This document shows positions 1 through 64,000 of a stretch of 64,000 nt of DNA, piece after piece. Each line of letters opens with the position of its first letter. Position 1 is the stretch's first letter. A model generated the notes under the pieces. It was not told the DNA's origin and ran no database searches. It saw nothing but the letters and a program-made list of their open reading frames with translations. The stretch is from Granulosicoccus sp. Its GTDB lineage: Bacteria > Pseudomonadota > Gammaproteobacteria > Granulosicoccales > Granulosicoccaceae. The stretch lies in assembly GCA_020627685.1 (NCBI GenBank), contig JAHDGK010000002.1, positions 34,215-98,214 of the forward strand, given 5' to 3'. The translations under genes were made by a program, and so were the position numbers.

Positions 1-169
1 TTGTTTTGCCAGCACCATTAGCCCCAAGAATGGCAACAATTCCATGTTTCGGGACATTGAGCGACACACCTTTAAGGACAAGAATAACGTGGTCGTAAAT
101 GACCTCGATATTGTTGACACTCAAGATGATGTCTTTATCAGATTGAGACTCAGATGCTGTGTCTTGCAT
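1..169 (-). CDS. livF: LivF-type ABC transporter ATP-binding protein (partial, N-terminal end)
   Basis: Only the first 56 residues lie inside the window; the rest runs off the left edge. The translation carries the Walker A motif GANGAGKT at residues 49-56, preceded by the beta-strand pattern usual for the second ATPase of a hydrophobic amino acid uptake (HAAT/Liv) transporter. It would power import in the cytoplasm together with the LivG-type ATPase encoded upstream. It is the last visible gene of the minus-strand acyl-CoA synthetase-livG-livH-livM-livK-livF operon. The first 14 or so residues are an acidic, serine-rich extension before the conserved domain. The LivF rather than LivG assignment is inferred from gene order and the presence of a separate LivG; the actual substrate is unknown. 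Confidence 0.85.
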   Translation of the reverse strand, partial: MQDTASESQSDKDIILSVNNIEVIYDHVILVLKGVSLNVPKHGIVAILGANGAGKT

Positions 170-196
170 GTTTTTATAAACTCTCGGTGTTCAATA

Positions 197-229
197 TTGT
201 CGCTTACGCCCTAGGGACGTAAGCGACAA
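197..229 (-). terminator. Strong intercistronic stem-loop between livK and livF
   Basis: A perfect 12-bp inverted repeat (197-208 paired with 218-229, loop of 9 bases) sits in the gap after the substrate-binding protein gene. On the minus strand it is not followed by a T-run, so it looks more like an mRNA-stabilising or attenuating hairpin than a full intrinsic terminator. This arrangement is common downstream of binding-protein genes that need higher expression than the rest of their operon. Confidence 0.6.
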
Positions 230-238
230 CGCTACAAC

Positions 239-1540
239 TTAACTACAAGACTGGCTCTGCCAATCCGGCTTGTCTGCCACATAAGACTCAGCAGCTTCTT
301 CCAACAGAGGTCGTACTACATCAGCCATGGGTGGAATCAGGTCGGATACTTTTTCCCAGTCCGAACCGGTCCACTGCTGAATGAAGATTGAACCGCCGCC
401 TTCATGGTCAGCACAGCTGCCTTTAACGCTACCGGTAAAACCTTCAAGACCCAGTTCAGTTAAACGCTCCTGGTTCAGGTCGATGGCTTCAAGTCCATCA
501 CGCATATCAGCACCGCTGATAACTTTCTTACCGGTCATTTCTTGAGCAACTCGAATGGCCTCTGCCAACACAACTGCGTTGAACATGCCACGGTTGTATA
601 AAACGTTACCGACATCGTCTGCTGATGCTACTTTACTTTTGCCTTCGTTAACGACGTACTTCAGCATGTCCTGTACAGCAGGAAAGTCCTGACCGATACC
701 GGAGAAGTTAGCCGCCAAATAGCCTTTTCCTGTTTCGCCAACAGCCTTCAGATCACTGTGAGAGCCTGCCCACCAGTTTCCAATGAATTTATCCAATGGA
801 TAACGGATTTTGGCCGCCTCTTTGATGGCCGTCGGGTTCATAGCACCCCAGCCCCACATGATCATCCAGTCAGGACGCTCTTTTCGAACGTTTAGCCATT
901 GAGAACCCTGGTTTTGCATCTCTTTGACACCAACCGGGAATTTAGCCACTTCAAAACCCATGGAATCAGCTAGCTGATCAAGGACTGGAATTGGCTCTTT
1001 ACCGTAACCAACGTCAAGGTATATGAAACCAATCTTCTTGCCAGCTATGCCGCCGTTAGAATCGATGTACTTCAGTATTGAAGACAGCTGGTTCCAGTAA
1101 GAAGCAGGATATACAAAGGTCCACGGAAACTGCTCGCCTGCTGCTGCCGCTGATAAACCGTAGCCCATAGAGAAGATAGGAATTTCATCGACCGGAGCTT
1201 TAGGAATCAGGGCCAGAGTGATACCCGTGGATAGCGGGCTGTACGCCAACGCTCCATTACCTTTAGTAGCTTCGTAACACTCAACACCTTTTTGCGTGTT
1301 GTAAGCCGTCTCGCACTCGTCAACGACAATCTTTACGCCATTGATTCCACCATCACGCTCGTTAAGCATGTTGAAGTAATCAGCATAACCATCAGCGAAC
1401 GGGGTACCGCCACCGGCGAATGGACCTGTTCGGTAAGTCAAAGACGGCATGTACATGCTGTCTTGCGCTTGCGCAACAGGGATCCAACTTGAGGCAGCTA
1501 TAACACCTGCCGCAAGTGTGATGAGGGTGTTTCTCTTCAT
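239..1540 (-). CDS. HAAT-family ABC transporter periplasmic substrate-binding protein
   Basis: A 433-residue secreted protein with an N-terminal signal peptide (basic MKRN, hydrophobic stretch, cleavage after VAQAQ-like sequence), followed by a type-1 periplasmic-binding fold of the LivK/Peripla_BP_6 class. It should capture the substrate in the periplasm and deliver it to the LivH/LivM permeases. The ATG at 1538-1540 is preferred over an in-frame TTG two codons upstream because AGGAG lies 7 bases before it. The neighbours are livM (upstream in transcription) and livF (downstream), with a strong hairpin after the gene. The acyl-CoA synthetase in the same operon suggests a carboxylic acid ligand rather than leucine, but nothing in the sequence proves the ligand. 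Confidence 0.88.
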   Translation of the reverse strand: MKRNTLITLAAGVIAASSWIPVAQAQDSMYMPSLTYRTGPFAGGGTPFADGYADYFNMLNERDGGINGVKIVVDECETAYNTQKGVECYEATKGNGALAYSPLSTGITLALIPKAPVDEIPIFSMGYGLSAAAAGEQFPWTFVYPASYWNQLSSILKYIDSNGGIAGKKIGFIYLDVGYGKEPIPVLDQLADSMGFEVAKFPVGVKEMQNQGSQWLNVRKERPDWMIMWGWGAMNPTAIKEAAKIRYPLDKFIGNWWAGSHSDLKAVGETGKGYLAANFSGIGQDFPAVQDMLKYVVNEGKSKVASADDVGNVLYNRGMFNAVVLAEAIRVAQEMTGKKVISGADMRDGLEAIDLNQERLTELGLEGFTGSVKGSCADHEGGGSIFIQQWTGSDWEKVSDLIPPMADVVRPLLEEAAESYVADKPDWQSQSCS

Positions 1541-1649
1541 TATCAATCTCCTAGTGTGGCTTTATTATTGACTGCTTTCGCAGCGTTCTTTACTACCAAG
1601 TCGTGTGGCTTAAGCCTGCAACCTTACGAACTTTACTTAATTTCTAACA

Positions 1650-2735
1650 CTAACTACTGGCATAGGGAAATGGCCAGCTTCGCAATTTCTCTTTTCCGAC
1701 TTGCCAGAGTCGAGCAAGCCCATGCGGTTCAACGATCAAAAAGAAAATGATGAGTAGTCCGATGACGATGTTTGTAATGTGCTCAGTCGTGGCGGCTAAA
1801 ACGTCCCACCCCATTAATGACGGAATACCTCGCATGATGATGGGAAGCACCCAAATAAACGCAGCTCCTAGGAAACAACCCAGGAGAGATCCCATCCCGC
1901 CGATAATCACCATGAAAAGGACGAGGAAGGAATGGTTTATATCAAAGGCTTCAACCTCGGCAGAACCTAACCACATGAACACCATCAAAGCACCTGCAAC
2001 GCCGCAGTAGTAACTTGAGAATGCAAATGCTGAGAGCTTTGCGTACAAAGGACGAATTCCCATAAGCTCTGCAGCGATATCCATATCTCGGATCATCATC
2101 CAACTTCGGCCGATTCTGCCGCGTAAAACATTGGCAGCAACCAGCGACAACAATGCAACGATACTGACAATGATGAAATACCTGACGGTGGGTGTTGCCG
2201 AGGCTCCCGTAATAGCCACTTCCATGAACTTACGCTGAGGAACTTCGATTGCACCGGAGTCGTTGTAGTTATACAGCCATGCAATACGGATGAAGCACCA
2301 CTCCAAAAAGAATTGTGCGGCCAGAGTGGTAATAGCGAGATAAAGACCTTTAATGCGTAAGCTAGGCAGTCCGAAAATGACACCCACTACTGCTGAAAAA
2401 ACGCCCGATAACAATATGGCAAAAAGAATATTGACGTCAGGAAACAACGTGGTGAGCTTATAGCAGGAATAGGCCCCTACGCCCATGAAAGCCCCGGTCC
2501 CTAAAGACAGCTGCCCGGCATAACCGGTGAGTACGTTGAGTCCAATTGCGGCCAAGGCAAACACCAGAAACGGAATCATGATGGTCCCGATAAAAAAATC
2601 GGACGCAAACAGCGGGATGCCAACGAAGGCTATCAACAAGATAACAAACAGCCCTATTCGGTCTTGCAGAATAGGCAGAAGCGCCTGGTCGGAGGCGTAG
2701 TTAGTTTTAAACTGGCCGGCTTCACGATACAGCAT
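1650..2735 (-). CDS. livM: LivM-type ABC transporter permease
   Basis: A 361-residue integral membrane protein with many hydrophobic segments and the conserved HAAT permease stretch NVLTGYAGQLSLGTGAF near residues 66-82. It forms the inner-membrane channel with the LivH-type permease. The charged EAA-like cytoplasmic loop, which contacts the ATPases, lies in the C-terminal half around RSWMMIRDMDIAAELMGI. It follows livH after a gap of 50 bases and precedes the binding-protein gene by about 110 bases. The N-terminal 25 residues are a polar extension before the first membrane segment. The LivM/LivH distinction is based on length (LivM is the longer) and motifs. Family assignment is firm; substrate is not known. 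Confidence 0.9.
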   Translation of the reverse strand: MLYREAGQFKTNYASDQALLPILQDRIGLFVILLIAFVGIPLFASDFFIGTIMIPFLVFALAAIGLNVLTGYAGQLSLGTGAFMGVGAYSCYKLTTLFPDVNILFAILLSGVFSAVVGVIFGLPSLRIKGLYLAITTLAAQFFLEWCFIRIAWLYNYNDSGAIEVPQRKFMEVAITGASATPTVRYFIIVSIVALLSLVAANVLRGRIGRSWMMIRDMDIAAELMGIRPLYAKLSAFAFSSYYCGVAGALMVFMWLGSAEVEAFDINHSFLVLFMVIIGGMGSLLGCFLGAAFIWVLPIIMRGIPSLMGWDVLAATTEHITNIVIGLLIIFFLIVEPHGLARLWQVGKEKLRSWPFPYASS

Positions 2736-2785
2736 GGTTATGCTCCAAGATCACGCTAACGGATTTGCCTGCCATAAGGATTGAT

Positions 2786-3742
2786 TTACACACGTTCAAT
2801 AATCCTCTCTCCGAACAGCCCTTGCGGCCTGAATAACAGGAATATCAAGGCCAGCACATAGGCAAACCAGGCTTCAACGCCACTGCCAAACAAGGCTCCC
2901 CAATACACTTCAAAGAGCTTCTCACCAATGCCAATCATCAAGCCACCCACGATGGCTCCGGGAATGGATGTAAACCCACCGAGTATGAGTACCGCCAACG
3001 CTTTTAGCGCGATGATCTCCAGCGCGAAAGAGACTTCAGATCGGGCACCCCACATGATGCCGGTAACCAAAGCAACAATACCTGATGCAAACCAAACGAT
3101 TGCCCAAATCTGATGCAGTGAAATACCCACTGACAATGCTGCCTGGTGATCGTCTGCCACGGCCCTTAATGCACGGCCTATTCGAGTCTTCGAAAAGAAC
3201 ACCCCCAGTGCCATAACCATGAGTACCGCAATAACAGCTGCAGCAATATCAATATGCTGGAATATAACAAGACCCCCAAACACTTCCCAATCGGTAGAAC
3301 CCGTGGGTAATCCAAGTTGTTCAGTAATCATGGGCTTGGGCTCACCACCGAATATCAGCTCACCGGAGCCTTTAAGCACCAGTGTTAAACCGATAGTGGC
3401 CATAAGAAGAATAGCGTCGTGCTGATTCACCAGCTTTCTTAGTACAAGGCGCTCAATACCAATGGCAAGAACACCCATTAAACCTAATGCCAACAGTACT
3501 GCCAGCCACGCCGGTATGCCCGCCGCATGTAAGCTCACCAACGCAAGTGCGGAAAACACAACCATAATGCCTTGCGCAAAGTTAAACACACCCGAAGCCT
3601 TGTAGATAAGAACAAAGCCTAGTGCGATGAGTGAGTACAGCACGCCTGCCACAAAACCTTCCCAGATAACCTGTAAGAGGAAATCCGGGTATGCCGCCAT
3701 ATCGACAAAGGGTGCTACAAATATGGAGTTTAAGAGTTCCAT
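2786..3742 (-). CDS. livH: LivH-type ABC transporter permease
   Basis: A 318-residue membrane protein with the LivH signature near the N-terminus (GFVAGVLYSLIALGFVLIYK, then FNFAQGIM) and the cytoplasmic coupling segment RAVADDHQAALSVGI. It pairs with the LivM-type permease to form the translocation path for the substrate delivered by the periplasmic binding protein. Its ATG overlaps the stop of livG by one base (TAATG), indicating translational coupling. The length is within the normal LivH range (290-320). Nothing appears truncated. Confidence 0.92.
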   Translation of the reverse strand: MELLNSIFVAPFVDMAAYPDFLLQVIWEGFVAGVLYSLIALGFVLIYKASGVFNFAQGIMVVFSALALVSLHAAGIPAWLAVLLALGLMGVLAIGIERLVLRKLVNQHDAILLMATIGLTLVLKGSGELIFGGEPKPMITEQLGLPTGSTDWEVFGGLVIFQHIDIAAAVIAVLMVMALGVFFSKTRIGRALRAVADDHQAALSVGISLHQIWAIVWFASGIVALVTGIMWGARSEVSFALEIIALKALAVLILGGFTSIPGAIVGGLMIGIGEKLFEVYWGALFGSGVEAWFAYVLALIFLLFRPQGLFGERIIERV

Positions 3743-4593
3743 TAGTGTGCGACTCCTAAGTAGGCATCAATAACTTCCTGGCTCGCCTGCACAGCAGATG
3801 GAGTGCCATCGGCTATCTTCTTTCCGTAGTCGAGAACAACGACCCTGTCGGCAAGATCCATGACAACACCCATATCGTGCTCAATGAGCGCGATAGTTGT
3901 GCCGAACTGCGTGTTCAAGTCGATGATGAAGCGACTCATGTCCTCCTTCTCTTCCAGGTTCATTCCGGCCATAGGCTCATCGAGAAGCAATAATTCAGGC
4001 TCCATCGCCATCGCACGTCCTAGCTCTACTCGCTTCTGTAATCCGTACGGAAGCTTACCTACCGGCTGCTTTCTGATATGTGCTATTTCAAGAAAGTCGA
4101 TGATCTCTTCAACACGTTTTCGATGTTCTATTTCCTCACGTCGAGCTGGGCCAACGTTAATTACTTGCCAGAAAAAACCGCGATGCATTTTCAACGAGCG
4201 ACCCGACATGATGTTGTCCAAGGTACTCATACCTTTAAACAAGGCAACGTTTTGAAATGTTCTGGCTATACCTGAGGCAGCTGCCTCATAAGGTTTCATT
4301 CGACGACGAGGTTTACCACGAAAACTGATTACACCTTTTTGTGGATGGTAAAACCCGTTGATGACATTGAGCATTGACGTTTTACCCGCGCCGTTGGGCC
4401 CGATAATGGCGCGCACCTCTCCCTTCATAATGTTGAAGGAAATATCTGTGATGGCATTAACGCCGCCAAAACTTAAAGACACATTCTCAACTTTAAGCAG
4501 CTCTTCGGTGTATCGAGACACCTCTTCTGCATCGGTGGAATTGTCTGTGTCCGCTTCATCGGCAAGCGCAGTTTCAGAACTCATCTCTGTCAT
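3742..4593 (-). CDS. livG: LivG-type ABC transporter ATP-binding protein
   Basis: A 283-residue cytoplasmic ATPase. Walker A GPNGAGKT is at residues 65-72, the Q-loop region follows (TFQNVALF), the signature is the LivG-type variant LPYGLQKRVE, and Walker B is LLLLDEPMAGMN. It drives import with the LivF-type subunit. It overlaps the acyl-CoA synthetase stop and the livH start by one base each, so the three genes are tightly coupled. An acidic N-terminal extension of about 30 residues, rich in Asp/Glu/Ser/Thr, precedes the ATPase domain; normal LivG proteins start almost at the domain. LivF in the same operon has a shorter acidic extension of the same kind. Confidence 0.92.
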   Translation of the reverse strand: MTEMSSETALADEADTDNSTDAEEVSRYTEELLKVENVSLSFGGVNAITDISFNIMKGEVRAIIGPNGAGKTSMLNVINGFYHPQKGVISFRGKPRRRMKPYEAAASGIARTFQNVALFKGMSTLDNIMSGRSLKMHRGFFWQVINVGPARREEIEHRKRVEEIIDFLEIAHIRKQPVGKLPYGLQKRVELGRAMAMEPELLLLDEPMAGMNLEEKEDMSRFIIDLNTQFGTTIALIEHDMGVVMDLADRVVVLDYGKKIADGTPSAVQASQEVIDAYLGVAH

Positions 4594-6542
4594 CAGGAGG
4601 CCTTCCTCAATGGCGCTTTTTCAGGCAGCGTCCTCAAAACGACATCTGCTTCGATGGTGCCCTTTCGCCCATCTTCAAACACAACCGTGGTTGAGACGAA
4701 CTGAGTTTCTTTATCCGAATACAATGCTTCTATTAATGGCTCATAACGTTCATTAATAAATTTACGCCTAACTTTCTGTGTACGCGTAAGTTCACCATCA
4801 TCAGCATCAAGTTCTTTGTGCAAGACTAAAAATCGCTTAATAGTTGCGCCGGCAACCCTCGGCTCTGAGGAGAGATCTTCGTTAACCTGCTGGATATGTT
4901 CCTCAATCATGTCGTACACCAAAGGGTGTCCAGCCAACTCTTGATACGAGGCGTACACAATATTATTTCTCTCTGCCCAATTGGACACGGCGGTTAGGTC
5001 GATATTGACAAATGCCGTGACGTAATCTCTTTCGTCACCAAACGCAACCACCTCTTTAATAGAGGAGAAAAACTTCAATTTGTTTTCGATATATTTTGGA
5101 GGGAACAAGCTACCGTCGTTAAGCTTACCGACATCTTTAGCTCGATCGATGATGCGCAAATGACCGTTATCATCAATAAAACCTGCATCTCCGGTATAGA
5201 CCCAACCGTCGGGCGTTTTCGTGGACAAGGTTGCATCATCGTTTTTGTAATAGCCCATGAACACACCCGGAGAGCGATACAAAACTTCTCCGTTATCATC
5301 GATTTTCAGCTCTACATCGATTGATGGTGTACCCACGGTATTCGCATCAATCTGACCATCAGGCTGTGCAGTGATATACACGCTAGCTTCGGTTTGTCCG
5401 TATAACTGCTTTAAATTAATACCCAACGATCGATAGAAGCGGAATATATCGGGACCAATGGCTTCACCTGCCGTATAAGCCACTCGAACCTTAGACATAC
5501 CCAGGCGGTTTTTTAAAGGCCCATAAACGAAGAATTCTCCCAGCGCATAGTGCAGCCTTGAAAGAAAACCTACGCTATCCCCGTTAAGTACCGCTTCGCC
5601 ATGACGTTTTGCAACGTTGAGAAAATGATTAAACATAGCCAGCTTGGGACGGCTGGCATCTTCCATCGCGACTGTAATAGTCGTAAGCAGGGTTTCGAAT
5701 ACGCGTGGGGGTGCGAAAAAATAGGTAGGCGCAATCTCACGCCGGTCTGATGTAATGGTATCCAGACTCTCAGGGCAGCAAACACAATACCCCGCGGTCA
5801 GCGATTGACCATAGCTGAACACGTGATCGCCAACCCAGGCCAAGGGAAGATAAGCAATGGTCTCCTCACGATGATCAAGGTTGTCAAACGAGTTGGCATT
5901 GATTGACGTGATGATCAGATTATTGTGAGACAACATGACCCCTTTAGGCCGCCCCGTGGTGCCAGAGGTGTAAAGCATTACGCACAGATCATCACTGACC
6001 AGTTTGTCGATCCCCATGCGCCATTCCACCGCCTGGTGCTGGTCTCTTTCTACGGCCTTCTTTCCTAATTGCTGTACTGAATCAATGGACAGAATGACAT
6101 CCGAGTCGTAGTCGCGAAGACCTCGTCCCTCGTCGTAAATGAGTTTTTCAACCAGCGGCAACTGGTCTTGTACAGACAGAACCTTGTCAACCTGCTCCTG
6201 ATCCTGGCAAATGGCAAATTTAACGCCGGCATGCTCTAACACGTAGACCATTTCTTCGGCTACTGCATCTGCGTACATAGGAACCGGGATGGCACCAATA
6301 GATTGTATGGCGGCAAAAGACCAATAGAGCTTGGGGCGATTGGCGCCAATGATGGCAACCTTATCGCCCGGCAACAATCCGAGATCTTTCAGACCGATTG
6401 CATACTGCTGCACTTCCGAGCAAACGTCCGCCCAGGTCCATTCGCGCCAGATGCCAAGATCTTTGTGGCGCATTGCCACCCGCGTATCGAACTGCTCGCC
6501 GTTTCTGAGCAGATAATGAGGAAGGCTCGGAAGTGTTTGCAT
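4593..6542 (-). CDS. AMP-dependent long-chain acyl-CoA synthetase
   Basis: A 649-residue member of the ANL adenylating enzyme superfamily, long-chain fatty-acid-CoA ligase (FAA1/FadD15-like) branch. The ATP-binding loop YTSGTTGRPKG is at residues 191-201; further motifs are YGQTEAS and the adenylation motif GWVYTGDAGFIDDNGHL with DRAKD. The reaction is carboxylate + ATP + CoA to acyl-CoA + AMP + PPi. The gene begins only 5 bases after serS and its stop overlaps livG by one base, so it is the first gene of the liv-type transporter unit. Similar synthetase-liv clusters in proteobacteria suggest uptake and CoA activation of an organic acid (fatty, aromatic or alicyclic); the actual acid cannot be read from the sequence. 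Confidence 0.9.
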   Translation of the reverse strand: MQTLPSLPHYLLRNGEQFDTRVAMRHKDLGIWREWTWADVCSEVQQYAIGLKDLGLLPGDKVAIIGANRPKLYWSFAAIQSIGAIPVPMYADAVAEEMVYVLEHAGVKFAICQDQEQVDKVLSVQDQLPLVEKLIYDEGRGLRDYDSDVILSIDSVQQLGKKAVERDQHQAVEWRMGIDKLVSDDLCVMLYTSGTTGRPKGVMLSHNNLIITSINANSFDNLDHREETIAYLPLAWVGDHVFSYGQSLTAGYCVCCPESLDTITSDRREIAPTYFFAPPRVFETLLTTITVAMEDASRPKLAMFNHFLNVAKRHGEAVLNGDSVGFLSRLHYALGEFFVYGPLKNRLGMSKVRVAYTAGEAIGPDIFRFYRSLGINLKQLYGQTEASVYITAQPDGQIDANTVGTPSIDVELKIDDNGEVLYRSPGVFMGYYKNDDATLSTKTPDGWVYTGDAGFIDDNGHLRIIDRAKDVGKLNDGSLFPPKYIENKLKFFSSIKEVVAFGDERDYVTAFVNIDLTAVSNWAERNNIVYASYQELAGHPLVYDMIEEHIQQVNEDLSSEPRVAGATIKRFLVLHKELDADDGELTRTQKVRRKFINERYEPLIEALYSDKETQFVSTTVVFEDGRKGTIEADVVLRTLPEKAPLRKAS

Positions 6543-6547
6543 AATTA

Positions 6548-7957
<1,410 letters not shown>

Positions 7958-7987
7958 TCAGTGCCTCCCCGACAATTTTAGGGCTAG

Positions 7988-8377
7988 TTAGTCCACCATG
8001 AATTTCGCAGCCACATAGGCCCCAAGCATGACAGCCAGCAAAGAACCTACAACGTTTAAAAGGATATTCGCCATCGCCATGAAAATTTCCCCGGACTGCA
8101 CCAAACGTAAACTCTCCACAGAGAAAGCTGAAAATGTGGTGAAGCCACCCAAAAACCCCACAACGATAAATAACTGAAGTGCACCCGGCATTAAGCCGCG
8201 ACTAAAAAAAGCTGTCACCACAAAGCCTGCGATGAGGGCACCTAGGACATTGACCGACAGCGTTGCCAGAGGAAAGCTTTTAACCGGATCAGCTAACAGT
8301 AAACTCATTGAATATCGACAGCACGCGCCCAAGGCACCTCCGAGACCAACAAAGGCGAAATTAACAGCTAGATTCAT
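7988..8377 (-). CDS. crcB: Fluoride channel CrcB/FluC
   Basis: A 129-residue inner-membrane protein with four hydrophobic segments and family motifs GGALGACCRYS near the N-terminus and GGFTTFSAFSVES in the third segment. FluC proteins act as dual-topology dimers exporting fluoride. The ATG at 8375-8377 is preferred over an in-frame TTG at 8407, because the longer form adds a polar leader and only the ATG places the first membrane helix at the N-terminus as usual. No fluoride riboswitch is evident upstream, where a divergent gene starts only 57 bases away. crcB before serS is a known gammaproteobacterial gene order. Confidence 0.93.
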   Translation of the reverse strand: MNLAVNFAFVGLGGALGACCRYSMSLLLADPVKSFPLATLSVNVLGALIAGFVVTAFFSRGLMPGALQLFIVVGFLGGFTTFSAFSVESLRLVQSGEIFMAMANILLNVVGSLLAVMLGAYVAAKFMVD

Positions 8378-8434
8378 GGGCACCGACCTTGCATCGTGAG
8401 GTCTCAAGACTTTAGCGTAAATTTACCTACCATC

Positions 8435-8977
8435 ATGATCCGTCGAGCCTGTTACGCCCTTTTATTGACCTGCTGTGCTACCGCCATGGCGGAACCTTTG
8501 TATCAGTGGACTGAGGCGGATGGCTCGATTACCTTCTCGCCGAACAAGCCTCCGGCCGGCATCGACTTTAAGGTTATTGAGCCAACGGCAGGGATCACGT
8601 CTGAAAGCTCCGAAGGGGCAAACGAGCCTGTGTTAGCAGCAAGCGTTGGTACAGCAAGCGCGCTGGACAATTCCCGCAAGCGCTTACCGGTAAGAAGCTC
8701 TATAGCAACACTAAACCCCGAAGATTCCTCGGTTGAATCCGGCTCGGTCAGCTGGAGCAGCAATGATCAGCAGCCTGCTAAACCGGCTCTCCCGACTCAA
8801 ACCCTGTTGGCACCGACCGCTTCAAACTCCACACCGGGTCGGTGTGAAGACTTACGAAAACGTGTGGTTTCACTAGAGCGCAGACTAAAAGCCAATCTCA
8901 GCCCTGAAGACATGGACAACACTGTAGTACATATGTCCCGGTACCAGCGCAGTTACGACAAGTTTTGCGTGCAGTAA
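8435..8977 (+). CDS. DUF4124 domain periplasmic protein
   Basis: A 180-residue predicted secreted protein: signal peptide (MIRRACYALLLTCCATAMA), then the DUF4124 core LYQWTEADGSITFSPNKPP. The domain resembles a short beta-strand module that follows signal peptides in many proteobacterial envelope proteins. The middle is a low-complexity Ser/Pro/Ala linker and the C-terminus is a short charged helix with Cys at the conserved position (GRCEDLRKRVVSLERRL). The ATG at 8435 is chosen because it starts the signal peptide; a GTG 13 codons upstream adds a polar leader. The last 25 bases overlap the 3' end of the convergent DUF1249 gene. Function unknown. Confidence 0.8.
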   Translation: MIRRACYALLLTCCATAMAEPLYQWTEADGSITFSPNKPPAGIDFKVIEPTAGITSESSEGANEPVLAASVGTASALDNSRKRLPVRSSIATLNPEDSSVESGSVSWSSNDQQPAKPALPTQTLLAPTASNSTPGRCEDLRKRVVSLERRLKANLSPEDMDNTVVHMSRYQRSYDKFCVQ

Positions 8978-9420
8978 ACTTCCTGCGAAAAAGTGTGGCC
9001 CTGCCTCAAACAGTAACTCAGCCATTTATTGAGAAAACGGTTTAGGCGGCGCCCTTCATCCAAATCGCGGGTTCTACGCACCTCCAATCGTCCTTCGGGC
9101 AGCAGCCCGCTCATGACCTCACAGCTTCGAGAGTCATGGTAGAGCCTAATGGCCAAATCCGGTTCACGCTCACGCCGCCCCTTGCCGGAAGACTCCGAAA
9201 AACGGTAGGTTAAATTGAAAGTGCTGGTGTGCCGACTGTGACTATTCACCGTCAATTCCAAAGGCATCGCACCGTTAGCCACAGAGACATGCGTGCCCTC
9301 CGGCATTTGCTTTAATTCCGGCGCCAGTAGGCGTATGAGGACATAGTTTTTCTCATACATCTCCATCAGAGCGGCGAACCGTTCTGTTGTCTTGGGGCGA
9401 TGTAATAGTGCGTTATACAT
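8953..9420 (-). CDS. DUF1249 family protein (YqiB-like)
   Basis: A 155-residue soluble protein resembling E. coli YqiB: an N-terminal helix with MYEKNYVLIRLL, a central beta region, the conserved AIRLYHDSRSCEV segment, and the C-terminal LNRFLNKWLSYCLRQGH typical of DUF1249. No biochemical role is established for the family. The ATG at 9418-9420 is used; a TTG seven codons upstream is possible but has no better ribosome site. In E. coli yqiB is close to the ADP-ribose pyrophosphatase gene nudF; here a NUDIX gene of that type is about 43 kb away. The gene overlaps the 3' end of the DUF4124 gene convergently. Confidence 0.82.
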   Translation of the reverse strand: MYNALLHRPKTTERFAALMEMYEKNYVLIRLLAPELKQMPEGTHVSVANGAMPLELTVNSHSRHTSTFNLTYRFSESSGKGRREREPDLAIRLYHDSRSCEVMSGLLPEGRLEVRRTRDLDEGRRLNRFLNKWLSYCLRQGHTFSQEVYCTQNLS

Positions 9421-9447
9421 CCGGACTATTATGGTCGGCAAAGCCGC

Positions 9448-9648
9448 TTAGTACAAACCTATATTTGCGGGCATAGTGGCGCCAACGAGGCGAAAATCTT
9501 GACGCTCTTGGCAAAACACTTGTAATTCCGGGGCGTAATCGCCATATAATCGCTGGCAATTACCCAGTAGTTGCTGTGTATCATTCGCCCTTGCCGGCAA
9601 TGGCTGGCATAATAGCGTTAATAGGGTGGATGACACCCAGACCGACAT
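9448..9648 (-). CDS. Small predicted secreted protein, unrecognised
   Basis: A 66-residue open frame starting with ATG and carrying a signal-peptide-like N-terminus ([21 protein letters not shown]), followed by about 45 mature residues with two cysteines (NCQRLYGDY and VFCQERQDF). It ends 27 bases before the DUF1249 gene and could be co-transcribed with it. The start is only 18 bases from infA on the other strand, so the infA promoter would have to lie inside this frame, which lowers confidence. I recognise no family. The convincing signal peptide and paired cysteines are the arguments for it being real. Confidence 0.42.
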
Positions 9649-9666
9649 AGGCTTACAAGAGATTTA

Positions 9667-9885
9667 ATGGCTAAAGAAGAACCCATAGAAATGGAAGGTG
9701 TGGTTGTTGACACACTTCCAAACACCATGTTCCGCGTTGAACTAGAAAACGGGCATGTTGTTACTGCTCATATTTCCGGCAAGATGAGAAAACACTACAT
9801 TCGTATTCTTACGGGCGACAAGGTCACCGTACAGATGACCCCCTACGACCTGAGCAAAGGCCGCATTACTTACCGCAGCCGCTAA
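9667..9885 (+). CDS. infA: Translation initiation factor IF-1
   Basis: A 72-residue OB-fold protein, identical in length to E. coli IF-1. Characteristic segments are [39 protein letters not shown] and the C-terminal [13 protein letters not shown]-1 binds the ribosomal A site during initiation and assists IF-2 and IF-3. AAGAGA precedes the ATG by a few bases. It is transcribed toward clpA and shares a bidirectional terminator with it. The linkage infA-clpA-clpS is common in gammaproteobacteria. Confidence 0.98.
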
Positions 9886-9892
9886 GAGCATA

Positions 9893-9930
9893 AAAAAGCC
9901 ACTTGGCCTTTGACAACCAAGTGGCTTTTT
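9893..9930. terminator. Bidirectional intrinsic terminator between infA and clpA
   Basis: A 14-base perfect inverted repeat (9893-9906 with 9917-9930; core AGCCACTTGG / CCAAGTGGCT, loop of 10 bases) is flanked by A5 on the left and T5 on the right, so an RNA from either strand ends in a GC-rich hairpin plus U-run. It fits termination of infA (plus) and clpA (minus). Confidence 0.93.
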
Positions 9931-9959
9931 GAACGACCTACCGTCTGGTTAATTCCAGG

Positions 9960-12242
9960 CTAAGCAGTCGCCTCCTTATCTTTACTTTCCTTACTCTCGA
10001 ATTCAAAGGCTAAGTTGCCTTTCTCGTCGAGAATAACGTTCACCCGCCCGCCGCGACTTAACTTGCCGAAGAGTATTTCATCGGCCAGATGCTTCTTGAC
10101 GTTTTCACTAATGAGGCGAGCCATTGGGCGAGCACCCATGCGTGCATCAAAACCGTGTTCTGCAAGCCAAGCCTTTGCATCAGGATTGAAGTCGATTGAT
10201 ACATTCTTCTCTTCAAGCTGGGCTTCGAGTTCGATGATAAATTTATCGACCACGTTGAGAATGATGCTCTTATCAAGCGGCTTGAACTGGATGACTGCAT
10301 CAAGACGGTTTCTGAACTCAGGGGTAAACAACTTGTTAACCGCTTCGTTTCCGTCAGTGCTGTGATCCTGCTGTGTAAAGCCCATGGTGGTTCGAGAGAT
10401 AGACTCTGCACCAGCATTGGTTGTCATGATCAAGATAACGTTTCTGAAATCTGCTTTACGACCATTGTTATCGGTAAGCGTGCCGTGATCCATTACTTGC
10501 AGTAATAGGTTGAATACATCCGGATGTGCCTTTTCGATTTCATCGAGAAGCACTACCGCATGCGGGTTCTGAATAACCGCATCGGTAAGCAAGCCGCCCT
10601 GATCGAATCCAACATATCCCGGAGGCGCACCAATCAAACGCGACACCGTATGCCTTTCAAGGTACTCAGACATATCGAATCTAATGAGCTCGATTCCCAT
10701 GATGGTAGACAATTGCTTGGTCACTTCTGTCTTACCAACCCCTGTGGGGCCTGCAAACATAAAGCTACCAATCGGCTTGTCTTGAGGACCCAATCCAGAG
10801 CGTGACATTTTGATGGCAGCGCCTAAGGCGTTGATAGCATCATCCTGGCCGAAGACAACCATGCGTAAGTCACGTGATAGCGTTTTCAGCTTGTCCATAT
10901 CCGTTGAGGACACACTCTTTTCAGGGATACGAGCGATCTTGGCAACGATGGCTTCAATGTCCTTAACATTGATTTGTTTTTTGCCTTTTGTCGCGACGCC
11001 CTTAACTCGATGGTTGGCACCCGCCTCATCGATGACGTCAATGGCCTTGTCAGGCAGAAAACGATCATTGATGTATCGGCCTGACAATTCCGCAGCTGTC
11101 TTTAGCGCGTTGTTAGAGTATTTGACCTCGTGAAATTCTTCGTACCGAGACTTCAAGCCTTTGAGGATTTCGAAGGTTTGATCAATAGTGGGCTCTTTGA
11201 CATCAATCTTCTGAAAGCGGCGTGAAAGAGCGCGGTCCTTTTCGAAAATTCCTCGATATTCTTGGTAAGTCGTCGAACCGATGCATTTCAGTTCGCCCGT
11301 TGCCAGCATAGGCTTGATCAGGTTTGAAGCATCCATGACACCACCTGATGCCGCACCTGCACCAATGATGGTGTGGATCTCATCGATAAATAGAATTGCA
11401 CCCTGCTCTTTCTTAAGTTGATTCAAAATCGCTTTGAGACGCTTTTCAAAATCGCCTCTGTATTTGGTGCCCGCAACCAACGCACCTAAATCCAGAGAAT
11501 AAATAATGGCATCGGACAATACTTCCGGCACTTCACCGTCGACAATTCGCTTAGCCAGGCCTTCTGCAATCGCCGTCTTACCAACGCCTGCTTCGCCCAC
11601 CAGCAGTGGATTGTTTTTACGACGGCGGCAAAGCACTTGCGACGCTCTCTCAACTTCATGATCTCGCCCAATGAGAGGATCGATTTCACCAGCCTGAGCT
11701 TTCGCATTTAAATTTGTCGCGTATTTGTCTAGCGGCTTGGCATCACTCTCAGCCTCTTCACCACCGTATTCACCTGCGTTGTCTTCTGCTTCTTCAGGCT
11801 CTTCGTCAGAGTTCTTGGCGATGCCATGTGAGATGTAGTTGACAACATCCAAGCGTGTAATATTTTGCTTATTTAGTAAGTAGACCGTTTGAGAATCTTG
11901 CTCACCGAATATAGCCACCAGCACGTTGGCGCCGGTCACCTCTTTTTTGCCAGAGCTCTGGACATGGAAAACGGCGCGCTGAAGTACGCGTTGGAAACCG
12001 AGCGTAGGCTGAGTTTCCCTTGTGTCGTTTTCATCAAGTAATGGGGTATTTTCGTCAACGAAGCTATCGAGCTCGTCGCGCAGTGTTTCAAGATCACCAC
12101 CACATGCTCGTAAAACCTGAGCCGCTGTCGGGTTGTCTATGAGTGCAAGCAACAGGTGCTCGACTGTCATGAACTCAAACCTTCTAGCACGCGCTTCTTT
12201 GAACGCGTTGTTGAGAGTGAATTCCAGCTCTTTGCTAAGCAT
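9960..12242 (-). CDS. clpA: ATP-dependent Clp protease ATP-binding subunit ClpA
   Basis: A 760-residue AAA+ unfoldase, nearly the E. coli length (758). Order of parts: N-domain (residues 1-140; [18 protein letters not shown]), an acidic linker ([22 protein letters not shown]), AAA-1 with Walker A GEAGVGKT and Walker B ILFIDEIH, then AAA-2 with Walker A GPTGVGKT and Walker [16 protein letters not shown] ClpP-binding IGL-type loop is expected in AAA-2; I did not pin it down. It feeds unfolded substrates to ClpP and receives N-degron substrates from ClpS, encoded just upstream. It shares a terminator with infA. Confidence 0.98.
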
Positions 12243-12358
12243 TATTTATTCGTCCGCCCGTGAAACTTAAATACGCATTAGGAGGATAGATACTCTCCCG
12301 CCGCTTTACACACCCTGGATTACCACGTTAGTCCAGATCCTTTCCAACTTTCCTACTG

Positions 12359-12676
12359 TTACGCCTTTTCCATCTCGCACATCAGTGGATGCTTTCGCTC
12401 CCGAGCTAATTGCGTCACCTGTGCTACTTTTGTTTCGGCTATTTCACGAGTAAATACACCGCAAACACCCTTTCCTTTCTGATGAACATGTAGCATGACG
12501 CGAGTAGCATGTTCACGATCTAACGTAAAAAACACCTCTAACACTTCTACGACGAACTCCATCGGCGTGTAATCATCGTTCAGCAGTACAACCTTCCAAA
12601 GTGGCGGTTTAGCCAGCTTTGGCTTGGCAGTCTCTACTGCTAAACCACCTTCAAAATTCGTGTCTTCTTCACTCAT
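12359..12676 (-). CDS. clpS: ClpA adaptor protein ClpS
   Basis: A 105-residue adaptor that delivers N-end-rule substrates to ClpAP. The diagnostic segment [21 protein letters not shown] contains the N-degron-binding pocket residues (NDDYTPM), followed by [11 protein letters not shown] and the C-terminal helix [10 protein letters not shown]. The N-terminal tail (residues 1-20) is acidic and flexible, as required for ClpA binding. It lies 116 bases upstream of clpA in the usual order. No cspD gene is present upstream. Confidence 0.97.
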
Positions 12677-13042
12677 GACTCAAATATTCCGCGAAATCGC
12701 CTGGCCTTAAACCTCGACCGGATCAACCTCTGATACGTGTAAAACGAAAAGATGTGTCACGATCACGCTAGGACGAACAATCGCAATTTTCGTACCCCAT
12801 TAACATGGTGTCTTTATTACGTAACTCAATCTTTCTATCGCAATCGATCTGACACTAATAACTTACCCTTAGGGCGACTAAAAGTGTAGCTCTGCTGAGC
12901 GCTTTTAAGGGAGGTATTGCATTCCGATTATCAAAGAATAGTCGACTGGATCTAAGGTGCGACGTCGTGCACGTCACATTGAATGGGCCGGGCCATTGTG
13001 AGGCGTGCAGAGAATTAGTCAGTCGATGACTGCAAAAGTGCC
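12677..13042. other. 366-base gap without a gene between clpS and the exopolysaccharide operon
   Basis: No convincing coding frame on either strand. It must hold the clpS promoter (minus strand) and the end of the exopolysaccharide transcript. Several weak inverted repeats lie near the polymerase gene: around 12957-12978 (ACGT-centred), 12982-12997 (GGCCGGGCC-centred) and 13020-13032 (CAGTC/GACTG). None has a T-run, so termination of the long operon may be Rho-dependent. Confidence 0.5.
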
Positions 13043-15016
13043 TTAATTTGGCTTATTCGGCCTTTTTCGGCGACTGGGTCGCGCAGCTTTAGCAGCAGCG
13101 GCAGCTTTTGCTTTTCGGGCACCACGCGTCTCGTAAGCGGTGGATCCGCCATTTCCAAGCTCGGTACTCAGAGCCTTACTATCACTAAACTGAGCCGCTT
13201 TTCGGGCAGCCAACTCGGCTTCGATTTGTGCTCGTTCAGCCTCACGCGCCATATGCGCTGCAGCGCCCCGTTTTGGTGCACGCGCTCCAGAGCGATTACT
13301 CTTTCGACGCTTGGCTTCCAATTGCTGTTGGATAACGGTGGCATCGTCAAGGATGACATCCGGTGCAACACCTGCAGTAGCCATTCTGGCTGCGCCTCGT
13401 CCCGCACCACCACGACGACCGGGTTTCGCGCCACCGTCATAGCCTTCGCTTTCCTCTTCAACAGAGCGTTTCAGGACCTGCAAAATAAGTATGTAGGTCC
13501 AAAAGTACACCGTAAAGTTGAGCGCCGTTGCTCTCGATCCGAATATATTGATTACGCCATAACACACAGCGGCCGACGCACAGCCGATCCCCACCGCCCT
13601 AATAAAGTCGTCGTCTTTGTTATGCGATAAGAATCTCCCCATTTTGACCATGGAATACATGAGCAATATAAAGAGAAATAAGGCGGGCAAGCCCATTTGA
13701 GATCCGATGTACATATACATGCTGTGCGGATCACTTTCTTTATGGTCGACCTCCAGATACTGAGATTTCAAAAACTGGAAGCCTTTAAAGCCCTTACCCA
13801 AAATAGGGCTTTCAGCCATCATCTTTCCAGCCGCTTTCCACATGTCAATTCGCGTGGAGGAGCTTTTATCAATAGTTTCTTCTTTCGGCGCAGAAATTTC
13901 CTGCCCACCACCTATGAGGCCGCCCATTCGATCCATAAGAGATTGAGGGATGACCGATGGAAACAACAACAGAGTGCAAATGCCCAGCACCCCAATCATT
14001 CCCAGGAATACTTTTCCTCGATAATAACCAGCCAGCATTCCTCCGGCCGCAATAGCCAGATAAGCACCGCGCGAGAACGTCGTCAGAAGCACTTTTACCG
14101 CTACGATGAAATACGGGGTAAATAGCCAAGCCCGTAAATCTTTGATGTACACCATAAAAAAGGCCAGCATTGGCAGCATGGTGTAGGCAACAAATCCACC
14201 GAAGTTGTTGGACTGAAGCTGCGGCCCGATCATGCGACTTTTTTCGATCGATGAACGGCCCATTTTTTCGAACATTTCGGGTATGGAATACAACACAACC
14301 AGCATCGACCCGATCATGGTGTAAACCATGGCTCGCTTGGCGCCCGCCTTGTCTCGAATTAGGGCTGCCAGTATCAGGTACACGACAAACTGATCAAGCC
14401 AGGACTTGTAGCTTAAGATTTCAGATTTAAGAAGAAAGCCACCGCCTGTGTGCTGCAATACCGTGAAGGCAGACAATGCTGTGTAAGCACCGAAAAATAT
14501 AACCAAAGAGCTGCCGGGCGGCCAGACAACAAATTTATCTTTTTCCCTCGACGCTCGGAGGAAAGCGGTGCCCAGCCCGAGCATTATCAACATATTAGTG
14601 CCGTTGAGACCGGGTAATACCGGAATAACGAACGACTTTGCGAACGGCAGATACAGCAGAACGCATACGACTGTTATTTCTACTGTCTTGAACGCACTCG
14701 CTGCGACATAAAGCCCAATGAGAAGGCCACAAAAATAAAGGATGGGTCTGGGTAGCCCACCCACAAGCATACTGCTTAGAACAACCGCCCCGGGGAAGCA
14801 AAGAAACAGTAGTACAGGCTTAAGCTCCTCAAACGAGGGCCAGCCATTTAGCGCTCCACCTTCGGAGGCGGCTTTAAGCTGCGACGCGAGACCCGTTTTT
14901 TTACGGCGCTTGTTAGTCTGCCGACTGGCTCCGCGTAACCCTGAACCCCGCGCAGCCGAACGCCCAAAGCCCGGGGCTTCGTCGCTAGCGTGCGGAAACG
15001 GATTTGTAGAGGCCAT
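13043..15016 (-). CDS. O-antigen polymerase/ligase-family (Wzy-like) membrane protein with basic tails
   Basis: A 657-residue polytopic membrane protein of the Wzy_C/O-antigen ligase superfamily. It should polymerise repeat units, or ligate the glycan, on the periplasmic face. About 11-12 hydrophobic segments lie between residues 65 and 520. The family motif is TFSRGAYLAIAAGGML, and a large periplasmic loop contains STRIDMWKAA and DPHSMYMYIGSQMGLP. Unusual are the tails: a basic N-terminus (RRKKTG) and a C-terminus of about 125 residues, almost all Ala, Arg, Lys and Gly, which are predicted cytoplasmic. It is the last gene of the operon; its start overlaps the 3' end of the NodB-type deacetylase by 32 bases. 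Confidence 0.82.
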   Translation of the reverse strand: MASTNPFPHASDEAPGFGRSAARGSGLRGASRQTNKRRKKTGLASQLKAASEGGALNGWPSFEELKPVLLFLCFPGAVVLSSMLVGGLPRPILYFCGLLIGLYVAASAFKTVEITVVCVLLYLPFAKSFVIPVLPGLNGTNMLIMLGLGTAFLRASREKDKFVVWPPGSSLVIFFGAYTALSAFTVLQHTGGGFLLKSEILSYKSWLDQFVVYLILAALIRDKAGAKRAMVYTMIGSMLVVLYSIPEMFEKMGRSSIEKSRMIGPQLQSNNFGGFVAYTMLPMLAFFMVYIKDLRAWLFTPYFIVAVKVLLTTFSRGAYLAIAAGGMLAGYYRGKVFLGMIGVLGICTLLLFPSVIPQSLMDRMGGLIGGGQEISAPKEETIDKSSSTRIDMWKAAGKMMAESPILGKGFKGFQFLKSQYLEVDHKESDPHSMYMYIGSQMGLPALFLFILLMYSMVKMGRFLSHNKDDDFIRAVGIGCASAAVCYGVINIFGSRATALNFTVYFWTYILILQVLKRSVEEESEGYDGGAKPGRRGGAGRGAARMATAGVAPDVILDDATVIQQQLEAKRRKSNRSGARAPKRGAAAHMAREAERAQIEAELAARKAAQFSDSKALSTELGNGGSTAYETRGARKAKAAAAAKAARPSRRKRPNKPN

Positions 15017-15797
15017 AGTAAAGCCGGTTACCTAATGTTTTTTGTACTAACTTTTTCGCCTGACTGCGACGAACCTGCGAACGGTAGTAGGAAGAATCCG
15101 GACCAATCATTCGCTTAAATTCATCTAACTGTGTTGTGCGACGTATGGCAACTCTATTCAGAGGCTTTGTACCCGTCATGGGTAACAGTAATGCAGAAGA
15201 ACCATTGCTTGATTCTGCGTTACCAAAGCGTTTGGACATATTCACCATTCCGACATCTGAACCAAACCACTGCGTATAACCCGCGTCTGTCATTTGCTTC
15301 AGTACACCCTTATTATATCGTCCGCCGGGAAAAGACATTGATTCGCAGGGGTGTTTTGTCAGCGTTTCTAACAATACTTTACTTTCAGAGAGCTCTTTTC
15401 GCGCCTCATCCGGTGTCATATCGTTAAAAAATCGGTGCGTAACGCCATGACTTCCCACAATCATACCTTCACATTCTGAGAGCTCACGTACCTCCGATGC
15501 ACTCATAAACCCCGGTCGGGAATCGATAAAGCCTGTCGTTACGAAAAAGTAGGCAGAAAGGTTTCTTTCTTTCAGCAATGGTACAGCCATCTGCAGATTA
15601 CTGACATGACCATCGTCAAAGGTAATGACGACTTTTTCTGACTCTGCGTTATCGTAAATTCCAGAGAAACGCTGGGCAATCAGATCGAGCTGGTGTGTGA
15701 ACGTATCTTTTGAGACGGCATAAGGTAAATCTTCATCGTCAATTGCTGACGTATTTTCGCCCTCATACAAAGAGTGATACATCAGGACGATACTCAA
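14985..15797 (-). CDS. Polysaccharide deacetylase (NodB domain)
   Basis: A 270-residue carbohydrate esterase family 4 protein. Motif 1 TFDDG supplies the catalytic base and metal aspartate, motif 2 is SHGVTH (two metal histidines), and motif 3 is FPGGRYN. The start is set at a TTG (15795-15797) because GGGAG lies 8 bases upstream; a TTG five codons earlier is also open, and both place the first strand SIVLMYHSLYEG at the N-terminus. No signal peptide is visible, so it may act in the cytoplasm or be exported otherwise. It would remove acetyl groups from a sugar or precursor in this pathway. It sits between wzx and the polymerase gene. Confidence 0.88.
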   Translation of the reverse strand: MSIVLMYHSLYEGENTSAIDDEDLPYAVSKDTFTHQLDLIAQRFSGIYDNAESEKVVITFDDGHVSNLQMAVPLLKERNLSAYFFVTTGFIDSRPGFMSASEVRELSECEGMIVGSHGVTHRFFNDMTPDEARKELSESKVLLETLTKHPCESMSFPGGRYNKGVLKQMTDAGYTQWFGSDVGMVNMSKRFGNAESSNGSSALLLPMTGTKPLNRVAIRRTTQLDEFKRMIGPDSSYYRSQVRRSQAKKLVQKTLGNRLYYGLYKSVSAR

Positions 15798-15845
15798 AGC
15801 GGAATCTCCCAAACTACCTTATTTTCAATCGTATTCACGAGTAGT

Positions 15846-17303
15846 TTATCCACGACTGTATTTAGCAATACGCTTTTTGATGGACGTTTTAAGCTCGGGT
15901 TCCACGATTAACATTGCAATTAATAAGACGCCCGTACCAACGCCCCCTTTGACCAGGAAGCTGGTAGCTTCCGGCCCAAATTCCATAGGATCGAGCACGA
16001 AGAAAACAGCCAGACTGCCTAGCGCCATTAAACTGGGCGCGCGCAAGTCAATCGGGAAGTCAACTTTTCTAAACGCTGACATGGAAACACCGGTTGTAAA
16101 AATTCCGAAAGAGATCAAGGTGACTACCGAGGCTCCGATAATTCCGTAAATAGGGATAAAAAATAGATTTAGCACCAAATTAATGACCGTTGCGATACAG
16201 CTCCAGACCACCAGAACTTTAGTGTCTTTAAAAATGTAGAGACCTGCTGTCAGGATATGCATCGCACCCATCATCAGGTAGCTGAGCGCCAGATACGGAA
16301 TAATGACCGTGCCTGGAGCGTATTTGTCACCGGCTAAAAATCTCAGCAAATGGGGAGCGGTTAGCGCAAAAACCGTGATAAACGGAATAAAGGAGATCAG
16401 ATAAATTCTGAAAAATTTGGATAAAAAGGCTTGAGTGGCCTCTTTTCCATCTGCTTCCCACATGTGTAGATAGGCTGGTTTCAATGCCTGAACCATCGCA
16501 AATAAAATAATAAGATCGATGTAGGTCGCTAAATTATATGAGGCCGAATACTGACCAAGGGCGCTGGCACCGATCATGGACTCAATCATGTAACGATCGC
16601 TCAATCGTAAAACGAGCTCAAGCGATTCCAGAATCATTAATGGCAGACCGTAAAAGAACAACGCTTTTGCAAGGCTGTTTGACAGGTCTTTGGCGCGAAA
16701 TTGAAAGCTGGGTGAGTAGCAATAAAACGCGTAACCCACGCCAATAATTTCGGCTACAAATAAACATGAAATGACCAATGTTGGGCTCAAGGTGGAATAG
16801 AACAACAACACCAAGACAAACACAAGATTTAAGCAGCGAGCTAGACTTTGCGACAATGCAACATCACCACTACGTTGCTGAGCACGCAAAAAGTTAAGAG
16901 CTGCGCTACCTAAGAGACGTATGAATACAACGCCCGCAGCTAATATGAACAGCGAAGATAACTGCTCGTACTGCATAAAATTAGGCAGTATTACAATACC
17001 GGTGATCAACCAAAGCAAAGTGGTCACAGAGGCGAAAACAAAGAACACCACGCTGACGGTGCTGTTTAGCTGTCCCATGCTGTAGTCGATGTTTCCGTGT
17101 TTTACTTGTGAGTAAAAACGAATAACTGCGTGTTGAACGCCAAGCTTACCGACGGCAATAAACAGTGTGAGCGTCGATGTTATCAACCCGACTATCCCGT
17201 ACTCCGCAACCGTAAGGTTACGTGTCAGGATCGGAAAACTGATTAGACCAACCAGTCCTGTAACCACGCCAGCCGATGCGTAGTTACGCAAATGACTTAA
17301 CAT
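15846..17303 (-). CDS. wzx: Wzx-type oligosaccharide flippase
   Basis: A 485-residue membrane protein of the MATE-like polysaccharide transporter superfamily, with about 14 hydrophobic segments spread over its whole length. The N-terminus (YASAGVVTGLVGLISFPILTRNLTVAEYGIVGL) is typical of Wzx proteins. It moves undecaprenyl-diphosphate-linked repeat units across the inner membrane for the polymerase encoded two genes downstream. The gene symbol reflects role rather than direct orthology because Wzx sequences are very variable. Gaps to its neighbours are short (29 and 48 bases), consistent with one operon. Confidence 0.88.
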   Translation of the reverse strand: MLSHLRNYASAGVVTGLVGLISFPILTRNLTVAEYGIVGLITSTLTLFIAVGKLGVQHAVIRFYSQVKHGNIDYSMGQLNSTVSVVFFVFASVTTLLWLITGIVILPNFMQYEQLSSLFILAAGVVFIRLLGSAALNFLRAQQRSGDVALSQSLARCLNLVFVLVLLFYSTLSPTLVISCLFVAEIIGVGYAFYCYSPSFQFRAKDLSNSLAKALFFYGLPLMILESLELVLRLSDRYMIESMIGASALGQYSASYNLATYIDLIILFAMVQALKPAYLHMWEADGKEATQAFLSKFFRIYLISFIPFITVFALTAPHLLRFLAGDKYAPGTVIIPYLALSYLMMGAMHILTAGLYIFKDTKVLVVWSCIATVINLVLNLFFIPIYGIIGASVVTLISFGIFTTGVSMSAFRKVDFPIDLRAPSLMALGSLAVFFVLDPMEFGPEATSFLVKGGVGTGVLLIAMLIVEPELKTSIKKRIAKYSRG

Positions 17304-17332
17304 ACTGTCGGCTCGATGTGGCTCATGTCAAT

Positions 17333-18259
17333 CTAGTTAACCTGAAACGCGTCGTAAAGATCTGACATGGGTGCAAATCTCGCACCCTCTTCACCACACC
17401 ACTGGAGTCCGCGCTGCATATCATCTATGAAGCGTTTTACGTCATCAGGTGTTTGTGGGTAAGGTGACGCTTTCTCGATGACTTCCATCGAATGAAACAT
17501 CATATTGATAGAAAGTACTTTCCGGTCACTGTGTTTTTTTAATTGGTATCGAAAGATATCTTTCATTTGATCGACAGTTGCAAACCAGGGTCTGAACCAT
17601 CGCGGATCTCGAAATAATCGTGGCTTGACCGTCACAGGTGCTTCAAGAATACGACTGGGCGAATAAGGGCCGGCTTCGGCAATTTTATTTTCTGCAGGAA
17701 AATAGGGTTGTTCGGGGGCAGAACGAAAATCTACAGTGGCGTTAGGTTCACTCCAGCGAAGGTGCGGTGTGACACTCGTATCCACTTTGTAGCCAAGCTT
17801 CTCAAGACTGTTTATTGAATCTGCAGATGCGCCATAACGCCCCGCGCGAAAGCTTGTCGGCTTATAGCCGAAACGCTGCTCAAACAGCTTGGATAAATTT
17901 TCCAACTTTTGATATTCGATTTCCGGTGCATAGCCACATTGGAAATCCGGGCTATCAATACCTGCGTAATCATAGAACTTCTTTTCAGGCTCAATAAAGG
18001 CTGCATGTAAATGCGTTCCGTACTCGTACTCACCTTTCAGATTTTTTAAGGCCTCAACACTCGCCTCGTCTTCCATAACCTCCACGGTAAGGAGATAAGT
18101 GGGCACTGCACCGACTTCATCAAATGCAGGCTGCAGGCGATTAGGTACGCCCTCAGTGATCGAATCAAAGGTTAAGGGTTTAGACCGAACCCAGTTAACG
18201 TCATGATCACACTCAGTATCAATCGATATCGTTACGATGATATCTTCAACTTTAGACAC
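17333..18259 (-). CDS. Polysaccharide deacetylase-like protein (WalW-type)
   Basis: A 308-residue protein with the opening strand IIVTISIDTECDHD, a variant of the deacetylase motif 1 with metal-binding acids, followed by EYGTHLHAAF (motif 2-like histidines) and SFRAGRYGASADSI. This matches deacetylase-like proteins of the WalW/WbmS kind in polysaccharide loci. The GTG start at 18257-18259 is preferred: GGAG lies 7 bases upstream, and GTGTCTAA overlaps the glycosyltransferase stop by 8 bases, a coupled start. An upstream ATG at 18313 would lie wholly inside the glycosyltransferase gene. It is the second deacetylase-fold enzyme of the operon; substrate unknown. Confidence 0.75.
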   Translation of the reverse strand: MSKVEDIIVTISIDTECDHDVNWVRSKPLTFDSITEGVPNRLQPAFDEVGAVPTYLLTVEVMEDEASVEALKNLKGEYEYGTHLHAAFIEPEKKFYDYAGIDSPDFQCGYAPEIEYQKLENLSKLFEQRFGYKPTSFRAGRYGASADSINSLEKLGYKVDTSVTPHLRWSEPNATVDFRSAPEQPYFPAENKIAEAGPYSPSRILEAPVTVKPRLFRDPRWFRPWFATVDQMKDIFRYQLKKHSDRKVLSINMMFHSMEVIEKASPYPQTPDDVKRFIDDMQRGLQWCGEEGARFAPMSDLYDAFQVN

Positions 18260-19493
18260 GATAAAGCTCCGCCAATTTTGTAACCACCCTTTCGATGTCG
18301 TAGCGCTCTTCAATAACCTGACGTCCCGCGGACGCCAACGAATTCTTCACGTCGTGATTGTCGATCATGTGCAACAGTTGATCTGCGAGTTTTGCAGCAT
18401 CACCGGCTGGGAAACTGAGGCCGGTTACACCATGTGTCACTAAATCGTTGTTACCACCGATGTCCGATGCAACTACCGGCTTCTGCTCAACCATGGCCTC
18501 CATAACGGAGTTGGGTAAACCTTCTGCAAATGACGGTTGGACGTATATATCGATTGCTCTGAAGAACGATTGAGTATCTTCAATCAACCCTAACCATTCC
18601 ACATGCTTGCCGATGTTCAATCTCTCTACTTGAGCCAGTAAATCATCCTGACTCGTACCGCTTCCCGCAATAACGACTTTGATTTTTTCATTCGGGCGGC
18701 GTTTTAATATTTCAGCCACGGCGTCGAATAGGACATGCACGCCTTTGACTTCTCGAAGCCGACCACAATAACCCAGGATATGCGTATCGTCCGCTTGCCG
18801 AGCGACGGGAGCTACGCCCACATCAATTCCATTAGGGATAAAGCGAATTTGTTCGTCCCGGAATTCTGCTTCCAGTAATTTTTCTCGCGTCTGCTCACTG
18901 ATGGTTTGGACAAAGTCCACCTTTCGCAGACCCTGCCTAAGCAGGTAATTGAGCGGCTTATATTTTTTTCGTTGATCCAGAACTCCGCCTTCAAACTCAT
19001 AGAAGCCGGAAATTTTAGTGGTGACAGGCATGCCGGTTGTCGAACGGACAAAACCTGCGGTTGCGGCCATGAGGTGCGTAATGTGCACGTGTACAGCATC
19101 AAACCGGTCGGCATTGGCTCGTAAATAGCGCGCAAAATACGCCATCAAAACCAGGGAACCTATCCAACGAATATGAGGGTAGTCCACTCGCTTTATCGTA
19201 AAACCATGGAAGTCTTCTTCAAGCGGTTGACTGGCTAATATTCTGGGCGTCACAAACTCAACAAAAGCGCCACGATCACGCATGGAGATAGCCAGTTTTA
19301 GTGCCTGTGCTTCCGCACCACCCTGCCCCGGGAACTTACAATCGACAGCAAATAGAATACGCAGGCCATCCAGACGTGGCTCCTGCTGGGAATCGTTCTG
19401 CTGGGAGTCTTTCGAAGCACCGCTTAACGCTGACTCACCAATCAAATTTTCGCTGGATGGACCGTCCATTTCCACTCTACCGTTAAATACCAT
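18252..19493 (-). CDS. Glycosyltransferase family 4
   Basis: A 413-residue GT-B fold glycosyltransferase. The N-terminal domain has the glycine-rich acceptor loop FPGQGGAEAQALKLA, and the C-terminal domain has the nucleotide-sugar motif EGLPNSVMEAM (EX7E type). It is the only glycosyltransferase visible in the operon and should add one sugar to the lipid-linked repeat unit in the cytoplasm. The first 45 residues are polar and contain a small tandem repeat (DSQQNDSQQ). A second ATG at 19469 is possible. The downstream deacetylase start overlaps its stop. Confidence 0.9.
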   Translation of the reverse strand: MVFNGRVEMDGPSSENLIGESALSGASKDSQQNDSQQEPRLDGLRILFAVDCKFPGQGGAEAQALKLAISMRDRGAFVEFVTPRILASQPLEEDFHGFTIKRVDYPHIRWIGSLVLMAYFARYLRANADRFDAVHVHITHLMAATAGFVRSTTGMPVTTKISGFYEFEGGVLDQRKKYKPLNYLLRQGLRKVDFVQTISEQTREKLLEAEFRDEQIRFIPNGIDVGVAPVARQADDTHILGYCGRLREVKGVHVLFDAVAEILKRRPNEKIKVVIAGSGTSQDDLLAQVERLNIGKHVEWLGLIEDTQSFFRAIDIYVQPSFAEGLPNSVMEAMVEQKPVVASDIGGNNDLVTHGVTGLSFPAGDAAKLADQLLHMIDNHDVKNSLASAGRQVIEERYDIERVVTKLAELYRV

Positions 19494-19619
19494 GGCTAAC
19501 AGCCGGATTCTAAAAACGCTATTTCGACTAACCTAACGCAATATTTTTACCACCAATTCGAATGCAGTTAGCAATAATAGCTTAGCTGCAAAATTCAGCA
19601 TTCCTTCTGAGTTTATTAA

Positions 19620-21068
19620 CTACTGTAGTAATGAATTAAGCTGTAACGTCAGTTCCCGTGAGGCTCTGGTTGGGGGGGCCCAACGAATGCCAATCGATGC
19701 GCGGGTTTCACTTTCGTCAATCTCGATCTCGTTACGAACAATGGTATTACCAGCTTGAGCAAAACGTGTTCTCATTCCTTCTCCGGCATCGTAAATTAAC
19801 GAAAATTCCAGATCTAAAGAACGCGTCAGCGTATAGCCCAGGACACCTGTAATAAGAACCGCATCAGTAGTGTCTTCTCGATTTATATACTCTGCCCGTT
19901 CGAACGCCCCGGTCAAAGAGCCAGCCCATCGCGGGCTAAATTCTTTCGAATACACAGCGGTTACCGTGCCTTGATTCTGATCTTCACCATCAACGGCTAA
20001 GAAGTTAGCTGCATCGCCTGTCAGCGCTTTGTAGCCCAATTGCGCCAGACTTACGATGAACTCAAATTCTGATCGTGGCAATTCGACTTGATATCGCGCA
20101 TCTATCCGCGTTTCTGCAAATATGCCGTCTACCTCAGGCTGCAAACCTGCATCATCGCCTCCATTTATCAATAAGGCTTCAATAGTGTTAAGAGTCTGAT
20201 CATTCAGTGTATGAGTGATGCCGGTATTGAATGTTGTCCTGGGACCTAAAATTTTCGTATACCTTAAGCCTGCCGTTAAACCGGTGATTGATTCGTCATC
20301 GGTGTCGTAACGCGTCGCACCAAGTTCCCCGTAAATCTCCGAATACTCTCTCGCTCTATTCGTAAAAACAGCCAGCGTCATACGGTTGAAATCTTCGTCG
20401 GGAGCAGCACCCAAGGCAGGATCAAAATCAGGATCCTCTGCAACAGCCGTATAAATATCGTTAAATCTGATGCCGTAGAAACTACCTACCGTGGTATCTC
20501 GTTGATGTCGAACACTGAAGTTATACAAAGACTCCAGTTCTTCGTCATCCTGAGATTGATGTACATAAAACAACCGTGCTTCAGTGGCGCTAACACCTTC
20601 AACAACAGACTGATAGGTAGGGCCGGTTACAAAAATGTTGGTAGAGTTTTCGTTCAAATCGTCCGCAATTCGAATAGTATCTTCATTGCGAACACTTGCC
20701 AGCACATCACCGAAATACCAGTGGAACGTTCTGGGCGTAATGGCTACATCAGCTGCCCCGACAAAACGAGTAACCGTGGCAACGTTATCGTTCTCATCAT
20801 CCAGATCACGCTCGGTTTCCAGCTCTCCCGAGAAACCTGCACTTAAAACCCGGCTGCGCTGTTCGCCGAATACGGTGAGAACACCGTTGAGCAACTTAGA
20901 ATCTGGAATCGGCCCATCGTCTATATTGGCGTCATCAGTATTCTGTCGGAATTCATAACTCAGTAAGCCTTCGAAACCCATTTCCAATGCGGCAACCGAA
21001 CTACAAGAGGCCCCCACGACGAGAGCTACCAGCAGTTTGGGAATTCTTCGAAATGACTTCTTCGCCAT
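19620..21068 (-). CDS. Outer-membrane beta-barrel protein of the exopolysaccharide operon
   Basis: A 482-residue protein with a signal peptide (MAKKSFRRIPKLLVALVVGASCSSVAA) and alternating hydrophobic/polar strands to the end, in the style of PEP-CTERM/exopolysaccharide-associated barrels. Aromatic-rich strands such as TFHWYFGDVLASV and GSFYGIRFNDIYTAV and acidic loops (DDENDN, DDAGLQPEVDG) support a barrel. The ATG at 21066-21068 is chosen because it starts the signal peptide; the frame is open to an ATG at 21122, inside the kinase-like gene. It may form the outer-membrane exit or anchoring pore for the polymer. No enzymatic motif is visible. The exact family is inferred from shape and context. 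Confidence 0.7.
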   Translation of the reverse strand: MAKKSFRRIPKLLVALVVGASCSSVAALEMGFEGLLSYEFRQNTDDANIDDGPIPDSKLLNGVLTVFGEQRSRVLSAGFSGELETERDLDDENDNVATVTRFVGAADVAITPRTFHWYFGDVLASVRNEDTIRIADDLNENSTNIFVTGPTYQSVVEGVSATEARLFYVHQSQDDEELESLYNFSVRHQRDTTVGSFYGIRFNDIYTAVAEDPDFDPALGAAPDEDFNRMTLAVFTNRAREYSEIYGELGATRYDTDDESITGLTAGLRYTKILGPRTTFNTGITHTLNDQTLNTIEALLINGGDDAGLQPEVDGIFAETRIDARYQVELPRSEFEFIVSLAQLGYKALTGDAANFLAVDGEDQNQGTVTAVYSKEFSPRWAGSLTGAFERAEYINREDTTDAVLITGVLGYTLTRSLDLEFSLIYDAGEGMRTRFAQAGNTIVRNEIEIDESETRASIGIRWAPPTRASRELTLQLNSLLQ

Positions 21069-21108
21069 GGAATCACATACTCTTAGAAGTGGTAAGCCTG
21101 TACTGGGT

Positions 21109-21978
21109 TCAAACTGGCTCATTATTTATTACAACACCCGCCAGGCGGCGCTCATCAATCTCATCAATGATGGAATCCAGGGTGCCCGGGGTGACGCCAC
21201 CGTATGGAACGACCAGCACCGTGAAATCACAGATTTCAGACAATATTCGTGCATCCGCAGAGGTTGTCATTGATGGCCCATCCACGATGACAAATCGATT
21301 GTCATATCGCTCTTTGATATCAAGCATAAATTGCTTGTAGCGCGCACTCGTAAAATGTTCGGCGCTGATTTCCTGATGGCTACCGATGGGTACGCAACGC
21401 ATTCGAGGTATACCGCTCGGATTAACGATATGCTCAACGCCCAGCTCGGGTCGTTCTAAATACTCAAGTAAACCCGCGGAATGCTCCTGACCAATCAGCT
21501 TCATAAGCTTATGAAGAATAGGCGTATGAAGGTTGGCTTCGACTAACATGGCCGTTCGCGCCTTATCAAATGCGATGGTAGCTGCCAGATTCAAACTGAT
21601 AAAACTACCGCCGCCTTCAGGAACGACCGAGCTAATCAATACACTGAAATTACCTTCCGGTTTGAGGCTGTATAGTTTGGTTCGCAGTTGACGCATTGCA
21701 TCAACCATGGCTCTGTTTTTAGAGCGCGGGTGCACGATACCCAATAAATCCAGCTGTCTATCGCTAAACAGCTTCTCATCTTGCATGTTGGCGATGTCGG
21801 CGCGAGCCCTGTCCGCCAAGCTAACATTGTCATTTGCAGCGCGAAGCTGTGTACTACCGCGCTGTTTTTCAGCACGCGGAACCAGTGAGTGGCCCTCTTT
21901 CATCGCACGCCGGGCAGACTTACCCGGTTGCTGGTTCAGCATAGAACGGATGTTAGCTGCTTTTGATTGGTCGCTCAT
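21109..21978 (-). CDS. CpsD/BY-kinase-like P-loop protein with degenerate ATP site
   Basis: A 289-residue protein related to the cytoplasmic ATPase domain of bacterial tyrosine kinases (CpsD, the C-terminal part of Wzc). Where active members have PGEGKST, this protein has PEGGGSF (residues 120-126), losing the Walker A lysine and threonine. The Walker A' is LVEANLHTP instead of an IDADLRRP-like motif, so both acidic residues are lost. Walker B (FVIVDGPS) keeps its aspartate. No tyrosine cluster ends the protein. It probably binds the chain-length regulator as a scaffold or pseudokinase. It starts inside the wzz-like stop (4-base ATGA overlap), so expression is coupled. The first 70 residues form a polar, charged N-terminal region. 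Confidence 0.85.
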   Translation of the reverse strand: MSDQSKAANIRSMLNQQPGKSARRAMKEGHSLVPRAEKQRGSTQLRAANDNVSLADRARADIANMQDEKLFSDRQLDLLGIVHPRSKNRAMVDAMRQLRTKLYSLKPEGNFSVLISSVVPEGGGSFISLNLAATIAFDKARTAMLVEANLHTPILHKLMKLIGQEHSAGLLEYLERPELGVEHIVNPSGIPRMRCVPIGSHQEISAEHFTSARYKQFMLDIKERYDNRFVIVDGPSMTTSADARILSEICDFTVLVVPYGGVTPGTLDSIIDEIDERRLAGVVINNEPV

Positions 21979-23549
21979 ACAGCGCCCCCAGTCGTGGCCG
22001 CTTCAATAGCCAGCTTGATTAGGAAAACGAGCACATACATTCCGCAGACCACCGCGATGGTGGTAAATATGGCCACAGGGCGTCGGAAGTACGGAACGGC
22101 TTCTTTTGGAGATCTCATATGAGGAACAACCGTAAGCAAGGGTAGTTCCAACAAATCAGTGATGGCCGAACCGGTGCGAATCCTGGGATCGAGCTTAAGG
22201 AACACAATGAGGTAGACGAACGGCAGCACACTGGCTAGCACTAGACCCAGAAAAACGATGTGAACGAATCGCAGTCCATTGGGTCGCACTGGGAAATTGG
22301 CTTTCTGTTGAATACGATACAAGACACCTTGTTGCTCGTTACCCAGTGTCATCGTGATCCGCGCACTTTCCTGTTTCTTTAACAAGCCCTCGTAGATTTC
22401 CTTATTAATTTCGTAGTCACGGGTTAGCTCGTTAAGTGTTCTCTCTACCTGCGCAGAGGTTTCAGAACGCGCAATCTCATTATTGATAAGAACTTCTATT
22501 TGTCTAAGTCTGGATTTCAGAGCATCCGCTTCGGCAGCCGCCCTGGCCATATCACTTCGAATTTGCTGATAAACCGGGCTGAGGTTCGCAGCTCCCGAAT
22601 ACGCCTGCCCGCCTACACTGAATGCAGCCGTTGCCGGCCCTTGCTCGCTAGCACGCTGAAGTCTTTCTGCTGCTGAAATTTTGATATCTTCGATCTGCTG
22701 TCTAAGACGGACGATATCCGGATAATCATCCGTATACGACAGGCTCAGAACATCTATTTGCGCCTGTAGAGAAGCAATTTGATCGCGCGTTTGCCCTACC
22801 TGATAATCACGCGCTATTGTCGACGATTCATTAGAGAGCTCGGCTTGCAGTGTCTTACGAGTTTGATCTTTCTGAGCAAAGAATAATGAGGTTTGTTCGT
22901 AATCACGCTGCAGCTCAATGATTCGTGCATTGACGTTTCCGCCTTCAAGTGTCGTGACACCGGGGTTCTGAGTTCTAAAAGTCTCTAAACGCCGTTCAGC
23001 ATCTTCCAAGCGGGCTCGATAGGTTTCAACTTGATCAATGATGAATTCGAACGCTTCTGTGGTTTCGACGTTTGTCGACTCCATAGTTTTCTTCAAAAAC
23101 AATTCCGCATAGAGACTTGTCGTTTTAAACGCAATAGTCGGATCCGGATCCCAAAAAGCTATTTCCAGCAGCTGGTTATTTCTGTTTGAAACGGTAGTGG
23201 CGTTGATGAGGTCGTCGCGTAGTTCTTCTCTCTCGACAGGTGTCGTCGTTTCGTCGGCAAAACCGATTTCTTCGAGTACGGTGTCAAGAATATCGATGGC
23301 AAAAAGCTCTTGCTTTGCAAGCTTTACCGCATCTCTGTCTGCGGTCTTAGCCGTTGATAAAAGAGGACCGACCAAATTTCTATCATCGACATACAGTTGT
23401 ACGGAGGAGTTATATTTCTTCTCCCACATAAAACCAATGGCCATAAATACAAGGCTGATACCGACAAAGATTGCCAATAGCGTTCCGCTACGCGCGAACG
23501 CCTCCCTCCTTAGGAGTGGCAACATCTCGTCTAGCGTTATATTACTCAT
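21975..23549 (-). CDS. Polysaccharide co-polymerase / chain-length determinant (Wzz-type)
   Basis: A 524-residue inner-membrane protein: transmembrane segment 1 near residues 21-40, a large periplasmic part with long coiled-coil helices (about 140-400, for example RARLEDAERRLETFRTQNPG), transmembrane segment 2 around 425-447, and an additional hydrophobic segment near 490-512. The N-terminal Wzz domain and C-terminal GNVR-like region match the PCP family used with tyrosine kinases; the architecture resembles EpsF/XrtA-linked members. It controls polymer length and links Wzy with the Wza pore. No kinase domain is fused; the kinase-like protein is separate and follows by a 4-base overlap. Confidence 0.9.
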   Translation of the reverse strand: MSNITLDEMLPLLRREAFARSGTLLAIFVGISLVFMAIGFMWEKKYNSSVQLYVDDRNLVGPLLSTAKTADRDAVKLAKQELFAIDILDTVLEEIGFADETTTPVEREELRDDLINATTVSNRNNQLLEIAFWDPDPTIAFKTTSLYAELFLKKTMESTNVETTEAFEFIIDQVETYRARLEDAERRLETFRTQNPGVTTLEGGNVNARIIELQRDYEQTSLFFAQKDQTRKTLQAELSNESSTIARDYQVGQTRDQIASLQAQIDVLSLSYTDDYPDIVRLRQQIEDIKISAAERLQRASEQGPATAAFSVGGQAYSGAANLSPVYQQIRSDMARAAAEADALKSRLRQIEVLINNEIARSETSAQVERTLNELTRDYEINKEIYEGLLKKQESARITMTLGNEQQGVLYRIQQKANFPVRPNGLRFVHIVFLGLVLASVLPFVYLIVFLKLDPRIRTGSAITDLLELPLLTVVPHMRSPKEAVPYFRRPVAIFTTIAVVCGMYVLVFLIKLAIEAATTGGAV

Positions 23550-23616
23550 ATACTTTGGGCTTCATCAAACTAGATATGCGTGAACCAGAAACAGCACATG
23601 TTGGCTTACGTTTATA

Positions 23617-24240
23617 TTAGAAACGACGTTCTGGAATAGTGATTACATCACCTGGAATCAACGGGTAGTTGGTATCCAGCATCCCCTTCGTTAAAATGTC
23701 AGCTAAAAACACATCGAATACACGGGCCACCCCGTCTATCGTTCTATACAGCTTTGCCGCGTTCGGTGAGGCAAACTCGTTTACGCCACCCGCTTCCAAC
23801 ACTAGGTCGATGACTGTCATGCCATCCCGGTGCGAGATTGATTTGGGATCAGCAACGCCACCAACGACACGAACCCGGTTTTGAAATTCAGCACTCGGAA
23901 TTTCTTCGACGATGACTGAAACCTTCGGTGTGCGAATGAACTGAGTCAGCTTCTGCTCGGTGTCTGCGGCAATCTCCATAGGTGTTCTGCCACCGGCAAT
24001 GACCTCTCCAACGAGTGGAAGCGATACGTAGCCATCGGGCCGTACGGGTACTCGGGCAGACAAATCTGGGTTTTTCCAAACACTTACGCTGATTACATCT
24101 CCGGTTCCCAAACGGAACTGAGGCGTTTCGCTACGCGTGATCTCTGGCGGCCGCTGGTCTTCACTTAATGGTCCACGAGTTCCCCCACAAGCGGTCAGCG
24201 TGCATACAAGTAATACTGTAAAAATACGCAGAGCGTTCAT
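23617..24240 (-). CDS. Polysaccharide export lipoprotein (Wza-type)
   Basis: A 207-residue outer-membrane lipoprotein: the signal peptide ends in the lipobox LTAC. The Poly_export domain follows (FRLGTGDVISVSVWKNPDLSA), then SLBB segments (RVVGGVADPKS, VIDLVLEAGGVNEFA) and the terminal NYPLIPGDVITIPERRF. The ATG at 24238-24240 has GGAGG 11 bases upstream; an in-frame TTG six codons earlier overlaps that ribosome site. It is the first gene of the long minus-strand exopolysaccharide operon. At about 207 residues it is of the short export-protein class (E. coli Wza is about 380) and lacks the C-terminal amphipathic helix of Wza, so the downstream barrel may provide the outer-membrane pore. Confidence 0.9.
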   Translation of the reverse strand: MNALRIFTVLLVCTLTACGGTRGPLSEDQRPPEITRSETPQFRLGTGDVISVSVWKNPDLSARVPVRPDGYVSLPLVGEVIAGGRTPMEIAADTEQKLTQFIRTPKVSVIVEEIPSAEFQNRVRVVGGVADPKSISHRDGMTVIDLVLEAGGVNEFASPNAAKLYRTIDGVARVFDVFLADILTKGMLDTNYPLIPGDVITIPERRF

Positions 24241-24536
24241 TGAACTGTTGGCCTCCAAGACACGTGAACTGGCTCAAAATTTGAAATTCGTCACAAATGC
24301 TGACGCGTAGCAAATCTGAAATTTAATCTGAACACTGCTAGCGGCTGATTGCGAAAACACTTGATATAACGCTAGCATGTTAAAAAAAGGGCAATTTTTA
24401 TGCTCAAACCTGCCGTTAAACACTATAGATACTGCAGGGCATTGGCACCTGAAATGGATATTTCGCTGATTACAATAAGGCTAATTATCCCTAGATCTAT
24501 CGATTTGCAGTGTTAACGGACGGTAAGCTGACCACC
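24241..24536. promoter_or_regulatory. Divergent promoter region between the exopolysaccharide operon and the J-domain gene
   Basis: This 296-base, AT-rich gap must drive the nine-gene operon leftward and the J-domain gene rightward. It holds a homopolymer run (A7 at 24382-24390 region) and several TATA-like hexamers, but no pair of -35/-10 boxes with good spacing stands out, and no coding frame or clear operator is seen. Confidence 0.45.
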
Positions 24537-25148
24537 ATGAACGAACACATCGACGGCCCTGAAGACTTCAACGCGGATTACGCCAATTTGCGTCTGGAAA
24601 ACACAGCCGATTGGAAAACCGCCCGCCTGCATTACCGTAAGCTGGTGCATATATGGCATCCCGATAAATATTCCGATAAGCCGCGAGAGCGTATACATGC
24701 GCAAAAACAGTTTATCGCGTTGACTAAGTCGTACAACCACCTGAAGGCATTCCAAAAGCAACATGGAAGAATGCCCTTTGAAAACACCCGGCCGGAGGCC
24801 CCAAGACCCGATGCGGAACTGTATGGGTCAGCAGATAACGCCGGAACTCGTGGAGACGTTGATCCAGCTAACTTGAATATAGACACACTCTCGCGCGACG
24901 ACGACAAGATCGATGAGAGAGTTCTGAAACCCAGTCCTGCGCGAAAAATCATCTGGACGATGACCGCCTGTATTGTCATTTTTTCCACCATCGTGTTGTT
25001 CTTTATTCTCGACCAAAAAGCCAACATGCAAAATTTGCAGAAGGGTCAACAAGTGTTACGCGAGGCACCCGAGAGCGAATTCACCCCCACCCCATCAGAA
25101 ATTCGCCGGGGACAATCAAAAGGCGCTTTTATTAGTTTGCCTGATTAA
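24537..25148 (+). CDS. Membrane-anchored J-domain protein
   Basis: A 203-residue protein with a divergent J domain at the N-terminus (about residues 8-75) carrying the HPD motif at 41-43 (IWHPDKYSDKPRERIHAQ), a polar linker, one transmembrane segment (about 135-157, IIWTMTACIVIFSTIVLFFI), and a short C-terminal tail. J domains stimulate ATP hydrolysis by Hsp70/DnaK; here the DnaK partner would act at the inner membrane. No zinc or substrate-binding domain of DnaJ is present. ATG 24537 is chosen; a GTG nine codons upstream is possible. It faces the exopolysaccharide operon across the divergent promoter region, so a role in assembling that machinery is a guess from position. Confidence 0.82.
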   Translation: MNEHIDGPEDFNADYANLRLENTADWKTARLHYRKLVHIWHPDKYSDKPRERIHAQKQFIALTKSYNHLKAFQKQHGRMPFENTRPEAPRPDAELYGSADNAGTRGDVDPANLNIDTLSRDDDKIDERVLKPSPARKIIWTMTACIVIFSTIVLFFILDQKANMQNLQKGQQVLREAPESEFTPTPSEIRRGQSKGAFISLPD

Positions 25149-25420
25149 TCTCGAGCGATTTAGTTCCTGACACATCTGTCGTGTAATGCGCATTGAAGTG
25201 AGAGCTAGCTCGCCCTTTCAGGTCACTGCCCCGCAGTTTCCAAGCTAACAGCCGATACCCTGCATAACCCTCGCACCAACAGCGTTGAAGCTCATACGGT
25301 GCGTAACAGTACACTGAACAACGCCAAACAATTGTCTGCGCGCGTTAACGTATACAGTTGTTTATAATCTGTGACTCTCGATGACATCGCCGACAAGCGA
25401 TAATTTCGCCAACAACAAAG
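25149..25420 (+). promoter_or_regulatory. Gap before the nucleotide-sugar genes with a TATAAT box
   Basis: No coding frame of note is present. A perfect -10-like TATAAT lies at 25363-25368, about 52 bases before the dehydrogenase ATG. The best upstream -35 candidate (TTGTCT at 25332) is too far (25 bases), so this is a weak promoter call resting on the -10 hexamer and position. Confidence 0.35.
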
Positions 25421-26719
25421 ATGGAATCTTTCGACTCAATGTTCACTATCGGTGCTAGCGACAAAATCGCTGTAATCGGCTTAGGTTACGTAGGCCTGCC
25501 ACTCGCTGCAGAATTTGGCAAAGGCAGCCCTACCATAGGCTTCGACATTCACGCGGAAAGAATATCTGAGCTGCAAGCAGGTTTTGATAGAACCCTGGAA
25601 GTGTCTAAGGAAGAAATGGCTGAATCAAACCAACTCAGCTATACCTGCAACGCGGAAGACCTCGCCGATTGCAAAGTATTTATAGTGACTGTACCCACGC
25701 CAATCAATCGTCATAAGCAACCAGATTTAACACCTTTAATCAAAGCCAGCGAAACGATCGGCAAGGTGATGAAAGCAGGCTCTGTTGTTATTTATGAGTC
25801 AACGGTATACCCGGGTGCGACCGAAGAAGTGTGTATTCCCATTTTAGAACGCGAATCAGGAATGGTTTTCAATCAGGACTTTTTTGCAGGCTACAGTCCT
25901 GAACGAATTAATCCTGGTGACAAAGAACACCGGGTTAGTACCATCATGAAAGTCACATCCGGCTCCACACCTGAAGTGGCTCAAGCTGTCGACGCGCTCT
26001 ACCAGCGCATAATAACGGCAGGGACACATTTAGCGAGCTCTATCAAAGTGGCTGAGGCCGCCAAGGTTATCGAAAACACTCAACGCGATTTAAACATTGC
26101 ATTGATCAATGAACTTGCATTGATATTTGACAAGCTGGACATAGACACACTTGAAGTTTTGGAAGCTGCAGGTACTAAGTGGAATTTTCTAAATTTCCGA
26201 CCTGGCCTTGTCGGCGGACACTGCATTAGCGTAGATCCCTATTACCTTACACATAAGGCACAGGAAATCGGTTACTACCCGCAGGTTATATTATCGGGAA
26301 GACAAATCAACGATGGAATGGGCCCGTTCGTCGCGGAGCAAGTGGTAAAAATGTTGACCAAACGCCGGGTTCATGTGGTGGGTGCAAATATCCTCATACT
26401 CGGTTTGGCGTTTAAAGAAAACTGCCCGGACCTGAGGAATACGCGAGTGGTTGACATCGTTGCAGAGCTCCAAAACTACCATGCGAACGTTGATATCTAC
26501 GACCCTTGGATTGATGCCGAGGAAGCGCAGCGCGAATACGGGCTAAGTACAATAAGCGCACCAGAAAAAAATCATTATGACGCCATAATTCTCGCTGTAG
26601 CCCATGAAGAATTTGTTTCCATGGGCGTTGACGCAATCCGCCAGCTCGGCAAAGCCGAAAATGTGCTCTACGATATAAAAAGTATCTTGCCAAAAGACTC
26701 TGTAGACGCACGACTCTAG
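25421..26719 (+). CDS. tviB: UDP-N-acetylhexosamine 6-dehydrogenase (TviB/WbpO-type)
   Basis: A 432-residue nucleotide-sugar dehydrogenase of the UDP-glucose/GDP-mannose dehydrogenase family. It has an N-terminal Rossmann motif ([14 protein letters not shown]), a central hinge, and the catalytic cysteine C268 within [15 protein letters not shown]. The sequence pattern ([30 protein letters not shown]) matches the Vi-antigen TviB/WbpO subgroup, which oxidises UDP-GlcNAc or UDP-GalNAc to the 6-uronic acid with 2 NAD+. It is followed 20 bases later by an epimerase, making a two-gene unit that can feed aminouronic acid to the exopolysaccharide pathway. The precise sugar is inferred. Confidence 0.88.
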
Positions 26720-26739
26720 TTGCCTAATACATAAATTTC

Positions 26740-27747
26740 ATGAAAATTCTAATTACCGGTACTGCCGGATTTATAGGTTCGACACTCGCACTTAAGCTAC
26801 TGGCTCGTGGCGATGAAGTGATCGGAATAGACAACGTTAACGATTACTACGATGTCACCTTGAAAGAAGCCCGGCTAGAAAGAGTTAAGGCGCATGCGGG
26901 GTTTACTGAAGTTCGTGGCAGCTTGGAAGATCGCGATCTAATCGAAGCAACTTTTAAAAAGCATCAGCCTCAACGTGTTGTTAATTTAGCGGCGCAGGCA
27001 GGTGTTCGTTATTCGCTGGAAAATCCGCACGCATACATCGACGCAAACGTAATCGGATTTACCAACATTCTGGAAAACTGCCGCCATACAGGTGTTGAAC
27101 ACTTGGTTTACGCGTCAACAAGTTCTGTTTACGGCAACCACACCAATATGCCTTTCAGCGTGCATGAGTCCGTTGACCACCCGGTTAGCTTGTATGCTGC
27201 CACTAAAAAGGCGAATGAACTCATGGCTCATACCTACAGCCATTTGTTTAACTTGCCAACGACAGGACTCCGCTTTTTTACGGTCTATGGTCCCTGGGGT
27301 CGCCCGGATATGGCCTTGTTTTTATTTACTAAAAACATTCTGGCCGGCAAGCCTATCGATGTTTTTAACTACGGCAAGCACAAACGCGATTTCACGTTTG
27401 TAGATGATATCGTCGAAGGCGTAATGCGCACCCTAGACAACCCGGCAACACCCAATTCTGAGTGGAACAGTGACTCCCCGGATCCGGCAACAAGCTCTGC
27501 TCCGTATCGAATCTATAATATTGGGAACAATCAGCCGATCGATCTAGAGCACTACATCAGCACTCTAGAATCTTGCCTAAACCGTACGGCTGAGAAAAAT
27601 CTCATGCCTCTGCAAGCGGGTGATGTTCCCGATACTTATGCAGACGTTTCGGATCTGGTGCGCGACGTTAATTACAAGCCTGACACGACCGTCGAAGAAG
27701 GTATCGGAAAATTCGTCGACTGGTATCTGGATTACTACAAGGTTTAG
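26740..27747 (+). CDS. NAD-dependent nucleotide-sugar epimerase (UDP-glucuronate 4-epimerase type)
   Basis: A 335-residue extended SDR epimerase. It has the glycine-rich GTAGFIG at residues 7-13, the catalytic YAATK (Tyr152, Lys156) after STSSVYGN, and the substrate segment [16 protein letters not shown] that is characteristic of UDP-glucuronate 4-epimerases (LpsL/Cap1J). It would interconvert UDP-GlcA and UDP-GalA, or the N-acetyl aminouronic forms made by the dehydrogenase upstream (TviC-like role). The C-terminal insert rich in Asp/Ser/Pro (around residues 228-245) is normal for this subgroup. Its last four bases overlap the convergent DUF218 gene. Confidence 0.88.
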
Positions 27748-28586
27748 ATCCAGCCTTTTAGTTTATAGGCAAGCAAAGCGACCACTTCGTGTATCAAGTG
27801 GTCGAATTTTTTAAGCGCAGTGATTTGCGGCACCCAGCCGTAAAATTGGATGTTGGGCAAGGCTTGAAAATCCACACTGACCGGGCACATACTCATATCA
27901 GTGCCGTTCAGGGCAAGCTTAAAACTTCCCATTGCCCGGTGCATATGCATAGCGGAACTCACCAATCTCACAGGTCCCTGTACATCTTCATCGGCTAGAA
28001 TTAAAGCCACGTTGAGCGCGTTTTCGTAGGTATTTCTGGATTGCTCCTCCAAAATAATTCGCTCTTCAGGTACACCTAAGGATTTCAAATAGTTGCCAAT
28101 AACCTGCGCTTCTGCAACTTGATACAACTTCCCGCCTGAGATAATCAACTTAGCATCTGGCTCTTCGCTGATTATTTTATAAGCCTCCGTTGCCCGGACA
28201 AATGTTGCGTGAGACATCCGGTCAAATTGATCTTCTGAGCGCGCTCTGGAGCTCACTCCCCCACTAAGTAAAACAACATGGCTGGATGCTGCGCAGGGCT
28301 CCTCGCGAACATGTCGCTTTTCAAGAAAGTTGACTTGCGGATTGACGAAAATCGGTGCCGATGCGATTGCATACATTACAAACCACACCCCGAGGATCAC
28401 AAGCGCGCGAAACGAGACAATATCTTTGCGCGCCAGTAGCGGGCGTTTTCGCCCTGAGCGTTTAAGCCTTGCTCGCTTACGCAGTGAATTTCTGGAAGAT
28501 TTTACGAGGACAAGACCGACGGCAATTGACGCCAGAAAAAGCAGAGCTGCCGGATCTAGCAACCAGTCGCGCAAAAGACCAAGCAT
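27744..28586 (-). CDS. DUF218/YdcF-family membrane protein
   Basis: A 280-residue protein with two N-terminal hydrophobic segments (about 12-30 and 60-82) separated by a very basic loop ([13 protein letters not shown]), then a DUF218 domain: [19 protein letters not shown], the conserved acid/asparagine block [11 protein letters not shown], and [15 protein letters not shown]. The SanA/YdcF/ElyC family is linked in E. coli to envelope integrity and peptidoglycan or lipid-carrier metabolism. The domain would be periplasmic if the usual topology holds. It converges on the epimerase gene and may belong functionally to the neighbouring glycan locus, though nothing proves it. Confidence 0.85.
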
Positions 28587-28684
28587 GTCTTCAATATCAG
28601 AAGTGGGAGGCGCGTAATTCTACATCCATATCCCGGTCAATCAAAGTACCTAAGCACCGAAGATACGCCCAACCAGGCAAGCAA

Positions 28685-28703
28685 TCGCCCCGTTTAGGGG
28701 CGA
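28685..28703. repeat. GC-rich 7-bp hairpin in the divergent ydcF/lysR region
   Basis: A perfect inverted repeat TCGCCCC / GGGGCGA with a five-base loop lies about 100 bases from both gene starts. There is no T-run on either strand, so it is not a standard terminator; it may be a 5'-leader structure or an operator. Confidence 0.5.
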
Positions 28704-28745
28704 AATTCACTTCCATCTCTTCTACCCGAGGGCTTGTTGGATTAT

Positions 28746-28764
28746 AATAGTGCAGATCATTATC
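28746..28764 (+). promoter_or_regulatory. Fur-like box overlapping a TATAAT -10 element upstream of the LysR gene
   Basis: The 19-base stretch matches the Fur consensus at 14 of 19 positions, with the right half (ATCATTATC) fully conserved. A -10-like TATAAT (28743-28748) overlaps its left end, and the LysR ATG is 27 bases downstream. By placement it could repress the lysR-mnmA-hflD transcript under iron sufficiency. The left half is weak, so a chance match in AT-rich DNA is possible. Confidence 0.35.
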
Positions 28765-28790
28765 ATTGACACAGGTAATACTTGATAGCG

Positions 28791-29768
28791 ATGACCCAAA
28801 CCGATGCACCTAATTTAAACCAACATCGCCAGCTGAGAGCCTTCTGTCATGCCGCCCAAACAGGAAGCATCTCCAAAGCAGCCCAGCGACTGAAATTAAG
28901 CCAACCTACCGTTTCACTGCAAATACAGGCTTTGGAAAAAGACCTGGGCACACTTTTATTTGAACGCTGTGGGCCAAAAATCAGACTGACCCCGGCCGGC
29001 GACCTCCTCTTGGATATGGCCCAGCCACTGGTCGATGGTTTTTCCCGATTAGCAGATGGCTTTGCTGCCCGGCTTGGTGAGGTTCACGCTGGCCCATTGG
29101 ACATAGCATCTGGAGAGGCAACCCTGTTGTATATCCTGCCGGATATCATCAAATCATTTTCTGATCAGTTTTCCCAGATAGATGTTCGCCTGCACAACGT
29201 AACGGGCCACGATGGCCTTGCCCTACTCCGCGCAGATGAAGTTGATTTTGCGGTGGGTTCGATGATCGATGTTCCGGACGATATGGTTTACCACCCTATT
29301 TACGACTACAAACCCGCGCTAATCATGTGCAAGGGGCACCCGCTTGAAGAAAAGGAAAATATAACGCTCGAGGACATAAGCCCCTACGGCCTTATTCTTC
29401 CACCCAGACATTTGAGTACCTGGAGCGTTGTTGATCTCGTATTCCAGCAACACGGTGTACCGTATAATGTTGTGTTGGAAGCCGGAGGTTGGGAAGTTAT
29501 AAAGCGCTACGTTGAAATAGGCACCGGTATTAGCATAGTAACTAGTATCTGCTTAAGGGGGTTTGAGAACCTCACAGTGAAACCGATGAATGCCTATTTT
29601 CCTAACCGATCCTATGGCGTTGTAGTCCGCCGTGGAAAATTTCTTTCAGCTCAAGCAAAGCAATTTCTTGAAATGATGGACGGTGATTTTTTCGCACGAC
29701 AAACCGCCCCGCCACCGCTAAAACGCAAAACCAATACTCGCGGCGACGCGTTGATTACCAACCTTTAA
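28791..29768 (+). CDS. LysR-type transcriptional regulator (CysB-like effector domain)
   Basis: A 325-residue LysR protein: an N-terminal winged helix-turn-helix (residues 14-72; [27 protein letters not shown], cut here into its helices ISKAAQRL and [12 protein letters not shown]), then a two-subdomain effector-binding region. The ATG at 28791 is chosen over TTG three codons earlier. The effector domain ([24 protein letters not shown]) resembles CysB/Cbl-type regulators, which sense sulfur compounds, but that is a weak inference. The stop lies only 4 bases before mnmA, so regulator and tRNA-thiolation gene are likely co-transcribed. Confidence 0.87.
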
Positions 29769-29772
29769 AACG

Positions 29773-30900
29773 ATGCCAAGCTCATCTCACCCTATTGCGG
29801 CGCCTCTGCGCACTGATGTGCAGTCCATGCATGTCATTGTCGGCATGTCCGGCGGTGTGGATTCATCGGTTGCTGCTTTGTTGTTACAACAACAAGGCTA
29901 TAAAGTCTCTGGCATCTTTATGCAGAACTGGGAAGATGATGACGAACACTGTACGGCCAGACAAGATTATCGGGACGCGGCATCGGTTGCAGCAAAATTG
30001 GGAATGGAGCTTACTACTGTCAATTTTGCAGAAGAGTACTGGGAAAGAGTTTTCGAACATTTCTTAAGTGAATATAGCGCCGGCCGAACACCCAACCCCG
30101 ACATACTCTGTAATAAAGAGATCAAATTTAAAGCGTTTTTAGATCACGCCAGAAAACAAGGCGCTGACGCCATTGCAACTGGCCATTACGTTCGATCAGG
30201 TGGGGATGAAAATGAAATTTCCTTGCTACGCGGATTGGATACCAACAAAGATCAAAGCTACTTTCTTTACACGCTAAACCAACAACAACTCAGGCCTAGC
30301 CTGTTTCCAGTCGGCCACTTGGAAAAACCCGTCGTGCGCCAACTGGCTCAAGACGCAGGCTTTCATGTATTCAGCAAGAAGGACAGCACTGGGATATGTT
30401 TTATCGGTGAGCGCAAATTTACCGCCTTTTTATCTGAATATTTGCCGGCTCAACCCGGTGACATCGTGAACGATTCGGGTGATATTTTGGGCAAGCACAA
30501 TGGTTTAATGTTCTATACGCTCGGCCAACGCCAAGGCCTTGGTATCGGTGGGCAAAACAATGGCAGCGAGTCTCCCTGGTATGTATTGGCCAAAGATTTA
30601 AAAGACAATCGATTAATCATCGGGCAAGGGCACGACCACCCAACATTGTTTCGCTCACACTTAACTGCTCATGATGTGCATTGGGTTAATGGCCTGGCGA
30701 TGTCTTCAGAGTTTTCTTGCACGGCTAAAGTCCGCTATCGCCAGACCGATCAACAGGTCAAAGTGACAACCCTCGATACCGGTGACCTGTCAGTTCAGTT
30801 TGACGAACCGGTGCGAGCTGCGACGCCCGGGCAATCTATTGTTTTCTACTCAGAGGACAAATGCCTCGGTGGAGCCATTATTAGTGATTTACCGCAATAG
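29773..30900 (+). CDS. mnmA: tRNA-specific 2-thiouridylase MnmA
   Basis: A 375-residue ATP-pyrophosphatase that installs the 2-thio group on U34 of tRNA-Lys, -Glu and -Gln, using sulfur relayed by IscS and the Tus proteins. The PP-loop SGGVDSS is at residues 26-32. The two catalytic cysteines lie in [12 protein letters not shown] and [13 protein letters not shown] start at Met19 ([10 protein letters not shown]) would match the usual family N-terminus; the longer start is kept because it leaves a 4-base gap to lysR. It is followed by hflD, a standard gammaproteobacterial order. Confidence 0.96.
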
Positions 30901-30927
30901 ACCGACCGTACAATCTATACTCTCAGC

Positions 30928-31551
30928 ATGAGCTCCATATCCAACGTTGAAAATCAAACACTCGCCCTAGCTGGAATTCTCCAGTCAGTGCATTTGTGTA
31001 AATCTCTGGCGACTACCGGCACCTGCGACAAAGGTGCACTAGAAGGCACCCTTCGCTCAATCCTGACGCTAAACACCGAGCGAGTTATCGATGCCTACGG
31101 CGGAAGTACGCATAACCTGGGAATAGGCATGTCGGTGCTAAGGAGCCAGCTTCAAGGCAACAACCAATCAAAGGATCTGGATGTATACCGCTATGCGCTA
31201 GCACTGATTCAATTAGGGACGAACGTGCTCAACGATGAAGGCACCGTTGAACAACTGAGGATAGGTATAAGTCGCGCGCAGGCAATGGATACAAAAGTTG
31301 ATGACCCTGCAATGATCAGCAATTTTGCCAATCTATACCGAAGCAGCATCAGTCAGCTTAGCCCGCGCATCATGGTCAGCGGCGATCCCAACTATCTCAA
31401 TGACAACGATATCGCATCAACCATAAGAGCCGCACTATTGGGTGGATTGCGCTCGGTTGTACTGTGGCGCCAATGCGGTGGCAGCCGGCCAAAACTCGTA
31501 TTGAACCGGAAGCAATACCTAAAACAGACAGAGAGCTATTTGTCTTCTTGA
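30928..31551 (+). CDS. hflD: High frequency lysogenization protein HflD
   Basis: A 207-residue all-helical protein matching HflD (YcfC): opening QTLALAGILQSVHLCKSLA, central NLGIGMSVLRSQL and DLDVYRYALALIQLG, and C-terminal IRAALLGGLRSVVLWRQCGGSR. In E. coli it is a peripheral inner-membrane protein that binds the phage lambda CII activator; its housekeeping role is unclear. It follows mnmA by 27 bases, as in E. coli. In E. coli purB follows hflD, but here purB is about 18 kb away. Confidence 0.95.
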   Translation: MSSISNVENQTLALAGILQSVHLCKSLATTGTCDKGALEGTLRSILTLNTERVIDAYGGSTHNLGIGMSVLRSQLQGNNQSKDLDVYRYALALIQLGTNVLNDEGTVEQLRIGISRAQAMDTKVDDPAMISNFANLYRSSISQLSPRIMVSGDPNYLNDNDIASTIRAALLGGLRSVVLWRQCGGSRPKLVLNRKQYLKQTESYLSS

Positions 31552-31588
31552 ATTAGCCCTCTTACCGACGGCACTACTACAAAGACAC

Positions 31589-31621
31589 TTGGGCCGAAGC
31601 GATATTATCGCTCCGGCCCAA
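31589..31621. terminator. Hairpin between convergent hflD and acnB
   Basis: A 15-base inverted repeat with one mismatch (TTGGGCCG arm paired with CGGCCCAA arm, inner AGCGAT/ATCGCT, loop ATT) lies in the convergent gap. Neither side has a clean T-run, so it is a strong stem but an imperfect intrinsic terminator. It probably ends or slows transcription from both sides. Confidence 0.7.
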
Positions 31622-31631
31622 TGAGTAATCG

Positions 31632-34238
31632 CTAGCTTGCGATCTGAATAGACACAGGAATGTCTTTAAACTTCACTTTCGCATCATCTGCAGATTGCTG
31701 AAACTCAGCAATTTCGTTGAAGTTCAAGTAACGATAAACCTCATCACTCATTGCGTCGAGGTCTTTTACATACTCCATATATTCTTCAACGGTTGGCAGC
31801 CTACCTAGTAGCGCGGCAACTGCCGCTAGCTCAGCCGAACTCAAATAGACAAACGCACCTTTACCCAGTCGGTTAGGGAAGTTTCGAGTCGATGTTGAGA
31901 CTACCGTAGCGCCAGGCTTAACTCTCGCCTGGTTCCCCATACACAAAGAACAACCAGGAATTTCAAGTCGAGCACCCGCTGCACCGAAAATGTTGTAGTA
32001 GCCCTCTTCTTTGAGCTGATGTTCATCCATACGTGTTGGAGGAGCAATCCAGAGAACGGTATCGACATACTCACCGGACTTCTCAATCAGCTTACCAGCC
32101 GCACGGTAATGACCAATGTTCGTCATGCACGAACCGATGAATACCTCATCGATAGCAACACCTTGAACTTCAGATAAGGGCTTAACATCATCAGGATCGT
32201 TCGGACATGCAAGTAGTGGCTCTTTGATCTCATTAAGATCAATCTCAATGATTTCTGCATACTCAGCATCAGCATCCGCTTCAAGCAGGCTTGGATTTTC
32301 CAGCCACTCTTCCATCTTTCTCGCACGACGCTCCAGCGTACGAGCATCATCATAGCCTTCATCAATCATCCAACGCAGCATGGTGACATTCGAGGTGATG
32401 TACTCTTTAAGGGGCTCGATATCCAGCTTGATGGTACAACCACCTGCTGAACGCTCTGCGGTGGCATCTGCCAGTTCAAAGGCCTGCTCAAGTTTAAGGT
32501 CTTTCAAGCCTTCGATCTCTACGCAGGCTCCAGAGAAGACATTCTTTTTGCCCTTCTTCTCGACCGTGAGTAAACCTCGCTTGAGCGCCGCATAAGGAAT
32601 AGCATTAACCAAATCACGCAATGTGATTCCAGGTTGCATTTCACCTTTAAACCGGACCAAGACTGACTCAGGCATGTTTAGAGGCATAACACCGACCGCA
32701 GAGGCAAACGCAACCAAACCTGACCCAGCTGGAAATGAGATGCCCATGGGGAAACGTGTATGCGAATCACCACCTGTTCCAACGGTATCTGGTAACAACA
32801 TTCGGTTTAACCAAGAATGGATAATGCCATCACCCGGTCGAAGGGAAACTCCGCCACGAGTAGACATAAAGTCTGGCAGTGAATGATGAGTATCGACATC
32901 GACTGGCTTCGGATAAGCCGCGGTATGACAGAAAGACTGCATAACCAGATCGGCAGAAAAACCAAGACAAGCGAGGTCTTTCAGCTCATCGCGTGTCATA
33001 GGACCGGTCGTATCCTGAGAACCAACGGTTGTCATTTTAGGCTCACAATACTGACCCGGACGAACACCCTCAGTGCCGCAGGCCTTACCGACAATTTTCT
33101 GAGCAAGTGTGTAGCCCTTAGTGCTGGTATCACTGGCACCCGGACGACGAAAAACCGTACTGAACTCTAAGCCTAATGATTCGCGTGCGCGGTCGGTTAA
33201 ACCACGACCGATGATTAACGGAATTCGACCGCCTGCACGCACTTCATCCAACAACACGTCGTTGCCATATTCAAATGTACTGAGCGGCTCATCAGAACCG
33301 TGGCGAGTCACTTTCATCTCGGTTGGGTAGATGTCAATGACATCGCCCATATTCATTCCATTAACATCGCACTCGATAGGCAAAGCACCGGCATCTTCTA
33401 GCGTGTTGTAGAAAATCGGCGCAATCTTGCTTCCCAGAACAAAGCCACCGTCACGGCGGTTAGGAATATGAGGAATGTCATCACCCATATGCCATAACAC
33501 TGAGTTAGTGGCCGACTTACGTGATGAACCCGTACCGACAACGTCGCCGACATACGCAATAGGATGGCCCTTCTGCTTAAGCTCTTCGATAGTTTCCAAA
33601 GGCTTGTCAGTGAAACCTTCACGTTCAAATTTGAGCATTGCCTGAGCATGAAGTGGTATATCCGGACGACTCCAAGCATCAACGGCTGGAGATAAATCGT
33701 CGGTGTTGGTCTCGCCAGGTACCTTAAAAACAGTGACTGTGACTTTCTCCGGCACATCGTCCTTTGACAGGAACCATTCGGCGTCAGCCCAGGATTGCAT
33801 AACACGAGCTGCCGGCTCGTTACCCGCTTTGGCTTTTTCTTCGACATCGTGGAAAGCATCGAACATAAGCAAGGTATGCGATAACGCATTTACAGCGGCA
33901 TCGGCTAGCTCGCTGTCGTCAAGCGCAGCTATCATGGGCTGAATGTTGTAACCACCCAACATGGTTCCCAGTAATTCCACAGCACGAGTACGACTGATTA
34001 ACGGGGAGCTGGCTTCACCTGAAGCGATAGCCGCTAAAAAACCGGCTTTGACGTAAGCAGCCTCGTCGACACCAGCAGGCACTCGCTCGGACAGCAGTTC
34101 CACCAAAAATTCTTCTTCACCTGCGGGTGGAGCCTTCAACAATTCTACTAAGGCTGCGGTTTGCTCAGCGTCCAAGGGTTTTGGGACGATACCTTCCGCC
34201 TCACGCTCTGCGACCTGTTGTCGATAGGCTTCTAACAT
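31632..34238 (-). CDS. acnB: Bifunctional aconitate hydratase 2 / 2-methylisocitrate dehydratase
   Basis: An 868-residue AcnB-type aconitase (E. coli 865): HEAT-like N-terminal domain (residues 1-160), swivel domain with [13 protein letters not shown], then the catalytic core. [4Fe-4S] cysteines lie in [14 protein letters not shown] and [12 protein letters not shown]. It interconverts citrate and isocitrate in the TCA cycle and handles 2-methylisocitrate. GAGGAG lies 7 bases before the ATG. A short hairpin CGATGC/GCATCG (34263-34276) sits in the 5' leader. Iron limitation frees the apo-protein to bind mRNA in E. coli. Confidence 0.98.
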
Positions 34239-34347
34239 TTACGAACTCCTCACAATATTTGACGATGCAAGCATCGAGTAAAAATTCTTAACGTCTGATC
34301 TGTATCAAACGCGGTATTCAAGATGCCATTGCGTTGAAAGAGCCTGC

Positions 34348-36408
34348 CTACGCAACGGTTTTAGATCTCTTTTTGGTCGATGAATTCACGGGTAATTCAC
34401 CCCCCTCTTTAAACACAGCGGCACGCAACTCCTCTAATTCATCACGCAACTGTGCTGCACGTTCGAATTCCAGATTTCGCGCGCACTCGTACATTTCCTT
34501 CTCTAACTGCTTCATTCTTTTGGCAGCCTCTGTAGCGGACATAGCCGCAACAGCAGGCTTCTTCTCAGTTTTCGCTCCGCGACGACCGCGGCGTTTATCA
34601 CTGCTGCTGCCACCCGCTTCCATGACATCGTTTACAGCCTTCTCTATACCCCGGGGGGTTATGCCGTGTTCTTCATTATATTGCAGCTGAACATCACGCC
34701 GACGAGTGGTTTCATCCATCGCTCGCTGCATGGAACCGGTCACCACATCCGCATATAGTATGGCCTTGCCGTGCAGATTACGAGCTGCGCGGCCTATAGT
34801 TTGAATTAGTGAGCGATCCGACCTTAAGAAACCCTCTTTATCTGCGTCAAGTATAGCTACCAGAGACACTTCCGGCATATCGAGGCCCTCGCGCAGCAAA
34901 TTGATGCCCACAACGACATCAAAAACGCCTAGCCGCAAATCGCGGATAATTTCACTTCTCTCAACCGTGTCCACATCCGAATGAAGGTACCGGACCTTCA
35001 CATCGTGATCCGACAGGTAATCAGTGAGATCTTCCGACATCCGCTTGGTGAGGGTCGTAATCAGCACCCGCTCGTTGCGCGAAACCCGGTCCGTTATTTC
35101 GGACAGGACGTCATCGACCTGGGTCCGGGCCGGTCGAACCTCGACTTCAGGGTCAATCAGGCCTGTTGGTCTGACCACTTGCTCGACAACCTGATCGGCA
35201 TGAGCCTGTTCGTAGTTGCCCGGAGTTGCCGAAACAAAAATGGTTTGAGGCGCCAGTTTTTCAAATTCCTCAAACTTCAGCGGTCGATTATCTAGAGCGG
35301 AAAGCAAACGAAAACCGTAATTCACCAGATTCTCTTTACGTGATCGGTCGCCCTTGTACATGGCACCCAGCTGCGGGACTGTCACGTGACTTTCATCAAT
35401 GAAAAGCAAACTGTCGTCGGGCAGATAATCGAACAGGCACGGCGGCGGCTCACCCGGCGCGCGGCCCGAAAGGTATCGCGAATAGTTTTCGATACCTGAG
35501 CAGTAACCCAGCTCGTGGATCATTTCCAAATCGAACTGCGTGCGCTGCTGCAGTCGTTGTGCTTCAACTAACTTACCGGCCGCGGTTAGCGCTTCGAGAC
35601 GCTCACGCAATTCATCTTTAATGAGGTCGGTCGCATCGAGTAAACGCTGCCGAGGCGTTACGTAATGCGTTTTCGGGTAGATCGTCAGCCGCGGGACTTT
35701 TCTCATCACCTCCCCTGTCAGAGGGTCAAAGAAGCTCAAAGATTCAATATCGTCATCGAATAGTTCAATACGAATGGCTTCACGCTCAGAATCAGCCGGA
35801 TAAACATCAATGATTTCTCCACGGACTCGATAGGTACCTCGCTTGAGCTCCATGTCATTGCGACTGTATTGCAGCTCGGCTAAACGCCTCAACACATCAC
35901 GCTGGTTAACCGTCTCCCCGCGTTTCAGGTGCAAAACCATTTGATGATATTGCTGAGGGTCACCCAAGCCGTAAATAGATGAAACGGTAGCCACAATAAT
36001 CGTATCCCGGCGTTCAAACAAAGCTTTAGTGGCAGACAAACGCATTTGTTCGATGTGTTCGTTGATTGAGGAATCTTTTTCTATAAAAAGATCGCTACTG
36101 GGAACGTACGCTTCGGGCTGGTAGTAGTCGTAATAAGAGACGAAATACTCCACCGCATTATTCGGGAAGAACTCTTTGAATTCCCCATAGAGTTGGGCCG
36201 CAAGTGTTTTGTTCGGAGCCAATACGATGGCGGGACGCTGTTGCTTCTGCAAAATATTAGCGATGGTGAAGGTTTTACCAGAGCCTGTGACACCGAGTAA
36301 CGTCTGGTAGGCCAAACCGTCATCAATGCCCGATGCGAGGCTTTTTATGGCTTCCGGTTGATGTCCTGACGGTTTATAAGCCGTTTTCAGGTCAAATACA
36401 GTGGACAT
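34348..36408 (-). CDS. uvrB: Excinuclease ABC subunit UvrB
   Basis: A 686-residue nucleotide-excision repair helicase-like protein. Walker A GVTGSGKT is near residue 39, the beta-hairpin region [20 protein letters not shown] is at about 95-115, and DESHV plus the helicase motif QTIGRAARN are present. The C-terminal UVR motif ([16 protein letters not shown]) binds UvrC. UvrB loads on damage with UvrA and directs incision by UvrC. The basic linker [15 protein letters not shown] before the UVR motif and a KKRSK tail are lineage extras. It lies about 110 bases upstream of acnB with no terminator, so some read-through is possible. Confidence 0.98.
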
Positions 36409-36485
36409 AACTCTCCAGCACGCTCATCGGATGCCTAATTGTACATCCAAGATGAAAATAGACGCGATTTTTGCAAGCTAAGCGA

Positions 36486-36514
36486 TTGACGTAAACGTTT
36501 AAGACCATTAACAT
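36486..36514 (+). promoter_or_regulatory. Sigma-70-type promoter of tRNA-Asn
   Basis: TTGACG (36486-36491) and TAACAT (36509-36514) are separated by exactly 17 bases, and the tRNA begins 11 bases after the -10 box. This is a good match to a housekeeping promoter for a stable RNA. Confidence 0.8.
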
Positions 36515-36524
36515 TCGTCCCGAT

Positions 36525-36600
36525 TCCCTGGTAGCTCAGTTGGTAGAGCAAATGACTGTTAATCATTGGGTCGGCGGTTCGAGCCCGTCCCAGGGAGCCA
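36525..36600 (+). tRNA. tRNA-Asn (anticodon GTT)
   Basis: A complete cloverleaf: acceptor stem TCCCTGG/CCAGGGA, D arm GCTC/GAGC, anticodon loop CTGTTAA with GTT at positions 34-36, T arm with TTCGAGC. The discriminator is G and the CCA end is encoded. It is a single tRNA with its own promoter and terminator. Confidence 0.97.
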
Positions 36601-36610
36601 AACATTCTAG

Positions 36611-36639
36611 GGGTTAGATCAACGATCTAACCCTTTTTT
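36611..36639 (+). terminator. Intrinsic terminator after tRNA-Asn
   Basis: A perfect 10-bp stem GGGTTAGATC/GATCTAACCC with a three-base loop is followed by six T. It is textbook in form and 10 bases past the tRNA end. Confidence 0.93.
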
Positions 36640-36835
36640 GTTTCTAGGTTTCGCAGAACGTTCAATCCGCATATCTCTGCGCAATTGGCCCCGTAGTTTC
36701 GCGACCGCTACCCTGCCTATACTTTATCGGCATTTCGCGCCGATTCTCCAAATAAAACTTCAAAAGACAAGCTCGTCTAACTGGCGTCCTTGGGCAGTAC
36801 GGTTAACGCAAACCAATAAGAATTGTCGGCTTTTT

Positions 36836-38716
36836 CTACTGTCGCATAACCGATCTAGGATCTAACGTTGTTGCACGGTGAACGGCACTTAAACCCAATT
36901 CATCGTCGACCGTATCTCCGACGTAAAGCAAGTTCCCATCAATCAACACAATGCTGTAGATAACCAGGTCAAAAAAACCTGCTGCGGACAGCAGTTGCAG
37001 CTCTTCCGAAGGCAGCGGCATACCGTCTACGGTGTATCCGGTTAACCCGATATTGATAAAGTCAGCGTCACCTAAAGGGGTTTGTTGAATTCCCTCTGGA
37101 TAATACAAATCTGCCGTCGTTATCACGACTCCCGGAGAAGCAGGCACGGAGCAACTGGCGTCCTCGAAGATCTCATTCTTTATCGTCAAAGTCTCTTGCG
37201 TAAAGGTTATAGACGTGACCACATACTCAGGCTTCACAGGATCAAAGTCGTCTAATGTGCACACATCACGATAGGTGCCCACGTATTTTTCACCGCGCAA
37301 TCTGGATGCATTTAACTCGGCTTCGGTCAAATTACGTGCGTTCGAATTGAGTTGAATTTCTGCATCGTCTACGACGAACTCCTGTCCATCTGACGCAATG
37401 GCTACCACAACACCTTCTAATGTAATGCTTGGGTCGTCGTAACAAATAACTGTTTCATATAAAACTTCGGGTGGCTGCCAGACGTCGCAGTAAACAACCG
37501 GTGAGCCATCTGCTGTGGGTTCGAAGCTACTACGAATCTCAAAGCGCCCGACATCGTCTGGTAGATTCTGAACAGACACGTCAGAAAAGCCAAGATCAGC
37601 AAACACGTTTTCAAAATCATCACCCGAAAAGGATACGCTGCTGTCGATAAGGTTCGACATAAGACAATCGGCTTCCAAGCTATCAAAATGGCAACTGGCA
37701 AAGTCAGAAATTTCACCGTTGTCTGCAAATTTTTCTTGCAAGTACACCGCTTCGTTATCCGAGTCACCGTAATCAAAAAGCAAGGTGTAGGCGGCCGAAT
37801 CGATGGCCTGGCCCGCTATGGTGTTGCCATCCACGTTTGCATTTATTAGGAAACGATCCAGGCCAGCCACCCCTCCGGATGCTATTTCAAGCGACGCTCT
37901 TTCGGTGTAGAGCGAATCGGGTAGAACCGCGTCGATCGTCAACTTTTGAGCATTCGGTACAGTTTGGTAGTGATAATTTTCCACATGCTCAGAATCGATG
38001 CTTTGGGTCTTATAACGAACGTCTGCAAAATCAGCAGACCAATCAAGCTGAACCGTTTCTGTTGGCAGAAAGCTCAGCGCTTCAATATGGATCCGGTATA
38101 CATAGACATCATCCTCCACGCGGCTTAGTGCAATGCGACCGAGCGAGATTGAATCGTCGAAGGTTATACCTTGATGAGACATTAAATCCACCACGCTTAA
38201 ATTCTGATTGATCTCATCACTTGACGTTTGCGCGTTGATATATTGGTCATAAAGAGCCTTTGTAAACACCACTTCCAGCTCACCATCATTAAACACACAG
38301 GCTTCCGTCGCCAATGTTCCGCAGTTATCAAGCATTGAGTCCAGCACTGTCTGTAGCAAAATTAGCTCTAATTCCAAAGCCTTTGTTACAACTTCAGCCT
38401 TGGAAAATATCGGGGATAATGTTCGCCAGCTTTTGGATACGTTCTCTTGGCTTGCCTCGCTTTCAAGCGATTGGTTTTGAATAAAACTGTCTTGGCTGTA
38501 CGTATCAATTATCGACCTACTGACAAGTGATCCAGGGATTTGAGGGGCCACTTTGTTTGGTAAAACAACTACGTCGGTGCCCGCTGGACCAGAACTAGTA
38601 CCTATTAATCCCCCATTGCATGCGGACAAAGCGAGAACGCTCAGAATAGTGAACGGGTGAAACGATCCACTCAGCCACTTACAACACCGCTTCACCATCC
38701 GTGTATGGGCTCTCAT
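36836..38716 (-). CDS. Large predicted lipoprotein, unrecognised (paralogue A)
   Basis: A 626-residue secreted protein with a hydrophobic signal segment ending in lipobox LSAC (residues about 30-33), so it is probably anchored to the outer membrane. I recognise no known domain. Features include helices near residues 100-130, a cysteine pair CGTLATEAC, a mixed beta region with many acidic residues, a second cysteine pair in SCHFDSLEADC, and further cysteines in the C-terminal third (YCDVWQPPEV, VCTLDDF, SCSVPAS). Its first 370 or so residues resemble the 373-residue lipoprotein encoded on the other side of the DUF6502 gene. Its ATG overlaps the DUF6502 stop by 4 bases, so the two are translationally coupled. 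Confidence 0.78.
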   Translation of the reverse strand: MRAHTRMVKRCCKWLSGSFHPFTILSVLALSACNGGLIGTSSGPAGTDVVVLPNKVAPQIPGSLVSRSIIDTYSQDSFIQNQSLESEASQENVSKSWRTLSPIFSKAEVVTKALELELILLQTVLDSMLDNCGTLATEACVFNDGELEVVFTKALYDQYINAQTSSDEINQNLSVVDLMSHQGITFDDSISLGRIALSRVEDDVYVYRIHIEALSFLPTETVQLDWSADFADVRYKTQSIDSEHVENYHYQTVPNAQKLTIDAVLPDSLYTERASLEIASGGVAGLDRFLINANVDGNTIAGQAIDSAAYTLLFDYGDSDNEAVYLQEKFADNGEISDFASCHFDSLEADCLMSNLIDSSVSFSGDDFENVFADLGFSDVSVQNLPDDVGRFEIRSSFEPTADGSPVVYCDVWQPPEVLYETVICYDDPSITLEGVVVAIASDGQEFVVDDAEIQLNSNARNLTEAELNASRLRGEKYVGTYRDVCTLDDFDPVKPEYVVTSITFTQETLTIKNEIFEDASCSVPASPGVVITTADLYYPEGIQQTPLGDADFINIGLTGYTVDGMPLPSEELQLLSAAGFFDLVIYSIVLIDGNLLYVGDTVDDELGLSAVHRATTLDPRSVMRQ

Positions 38717-39525
38717 TCCTTATTCTCACTATCGAAGGGTTGTTGAAAATAGTAGAGACCAATCCCGGCTCTATTACGTCCCGTTCCTGTTACTTTCGGG
38801 TTGCTATCACGATCCTGCGTAGCAAAAAACTGATTTAAATCGCCTAGAAAACTCATTGCTTTATCACGACTAATGAGTTCAATATTTCGCAATGCCTCGT
38901 CTGGCAAATTGCTATACACGACGCTCATCTGCAAGCGTCCATTGTTATCATCCGATGCCAGATTGTGGTCAAGTGTGTTTAACAAATCAGTGACGCTATC
39001 ACCCAAGATGTGAATCAAATCCTCATCACTTTCAGATGGCGTGAAGGCACGCACGAGAAGCTCAACTCTTTTTCCATCTTTCACACCCACAGCCCCCACC
39101 CGGAGCAACTCATCAAGCACTGCACGAGTGGTAACGTCAGCACCGTAGTCAGCCACAAGCGTTGAAAATTCACTGTCGATGTTCAGCTCATTTGCAACAC
39201 CATCGACACTGAATCGAGGATCGGTCAGCCAGGCTGAAATTATTCTTGCAGCGCGATGATGCCTCCCGGTATGAGAATCTTCGCTGCTATCGGTTTTGAG
39301 TATTCTGGCAACCTCATGCCGATGCAATCCGGTTAATACCGAAACACGGGTTTGCGAAGGCTTTCGTCCGGGTACTGAGAAGTCTTTCAATGCAACGCCG
39401 ACGTAGGCAGTTTTAGCGATTTCAGCAAATTCGGAGTAAGTCAGCCCATTTCGTAGTAACAATCGCACAAGCGGATTCAGCAACTTGCTGATGGCTTTCT
39501 TAAGGGTTGACCGTTGGTCGGACAT
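38713..39525 (-). CDS. DUF6502 family protein
   Basis: A 270-residue soluble protein with the DUF6502 hallmark at its start: LNPLVRLLLRNGLTYSEFAEIAKTAYVGVA, followed by SVPGRKPSQTRVSVLTGLHRHEV, which looks like a winged-helix DNA-binding region (residues 45-80). The rest is helical. The family has no demonstrated function; the winged-helix-like part suggests a regulator. It lies between two mutually similar lipoprotein genes and is coupled to the downstream one by an ATGA overlap. Upstream lies an AT-rich divergent region with a perfect inverted repeat that could be its operator. Confidence 0.82.
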   Translation of the reverse strand: MSDQRSTLKKAISKLLNPLVRLLLRNGLTYSEFAEIAKTAYVGVALKDFSVPGRKPSQTRVSVLTGLHRHEVARILKTDSSEDSHTGRHHRAARIISAWLTDPRFSVDGVANELNIDSEFSTLVADYGADVTTRAVLDELLRVGAVGVKDGKRVELLVRAFTPSESDEDLIHILGDSVTDLLNTLDHNLASDDNNGRLQMSVVYSNLPDEALRNIELISRDKAMSFLGDLNQFFATQDRDSNPKVTGTGRNRAGIGLYYFQQPFDSENKE

Positions 39526-39610
39526 GCTTACGTTAATGACTAACTACTATTTGTATTAAATATACCAAATCTATCTATTAACTGCTCCTCTATTTCATTT
39601 TTGCGTTTTT

Positions 39611-39630
39611 TTTGGTAAATTCACACCAAA
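39611..39630. promoter_or_regulatory. Inverted repeat TTTGGT-N8-ACCAAA in the divergent promoter region
   Basis: A perfect 6-base inverted repeat spaced by 8 bases lies in an AT-rich divergent gap. A further ACCAAA half site is at 39564-39569, near the DUF6502 start. The layout fits an operator for a dimeric winged-helix protein, possibly the DUF6502 product, controlling both the DUF6502/lipoprotein-A unit and lipoprotein B. Confidence 0.5.
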
Positions 39631-39663
39631 TATAGCCAGTAATCAATAATTGCTTTCCGGCAG

Positions 39664-40785
39664 ATGTCTAAAACCTCCTCAATAAGCCCCCTTGCAAGCG
39701 AGCCCATGCCCTGGACGGAAGCGTTGAGGGCGGCTCATTGGCAACGCTTGATAACGGTGTCACTACTATCGCTGCTGAGCGCCTGTGATGGTGGTTATTC
39801 GAATTTGCCCAATATCAGAACCCATAGTGCAGACACCTCCCTTATCAACTACCTGCCAATAACCCTCAAATCGAAAGACACCTCTAGTACTGCAAGCAGC
39901 GGGAGCTCTAAAGCTTTGCACAAGCTTAGAAAAGACAGCCTGACTAGGATAAGCAGAACTTCAGATGCCGTCGGTCGCGGGCACGAGGAGGCGCACACGC
40001 TCTCTCACGCGTTCATCACAGAGAATGCAGAACTTCATGAGGATCGCGCGAAGAAAATCATAAAAACACGCGATACCCTTGCGTCAATTCAAGATGTGTT
40101 TGAAGAACACTGTACTCATGTACCCAGTGGTGAAGACTGCAAGCTTGGCGCAGACATGCTGGACCTAAAGGTATTACGCACAGCGTTTGGCTACCTACCA
40201 TCAAACGAAGGATGGCAGCCTGACGAGCAAGAAGTGGCCTTCCTACGCAGCGCCAACGGGCCGTTAGAATTTAAAGTAATGCTCACATTTAATTCAGAAG
40301 TTGACTACTTCAGTGTTTCCCTACGATGGAACCATGATCGTTCTACATTGGAGGAATCGTTACGCACACGGTGGATCACCGCAGCGAGCTCGCAAGCATA
40401 CAATCACACATTTTTTTACGACGAAGATCAGGCAAGCAGCTTTAACGCTTCGGGTTCTATAAACGATTCAAGCTACAGCATTTCACAAGATCTTAACCGT
40501 AAAAACTCTGATTTCAATGAGGTTACGCTTCGCACCCTTGCCAGCTGGAATACACAAACTGAGCAAGGAAAACTAACAATAGACATCACAGCCGACGATA
40601 ACGCAGTTCGATCATTGTCATCATTTGATAACAGCGTTGACGGTAGCCAATACGCATCGATGAGCGAAAACGAATTCGACCAACAGGGTAAATTAACGCG
40701 CCATCGATATTGCATTGGCAATGCCGACTCAGGATGCTCAAAGAGAAACAGTTGGGTTCAAACGATCGCAAGCACAACACAATAG
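39664..40785 (+). CDS. Predicted lipoprotein, unrecognised (paralogue B)
   Basis: A 373-residue protein with a long N-terminal leader and a hydrophobic stretch ending in lipobox LLSAC (residues about 36-41), so probably a lipoprotein. A helical region rich in charged residues follows, then a cysteine pair (HCTHVPSGEDC), a beta-rich region (EFKVMLTFNSEVDYFSVSLRW), and a second pair (YCIGNADSGC) after NEFDQQGKL. The order and spacing of these features match the first two thirds of lipoprotein A at 36836-38716. It is divergent from the DUF6502 gene. Function unknown. A downstream ATG (residue 15, MPWTEALRAAH) gives a shorter, more typical signal peptide and may be the real start. Confidence 0.75.
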   Translation: MSKTSSISPLASEPMPWTEALRAAHWQRLITVSLLSLLSACDGGYSNLPNIRTHSADTSLINYLPITLKSKDTSSTASSGSSKALHKLRKDSLTRISRTSDAVGRGHEEAHTLSHAFITENAELHEDRAKKIIKTRDTLASIQDVFEEHCTHVPSGEDCKLGADMLDLKVLRTAFGYLPSNEGWQPDEQEVAFLRSANGPLEFKVMLTFNSEVDYFSVSLRWNHDRSTLEESLRTRWITAASSQAYNHTFFYDEDQASSFNASGSINDSSYSISQDLNRKNSDFNEVTLRTLASWNTQTEQGKLTIDITADDNAVRSLSSFDNSVDGSQYASMSENEFDQQGKLTRHRYCIGNADSGCSKRNSWVQTIASTTQ

Positions 40786-40886
40786 ACCGCATGCAACGGC
40801 AGTCTTAACGATTCGTTAAACGGGAAGTGACTAAGAAATACGCTTCGCGGTGGCGTTGCGGCTAAGTGTCTGCTCAGCCGTTAATG

Positions 40887-42062
40887 CTAATGGCCTCTAC
40901 TTTGACCCAACGATTTCAACAAGTCGTCTACCGCATCACGTCTGCTTTGATCGATAGCCACTTGCTTTTGCTCTCCGTAAGGAGAAGCGACAGACGGTGC
41001 AGATGTGGCAGCCTGCGAACGCAGCATAGCCTCACGTTCTTTCAAATAACGTTCGTAGTGCTCGTCCTGCTCAGCCAATGGTTCATTTGGAACTGAAGCA
41101 TCTCGCCCACTTGCTTGACCATTCGCAGGAGACGTTGATGTCGCTGAATTAGTTTCTCCAGACTCAACATCTTCGGGGTCTACAGGAATAACACCGCTTT
41201 CCAGTGTTAGAAGAGCTCCCTGATGCATCGTGTCGCTGATATCTTTCAAATCATGCTTTGAGAAAGTACCTAACGAAGCCAAGGTGTTGAGATCTTCAAA
41301 GATAGGCAATGAGCGTACGACTGCGTCCAGATCGATTTCTTGCTCTGGATCGAGATCGGCCAGGACCGCAGGAATGGAATCTATGACAGCGTATACCGCT
41401 GTGATGCTGTCACGCTCACCGGTAAACACCAAATCCCGATCGCGATTACGCTTTGAAAGTACAGTATCTAAGCGAAGGTCGATTGCCGGCTTACGCGCAA
41501 TACTTGCACAAGCCGAATAAAGCATGTCGATGCCGTCGATAGAGCGAGCCACCCTATCCGGGTCTGAGGCGCGCTCACCAGCATCTGTCAGGCGGATACA
41601 CAAATGTGCCTCACCCTGCTCTAATGGCAGTAATACCTGAGTATGTTGTGTTGATGACGCCGCTGCGACGGGTGCTGCTGCAGGAGCAGCCGCAGGCTTT
41701 ACTGCGCTTACCAAGTTGATAAGCCCAGGGAGGTGACTGCTGGCGAACATTATGCGACTGGCGAGACGAACTATCTCCCCTTGATGTTTTTTCGCATCGG
41801 ATGCGCTGCTAAACAACTCCAGCCAATAATTGGGAGACCCGAGAGATTCTAAGTGCAGAATTTTGGTGACTTGGCGCTCGGCCGGAGTCATGGCGTCGAA
41901 GCGTTCCATTAGAACAGCAGCCGACTGCCGCAGTCGCGCACTGGCAACTGTTCGCTGCTCACCTTTTGCAGCACGGTACTGGTCCACGACCGAGGCAATT
42001 TGTGCCTTCTCCAGTAACGCTACAATCTTTGTGACAGCCATGCGCAGCTCGTCTGCGTGCAT
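40887..42062 (-). CDS. Conserved-looking hypothetical protein with Ala/Pro linker
   Basis: A 391-residue soluble protein of unknown family. The N-terminal part (residues 1-115) is helical (ELRMAVTKIVALLEKAQ; RQVTKILHLESLG), followed by an Ala/Pro-rich linker (AAAPAAAPVAAA), a mixed alpha/beta part (LLPLEQGEAHLCIRLTDAGE; AVYAVIDSIPAVLADLD), and an acidic, Ser/Thr-rich disordered tail with a charged helix near the end. The ATG at 42060-42062 is preferred: GGAG sits 6 bases upstream, inside the codons of a longer open frame that begins at TTG 42083. It has no signal peptide and no membrane segment. It lies next to tRNA-Pro with no obvious partner. Confidence 0.72.
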   Translation of the reverse strand: MHADELRMAVTKIVALLEKAQIASVVDQYRAAKGEQRTVASARLRQSAAVLMERFDAMTPAERQVTKILHLESLGSPNYWLELFSSASDAKKHQGEIVRLASRIMFASSHLPGLINLVSAVKPAAAPAAAPVAAASSTQHTQVLLPLEQGEAHLCIRLTDAGERASDPDRVARSIDGIDMLYSACASIARKPAIDLRLDTVLSKRNRDRDLVFTGERDSITAVYAVIDSIPAVLADLDPEQEIDLDAVVRSLPIFEDLNTLASLGTFSKHDLKDISDTMHQGALLTLESGVIPVDPEDVESGETNSATSTSPANGQASGRDASVPNEPLAEQDEHYERYLKEREAMLRSQAATSAPSVASPYGEQKQVAIDQSRRDAVDDLLKSLGQSRGH

Positions 42063-42124
42063 GTTGGGCTCCATTATCACCAAACTAAGTATATTAGTCG
42101 GCTGACTCTACTACTCCTGAAGAC

Positions 42125-42201
<77 letters not shown>

Positions 42202-42315
42202 CCAGAGGCGAAGAGCTTAACGTAACCAGAACGTTATTTGTGGTTATTTGAATAAAAAAACAGGGTTACGGTCAGATTACCGCCGCTTCGTAATAAAACG
42301 TGATGGAAGCCCGAA

Positions 42316-42332
42316 ACAGCCCCTTAGGCTGT
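42316..42332 (-). terminator. Weak terminator at the end of merR
   Basis: A 6-bp stem (ACAGCC/GGCTGT, five-base loop) overlaps the merR-like stop codon. On the minus strand it is followed by only TTT. It may partly end the long thrS-to-merR transcript before tRNA-Pro. Confidence 0.4.
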
Positions 42333-42683
42333 CCGTAATATTTTAAGCAGGTCTTCTAATTCCGAGCGCAGTTGCCGGATCATCTGCTGAGACTGGGCGT
42401 TGTCGTCTTTAACCGCATCACCGGCCAAATGCAGGCGCGCACCGCCTATCGTATAGCCTTCTTGGTACAACAGACTACGGATTTGACGTATCAACATGAC
42501 ATCGTGCCGTTGATAATACCGACGATTTCCTCGACGCTTGACTGGCTCGAGATCAGGAAATTCCTGCTCCCAGTACCGCAGTACATGAGGCTTAACCAGA
42601 CACAAATCGCTGACCTCACCGATAGTGAAGTAACGCTTGTTCGGGATCGTAGGAAGTTCGTTATTGTTGCTGATTTCCAGCAT
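42324..42683 (-). CDS. MerR-family transcriptional regulator
   Basis: A 119-residue protein whose N-terminal half is a MerR helix-turn-helix (residues 18-85): [20 protein letters not shown], then [20 protein letters not shown] with the wing, and a helical C-terminal part. It has no metal-binding cysteines, so it is not a metal sensor. It overlaps the ihfA 3' end by 23 bases. The same small MerR protein follows ihfA in many gammaproteobacteria (for example Pseudomonas); its targets are unknown. Confidence 0.93.
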
Positions 42684-42963
42684 AAGCTTCTACACGCGCC
42701 TTGAGTTTTTGTCCGGGCCGAAATGTCACCACTCGTCTTGCTGAAATGGGAATTTCTTCTCCGGTCTTAGGGTTACGTCCGGGCCGCTGGTTCTTATTGC
42801 GTAACACGAAATTGCCAAATCCGGATAATTTGACATCGTAGCCGCTTTCCAGCGCGATTCTGATTTCTTCAAAGAAATGCTCGACGAACTCTTTGGCCTC
42901 TCTTTTATTGAGACCAAGTTCATCAAATAACATCTCAGCCATAGCTGCCTTAGTTAGTGCCAT
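42661..42963 (-). CDS. ihfA: Integration host factor subunit alpha
   Basis: A 100-residue nucleoid DNA-bending protein of the HU/IHF family: [26 protein letters not shown] (helical body), then the signature [22 protein letters not shown] containing the intercalating proline arm, and ending with [18 protein letters not shown]. It pairs with IHF-beta. It starts one base after pheT stops, so it is translated from the pheST message as in E. coli. Confidence 0.97.
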
Positions 42964-42964
42964 T

Positions 42965-45409
42965 TCACACCCTTAGTACTGCTCCAAGCGCAGCATCCAA
43001 TGCAGCGACTATTTTGGCGACAACTTTTTCCACATCCGTGTCTTCTAGGGTGCGCGAAAAGTCTTGCAGAATCAAGCCTAAAGCCATGCTTTTCTTGCCT
43101 TCAGGCAATTTATCACCCTGATAGACATCGAAAACCTTCACATCACGCAAAATCTCGGGGGCATTTTCCCGAACAACGTCAACAATTGCCTGGTAGGAGA
43201 CGTTTTCATCAAGCAATAGTGCAATATCTCGCCGCACCTGAGGAAATTTCGACATTCCAGCCGCTTTCGGAACCCGTGAGACCGACAAGGCTTCAAGGGA
43301 AAGCTCAAACACGATAGGCGCCACGCTTAGATCTAATGAACGCTGCAACGCGGGATTCAACGCACCAACGAATCCGACCAGCTCACCGCCAACGCGAATC
43401 CCTGCTCTTTGTCCCGGGTGCAGCAAGTCAAGATCAGTTGACTCGAAAATTACGTTCAAGCCATTAGCTTGATGAAACAGACTTTCCAAATCCGCCTTTA
43501 CCGAATAAAAGTCAGCTGAGAGAGCATCGCTATTCCAGTTTTCAGAGTGACGACGTCCTGCGACCAAACCTGCCAGCATATTCTGTTGATGCACACCGGT
43601 ATCGCTCTGCAAATCGTTTCCGTGTGATGCCGCAATGAAATCGTCTAGCTCTGCCAGAGGTGCATTGTCGGGGTTCGCGAGAAAACGCAATCCAGTCTCG
43701 AACGCCGCAACAGAGGTGCTTTGACGAGCCAGATTCTTTTGTAGCGTTGTAATCAGCCCGCCCACCAATGTGGTCCGCATGACACCCAGTTCTGAGGAAA
43801 TCGGATTAGCGAGCGGCAAAGCATCTAGGTCAGGCCTGAGGCTCTGCTGCTGAGTCGCTTCAACGAAACTGTACGTAACAACCTCCTGATAGCCCTGCGC
43901 AACCAACCGTTGCTTTATAGCCAGTGGAGAAACACGCGTTTCCGGCACGGGGCGAAAAGTGGGTCGGTGCTCAGGATAGGTTCTTGGCAGCGACTCGTAA
44001 CCTAAAACCCGAGCAACTTCTTCCAGATAGTCCTCTTCAATCGCAAGGTCATAACGATAACTGGGAGCATCAACAGTCCAGCCAGATTCCGTCACTTCGC
44101 AATTGATACCCAGCCGTTTAAATATGGTTTCAACGGTTTTGGTATCCGGTGTTATGCCGAGAATTCTTTGCAATCGGCTACTACGCACATCAATTGTTGG
44201 ACGGATAGGCATACGTTCGGGATTCTGCCAATCAACCACAGGGCCGGCTTTACCACCGGCAATAGTCTTAAGTAAGCCCGTTGCATACTCCAGCGCTTCC
44301 CGCTGACCAGCCGGGTCAACTCCCCTTTCGAATCTATGCGCTGACTCAGAATGCGCTGAATATCGTCTTGGTTTGCCCGCGATTAATTCAGGCAAAAACA
44401 GTGCACTTTCAAAAAATATCGTCGTTGTGTTTTCATCAACAGCGGTTGATTCACCACCCATGATTCCAGCAATTCCGATAGGCCCGGAATCATCCGCAAT
44501 AATGGTCGTTTCATCGTCGAGCGCAACATCACGACCATCCAGTAGCAGCACGCGCTCGCCAGTCTTTGCCAATCGAACCTGTATGGGTCCTTGCAACTTG
44601 TCCGCATCGAAGGCATGCATAGGTTGCCCTAACTCAAGCATCACATAGTTAGTGATATCCACGGCCGGGTTAATGGATCGAACACCCGCACGGCGTAATC
44701 TCTCAGCCATCCAGTTCGGGCTTTTTCCAGCCATCGTCACGTCTGCGACCATTCTGCCGGCATAACGGACACAGGCATTTCCATCTTCCACAACGACTGG
44801 ATACTCTGAATCAAGCTGAACGCTGGATTCGTTTATCTCTCGCAGTTGAAGTGGCAAATCATTTTTTGCACACAGATCTCTGGCTATACCGCGGATACTT
44901 AAACAATCACCTCGATCCGGTGTAAGGTCGATATCGATGATGGAGTCGTCCAGCTCAAGATAGACAGAGAGATCGGTTCCGACAGGCGCATTATCGGGCA
45001 GCTCCATGATACCGGCTGATTCGTCTGACAGACCCAGCTCGGAGGCAGAGCAAAGCATACCCATAGAGGTTTGACCACGAAGCTTGGCTTTCTTTAATTT
45101 CATGCCACTGGGCAGTTGACCACCAACCTGTGCTAACGCAGTTACCAAGCCTTGCCGTGCATTCGGCGCACCGCATACCACTTGTACCAACTCGCTGTTA
45201 CCAAAATCGACCTGACAAACTCTCAGGCGATCGGCATCGGGGTGTTGCTCGATGCTTTCAATTCGGGCCACGATGACACTTTTAAAACCTGGCGCGGCTG
45301 ACACTATCTCATCAACTTCCAGTCCTAAAAACGTTAGTTGCTCTCCCAGCGTTTCAGTATCAACCGCAGGATTAACCCATTCACGCAACCATCTTTCACT
45401 GAATTTCAT
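42965..45409 (-). CDS. pheT: Phenylalanyl-tRNA synthetase beta subunit
   Basis: An 814-residue protein, somewhat longer than E. coli PheT (795). Order: tRNA-binding domain (residues about 40-150; [12 protein letters not shown]), B3/B4 editing domain, B5 domain, the catalytic-like core, and the C-terminal FDX-ACB domain that binds the anticodon ([20 protein letters not shown]). It acts as an alpha2-beta2 tetramer with PheS. It starts 12 bases after pheS and runs straight into ihfA. Confidence 0.97.
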
Positions 45410-45421
45410 TGGATAGCTCGC

Positions 45422-46477
<1,056 letters not shown>

Positions 46478-46486
46478 TTATGCCAC

Positions 46487-46521
46487 AAAAAAGGGGAATA
46501 CCGCACGTGTCGGCATTCCCC
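46487..46521 (-). terminator. Terminator/attenuator between rplT and pheS
   Basis: On the minus strand a 10-bp stem (GGGGAATGCC/GGTATTCCCC, one G-U pair, nine-base loop) is followed by six T. The wobble pairs only in the minus-strand RNA, which fits that direction. It either ends the rplT message or attenuates pheST. I see no Phe-rich leader peptide before it. Confidence 0.9.
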
Positions 46522-46605
46522 TTGGTCGATAAAGCAATAGGCTGCGGGGACTTGCCCCTTACGCGCTATCGGTAGCGAGTGATGACCAGGCTGGTCTTCA
46601 AATGC

Positions 46606-46974
46606 TTATACGGCAGTTGCTGGCAGTGCAGCTTTCGCTTTATCGACAATAGCAACAAATGCTGCATCGTCTGAATAAGCGAGGTCAGCAAGCATCTTTC
46701 GGTCGATATCGATTTCAGCGATTTTGAGGCCCTGCATCAAGCGGCTATAGGTAATGTCGTTTGCACGAGCGGCCGCATTAATACGAGCAATCCAAAGTCT
46801 GCGGAATGTACGCTTCTTCGCTTTTCTATCGCGATAAGCATATTGACCGGCTTTGGTAACAGCCTGTTTGGCAACACGAAAGACCCGACTACGGGCGCCT
46901 CGGTAACCTTTGGCTTGCTTTAGAACTTTCTTGTGACTGGCGCGTGCTGTTACACCACGTTTTACTCTTGGCAT
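46606..46974 (-). CDS. rplT: 50S ribosomal protein L20
   Basis: A 122-residue basic ribosomal protein (E. coli 118). The start [20 protein letters not shown] is the long basic N-terminal tail; [21 protein letters not shown] is the signature of the globular domain. L20 is an early 23S rRNA assembly protein and, in E. coli, represses rpmI-rplT translation by binding the leader. It lies 9 bases after rpmI. Confidence 0.98.
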
Positions 46975-46983
46975 TACAGTCTC

Positions 46984-47187
46984 CTAGCGCAGGTTGGGCA
47001 ACATTCGTTTGATCAGGACGACATCGTTCTCATGAACCATGTCTCCACCGCGTAAATGACGCTTACGCTTGGTGCTTTTCTTGGTCAGGATATGTCGCAT
47101 ATGCGAGCTCTTGCGCTTGTAGCCGCCAGAACCCGTACGCTTGAACCGCTTAGCGGCCCCAGACACGGACTTTTGCTTGTTAGACAC
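46984..47187 (-). CDS. rpmI: 50S ribosomal protein L35
   Basis: A 67-residue basic protein: [19 protein letters not shown], then [15 protein letters not shown] and the terminal KRMLPNLR typical of L35. Its start is GTG (47185-47187), with AGGAG 7 bases upstream. GTG is less usual for rpmI and may suit the L20 repression known for this pair. It is followed at once by rplT. Confidence 0.97.
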
Positions 47188-47207
47188 TGTTTGACTCCTA
47201 ATATATT

Positions 47208-47224
47208 GGGGAGATATTTTCCCC
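47208..47224 (-). promoter_or_regulatory. Hairpin in the rpmI leader (possible L20 operator part)
   Basis: A GGGGA/TCCCC stem with a seven-base loop lies about 20 bases before the rpmI GTG. A 12-base palindrome GTCACCGGTGAC (47233-47244) is just upstream. In E. coli the infC-rpmI gap folds into the L20 binding sites; this gap (122 bases) is of the right place and structure, but the exact match cannot be judged by eye. Confidence 0.45.
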
Positions 47225-47276
47225 GAGTGAAAGTCACCGGTGACGTCGTAGTGTCAGTACGTCAACGCGGTAGTAC

Positions 47277-47297
47277 AAAAAGGCACATTACTGTGCC
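47277..47297 (-). terminator. Intraoperonic terminator between infC and rpmI
   Basis: On the minus strand a perfect 6-bp stem GGCACA/TGTGCC with a GTAA loop is followed by five T. It lies 13 bases after the infC stop. It would lower read-through from thrS-infC into rpmI-rplT. Confidence 0.85.
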
Positions 47298-47309
47298 TAG
47301 CCGGACATA

Positions 47310-47828
47310 TTAATGCTTTTTGGGCGCAATTACCATAACCATTTGCCGCCCCTCCAATTTTGGGAACTGCTCTACAGTGCCCAATTCGGATAAATCCTCT
47401 TCTACGCGCTTGAGAAGTTTGGCTCCCAGTTCACGATGGGCCATTTCCCGACCGCGGAATCGCAGCGTGATTTTGGTCTTGTCACCGTTCTCCAGGAATT
47501 TGGTGAGGCTTTTCAACTTCACCTGATAATCGCCATCTTCCGTACCAGGGCGGAATTTTATTTCCTTCAGCTGAGCGGTTTTTTGTTTTTTACGACCCGC
47601 ATTCTGCTTTTTGTTAGCTTCGAACTTGAAGCGACCGTGGTCCATGATTTTACAAACAGGCGGGGAAACATTCGGAGAAATTTCCACCAGGTCCAAGTTT
47701 GCTTCACGGGCTGTTTCCAGCGCTTTTTCTAACGGCACGACGCCTATCTGTTCACCTTCGGCAGAAATCAGCCGTACATCAGGGACATCGATCTCGTCGT
47801 TTTTCCGGTTTACCTTTTTAGCAGAAAT
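47310..47828 (-). CDS. infC: Translation initiation factor IF-3, AUU start
   Basis: A 172-residue IF-3. The obvious open frame begins only at a GTG (47736-47738), which removes 30 residues of the N-terminal domain. Reading upstream in frame leads to ATT at 47826-47828, followed by [20 protein letters not shown], the normal IF-3 N-terminus. GGAGG lies 8 bases before the ATT, within the thrS 3' end, and the ATT is 3 bases after the thrS stop. E. coli infC also uses AUU, which lets IF-3 repress its own translation. The C-terminal domain ([33 protein letters not shown]) binds the 30S platform. Confidence 0.95.
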
Positions 47829-47831
47829 ACT

Positions 47832-49769
47832 TCAGCCCTCCTGCGCGGCTGTGTTCACAGCTCGGCCACGATTAGTGACCTCTTTATTAAGCATCAAATT
47901 CAGTTCTTCCAAAGTTAAAACACCAAGGTCTTCCCCTGTTCGAGTTCGAACAGCTACCGACCGATTTTCTAATTCCCTACCTCCTACTACTAGAAGATAA
48001 GGTACACGTTGCAAGGTCCACTCACGAATCTTGAAACCGATTTTCTCGTTCCTGAGATCAGTCTGCACACGTAACCCGCTATTCTGCAACACTTCTGCCA
48101 CTTCTTCAACGAACTCTGATTGCTTGTCTGTGATATTCAAAACCACAGCCTGAACCGGAGCCAGCCACAATGGCAGTTTTCCTTCAAAATTTTCTATTAG
48201 AATACCGATAAATCGCTCAAATGAGCCCAAAATGGCTCGATGGAGCATGACTGGAACCTGTTTTTCACCTTTTTCGTCCACGTAGCTGGCATCCAGACGT
48301 CCCGGCATGGAGAAATCGACCTGCATAGTGCCGCACTGCCATACCCGACCAATACAGTCTTTGAGTGAAAATTCGATCTTGGGGCCATAAAAAGCGCCTT
48401 CGCCCGGCAATTCTTCCCAAGGCAGGCCCTTCGCGTCAAGTGCGTCTGCGAGTGCTTTTTCAGATTTATCCCAAGCCTCATCACTCCCCACCCGGCTAGG
48501 TGGTCTTGTAGAAAGCCTGTAAATGATGTCTGTGAAGCCGAAATCCTCATAAACCGTATGCAGAAAATCGATGAAATTGCTGACTTCAGTCTGAATCTGG
48601 TCTTCTGTACAGAACACATGACCGTCGTCTTGTGTAAAGGCACGGACACGCATAATGCCGTGCAAGGCACCGGACATTTCGTTTCGGTGACACGAACCAA
48701 ACTCTGCCAAACGCAGCGGTAAGTCGCGGTAACTTTTCAAACCTTGATTGAAAACTTGTACGTGACAGGGGCAATTCATGGGCTTGACTGCATATTGCCT
48801 GTCGTCTGTTTCAACCGTAAACATGCCGTCCGCAAACTTATCGGCGTGTCCGCTTCGTTGCCAGAGCGAGAAGTCCACAATTTGTGGCGTGCGAAGCTCT
48901 TGGTAGCCGTGACTGATTTGCTGCCGACGCATGTACTGCTCAATTGCCAGATAAATGGACCATCCTTTCGGATGCCAAAAAACCATGCCGGGAGCTTCAT
49001 CCTGGACGTGAAACAAATCTTGCTGCTTACCTATCCGGCGATGATCGCGCTTTTCCGCTTCAGCCAGATTGTGCAAATGAGTTTTTAGCTCTTTGGGATT
49101 TGCGAAAGCCGTTCCGTAGATTCGCTGCAACATGGCATTGTTTGAATCACCACGCCAATAAGCACCTGCCAGCTTCGTTAATTTAAACGCCTTGAGATGC
49201 CCGGTGCTGGGCACATGTGGACCACGACAGAGGTCAGTGAAATCGCCTTGTTCGTAAAGCGAAAGAGTTTCACCTGAAGGAATGCTTTCAATGATCTCGG
49301 CTTTGTAGTCCTCACCCAAGCCTTTGAAGTACTCAATGGCCGCATCACGGTCGATAGTTGATCGTTGAATGGCAATGTTTTGCTCGGCAAGCTCCTTCAT
49401 TCTGACTTCAATCGTCGTCAAGTCCTCTGGTGTAAACGAGCGCTCATAATCGAAATCGTAGTAAAAACCGTCATCAATGACGGGGCCGATCGACACTTGT
49501 GCCGATGGGAATAATTGTTTGACCGCCTGCGCAAGTAAGTGAGCTGTACTGTGCCGGAGTAAAGGTAGAGCCTCGTCGCTTTTGTTGGTGACAACCGCAA
49601 GAGAGGCATCAGCGGTAATGGCGTGGCTTGAGTCGACAAGCTCGCCGTTAACGATTCCGGCCAGAGTGGCTTTTGCAAGGCCAGGACCTATATCGGCTGC
49701 GACATCCATGACGGATACAGCTTCCGGGTATTGACGAGTACTCCCGTCAGGCAAACTAATAATTGGCAT
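47832..49769 (-). CDS. thrS: Threonyl-tRNA synthetase
   Basis: A 645-residue class II synthetase (E. coli 642). Order: TGS domain (1-65; [20 protein letters not shown]), the editing domain with [17 protein letters not shown], the catalytic core with [14 protein letters not shown] and [14 protein letters not shown], and the C-terminal anticodon-binding domain ([20 protein letters not shown]). It charges tRNA-Thr and clears Ser-tRNA-Thr. The leader holds two tandem hairpins with CGU loops that look like its translational operator. infC follows 3 bases after its stop and takes its ribosome site from the end of thrS. Confidence 0.98.
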
Positions 49770-49783
49770 ATTTGATCTCAGTG

Positions 49784-49804
49784 GTGACCCCTACGAAAGG
49801 CCAC
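49784..49804 (-). promoter_or_regulatory. thrS leader hairpin 1 (start-proximal), tRNA-Thr anticodon-arm mimic
   Basis: On the minus strand a 7-bp stem (GTGGCCT/GGGTCAC, with G-U and U-G pairs) closes a 7-base loop TTCGTAG. Read as an anticodon loop it has U33 and CGU at 34-36, the tRNA-Thr(CGU) anticodon, with A37. It ends 14 bases before the thrS ATG, so bound ThrRS would block the ribosome site. Confidence 0.75.
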
Positions 49805-49821
49805 GTAATGTTGTTTCAGTG

Positions 49822-49842
49822 GTGACCCTCACGAAAGGCCAC
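49822..49842 (-). promoter_or_regulatory. thrS leader hairpin 2 (distal), tRNA-Thr anticodon-arm mimic
   Basis: Same 7-bp stem as hairpin 1, with the 7-base loop TTCGTGA: again U33 and CGU at 34-36. It lies 17 bases further from the gene than hairpin 1. In E. coli the thrS operator likewise has two anticodon-like arms joined by a single-stranded link. Confidence 0.72.
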
Positions 49843-49881
49843 ATGGATCGAAAATTAATAAGCATTCATTGTAGAACATTG

Positions 49882-49910
49882 TTGACCCTAGCCGTGCACT
49901 TCCCTACACT
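49882..49910 (+). promoter_or_regulatory. Sigma-70-type promoter of tRNA-Val (and purB)
   Basis: TTGACC (49882-49887) and TACACT (49905-49910) are 17 bases apart, with the tRNA beginning 13 bases after the -10 box. Confidence 0.78.
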
Positions 49911-49923
49911 TGTCGCCAACGGC

Positions 49924-51417
<1,494 letters not shown>

Positions 51418-51440
51418 GACGCCTGTCCTTTGTTTGAAGT

Positions 51441-52595
51441 ATGAGCAACGCTCTAAACATACCGACGACAATCCAATGGCCGGATGGAATCGATGAACAC
51501 GTATTCCTCAATGAGTATTGGCAAAAAAAGCCGCTGCTGCTGAGGCAGGCATTTCCAGGATTTGATACGCCCCTACCCGCTGATGAACTCGCTGGTCTTT
51601 CATTGGAAGAGGACACGACCCCTCGCCTCATTACACGCAACACTGACGGACACTATGAGCTGGAACATGGCCCCTTCAATGAGGATCGTTTCAGCACATT
51701 AGGCGCTAGCGACTGGTCACTCTTAGTTACAGACGTCGAAAAACATATCCCTGAATTGTCTGCCTACCTTACGCCGTTCTCTTTTCTGCCGTCTTGGCGC
51801 ATCGATGATCTTATGATTAGCTACGCACCTGTTGGCGCGTCGGTGGGTGCGCATATCGATGAATACGATGTGTTTCTTTTGCAAGCCAGTGGCAATCGAC
51901 GTTGGTCTATAGATTCTCAAAGTGATCAACCTAGAAACTTTGTCGAAGACTCAACCTTGAAACTCATTGAATCTTTTAACGCAACAGATTCATGGGAACT
52001 GGAACCTGGCGACATGCTCTACCTGCCGCCTGGCGTTGGTCATCATGGCGTTGCATCGGCTGAGCCTTGCACTACATGGTCCATCGGATTTCGAGCACCT
52101 GCCATATCAGACGTTGTCATCCGCTTGAGCGAGCTGATAACCGAAGAGCTTCCGCCAGCTCGATATACTGATGGCAAATTACTATCGGCTGTACCGGGCG
52201 AAATAACACAAGACGCTTTGGATCGATTTAGACAGCTTTGGCAAGACACCATTTCGGTTGATGACAGTCAATTTGCAAGCCTAGTGGCAAGAATGATCAC
52301 TGAGACGGGAGTGGCTGAAAATATTCCGGAGGAGGAGCTTACAAACAATTCGTCAGCCCCGGAGTTGACGCTTTACAAAGCCCCTTTTACTCAAATGGCT
52401 TGGTACGGCGCCTCTTCAAAAAAACCTGATGAGCCTGTTTCGTTATTTGTTAACGGCGATCTTTTTTATTGCTCTCAAGCCTTAGCCATCGCTTTATGCG
52501 GCAACTACCCGGTCACCCTGCCAGACGATTTGAACAATGCGGATAGCGCGCTGATCTCTCAACTGCAAGAATTAGGTTGCCTGTTATCGGCATAA
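51441..52595 (+). CDS. roxA: Ribosomal protein uL16 3-arginine hydroxylase (JmjC cupin)
   Basis: A 384-residue Fe(II)/2-oxoglutarate oxygenase matching RoxA (YcfD), which hydroxylates an arginine in ribosomal protein L16. The iron triad is H138 and D140 (VGAHIDEYDVFLLQ) with a distal histidine near 201 (GVGHHGVASAEP). The N-terminal WQKKPLLLRQAFP is typical, and the C-terminal winged-helix-like part is present. Length agrees with E. coli (373). It is likely co-transcribed with purB, a common pairing near hflD-purB loci. It converges on the NUDIX gene with 4 bases between them. Confidence 0.92.
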   Translation: MSNALNIPTTIQWPDGIDEHVFLNEYWQKKPLLLRQAFPGFDTPLPADELAGLSLEEDTTPRLITRNTDGHYELEHGPFNEDRFSTLGASDWSLLVTDVEKHIPELSAYLTPFSFLPSWRIDDLMISYAPVGASVGAHIDEYDVFLLQASGNRRWSIDSQSDQPRNFVEDSTLKLIESFNATDSWELEPGDMLYLPPGVGHHGVASAEPCTTWSIGFRAPAISDVVIRLSELITEELPPARYTDGKLLSAVPGEITQDALDRFRQLWQDTISVDDSQFASLVARMITETGVAENIPEEELTNNSSAPELTLYKAPFTQMAWYGASSKKPDEPVSLFVNGDLFYCSQALAIALCGNYPVTLPDDLNNADSALISQLQELGCLLSA

Positions 52596-52599
52596 ACGA

Positions 52600-53208
52600 T
52601 TACAGAGCACTCAGCTGTTCAGTAAGACGTTTTATTTTAAGCCACTGCAATGCCACAACGCTCAGCGCGTTTCTGATTTCTCCGGCATCTAGCATAGCAA
52701 TAGCCTGTTCAGCCGACACGACCTTCACCAGGATATCCTCGTCTTCCTCCAGCAGTCCGTGTGTACCGCCAATCTGGCTTAAATCAGTCTCTGCATAGAA
52801 AATATAATTTTCTTCCGGACTTGCACCTGGGCTTGCCAGGTAGTGAGCAATAAGCGTTACATCGCCAATGGTGATACCAGCCTCTTCCTGAGCTTCTCTG
52901 ATCGCCACCTGAGCAGGTGATTCATCTGTGTCAATCATGCCTGCAATGATTTGTACCAGCCAAGGGTCAGGCTTGTTGTTCATCGCACCGATTCTAAATT
53001 GCTCAATAAGAGCAACTTCATCTCTGACAGGATCGTATGGCAACACCCCGACAACATCTCCACGAACAAACAGTTCACAGGAGATGACATCGCTCATGTC
53101 ACCTGAATGCATTGATCGTGAATACGATACTGCGTCGATGTTGTAGAAGCCTTGATAGGCGGCGTCGCGTGATTCTATCTTCCAGCGTCGATTACTTTTC
53201 ATGCTCAT
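52600..53208 (-). CDS. nudF: NUDIX hydrolase, ADP-ribose pyrophosphatase type
   Basis: A 202-residue NUDIX protein with a complete box: GMIDTDESPAQVAIREAQEE then AGI (GX5EX7REUXEEXGU). The N-terminal part (SCELFVRGDVVGVLPYDPV) and IEQFRIGAMN match the ADP-ribose pyrophosphatase subgroup. It would split ADP-ribose to AMP and ribose-5-phosphate. Two ATGs lie two codons apart at the start; neither has a strong ribosome site. It is downstream of kdsB on the same strand after 54 bases. Confidence 0.85.
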   Translation of the reverse strand: MSMKSNRRWKIESRDAAYQGFYNIDAVSYSRSMHSGDMSDVISCELFVRGDVVGVLPYDPVRDEVALIEQFRIGAMNNKPDPWLVQIIAGMIDTDESPAQVAIREAQEEAGITIGDVTLIAHYLASPGASPEENYIFYAETDLSQIGGTHGLLEEDEDILVKVVSAEQAIAMLDAGEIRNALSVVALQWLKIKRLTEQLSAL

Positions 53209-53262
53209 AAGATAAACCCATCAGTTTTCAACACGCAGGATAAATATCGAAGAAGATGAGGC

Positions 53263-54036
53263 CTACGGAACGGGAGCGCCAAATTTTTCCGATAGCACAG
53301 CCTCAAGCACAGGCACATCATCGGGGTGATCGACACCGCGAGCATTGCTTGGACCCACCTCCCCTACATGAATACGACCACCGTTGTACATAACCCGTAG
53401 CTGCTCTAACTGCTCTTCTTGTTCCAACTCGCACGGTTTCAATTGCGGGTACTGCTTTAAATAGCCACAACGGTAGGCGTATAAGCCAATGTGCAGATAA
53501 GAGCTGGGGAATGTGTTGTCATTGCTAGGATCTCTTCGTGCCGGAATCGATGCACGACTGAAATACAAGGCCATGCCCTCATGATCACGAACTACCTTAA
53601 CCCGGTGGACGTTTTGATAATCCTCCAAATGCTGAATGGGCATACATAAAGTTGCCATATCAGCGACCGGGTATAAATTCAGATTGTCTGCGAGCAAGTT
53701 CAAATGATGTGCTGGTGTCGCAGGCTCATCACCTTGCAATCCAACAATAAGACGATCATCTCCCCATGATCTGATCGTGGCTACTTCTGCAATTCTATCG
53801 GTGCCACTGGGATGATCCTCTCGGGTCATTTGAACATCGACTGAGGCATCCCTGCACACTTTTTCAATGCGTTCGTCATCGGTGGCAACCACGATTTCGT
53901 CCGCATTAGATTCTCGGGCGCGAGCAACCGTATGCAAAATCATTGGCACCCCGTTCAGCGGATGCAAAGGCTTCCCGGGAAACCGACTAGAGGCATATCG
54001 CGAAGGAATAACGATTGTGTAGTTTTGTTTGCTCAT
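53263..54036 (-). CDS. kdsB: 3-deoxy-manno-octulosonate cytidylyltransferase
   Basis: A 257-residue enzyme that activates Kdo with CTP to CMP-Kdo for lipid A inner-core assembly. The nucleotide-binding start is VIPSRYASSRFPGKPLHPLN; further conserved parts are MTREDHPSGTDRIAEV and LQGDEPATP, and HIGLYAYRCGYLKQY near the middle. Its ATG overlaps the lpxK stop by 4 bases, so lpxK and kdsB are translationally coupled. The short protein YcaR that often sits between them is absent. Confidence 0.97.
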   Translation of the reverse strand: MSKQNYTIVIPSRYASSRFPGKPLHPLNGVPMILHTVARARESNADEIVVATDDERIEKVCRDASVDVQMTREDHPSGTDRIAEVATIRSWGDDRLIVGLQGDEPATPAHHLNLLADNLNLYPVADMATLCMPIQHLEDYQNVHRVKVVRDHEGMALYFSRASIPARRDPSNDNTFPSSYLHIGLYAYRCGYLKQYPQLKPCELEQEEQLEQLRVMYNGGRIHVGEVGPSNARGVDHPDDVPVLEAVLSEKFGAPVP

Positions 54037-55109
54037 TGTCTTAGCGGATCTAAAGCGGCTTCCAACTCCATAATGGCTGCATCCAAGGAGTCTGAGATAT
54101 GAACCGATGTATCAATCTGAAAAAGATTGAAAGGTAAGCCAGCCAGGCCTTCAAGTTTAACGGCGTCTTTTGTCGTGACCATGATGGGTAGATCATCGTT
54201 AAAAGTCAGATCGTCGATGGTATATGCAGCATGATCAGCTTTCGGATGTTCAATAGGCTGTAAACCCAAGCGACTCAGTGTGTCGAAAAAACGCTTAGGG
54301 TGACCGATACCTGCAACAGCATGAACTCGCTGACCATGGAAATTTTCAAGGCTCACTTTCTCGCCAGTGCTGACGTTGACTGCTGCAGCCGGTACAAGAC
54401 TAAACTGGTTGCCTAGCTGCGACTCTATGAAAGGAGCCGCGTTGTTCCTTTGCAGGGACGGATGCAGCAAACTGACGTCGATTGGTAATGAGTTTGTCTC
54501 TCTATCACTCGCGGCCTGCACAGCAATAGATTGCGATTCACTGAGACTTGCAAAAGAATCCCTTAGAGGCCCTGCTGGCATAACCCAGCCATTACCAAAA
54601 CCGCGCTGACCGTCAATAACGACTATCTCGGCTATGCGAGGCATTGCCAGATGTTGCAAACCGTCATCGGAAAATACGATATCAGCTTGTGTTTCCTGCG
54701 CTATTTTGCGCACAGCTTCCGCACGATTCACACACACACAGACTGGCACTTCTGTCTGTTTGAAAAGCATGACCGGCTCATCGCCTACAAACGCAGGTGA
54801 ATCATCTTCTGAGAGTATGTGAGCACTTTCATGACGAATGCCTCCATAGCCCCGGCTCACAATAGCGGGCTTCCAACCCGCCTGTTTAAATCTACTGACC
54901 AAATAAGCACACAGTGGGGTCTTACCAGTCCCCCCGACTGATAAATTTCCCACCACGACGACCGGCAACGGTACGTCTTCAACGGATGCCCAACCTTTTT
55001 GATAAGCAAACCGTCTTAACGCTAACAAAGCCAGATAGAACCGCGAGACGGGCCACAGAAGAAGTGACAACATATTCACTGATTGCCAACTGCGTTGAAT
55101 GCGACTCAT
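54033..55109 (-). CDS. lpxK: Tetraacyldisaccharide 4'-kinase
   Basis: A 358-residue membrane-associated kinase that phosphorylates the 4' position of the lipid A precursor to make lipid IVA. The P-loop GNLSVGGTGKTPL spans residues 54-66, and VSRGYGG plus DDGLQH follow (catalytic Asp-Asp/His). An N-terminal hydrophobic helix (residues 14-32) anchors it to the inner membrane. It sits between msbA and kdsB, in the usual order for this pathway. Confidence 0.97.
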   Translation of the reverse strand: MSRIQRSWQSVNMLSLLLWPVSRFYLALLALRRFAYQKGWASVEDVPLPVVVVGNLSVGGTGKTPLCAYLVSRFKQAGWKPAIVSRGYGGIRHESAHILSEDDSPAFVGDEPVMLFKQTEVPVCVCVNRAEAVRKIAQETQADIVFSDDGLQHLAMPRIAEIVVIDGQRGFGNGWVMPAGPLRDSFASLSESQSIAVQAASDRETNSLPIDVSLLHPSLQRNNAAPFIESQLGNQFSLVPAAAVNVSTGEKVSLENFHGQRVHAVAGIGHPKRFFDTLSRLGLQPIEHPKADHAAYTIDDLTFNDDLPIMVTTKDAVKLEGLAGLPFNLFQIDTSVHISDSLDAAIMELEAALDPLRQ

Positions 55110-55155
55110 GGTTAAGTCCGCACAGCTTTCTGGCTATGGTCCGAGCAGCGCCCCA

Positions 55156-56976
55156 CTATTGGAACTGTAATTGGTGGAGTTTGAAGTAATGAGATTGCTT
55201 AGCCAGCAACTCTTTATGAGTGCCAATCTCTACAATTTCACCACGATCCATAACGACAATTCGATCGGCTTTTTCGATGGTGGAAAGACGATGCGCAATG
55301 ACCATGGTTGTTCGTCCACGCATCAATGCGTCTAAACCTTGCTGCACTTTTCGTTCGGACTCGGTATCGAGTGCTGAAGTCGCTTCATCGAGAATTAAGA
55401 TAGGGGCATTTTTTAATAGTGCCCGTGCAATAGCCACTCTCTGGCGTTGCCCCCCGGACAACATGATGCCGTTTTCACCCACCAGCGTTTCGTAACCATC
55501 GGGTAACTTTGTAATAAAGTCATGAGCGTGTGCGGCTTTACAGGCAGCGTGCAACGTCTCCTCATCAATGGAATTGCGGCTACCGTAAGCAATATTACTG
55601 GCAATGGTGTCATTGAATAACATGACATCCTGGCTGACCGTTGCTATTCGACTACGTAAAGACTGCAAGGTGTACTGATCAATATCGGTACCATTAACTG
55701 ATACCGAACCGCTGCTTAATTCATATAAACGCGGAAGTAAATTAACCAAGGATGTTTTGCCACTGCCTGATTCACCCACAAACGCGACGGTTTCACCGCT
55801 GGCAATGGACAACTGGATATCTTTAAGAACCGCAGGCTTATCAAGTTGATATTTCAAATTGACATCGCGATATTCAATACTGCCAATTTCTTTGGGCAAT
55901 TCACGAGTACCGGTATCGCGTTCCGACTCAAGATCGAGGATGGCGAATAGGCTTTCCCCCGCCGCAATACCTCGCTGAATTTCGTTATTCAGATTGGTTA
56001 TCCGTTTGAGTGGGGCAAACAGCAACAGCATGGCTGTTATAAAGGACATAAAGCTGCCCACTGAAATTCTGTCAACGAAATCGCCACTGGACGCAAAATA
56101 TACGATGACCGCAAGCGCAACCGCCACTAAAAACTGAATGATGGGCTGGTTAAGCGCTTTGACCATAGTCTCTTTCATGTTGAACGCTCTGTTGCGCTCA
56201 TTGGCCAATTCGAATTCGGACAACTCTTCTTCTTGGCCACCAAAGATTTTTATAACCCGGGAGCCTTCCACCGCTTCTTGAATCACATGGCTAACATCGC
56301 CCATAGAGCCTTGAATACTCCGGCTAATCGTCCGAAATTTTTTGCTTACTCGCGCAACGATAATTCCGATGATAGGACCAATGACTAGAAACGTTAACGA
56401 AAGCTGCCAGCTGTGATAGAACATGAGCGCAAACAAGCCGATGGCCGTTAAGGTGTCACGGACAGCCACGGTTAGCGATGTACTCGCGGCGTTGGCAACC
56501 ATTTGGCTATTAAACGTTATGCGGGAAATTAATTCACCAGACGAAGCCTGATCGTAGAAAGACGTCGGTAACGTCAGATACTTTCCAAAAATTTCTGCCC
56601 GTAATTGTTTTATCACGCGCCAACCTATCCAGGAGATGTAATAAGTTGATGCAAAACCTGCAACGCCGCGTAATACAAAAATCCCGATAATTAACAAAGG
56701 CACCAGTAGAATAGAATTGCGATCCTGCTCTACAAAACTGCCATCCAACATGGGTTTCATGAGAGCCGCAAACGCGGTATCGGTTAGCGCATATCCGACC
56801 ATACCCAGTACGGCGATCGCAAACTGACGCTTATGCGGTTTCACATATGACAGCAGCCGCCTGTAGGTATCTTTTCCCGCGGCAATAGCCGCGTCTTCTG
56901 CCACACTTTTCCGCTGTGGAGGAGCCGCAGCAGCCTTTAAGGGCTCGCCCGTTTTGGCCGCTTCTTTTTCAGACAT
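55156..56976 (-). CDS. msbA: Lipid A export ATP-binding/permease protein MsbA
   Basis: A 606-residue half-transporter that flips lipid A-core across the inner membrane as a homodimer. There are six transmembrane helices (residues about 50-340), then the ATPase with Walker A GESGSGKT, signature LSGGQRQRVAIARALLK, Walker B LILDEATSALD, and the H-loop in IAHRLST. ATG 56976 is preferred over a TTG one codon upstream. A polar Lys/Ala/Pro-rich N-terminal extension of about 35 residues precedes the first helix. exbD lies 9 bases upstream. Confidence 0.95.
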   Translation of the reverse strand: MSEKEAAKTGEPLKAAAAPPQRKSVAEDAAIAAGKDTYRRLLSYVKPHKRQFAIAVLGMVGYALTDTAFAALMKPMLDGSFVEQDRNSILLVPLLIIGIFVLRGVAGFASTYYISWIGWRVIKQLRAEIFGKYLTLPTSFYDQASSGELISRITFNSQMVANAASTSLTVAVRDTLTAIGLFALMFYHSWQLSLTFLVIGPIIGIIVARVSKKFRTISRSIQGSMGDVSHVIQEAVEGSRVIKIFGGQEEELSEFELANERNRAFNMKETMVKALNQPIIQFLVAVALAVIVYFASSGDFVDRISVGSFMSFITAMLLLFAPLKRITNLNNEIQRGIAAGESLFAILDLESERDTGTRELPKEIGSIEYRDVNLKYQLDKPAVLKDIQLSIASGETVAFVGESGSGKTSLVNLLPRLYELSSGSVSVNGTDIDQYTLQSLRSRIATVSQDVMLFNDTIASNIAYGSRNSIDEETLHAACKAAHAHDFITKLPDGYETLVGENGIMLSGGQRQRVAIARALLKNAPILILDEATSALDTESERKVQQGLDALMRGRTTMVIAHRLSTIEKADRIVVMDRGEIVEIGTHKELLAKQSHYFKLHQLQFQ

Positions 56977-56985
56977 CAAGAGAAT

Positions 56986-57402
56986 CTATTCAGCGCTACG
57001 AGAAGTGGCTATGGACATTTTAAGCATGCCCAATTGCCCCGCCGCATCCATAGCTGTCACGACGGCTTGATGCGGTGCCTGAGCATCGGCACGAATAGTT
57101 AATGGGATATCACGTTTACCGCCAGAGACTTTAAACAAGGCATTTTGCAAACTCGCAACATCCGCTTTTACCAGCTCTTGATCATTAATAAAATATCGCC
57201 CTGATGCGTTTATCAAAACCTCAATGCGCTCCTTAGGTGCTTGAACTTCAGTATCTGACGCTCTAGGCAGTTGTAATGAGATTTCTGATTCTTTCTGGAA
57301 GGTCGTAGACACCATGAAAAAAATCAACAATAGAAACACCACATCGATAAGTGGTGTCAAATTCAGTTCGAGTTCTTCACGAGGCTCGCGCTTGAATTTC
57401 AT
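56986..57402 (-). CDS. exbD: ExbD/TolR-family biopolymer transport protein
   Basis: A 138-residue protein with one N-terminal transmembrane helix carrying the conserved acidic residue in LNLTPLIDVVFLLLIFFMV, and a periplasmic domain. With ExbB it forms a proton-driven motor at the inner membrane. It overlaps exbB by 4 bases and lies next to msbA. Such ExbBD pairs beside lipid A genes occur in other gammaproteobacteria; whether it energises TonB here or another envelope task is unknown, since no tonB is in the window. Confidence 0.93.
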   Translation of the reverse strand: MKFKREPREELELNLTPLIDVVFLLLIFFMVSTTFQKESEISLQLPRASDTEVQAPKERIEVLINASGRYFINDQELVKADVASLQNALFKVSGGKRDIPLTIRADAQAPHQAVVTAMDAAGQLGMLKMSIATSRSAE

Positions 57403-58028
57403 GACGGGGCAACCCTCGCCTTAGGTTGCCGTTTTTGTAAGACATCGACTAACTTCAACGATTCTTTTTCCATGTCTACAACGAGAGTATCCACCTTGCC
57501 CCGGAAGTAGCGATGAAACATGAGGCTAGGAATGGCAACCGTTAGACCACCCGCTGTGGTGACAAGGGCCTGCGAAATCCCTCCTGCTAACTGAGCAGGA
57601 TTGCCCACACCCACCGTCGTAATGTTGGTAAACACGCTGATCATACCTACGACGGTTCCCAAGAGTCCTAACAGGGGCGTGACTGCTGCGATAGTACCCA
57701 AGGCATTTAAGTACCGACCCAATTCGTGGGAGACGTGACCACCGACATCTTCAATCGATGCTTTCATAACATCGCGATCCTGCGTCCGATTGTGTAATCC
57801 GGCGGCGAGCACTCGGCCCAGCGGAGAAGCTTTTTCAATTTCGCGAACCTTATCCTCGGTCAATTGCCGGGTGCTGGCCATGCGCCATACATCGGCTACC
57901 AGGTTCGTCGGTAAAACGCGCTCAGCCCGAAGCGTGTAAAAACGCTCGCCAACAATAGCTAACGCTACGATGGAACAGGCCACAATGGGCAGCATCAACC
58001 AGCCACCCGCAGTTACTATTTCCCACAC
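57399..58028 (-). CDS. exbB: ExbB/TolQ-family proton channel protein
   Basis: A 209-residue MotA/TolQ/ExbB protein with three hydrophobic segments: near residues 8-28, about 105-135 (YLNALGTIAAVTPLLGLLGTVVGMI) and about 145-170 (LAGGISQALVTTAGGLTVAIPSL). The conserved TPLLGLLGTV is the channel motif. It works with ExbD. Its start overlaps the comEC end by 13 bases, linking it to comEC in one operon. Confidence 0.94.
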   Translation of the reverse strand: MWEIVTAGGWLMLPIVACSIVALAIVGERFYTLRAERVLPTNLVADVWRMASTRQLTEDKVREIEKASPLGRVLAAGLHNRTQDRDVMKASIEDVGGHVSHELGRYLNALGTIAAVTPLLGLLGTVVGMISVFTNITTVGVGNPAQLAGGISQALVTTAGGLTVAIPSLMFHRYFRGKVDTLVVDMEKESLKLVDVLQKRQPKARVAPS

Positions 58029-60499
58029 AGTGATTGTCCTTTTTGCGCCAACAAAAGCTGTTGTATTACAGTGGCGTGTCCAGAAAACTGATCTGAACAG
58101 GCCGGATTTACGAAGCCGTGCCAGAATCGCCTATGAGTCTGCCACCATGTTATGGGAGGCTCTAACAACCCCTCACGCCCGAACGAGAAAACGACTGAAC
58201 CGAGCGTACCGGTTATGTATTGCCTAGCACCTACTAGTTTATAGCGCAATTGTACATCGGCGTGAGGAAATCCATAACGGTTCCGGTGGCCAGCGGCGAA
58301 TACAACATGGTCAGGTTTTATTGTTTTCAGTAAATTTGGGGTAGACGAGGTGTGACTGCCATGGTGCGGCGCGACCAGTAGGTCCACAGGAAACGGCACA
58401 AAGCCAGCAAGAGCTTGCGGGTTGAAACGCGAACTTAACAAAAACTCGCCATTTCGCTCGATGTCACCGGTTAACAGAACACGAGAGGCCCCCAGATGCA
58501 GCAGCAACACGCACGACCGGTCGTTGTCGCTACCTTTCGCACCTTCCAGAGGATTTAACACGCTAATTTGCAGATCATCGATAGCCCATTTATCGCCCGC
58601 CCTGCAAGGTTCACTTACCCACTGCTGCGTAGATAGTAGGTCCCCACCCACAATCACCTGCGTATCGGGAAAACGCCGCAACACATCGTTGACTCCAAAC
58701 GCATGATCTTCGTCTGAATGCGATACGACTAAATAGTCAATTTTACGACGACCTTGTGCATGCAAATAGGGCAATACAACCGCTTCAACCATGCTCAAAG
58801 AACCGGATAACTTACCGCCGGTATCAAACAACAGCGAGTGATTGGCGGTTAAAACCAATGTTGCCAATCCCTGCCCGACATCCAGCACGTGTACATCAAA
58901 ACCCTCGACTCGCTCAGCTCTTGCGTTAAATAGTAGTAAGGGAAGAAACAACAATAAGCTATAGCGTCTCAGCCCGGCACCTTTGGGTGAGAAGAACAGC
59001 AACATGCCCAATAAGCTTAAGAGTAAAGCAGCACTTGAAGGCACCGCCAAAGGAACGCTCGTGAATTCAAAAGCCGACAGCCATTCGAGATATGACATCA
59101 GCACCCCGATGGATAACTGCGTTAAGTCCAAGAAAAAATTGGCAGCGTTGGTCGATGCTGTGCTCAACATGACTGTCAGGAAACTGAGCGGTACAACAAC
59201 AAAACCCACCCAGGGAACAGCTACCAGATTGGCGATAGGTGCAAGGAGGGACCCGGCTTGAAAAAACCAAGCTGTCACCGGCAAGAGTACGATACCCAAA
59301 CGCACATGCGTTTTTAGGGCAGCGCCAACCTTCCATAGGGAGCCATGAACGTTACTTAACAAAGTGCCGCTAGGCTCCTGTTGGCTAAACGATTGTATAT
59401 GCCCTCGATGCAGATAAAACAGAACAGCGACTGTCCCAAACGACAACCAGAATCCCGGTGAGAGTACGCCTAGAACATTGTTTACCATCACCGCGATCAT
59501 CGCAATGGCAAGCCCTAACGCCGGTGCAAGGTGACGCAGTGTTAGCGCTGCAATCGCCCAGACTACCAACATGCTAAGAGCACGTTGTACGGGAAGTTCG
59601 AAGCCTGCCAATAGGGAATAGACAGCGGCAACACTTACGCTGATCAATAACGATACTAGGCGGGTATCGATGCGGTTGAACACATCGTAACTAGGAGCAC
59701 AGAACATGAGCAGACGCGGTAACAACCGACTGCTAAATAGATAGGCCCACGCGGCAAGCAAGCTAATGTGCAAACCGGATATAGCAACGAGGTGAGAGGT
59801 GCCGGTATCTCTAAGTAGATTCCAAGTGTTGTTATCAATACCTTGTTTGATCCCCAAGACCAATGCTTGGATCATCGATGCATGCTTGTCAGAGGACGGC
59901 AGATTGACAACTCGCTTCGCGATGTTCTCACGTATCGACACCATTGAATGTTGAGTCGATGAAGAGCGCATTACAGCAGCTGGTTTTGCTCGGATGTAGC
60001 CGCGTGCATCAGCACCTTTGTAAATAGACCATTGCGTTCGGTCAAAACTCCCTTCATTACGAAGACCTCGAAAGGGTTTCAACCGAACTGTGAGTTCCCA
60101 CTCTTCTCCTGCCCGGACAACTTCATCGTGCCCGTACCAGCTGAGTTGCACCATTTGAGGGCCGAATTCCTTTACACACGACTCGCAAGACAAAACGTGT
60201 GCATTAAACCGAACACCCCAATCAGATAGCTGAGGAACACTCGCAACTTTGACGCGGAGTCGTAAATCGGAGGAAATCTCAGAGACATCCAACTGCCTGG
60301 AATCAATCTGAAACAATGACCACGCCAAGGCTATGCAAGCGACAAAATAGCCTGTGCAGAAAGGACGGGACCTAGGCCAAAAAATGATGGCCAGGAGCAC
60401 TAATGAAGAAATAATCAAAATAACCCGGTTACCGGGCAAAGCGGCTAGGCTTAGAATGAGGATGGTCCAAAAAAGCCAACTGAGAGTAAAAATTCTCAT
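58016..60499 (-). CDS. comEC: DNA internalization competence protein ComEC/Rec2
   Basis: An 827-residue inner-membrane DNA channel. Order: N-terminal DUF4131/OB-like periplasmic part, the Competence domain with many transmembrane helices (GTSHLVAISGLHISLLAAWA), and a C-terminal metallo-beta-lactamase-like part (HVLDVGQGLATLVLT, DTGG, SHSDEDHAFGV, PHHGSHTS). It carries single-stranded DNA into the cytoplasm during transformation. ATG 60497-60499 has AGG 7 bases upstream; an ATG nine codons further out is also open. Other competence genes are not in this window. Confidence 0.93.
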   Translation of the reverse strand: MRIFTLSWLFWTILILSLAALPGNRVILIISSLVLLAIIFWPRSRPFCTGYFVACIALAWSLFQIDSRQLDVSEISSDLRLRVKVASVPQLSDWGVRFNAHVLSCESCVKEFGPQMVQLSWYGHDEVVRAGEEWELTVRLKPFRGLRNEGSFDRTQWSIYKGADARGYIRAKPAAVMRSSSTQHSMVSIRENIAKRVVNLPSSDKHASMIQALVLGIKQGIDNNTWNLLRDTGTSHLVAISGLHISLLAAWAYLFSSRLLPRLLMFCAPSYDVFNRIDTRLVSLLISVSVAAVYSLLAGFELPVQRALSMLVVWAIAALTLRHLAPALGLAIAMIAVMVNNVLGVLSPGFWLSFGTVAVLFYLHRGHIQSFSQQEPSGTLLSNVHGSLWKVGAALKTHVRLGIVLLPVTAWFFQAGSLLAPIANLVAVPWVGFVVVPLSFLTVMLSTASTNAANFFLDLTQLSIGVLMSYLEWLSAFEFTSVPLAVPSSAALLLSLLGMLLFFSPKGAGLRRYSLLLFLPLLLFNARAERVEGFDVHVLDVGQGLATLVLTANHSLLFDTGGKLSGSLSMVEAVVLPYLHAQGRRKIDYLVVSHSDEDHAFGVNDVLRRFPDTQVIVGGDLLSTQQWVSEPCRAGDKWAIDDLQISVLNPLEGAKGSDNDRSCVLLLHLGASRVLLTGDIERNGEFLLSSRFNPQALAGFVPFPVDLLVAPHHGSHTSSTPNLLKTIKPDHVVFAAGHRNRYGFPHADVQLRYKLVGARQYITGTLGSVVFSFGREGLLEPPITWWQTHRRFWHGFVNPACSDQFSGHATVIQQLLLAQKGQSLCGK

Positions 60500-60615
60500 C
60501 TGCGGCCTACGCTTTCCGGATAACATTCAATAATTCGTTGCGAAAAGTTCAATAAAAAGGCCGCAACGACGTTATTGTAGGGAGTCTCCCTCTTTTTTTT
60601 GTTTATGCACTGATC

Positions 60616-61179
60616 ATGAGCGGTAACAGGCTGAAACACCATTTGCCTGATGCGACGACGCTTCGTCGCAAGCTGTACAACCAAATTGGCGGTACAGAAA
60701 ACACATCTAATTCCTTCAGGCGTTGGGTGCGTAATACTATTGCCCAACCCATGGTCTGGCACCTTAATAGGCGGTCTGTCGCCGGGGGCGTTGCTGTAGG
60801 GCTTTTTATCAGTTGGGTGCCCGTCCCCATGCAAATGCTGCTGGCAGCATTCATCTCTGCAGTCATGCGCGTCCATGTGCCTGTCTCCGTGGTCATGGTG
60901 TGGTTCACCAATCCTTTGACCTATGCACCATTATTCTATGCAGCCTGGCAAAGCGGGTCAATGATTCTGGGCAAGCCGGTGCTTGCTGAGCCGCTTAACT
61001 TCTCAACACAAAGCCTGCTTCATGGCGTTGGACATGCGTGGCCCACGGTACTTACCGGAATGCTTTTTTGCGCAAGCGTATCGGCCGTCGTCGGCTTTGG
61101 CGTCACGTTACTCGTCTGGCGTATCCATGCTGTCAGACGCTGGCGTCAACGTCGTAGCCGAAAGCGTAATCCCGCCTAA
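60616..61179 (+). CDS. DUF2062 membrane protein
   Basis: A 187-residue protein of the DUF2062 family: SVAGGVAVGLFISWVPVPMQ (helix with the family motif), VPVSVVMVWFTNPLTYAPLF, and a third hydrophobic segment near residues 140-168, ending in a very basic tail (WRQRRSRKRNP). The family is found near lol and comEC genes in gammaproteobacteria. Function unknown. It is divergent from comEC and converges on lolD with 21 bases between. Confidence 0.9.
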   Translation: MSGNRLKHHLPDATTLRRKLYNQIGGTENTSNSFRRWVRNTIAQPMVWHLNRRSVAGGVAVGLFISWVPVPMQMLLAAFISAVMRVHVPVSVVMVWFTNPLTYAPLFYAAWQSGSMILGKPVLAEPLNFSTQSLLHGVGHAWPTVLTGMLFCASVSAVVGFGVTLLVWRIHAVRRWRQRRSRKRNPA

Positions 61180-61200
61180 AGTCAGTACCAACCAGAAGAA

Positions 61201-61887
61201 TCACGCTTTGCAGGATAGTGCTCCGTGTGTTAACTGAAGCACCCTATCCATTCGTGCCGCGAGTCGAGTGTCATGCGTGACCATTAAGAAACTCGTACCC
61301 AGCTCTTTATTTAATTCCAACATCAACTGGTAGACACGATCGGCAGTACTTTCATCCAGATTGCCTGTGGGTTCATCGGCCAAAACCACTCCCGGCCTGT
61401 TTATAAGCGCTCGTGCTATGGCGGCTCTTTGCCGTTCACCACCCGACAACTCGGAAGGCTTATGACGCAAGCGCTCGCCTAAGCCAACCCGCTCAAGGAG
61501 CTCAGTAGCTGCCTTCGCTGCAACCGCTTTACCCTGCCCTCTGATGAGTAAGGGCATGCTGACATTCTCAACCGCACTGAACTCCGGCAACAGGTGGTGA
61601 AACTGATACACAAACCCCACGTGTTCATTTCTTAAACGGCCACGCTTAGCCTGGCTGAGCGTCGCAACGTCTTGCCCCGCGATGGTGACCGAACCGTTTG
61701 TTGGCGAGTCTAATCCACCTAGCAAATGCAAGAGCGTGCTCTTGCCGCTACCCGAGCTGCCGATGATAGCGACTCGTTCTCCCTTCGCAATGTCTAAATC
61801 AACATGGCTCAAAACATCAACCGATAGATCACCTTGGGTATAGGTTCGGCCAAGCCCTTTTGCACTGAGTATGATGTCTTCGCTCAT
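61201..61887 (-). CDS. lolD: Lipoprotein-releasing ATP-binding protein LolD
   Basis: A 228-residue ABC ATPase (E. coli 233) that powers release of lipoproteins from the inner membrane to LolA. Walker A is GSSGSGKST, the signature [17 protein letters not shown], Walker [14 protein letters not shown] LolD-specific segment around the Q-loop reads [20 protein letters not shown]. It is separated from the lolC/E-type gene by 44 bases on the same strand. Confidence 0.97.
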
Positions 61888-61931
61888 GGGGCTAATTCAT
61901 TGATGGCTTCGTTGACGGGTGAATCCGACGA

Positions 61932-63182
61932 TCATTCATAAGAAAGCGCCGACGCTGGATCTACACGGGATGCTCTCCATGCAGGATAGATGGTGGCCAA
62001 AAGCGACAAGCCGAAAGACATCAAGCCAACTTTAATAACATCGCTACTGCGTAAATCAGAAGGCATTTCATCGATGTAGTAAACCTCAGGATTCAACACT
62101 GGACCGGTAAATTGTTCGATGAACGGCACGACGACATCAATATTACTAGCCAATGAAATTCCACCGATCAGACCGGCCACCGTACCCAATACACCGATAA
62201 GGGTTCCTTGAACAATGAAAATAGAAAGCACACTGCCGGGTGACGCTCCTTGGGTGCGCAGGATGGCGATATCCGCTTGTTTGTCCTGTACCAACATAAC
62301 GAGCGTTGAAATAATATTAAAAGCCGCAACTGCCACAATCATGGACAAGATGATAAACATCATCGTTTTTTCCATTTTTACAGCAAGAAAATAGTTAGCG
62401 TTTTGTTGTGTCCAATCACTAACGTATTTGTCGTATCCAAATTCACGCGTCAACTCTCGCGAGACGACAGGCGCTCGGCTGGTGTCTTCCAGTTTTAATC
62501 GGACTCCCGAGAAACCCTCGCCCATTTTAAAGAGCTTAGCGCTATCACCAGCGTGCATGATGGCTAGATTTCGATCAAACTGATACATGCCGAAACGGAA
62601 TATTCCGGTTACAGTGAAACGCTTTACGCGTGGCACAAACCCCATGGGCGTAACGCTAGCCTCCGGCGTAATTACCATAATTTTGTCGCCGGCAATTGCG
62701 CCGAGAAAGACGGCTAAGTCTGCTCCCAGAATCAGCCCATACTCACCTTCCTGCAGGGCGACTTGAAGCGATTCGGTCTGTTCAAGCTTTTCACTCAAGT
62801 CCGATACCTGACTTTCCTGGTCAGGCAGAACCCCGCGAATGAGCGCGCCGGTCGAACGCCCGGAGTGGACCAGCATGACCTGGCCTTCAACGTAAGGTGC
62901 AGCACCCAGAACTTCGGGATGTTCGTTGGCCACGGTGGCAACAGACTGCCAGTCCGCAAGCGGTTCACCCAACCCTGTAACTGTGGCATGCGACGAGGCG
63001 CCAACAATGCGTTCACGCATCTCCTTTTCAAACCCGTTCATGACAGAGGTCACGGTAATCAGGGCCGTGACACCGAGCATGATGCCCAATATCGAGACCA
63101 GGGAGATGAAGGAAATGAAGTGATTCCGCCGTTTTGCGCGGGTGTATCGCAGTCCTACGAATAATTCATATGGTTGAAACAT
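61932..63182 (-). CDS. lolC: LolC/LolE-type lipoprotein-releasing membrane subunit
   Basis: A 416-residue protein with four transmembrane helices: one at the N-terminus (FISFISLVSILGIMLGVTALI) and three near the C-terminus (residues about 275-400), with a large periplasmic domain between (FtsX/MacB fold). The start MFQPYELFVGLRYTRAKRRNHFISF is diagnostic for LolC/LolE. It binds LolD to extract lipoproteins. Only one such subunit is in the window, so it may act as a homodimer (LolF type) or pair with a distant LolE. The gene symbol is therefore provisional. Confidence 0.9.
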   Translation of the reverse strand: MFQPYELFVGLRYTRAKRRNHFISFISLVSILGIMLGVTALITVTSVMNGFEKEMRERIVGASSHATVTGLGEPLADWQSVATVANEHPEVLGAAPYVEGQVMLVHSGRSTGALIRGVLPDQESQVSDLSEKLEQTESLQVALQEGEYGLILGADLAVFLGAIAGDKIMVITPEASVTPMGFVPRVKRFTVTGIFRFGMYQFDRNLAIMHAGDSAKLFKMGEGFSGVRLKLEDTSRAPVVSRELTREFGYDKYVSDWTQQNANYFLAVKMEKTMMFIILSMIVAVAAFNIISTLVMLVQDKQADIAILRTQGASPGSVLSIFIVQGTLIGVLGTVAGLIGGISLASNIDVVVPFIEQFTGPVLNPEVYYIDEMPSDLRSSDVIKVGLMSFGLSLLATIYPAWRASRVDPASALSYE

Positions 63183-63411
63183 AGAGCTGTAGAGCCGCTG
63201 CGGGGATTAGAGTTCGAAAAAAATGCATTGATAGTGTAGTGAATTGCGCAGAGTCGGTGCGCTTCGATTTTCCAACGCATCAATAATGGGGGAAATATGG
63301 GACAATTAGTCCTGTGGTTTAAACCGGATCAAGGCCGTTTCTTGACGCCTGTTCGCCGATAGAACCGTCGTAGCGGCGGACCTTACACTAACCAGATTGA
63401 GTCCTGTATTT

Positions 63412-64000
63412 ATGCTGTTGCCTGATGTCGCCGCATCTCGCCCTCGTTGGGGCAAACTCTACGGCGCCTCCGAATCACTCGCCATAACGGAATTGGCAGC
63501 GCAGTCCGATCACCTGCTGGTGGTCGTGGCAGCAAGCACCACAGAACTCCTTCAGCTAGACGTTGAACTGCGTTTTTTCGCAGGCCCTGACACGCCTGTT
63601 AACGTACTCAGTGACTGGGAAACGCTGACCTACGATCGAGTGTCGCCTCATCAGGACATAATTTCTCAGCGTATTCGTACCCTCTACGGCCTGTCTGAGG
63701 CCAGCAGCGGCATCCTCCTACTGACCTCCGCAGCCCTCATGCAACGTCTACCACCCAGGGCGTTTCTGGATCAGCATGCCCTGATCATCAAACAAGGAAA
63801 TACGCTTGCCCTGGACGATTTCCGGGGCCGCTTGGTTGATGCGGGTTACCGTCTGGTTAGTCAGGTCGAAGAACATGGTGAATTCGCGGTTCGCGGATCC
63901 ATTCTCGATCTTTTCCCGATGAGTAGTAACAACCCTTACCGCGTTGAGTTTTTTGATGACGAGGTCGAAACGATTCGAACCTTTGACGCAGATACTCAAC
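63412..64000 (+). CDS. mfd: Transcription-repair coupling factor Mfd (partial, N-terminal end)
   Basis: 196 codons are visible before the right edge. The translation begins MLLPDVAASRPRWGKLYGAS and continues with ATTELAAQS-type repeats, then VRGSILDLFPMSSNNPYRVE, which is the UvrB-like domain 1a/1b signature of Mfd (RGGxxDxFPxxxxxPxRxEFF). Mfd removes stalled RNA polymerase and recruits UvrA to the template strand. The ATG at 63412 gives a typical N-terminus. It is divergent from lolC; the gap of about 230 bases must carry both promoters. The helicase domains lie beyond the window. Confidence 0.93.
   Translation, partial: MLLPDVAASRPRWGKLYGASESLAITELAAQSDHLLVVVAASTTELLQLDVELRFFAGPDTPVNVLSDWETLTYDRVSPHQDIISQRIRTLYGLSEASSGILLLTSAALMQRLPPRAFLDQHALIIKQGNTLALDDFRGRLVDAGYRLVSQVEEHGEFAVRGSILDLFPMSSNNPYRVEFFDDEVETIRTFDADTQ

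Follow-up and report, generated by a model that had tools for sequence, protein, structure and literature searches.

Comparative evidence for a compact doubled variant of the Escherichia coli thrS operator in the thrS leader of Granulosicoccus

The thrS operator is the textbook example of an mRNA that copies a tRNA, and its mechanism was worked out in E. coli (PMC7373986, PMC9976931, PMC3858243, PMC6542539). In yeast, AspRS and HisRS also bind an anticodon-like element in their own mRNAs (PMC7373986, PMC6542539); these are eukaryotic cases with other synthetases and no related sequence, and they have only the principle in common with the locus described here. Outside E. coli, no description of a thrS operator was found in Rfam or in the literature open to searching. 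The 64,000-nt stretch of Granulosicoccus DNA analyzed here (the window) carries two near-identical hairpins directly upstream of thrS, and the question is whether they form an operator of this kind. On sequence and comparative grounds, we assign a probability of approximately 0.93 to the reading that the hairpin pair serves, within the 5′ leader of the thrS mRNA, as a translational operator for ThrRS.

Structure of the thrS leader

The thrS gene (47832..49769, minus strand) encodes a threonine--tRNA ligase of 645 aa (TIGR00418, 726 bits), the presumed repressor as well as the regulated gene. Directly 5′ of it, on the same strand, are the two 27-base hairpin copies, at 49816-49842 and 49778-49804. 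The distal copy reads GTGGCC-TTTCGTGAG-GGTCAC-CACTGA (49842 to 49816) and the proximal copy reads GTGGCC-TTTCGTAGG-GGTCAC-CACTGA (49804 to 49778), with a start-to-start distance of 38 bases. Each arm proper (distal, 49822..49842; proximal, 49784..49804) has six pairs and a U-G closing pair, so that two of its seven pairs are wobbles, and encloses a 7-base loop with CGU at the anticodon position (TTCGTGA in the distal arm, TTCGTAG in the proximal arm). Both arms are followed by the tail CACTGA (49816..49821 and 49778..49783). The linker between the arms (CACTGAAACAACATTAC) is not U-rich; it spans 17 bases between the stems (49805..49821), the first six being the distal tail.

Between the last base of the proximal stem (49784) and the start codon of thrS, whose A is at 49769, lie 14 bases, and the sequence running from the proximal tail to the start codon is GATCAAAT-ATG. 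The loops, the 38-base spacing and the distance to the ATG had all been given correctly in the original prediction, as re-reading of the minus strand confirmed. A weak, putative Shine-Dalgarno-like TGAGA (49776..49780, minus strand) abuts the proximal tail, and GGAG occurs at the same place in five related leaders (L004-L008). Farther upstream, TACAAT (49868..49873, minus strand) may be a −10 element, CTACAAT or CTACACT being visible by eye in several relatives; if so, the leader is probably approximately 90 nt long.

Two features of the neighboring genes were also observed. A tRNA-Val(GAC) gene (49924-50000, plus strand) adjoins the thrS leader divergently, and in other genera and families (e.g., L027, L030, L036, L047, and L048) a tRNA that appears to be the same one precedes thrS in the orientation of the gene; its presence in both strand arrangements suggests that the neighbor was retained while its direction switched. 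Downstream, the probable start codon of infC (IF3) is an AUU (47826-47828, minus strand) that follows GGAGGG, in frame and 30 codons upstream of the listed GTG. The E. coli infC also starts at AUU.

The arms are confined to this site. A 24-base degenerate pattern allowing up to three mismatches matched only the two arm sites in the 64 kb and had no match in 100 shuffles, none being expected by chance. Across the whole 4.9-Mb genome, a covariance model likewise returned only the two arms (E = 6e-8 and 1.5e-6); the next-best site had E = 4.5 and does not count as a third match. No Rfam family was found for the leader, either for the window at the gathering score or for its own leader and the E. 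coli leader at E up to 5. A T-box leader was considered and rejected: there was no match to a T-box family in Rfam, and the leader carries no site resembling a terminator.

Relationship to the E. coli operator

The E. coli thrS leader contains GTGATC-TTTCGTGTG-GGTCAC-CACTGC, 21 bases before the ATG, which by its place and sequence is domain 2 of the thrS operator. Model R1, built without E. coli, recovered this element at 25.9 bits, compared with 43.4 bits for the proximal and 38.4 bits for the distal arm of the window. The window leader thus resembles the four-domain E. coli operator in several respects: its proximal arm is a homolog of domain 2, an arm adjoins the thrS ribosome-binding site, the loop carries the threonine anticodon letters GU (positions 35-36), and a second anticodon-like arm lies farther upstream. 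In contrast, the distal arm of the window is a second copy of domain 2, whereas the distal domain of E. coli is dissimilar to its domain 2, and a search of the 250 bases preceding E. coli thrS gave no second arm of the domain-2 kind. The short linker also differs from the U-rich single-stranded stretch of E. coli, and the whole window leader is probably only the approximately 90 nt estimated above. Because the distal copy and the linker, which are details of architecture and not the defining principle, depart from the E. coli example, we classify the element as a variant of the E. coli-type operator. The proposal that the leader is a compact design made from a doubled arm is thus borne out for the doubling of domain 2, but the two-arm layout itself is already that of E. 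coli.

The window ThrRS is also identical to that of E. coli at N575, R583, R589, E600, and R609, presumably residues of the anticodon domain, and its closest structure matches include the solved E. coli structures 1qf6 and 1kog, which we take to be the ThrRS complexes with tRNA and with the operator.

Distribution among relatives

The thrS gene was located in 87 of the 95 genomes searched. Two arms were present in all 24 readable leaders of the same genus (start-to-start distance 29-38 bases), including one (L024) in which the distal arm forms five of the six pairs; a 25th leader ends at a contig edge, with the proximal arm visible. A single arm is present in 18 leaders that come from other genera within the family (one of these leaders ends at 59 bases). 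Outside the family, three arms were found in G083 and two in G090, in Oceanospirillales bacterium XeTr1 (L145), and in L177, and a second, weaker arm was seen by eye in G082. The distance from the element to the start codon was 14-30 bases in nearly all leaders. Because every sampled member of the genus has two arms, the doubling must be at least as old as the genus. The near-perfect repeat had been attributed to duplication of one arm; the duplication is old, and the near-identity of the copies is no sign of a recent origin, since all sampled genus members are two-armed and several have unlike arms.

Of 370 genomes drawn from across the class, 144 matched at E ≤ 0.05 (location at thrS checked for part of them, with the G398 match apparently elsewhere), 123 of them at E < 1e-3. 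Approximately three fifths of the sampled class genomes had no arm match, and control of thrS by such arms is therefore not universal. Among 80 thrS loci from named records of other organisms, 38 had an arm directly 5′ of the gene (Marinobacter, Marinomonas, Halioglobus, Chromatocurvus, Zhongshania, Thiotrichaceae, and others); no arm was found at the Legionella, Methylococcales, and betaproteobacterial loci of this sample.

Matches away from thrS were also seen. Two strong ones, L221 1101-1127 (minus strand) in G082 and L223 1527-1553 (minus strand) in G398, are antisense to open frames and are probably due to chance; the former retains CGUA, a six-pair stem, and AACTGA. Coarse inspection of the off-thrS matches in other genomes (L221-L224 and L226-L230) placed several inside or antisense to open frames. 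Given these placements, and with chance alone expected to give approximately 18 matches at E ≤ 0.05 across the 370 genomes, we claim no ThrRS regulon.

Stem covariation and folding

Among 61 distinct arms, 17 cells were changed on both sides of the stem, compared with 1.6 in shuffles, and two-sided changes occurred in five of the six stem pairs. When the structure was slid along the sequence, the paired fraction fell to 18-63%. Since these arms had been selected for pairing, the test was repeated on 53 arms selected by loop and 3′ side only, with the 5′ strand unconstrained: 316 of 318 cells paired, and the shuffled maximum was 309. At the fourth stem pair, G-U was the commonest combination.

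Free energy gave a different picture of the window sequence. The minimum-free-energy fold predicted for the leader RNA alone is a duplex between the two arm copies (−24.3 kcal/mol vs. −17.7 kcal/mol for two hairpins), and the z values, for an arm folded singly or for the leader, ranged from −0.45 to −2.5. The duplex fold favors a model in which the copies pair into one long hairpin and a switch between the duplex and the two arms is itself the control, which we nevertheless consider improbable. A cross-arm duplex is possible for any two copies of one hairpin, and many relatives have a single arm. Where the two arms of a leader are unlike, local pairs are retained (356 of 360) over cross pairs (327 of 360), and for this reason the duplex was set aside. 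Local hairpins also form first during transcription. The two-hairpin reading therefore rests on comparative evidence and not on the free energy of the window sequence.

Loop and tail conservation

To be blind to the loop, elements were selected from the collected leaders only for a 6-bp stem, an interior of 9 bases, and CACTG directly after the hairpin (n = 98). In all 98, NGU occupies the anticodon position (CGU, 74; GGU, 11; UGU, 7; AGU, 6). An earlier impression that A never occurs at position 34 was overturned by the wider sample, AGU being present in Porticoccaceae, Thiotrichaceae, and others. GU at positions 35-36 is common to all threonine anticodons. Position 33, which is always U in real tRNA anticodon loops, was less constant in 79 arms (T, 46; G, 22; A, 6; C, 5); the U33 claimed for the window loops is present there but is not conserved.

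The tRNA-Thr genes of the same genome carry GGU and UGU anticodons (L073 and L077). Neither ARAGORN, applied to the tRNA loci, nor a pattern search turned up a tRNA-Thr(CGU) gene in this draft genome, and the mimic is thus apparently no exact copy of a resident anticodon. Although the window loops do read CGU, their description as mimics of tRNA-Thr(CGU) must be broadened: with NGU as the conserved letters and the matching gene not found, the data point to mimicry of threonine anticodons in general. The tRNA-Thr(CGU) pattern matched in two of 48 family genomes (drafts), G003 and G017, in whose leaders (L024 and L025) the distal arm has diverged and lacks the CACTG tail.

Two further explanations bear on these patterns. 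A transcription factor acting on the thrS promoter could bind the two arms as DNA sites, each an imperfect palindrome (GTGGCC-N9-GGTCAC); every arm is indeed near-palindromic at the DNA level, and the tandem spacing of approximately 3.5 helical turns is usual for regulators. We regard this as very unlikely. Conservation is highest in the spacer that separates the half-sites, G-U pairs, which a DNA palindrome would not favor, are among the stem changes, the distance to the start codon stays within 14-30 bases in nearly all leaders, the element has a homolog in E. coli that is a proven RNA operator, and the site does not recur in its own genome. Equally slight is the chance that these are ordinary leader hairpins acting on mRNA stability or ribosome access without ThrRS: such partner-free action is conceivable near a start codon, but it leaves unexplained why the GU of the anticodon position never varies, why the arms are restricted to thrS, and how they come to be homologous to E. 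coli domain 2.

The tail is conserved with the arm. In the 24 genus leaders, CACTG follows both arms, at 88-92% per base in the distal position and 88-100% in the proximal position, and it keeps with the arm while the arm-to-start distance varies from 14 to 30 bases. Because it moves with the arm, CACTG belongs to the element and not to the ribosome-binding site. The tail is also present behind the E. coli arm, and anticodon mimicry gives no account of it; a protein contact is one possibility.

Discussion

Conservation of the arms, covariation of their stems, the invariant loop GU, and homology to E. coli domain 2 support the ThrRS-operator reading, and the comparison with related genomes that had been proposed with the original prediction came out positive: both arms in every readable genus leader, two-sided changes in nearly every stem pair, and G35-U36 in every loop. 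The sequence evidence gives good support to the thrS element as real and as a variant of the operator of E. coli thrS in compact, doubled form, whereas binding of the arms by ThrRS and repression of thrS translation are inferred by analogy.

By that analogy, each hairpin would mimic the anticodon arm of tRNA-Thr, offering NGU (here CGU) in its loop, and free ThrRS, a dimer in E. coli, would bind the arms through its anticodon-binding domains, probably with one arm per subunit. As the proximal arm stands against the ribosome-binding site, bound ThrRS would block ribosome loading. tRNA-Thr would compete with the operator for ThrRS, and we propose that thrS translation may consequently follow the supply of tRNA.

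A more specific model is tentative, and we hold it somewhat less probable than its negation. Two equal arms with a period of 29-38 bases might form a minimal symmetric operator for the two subunits of one ThrRS dimer, the number of arms (one, two, or three across the class) might set the strength of repression, and CACTG might be an undescribed contact with ThrRS or the ribosome.

The present results extend the arm of the E. coli operator, with its strictly NGU loop, its covarying stem, and its CACTG tail, to approximately one third of the gammaproteobacterial genomes sampled. Since variants with one, two, and three arms occur naturally, it could be tested directly whether a pair of equal arms serves the two ThrRS subunits.
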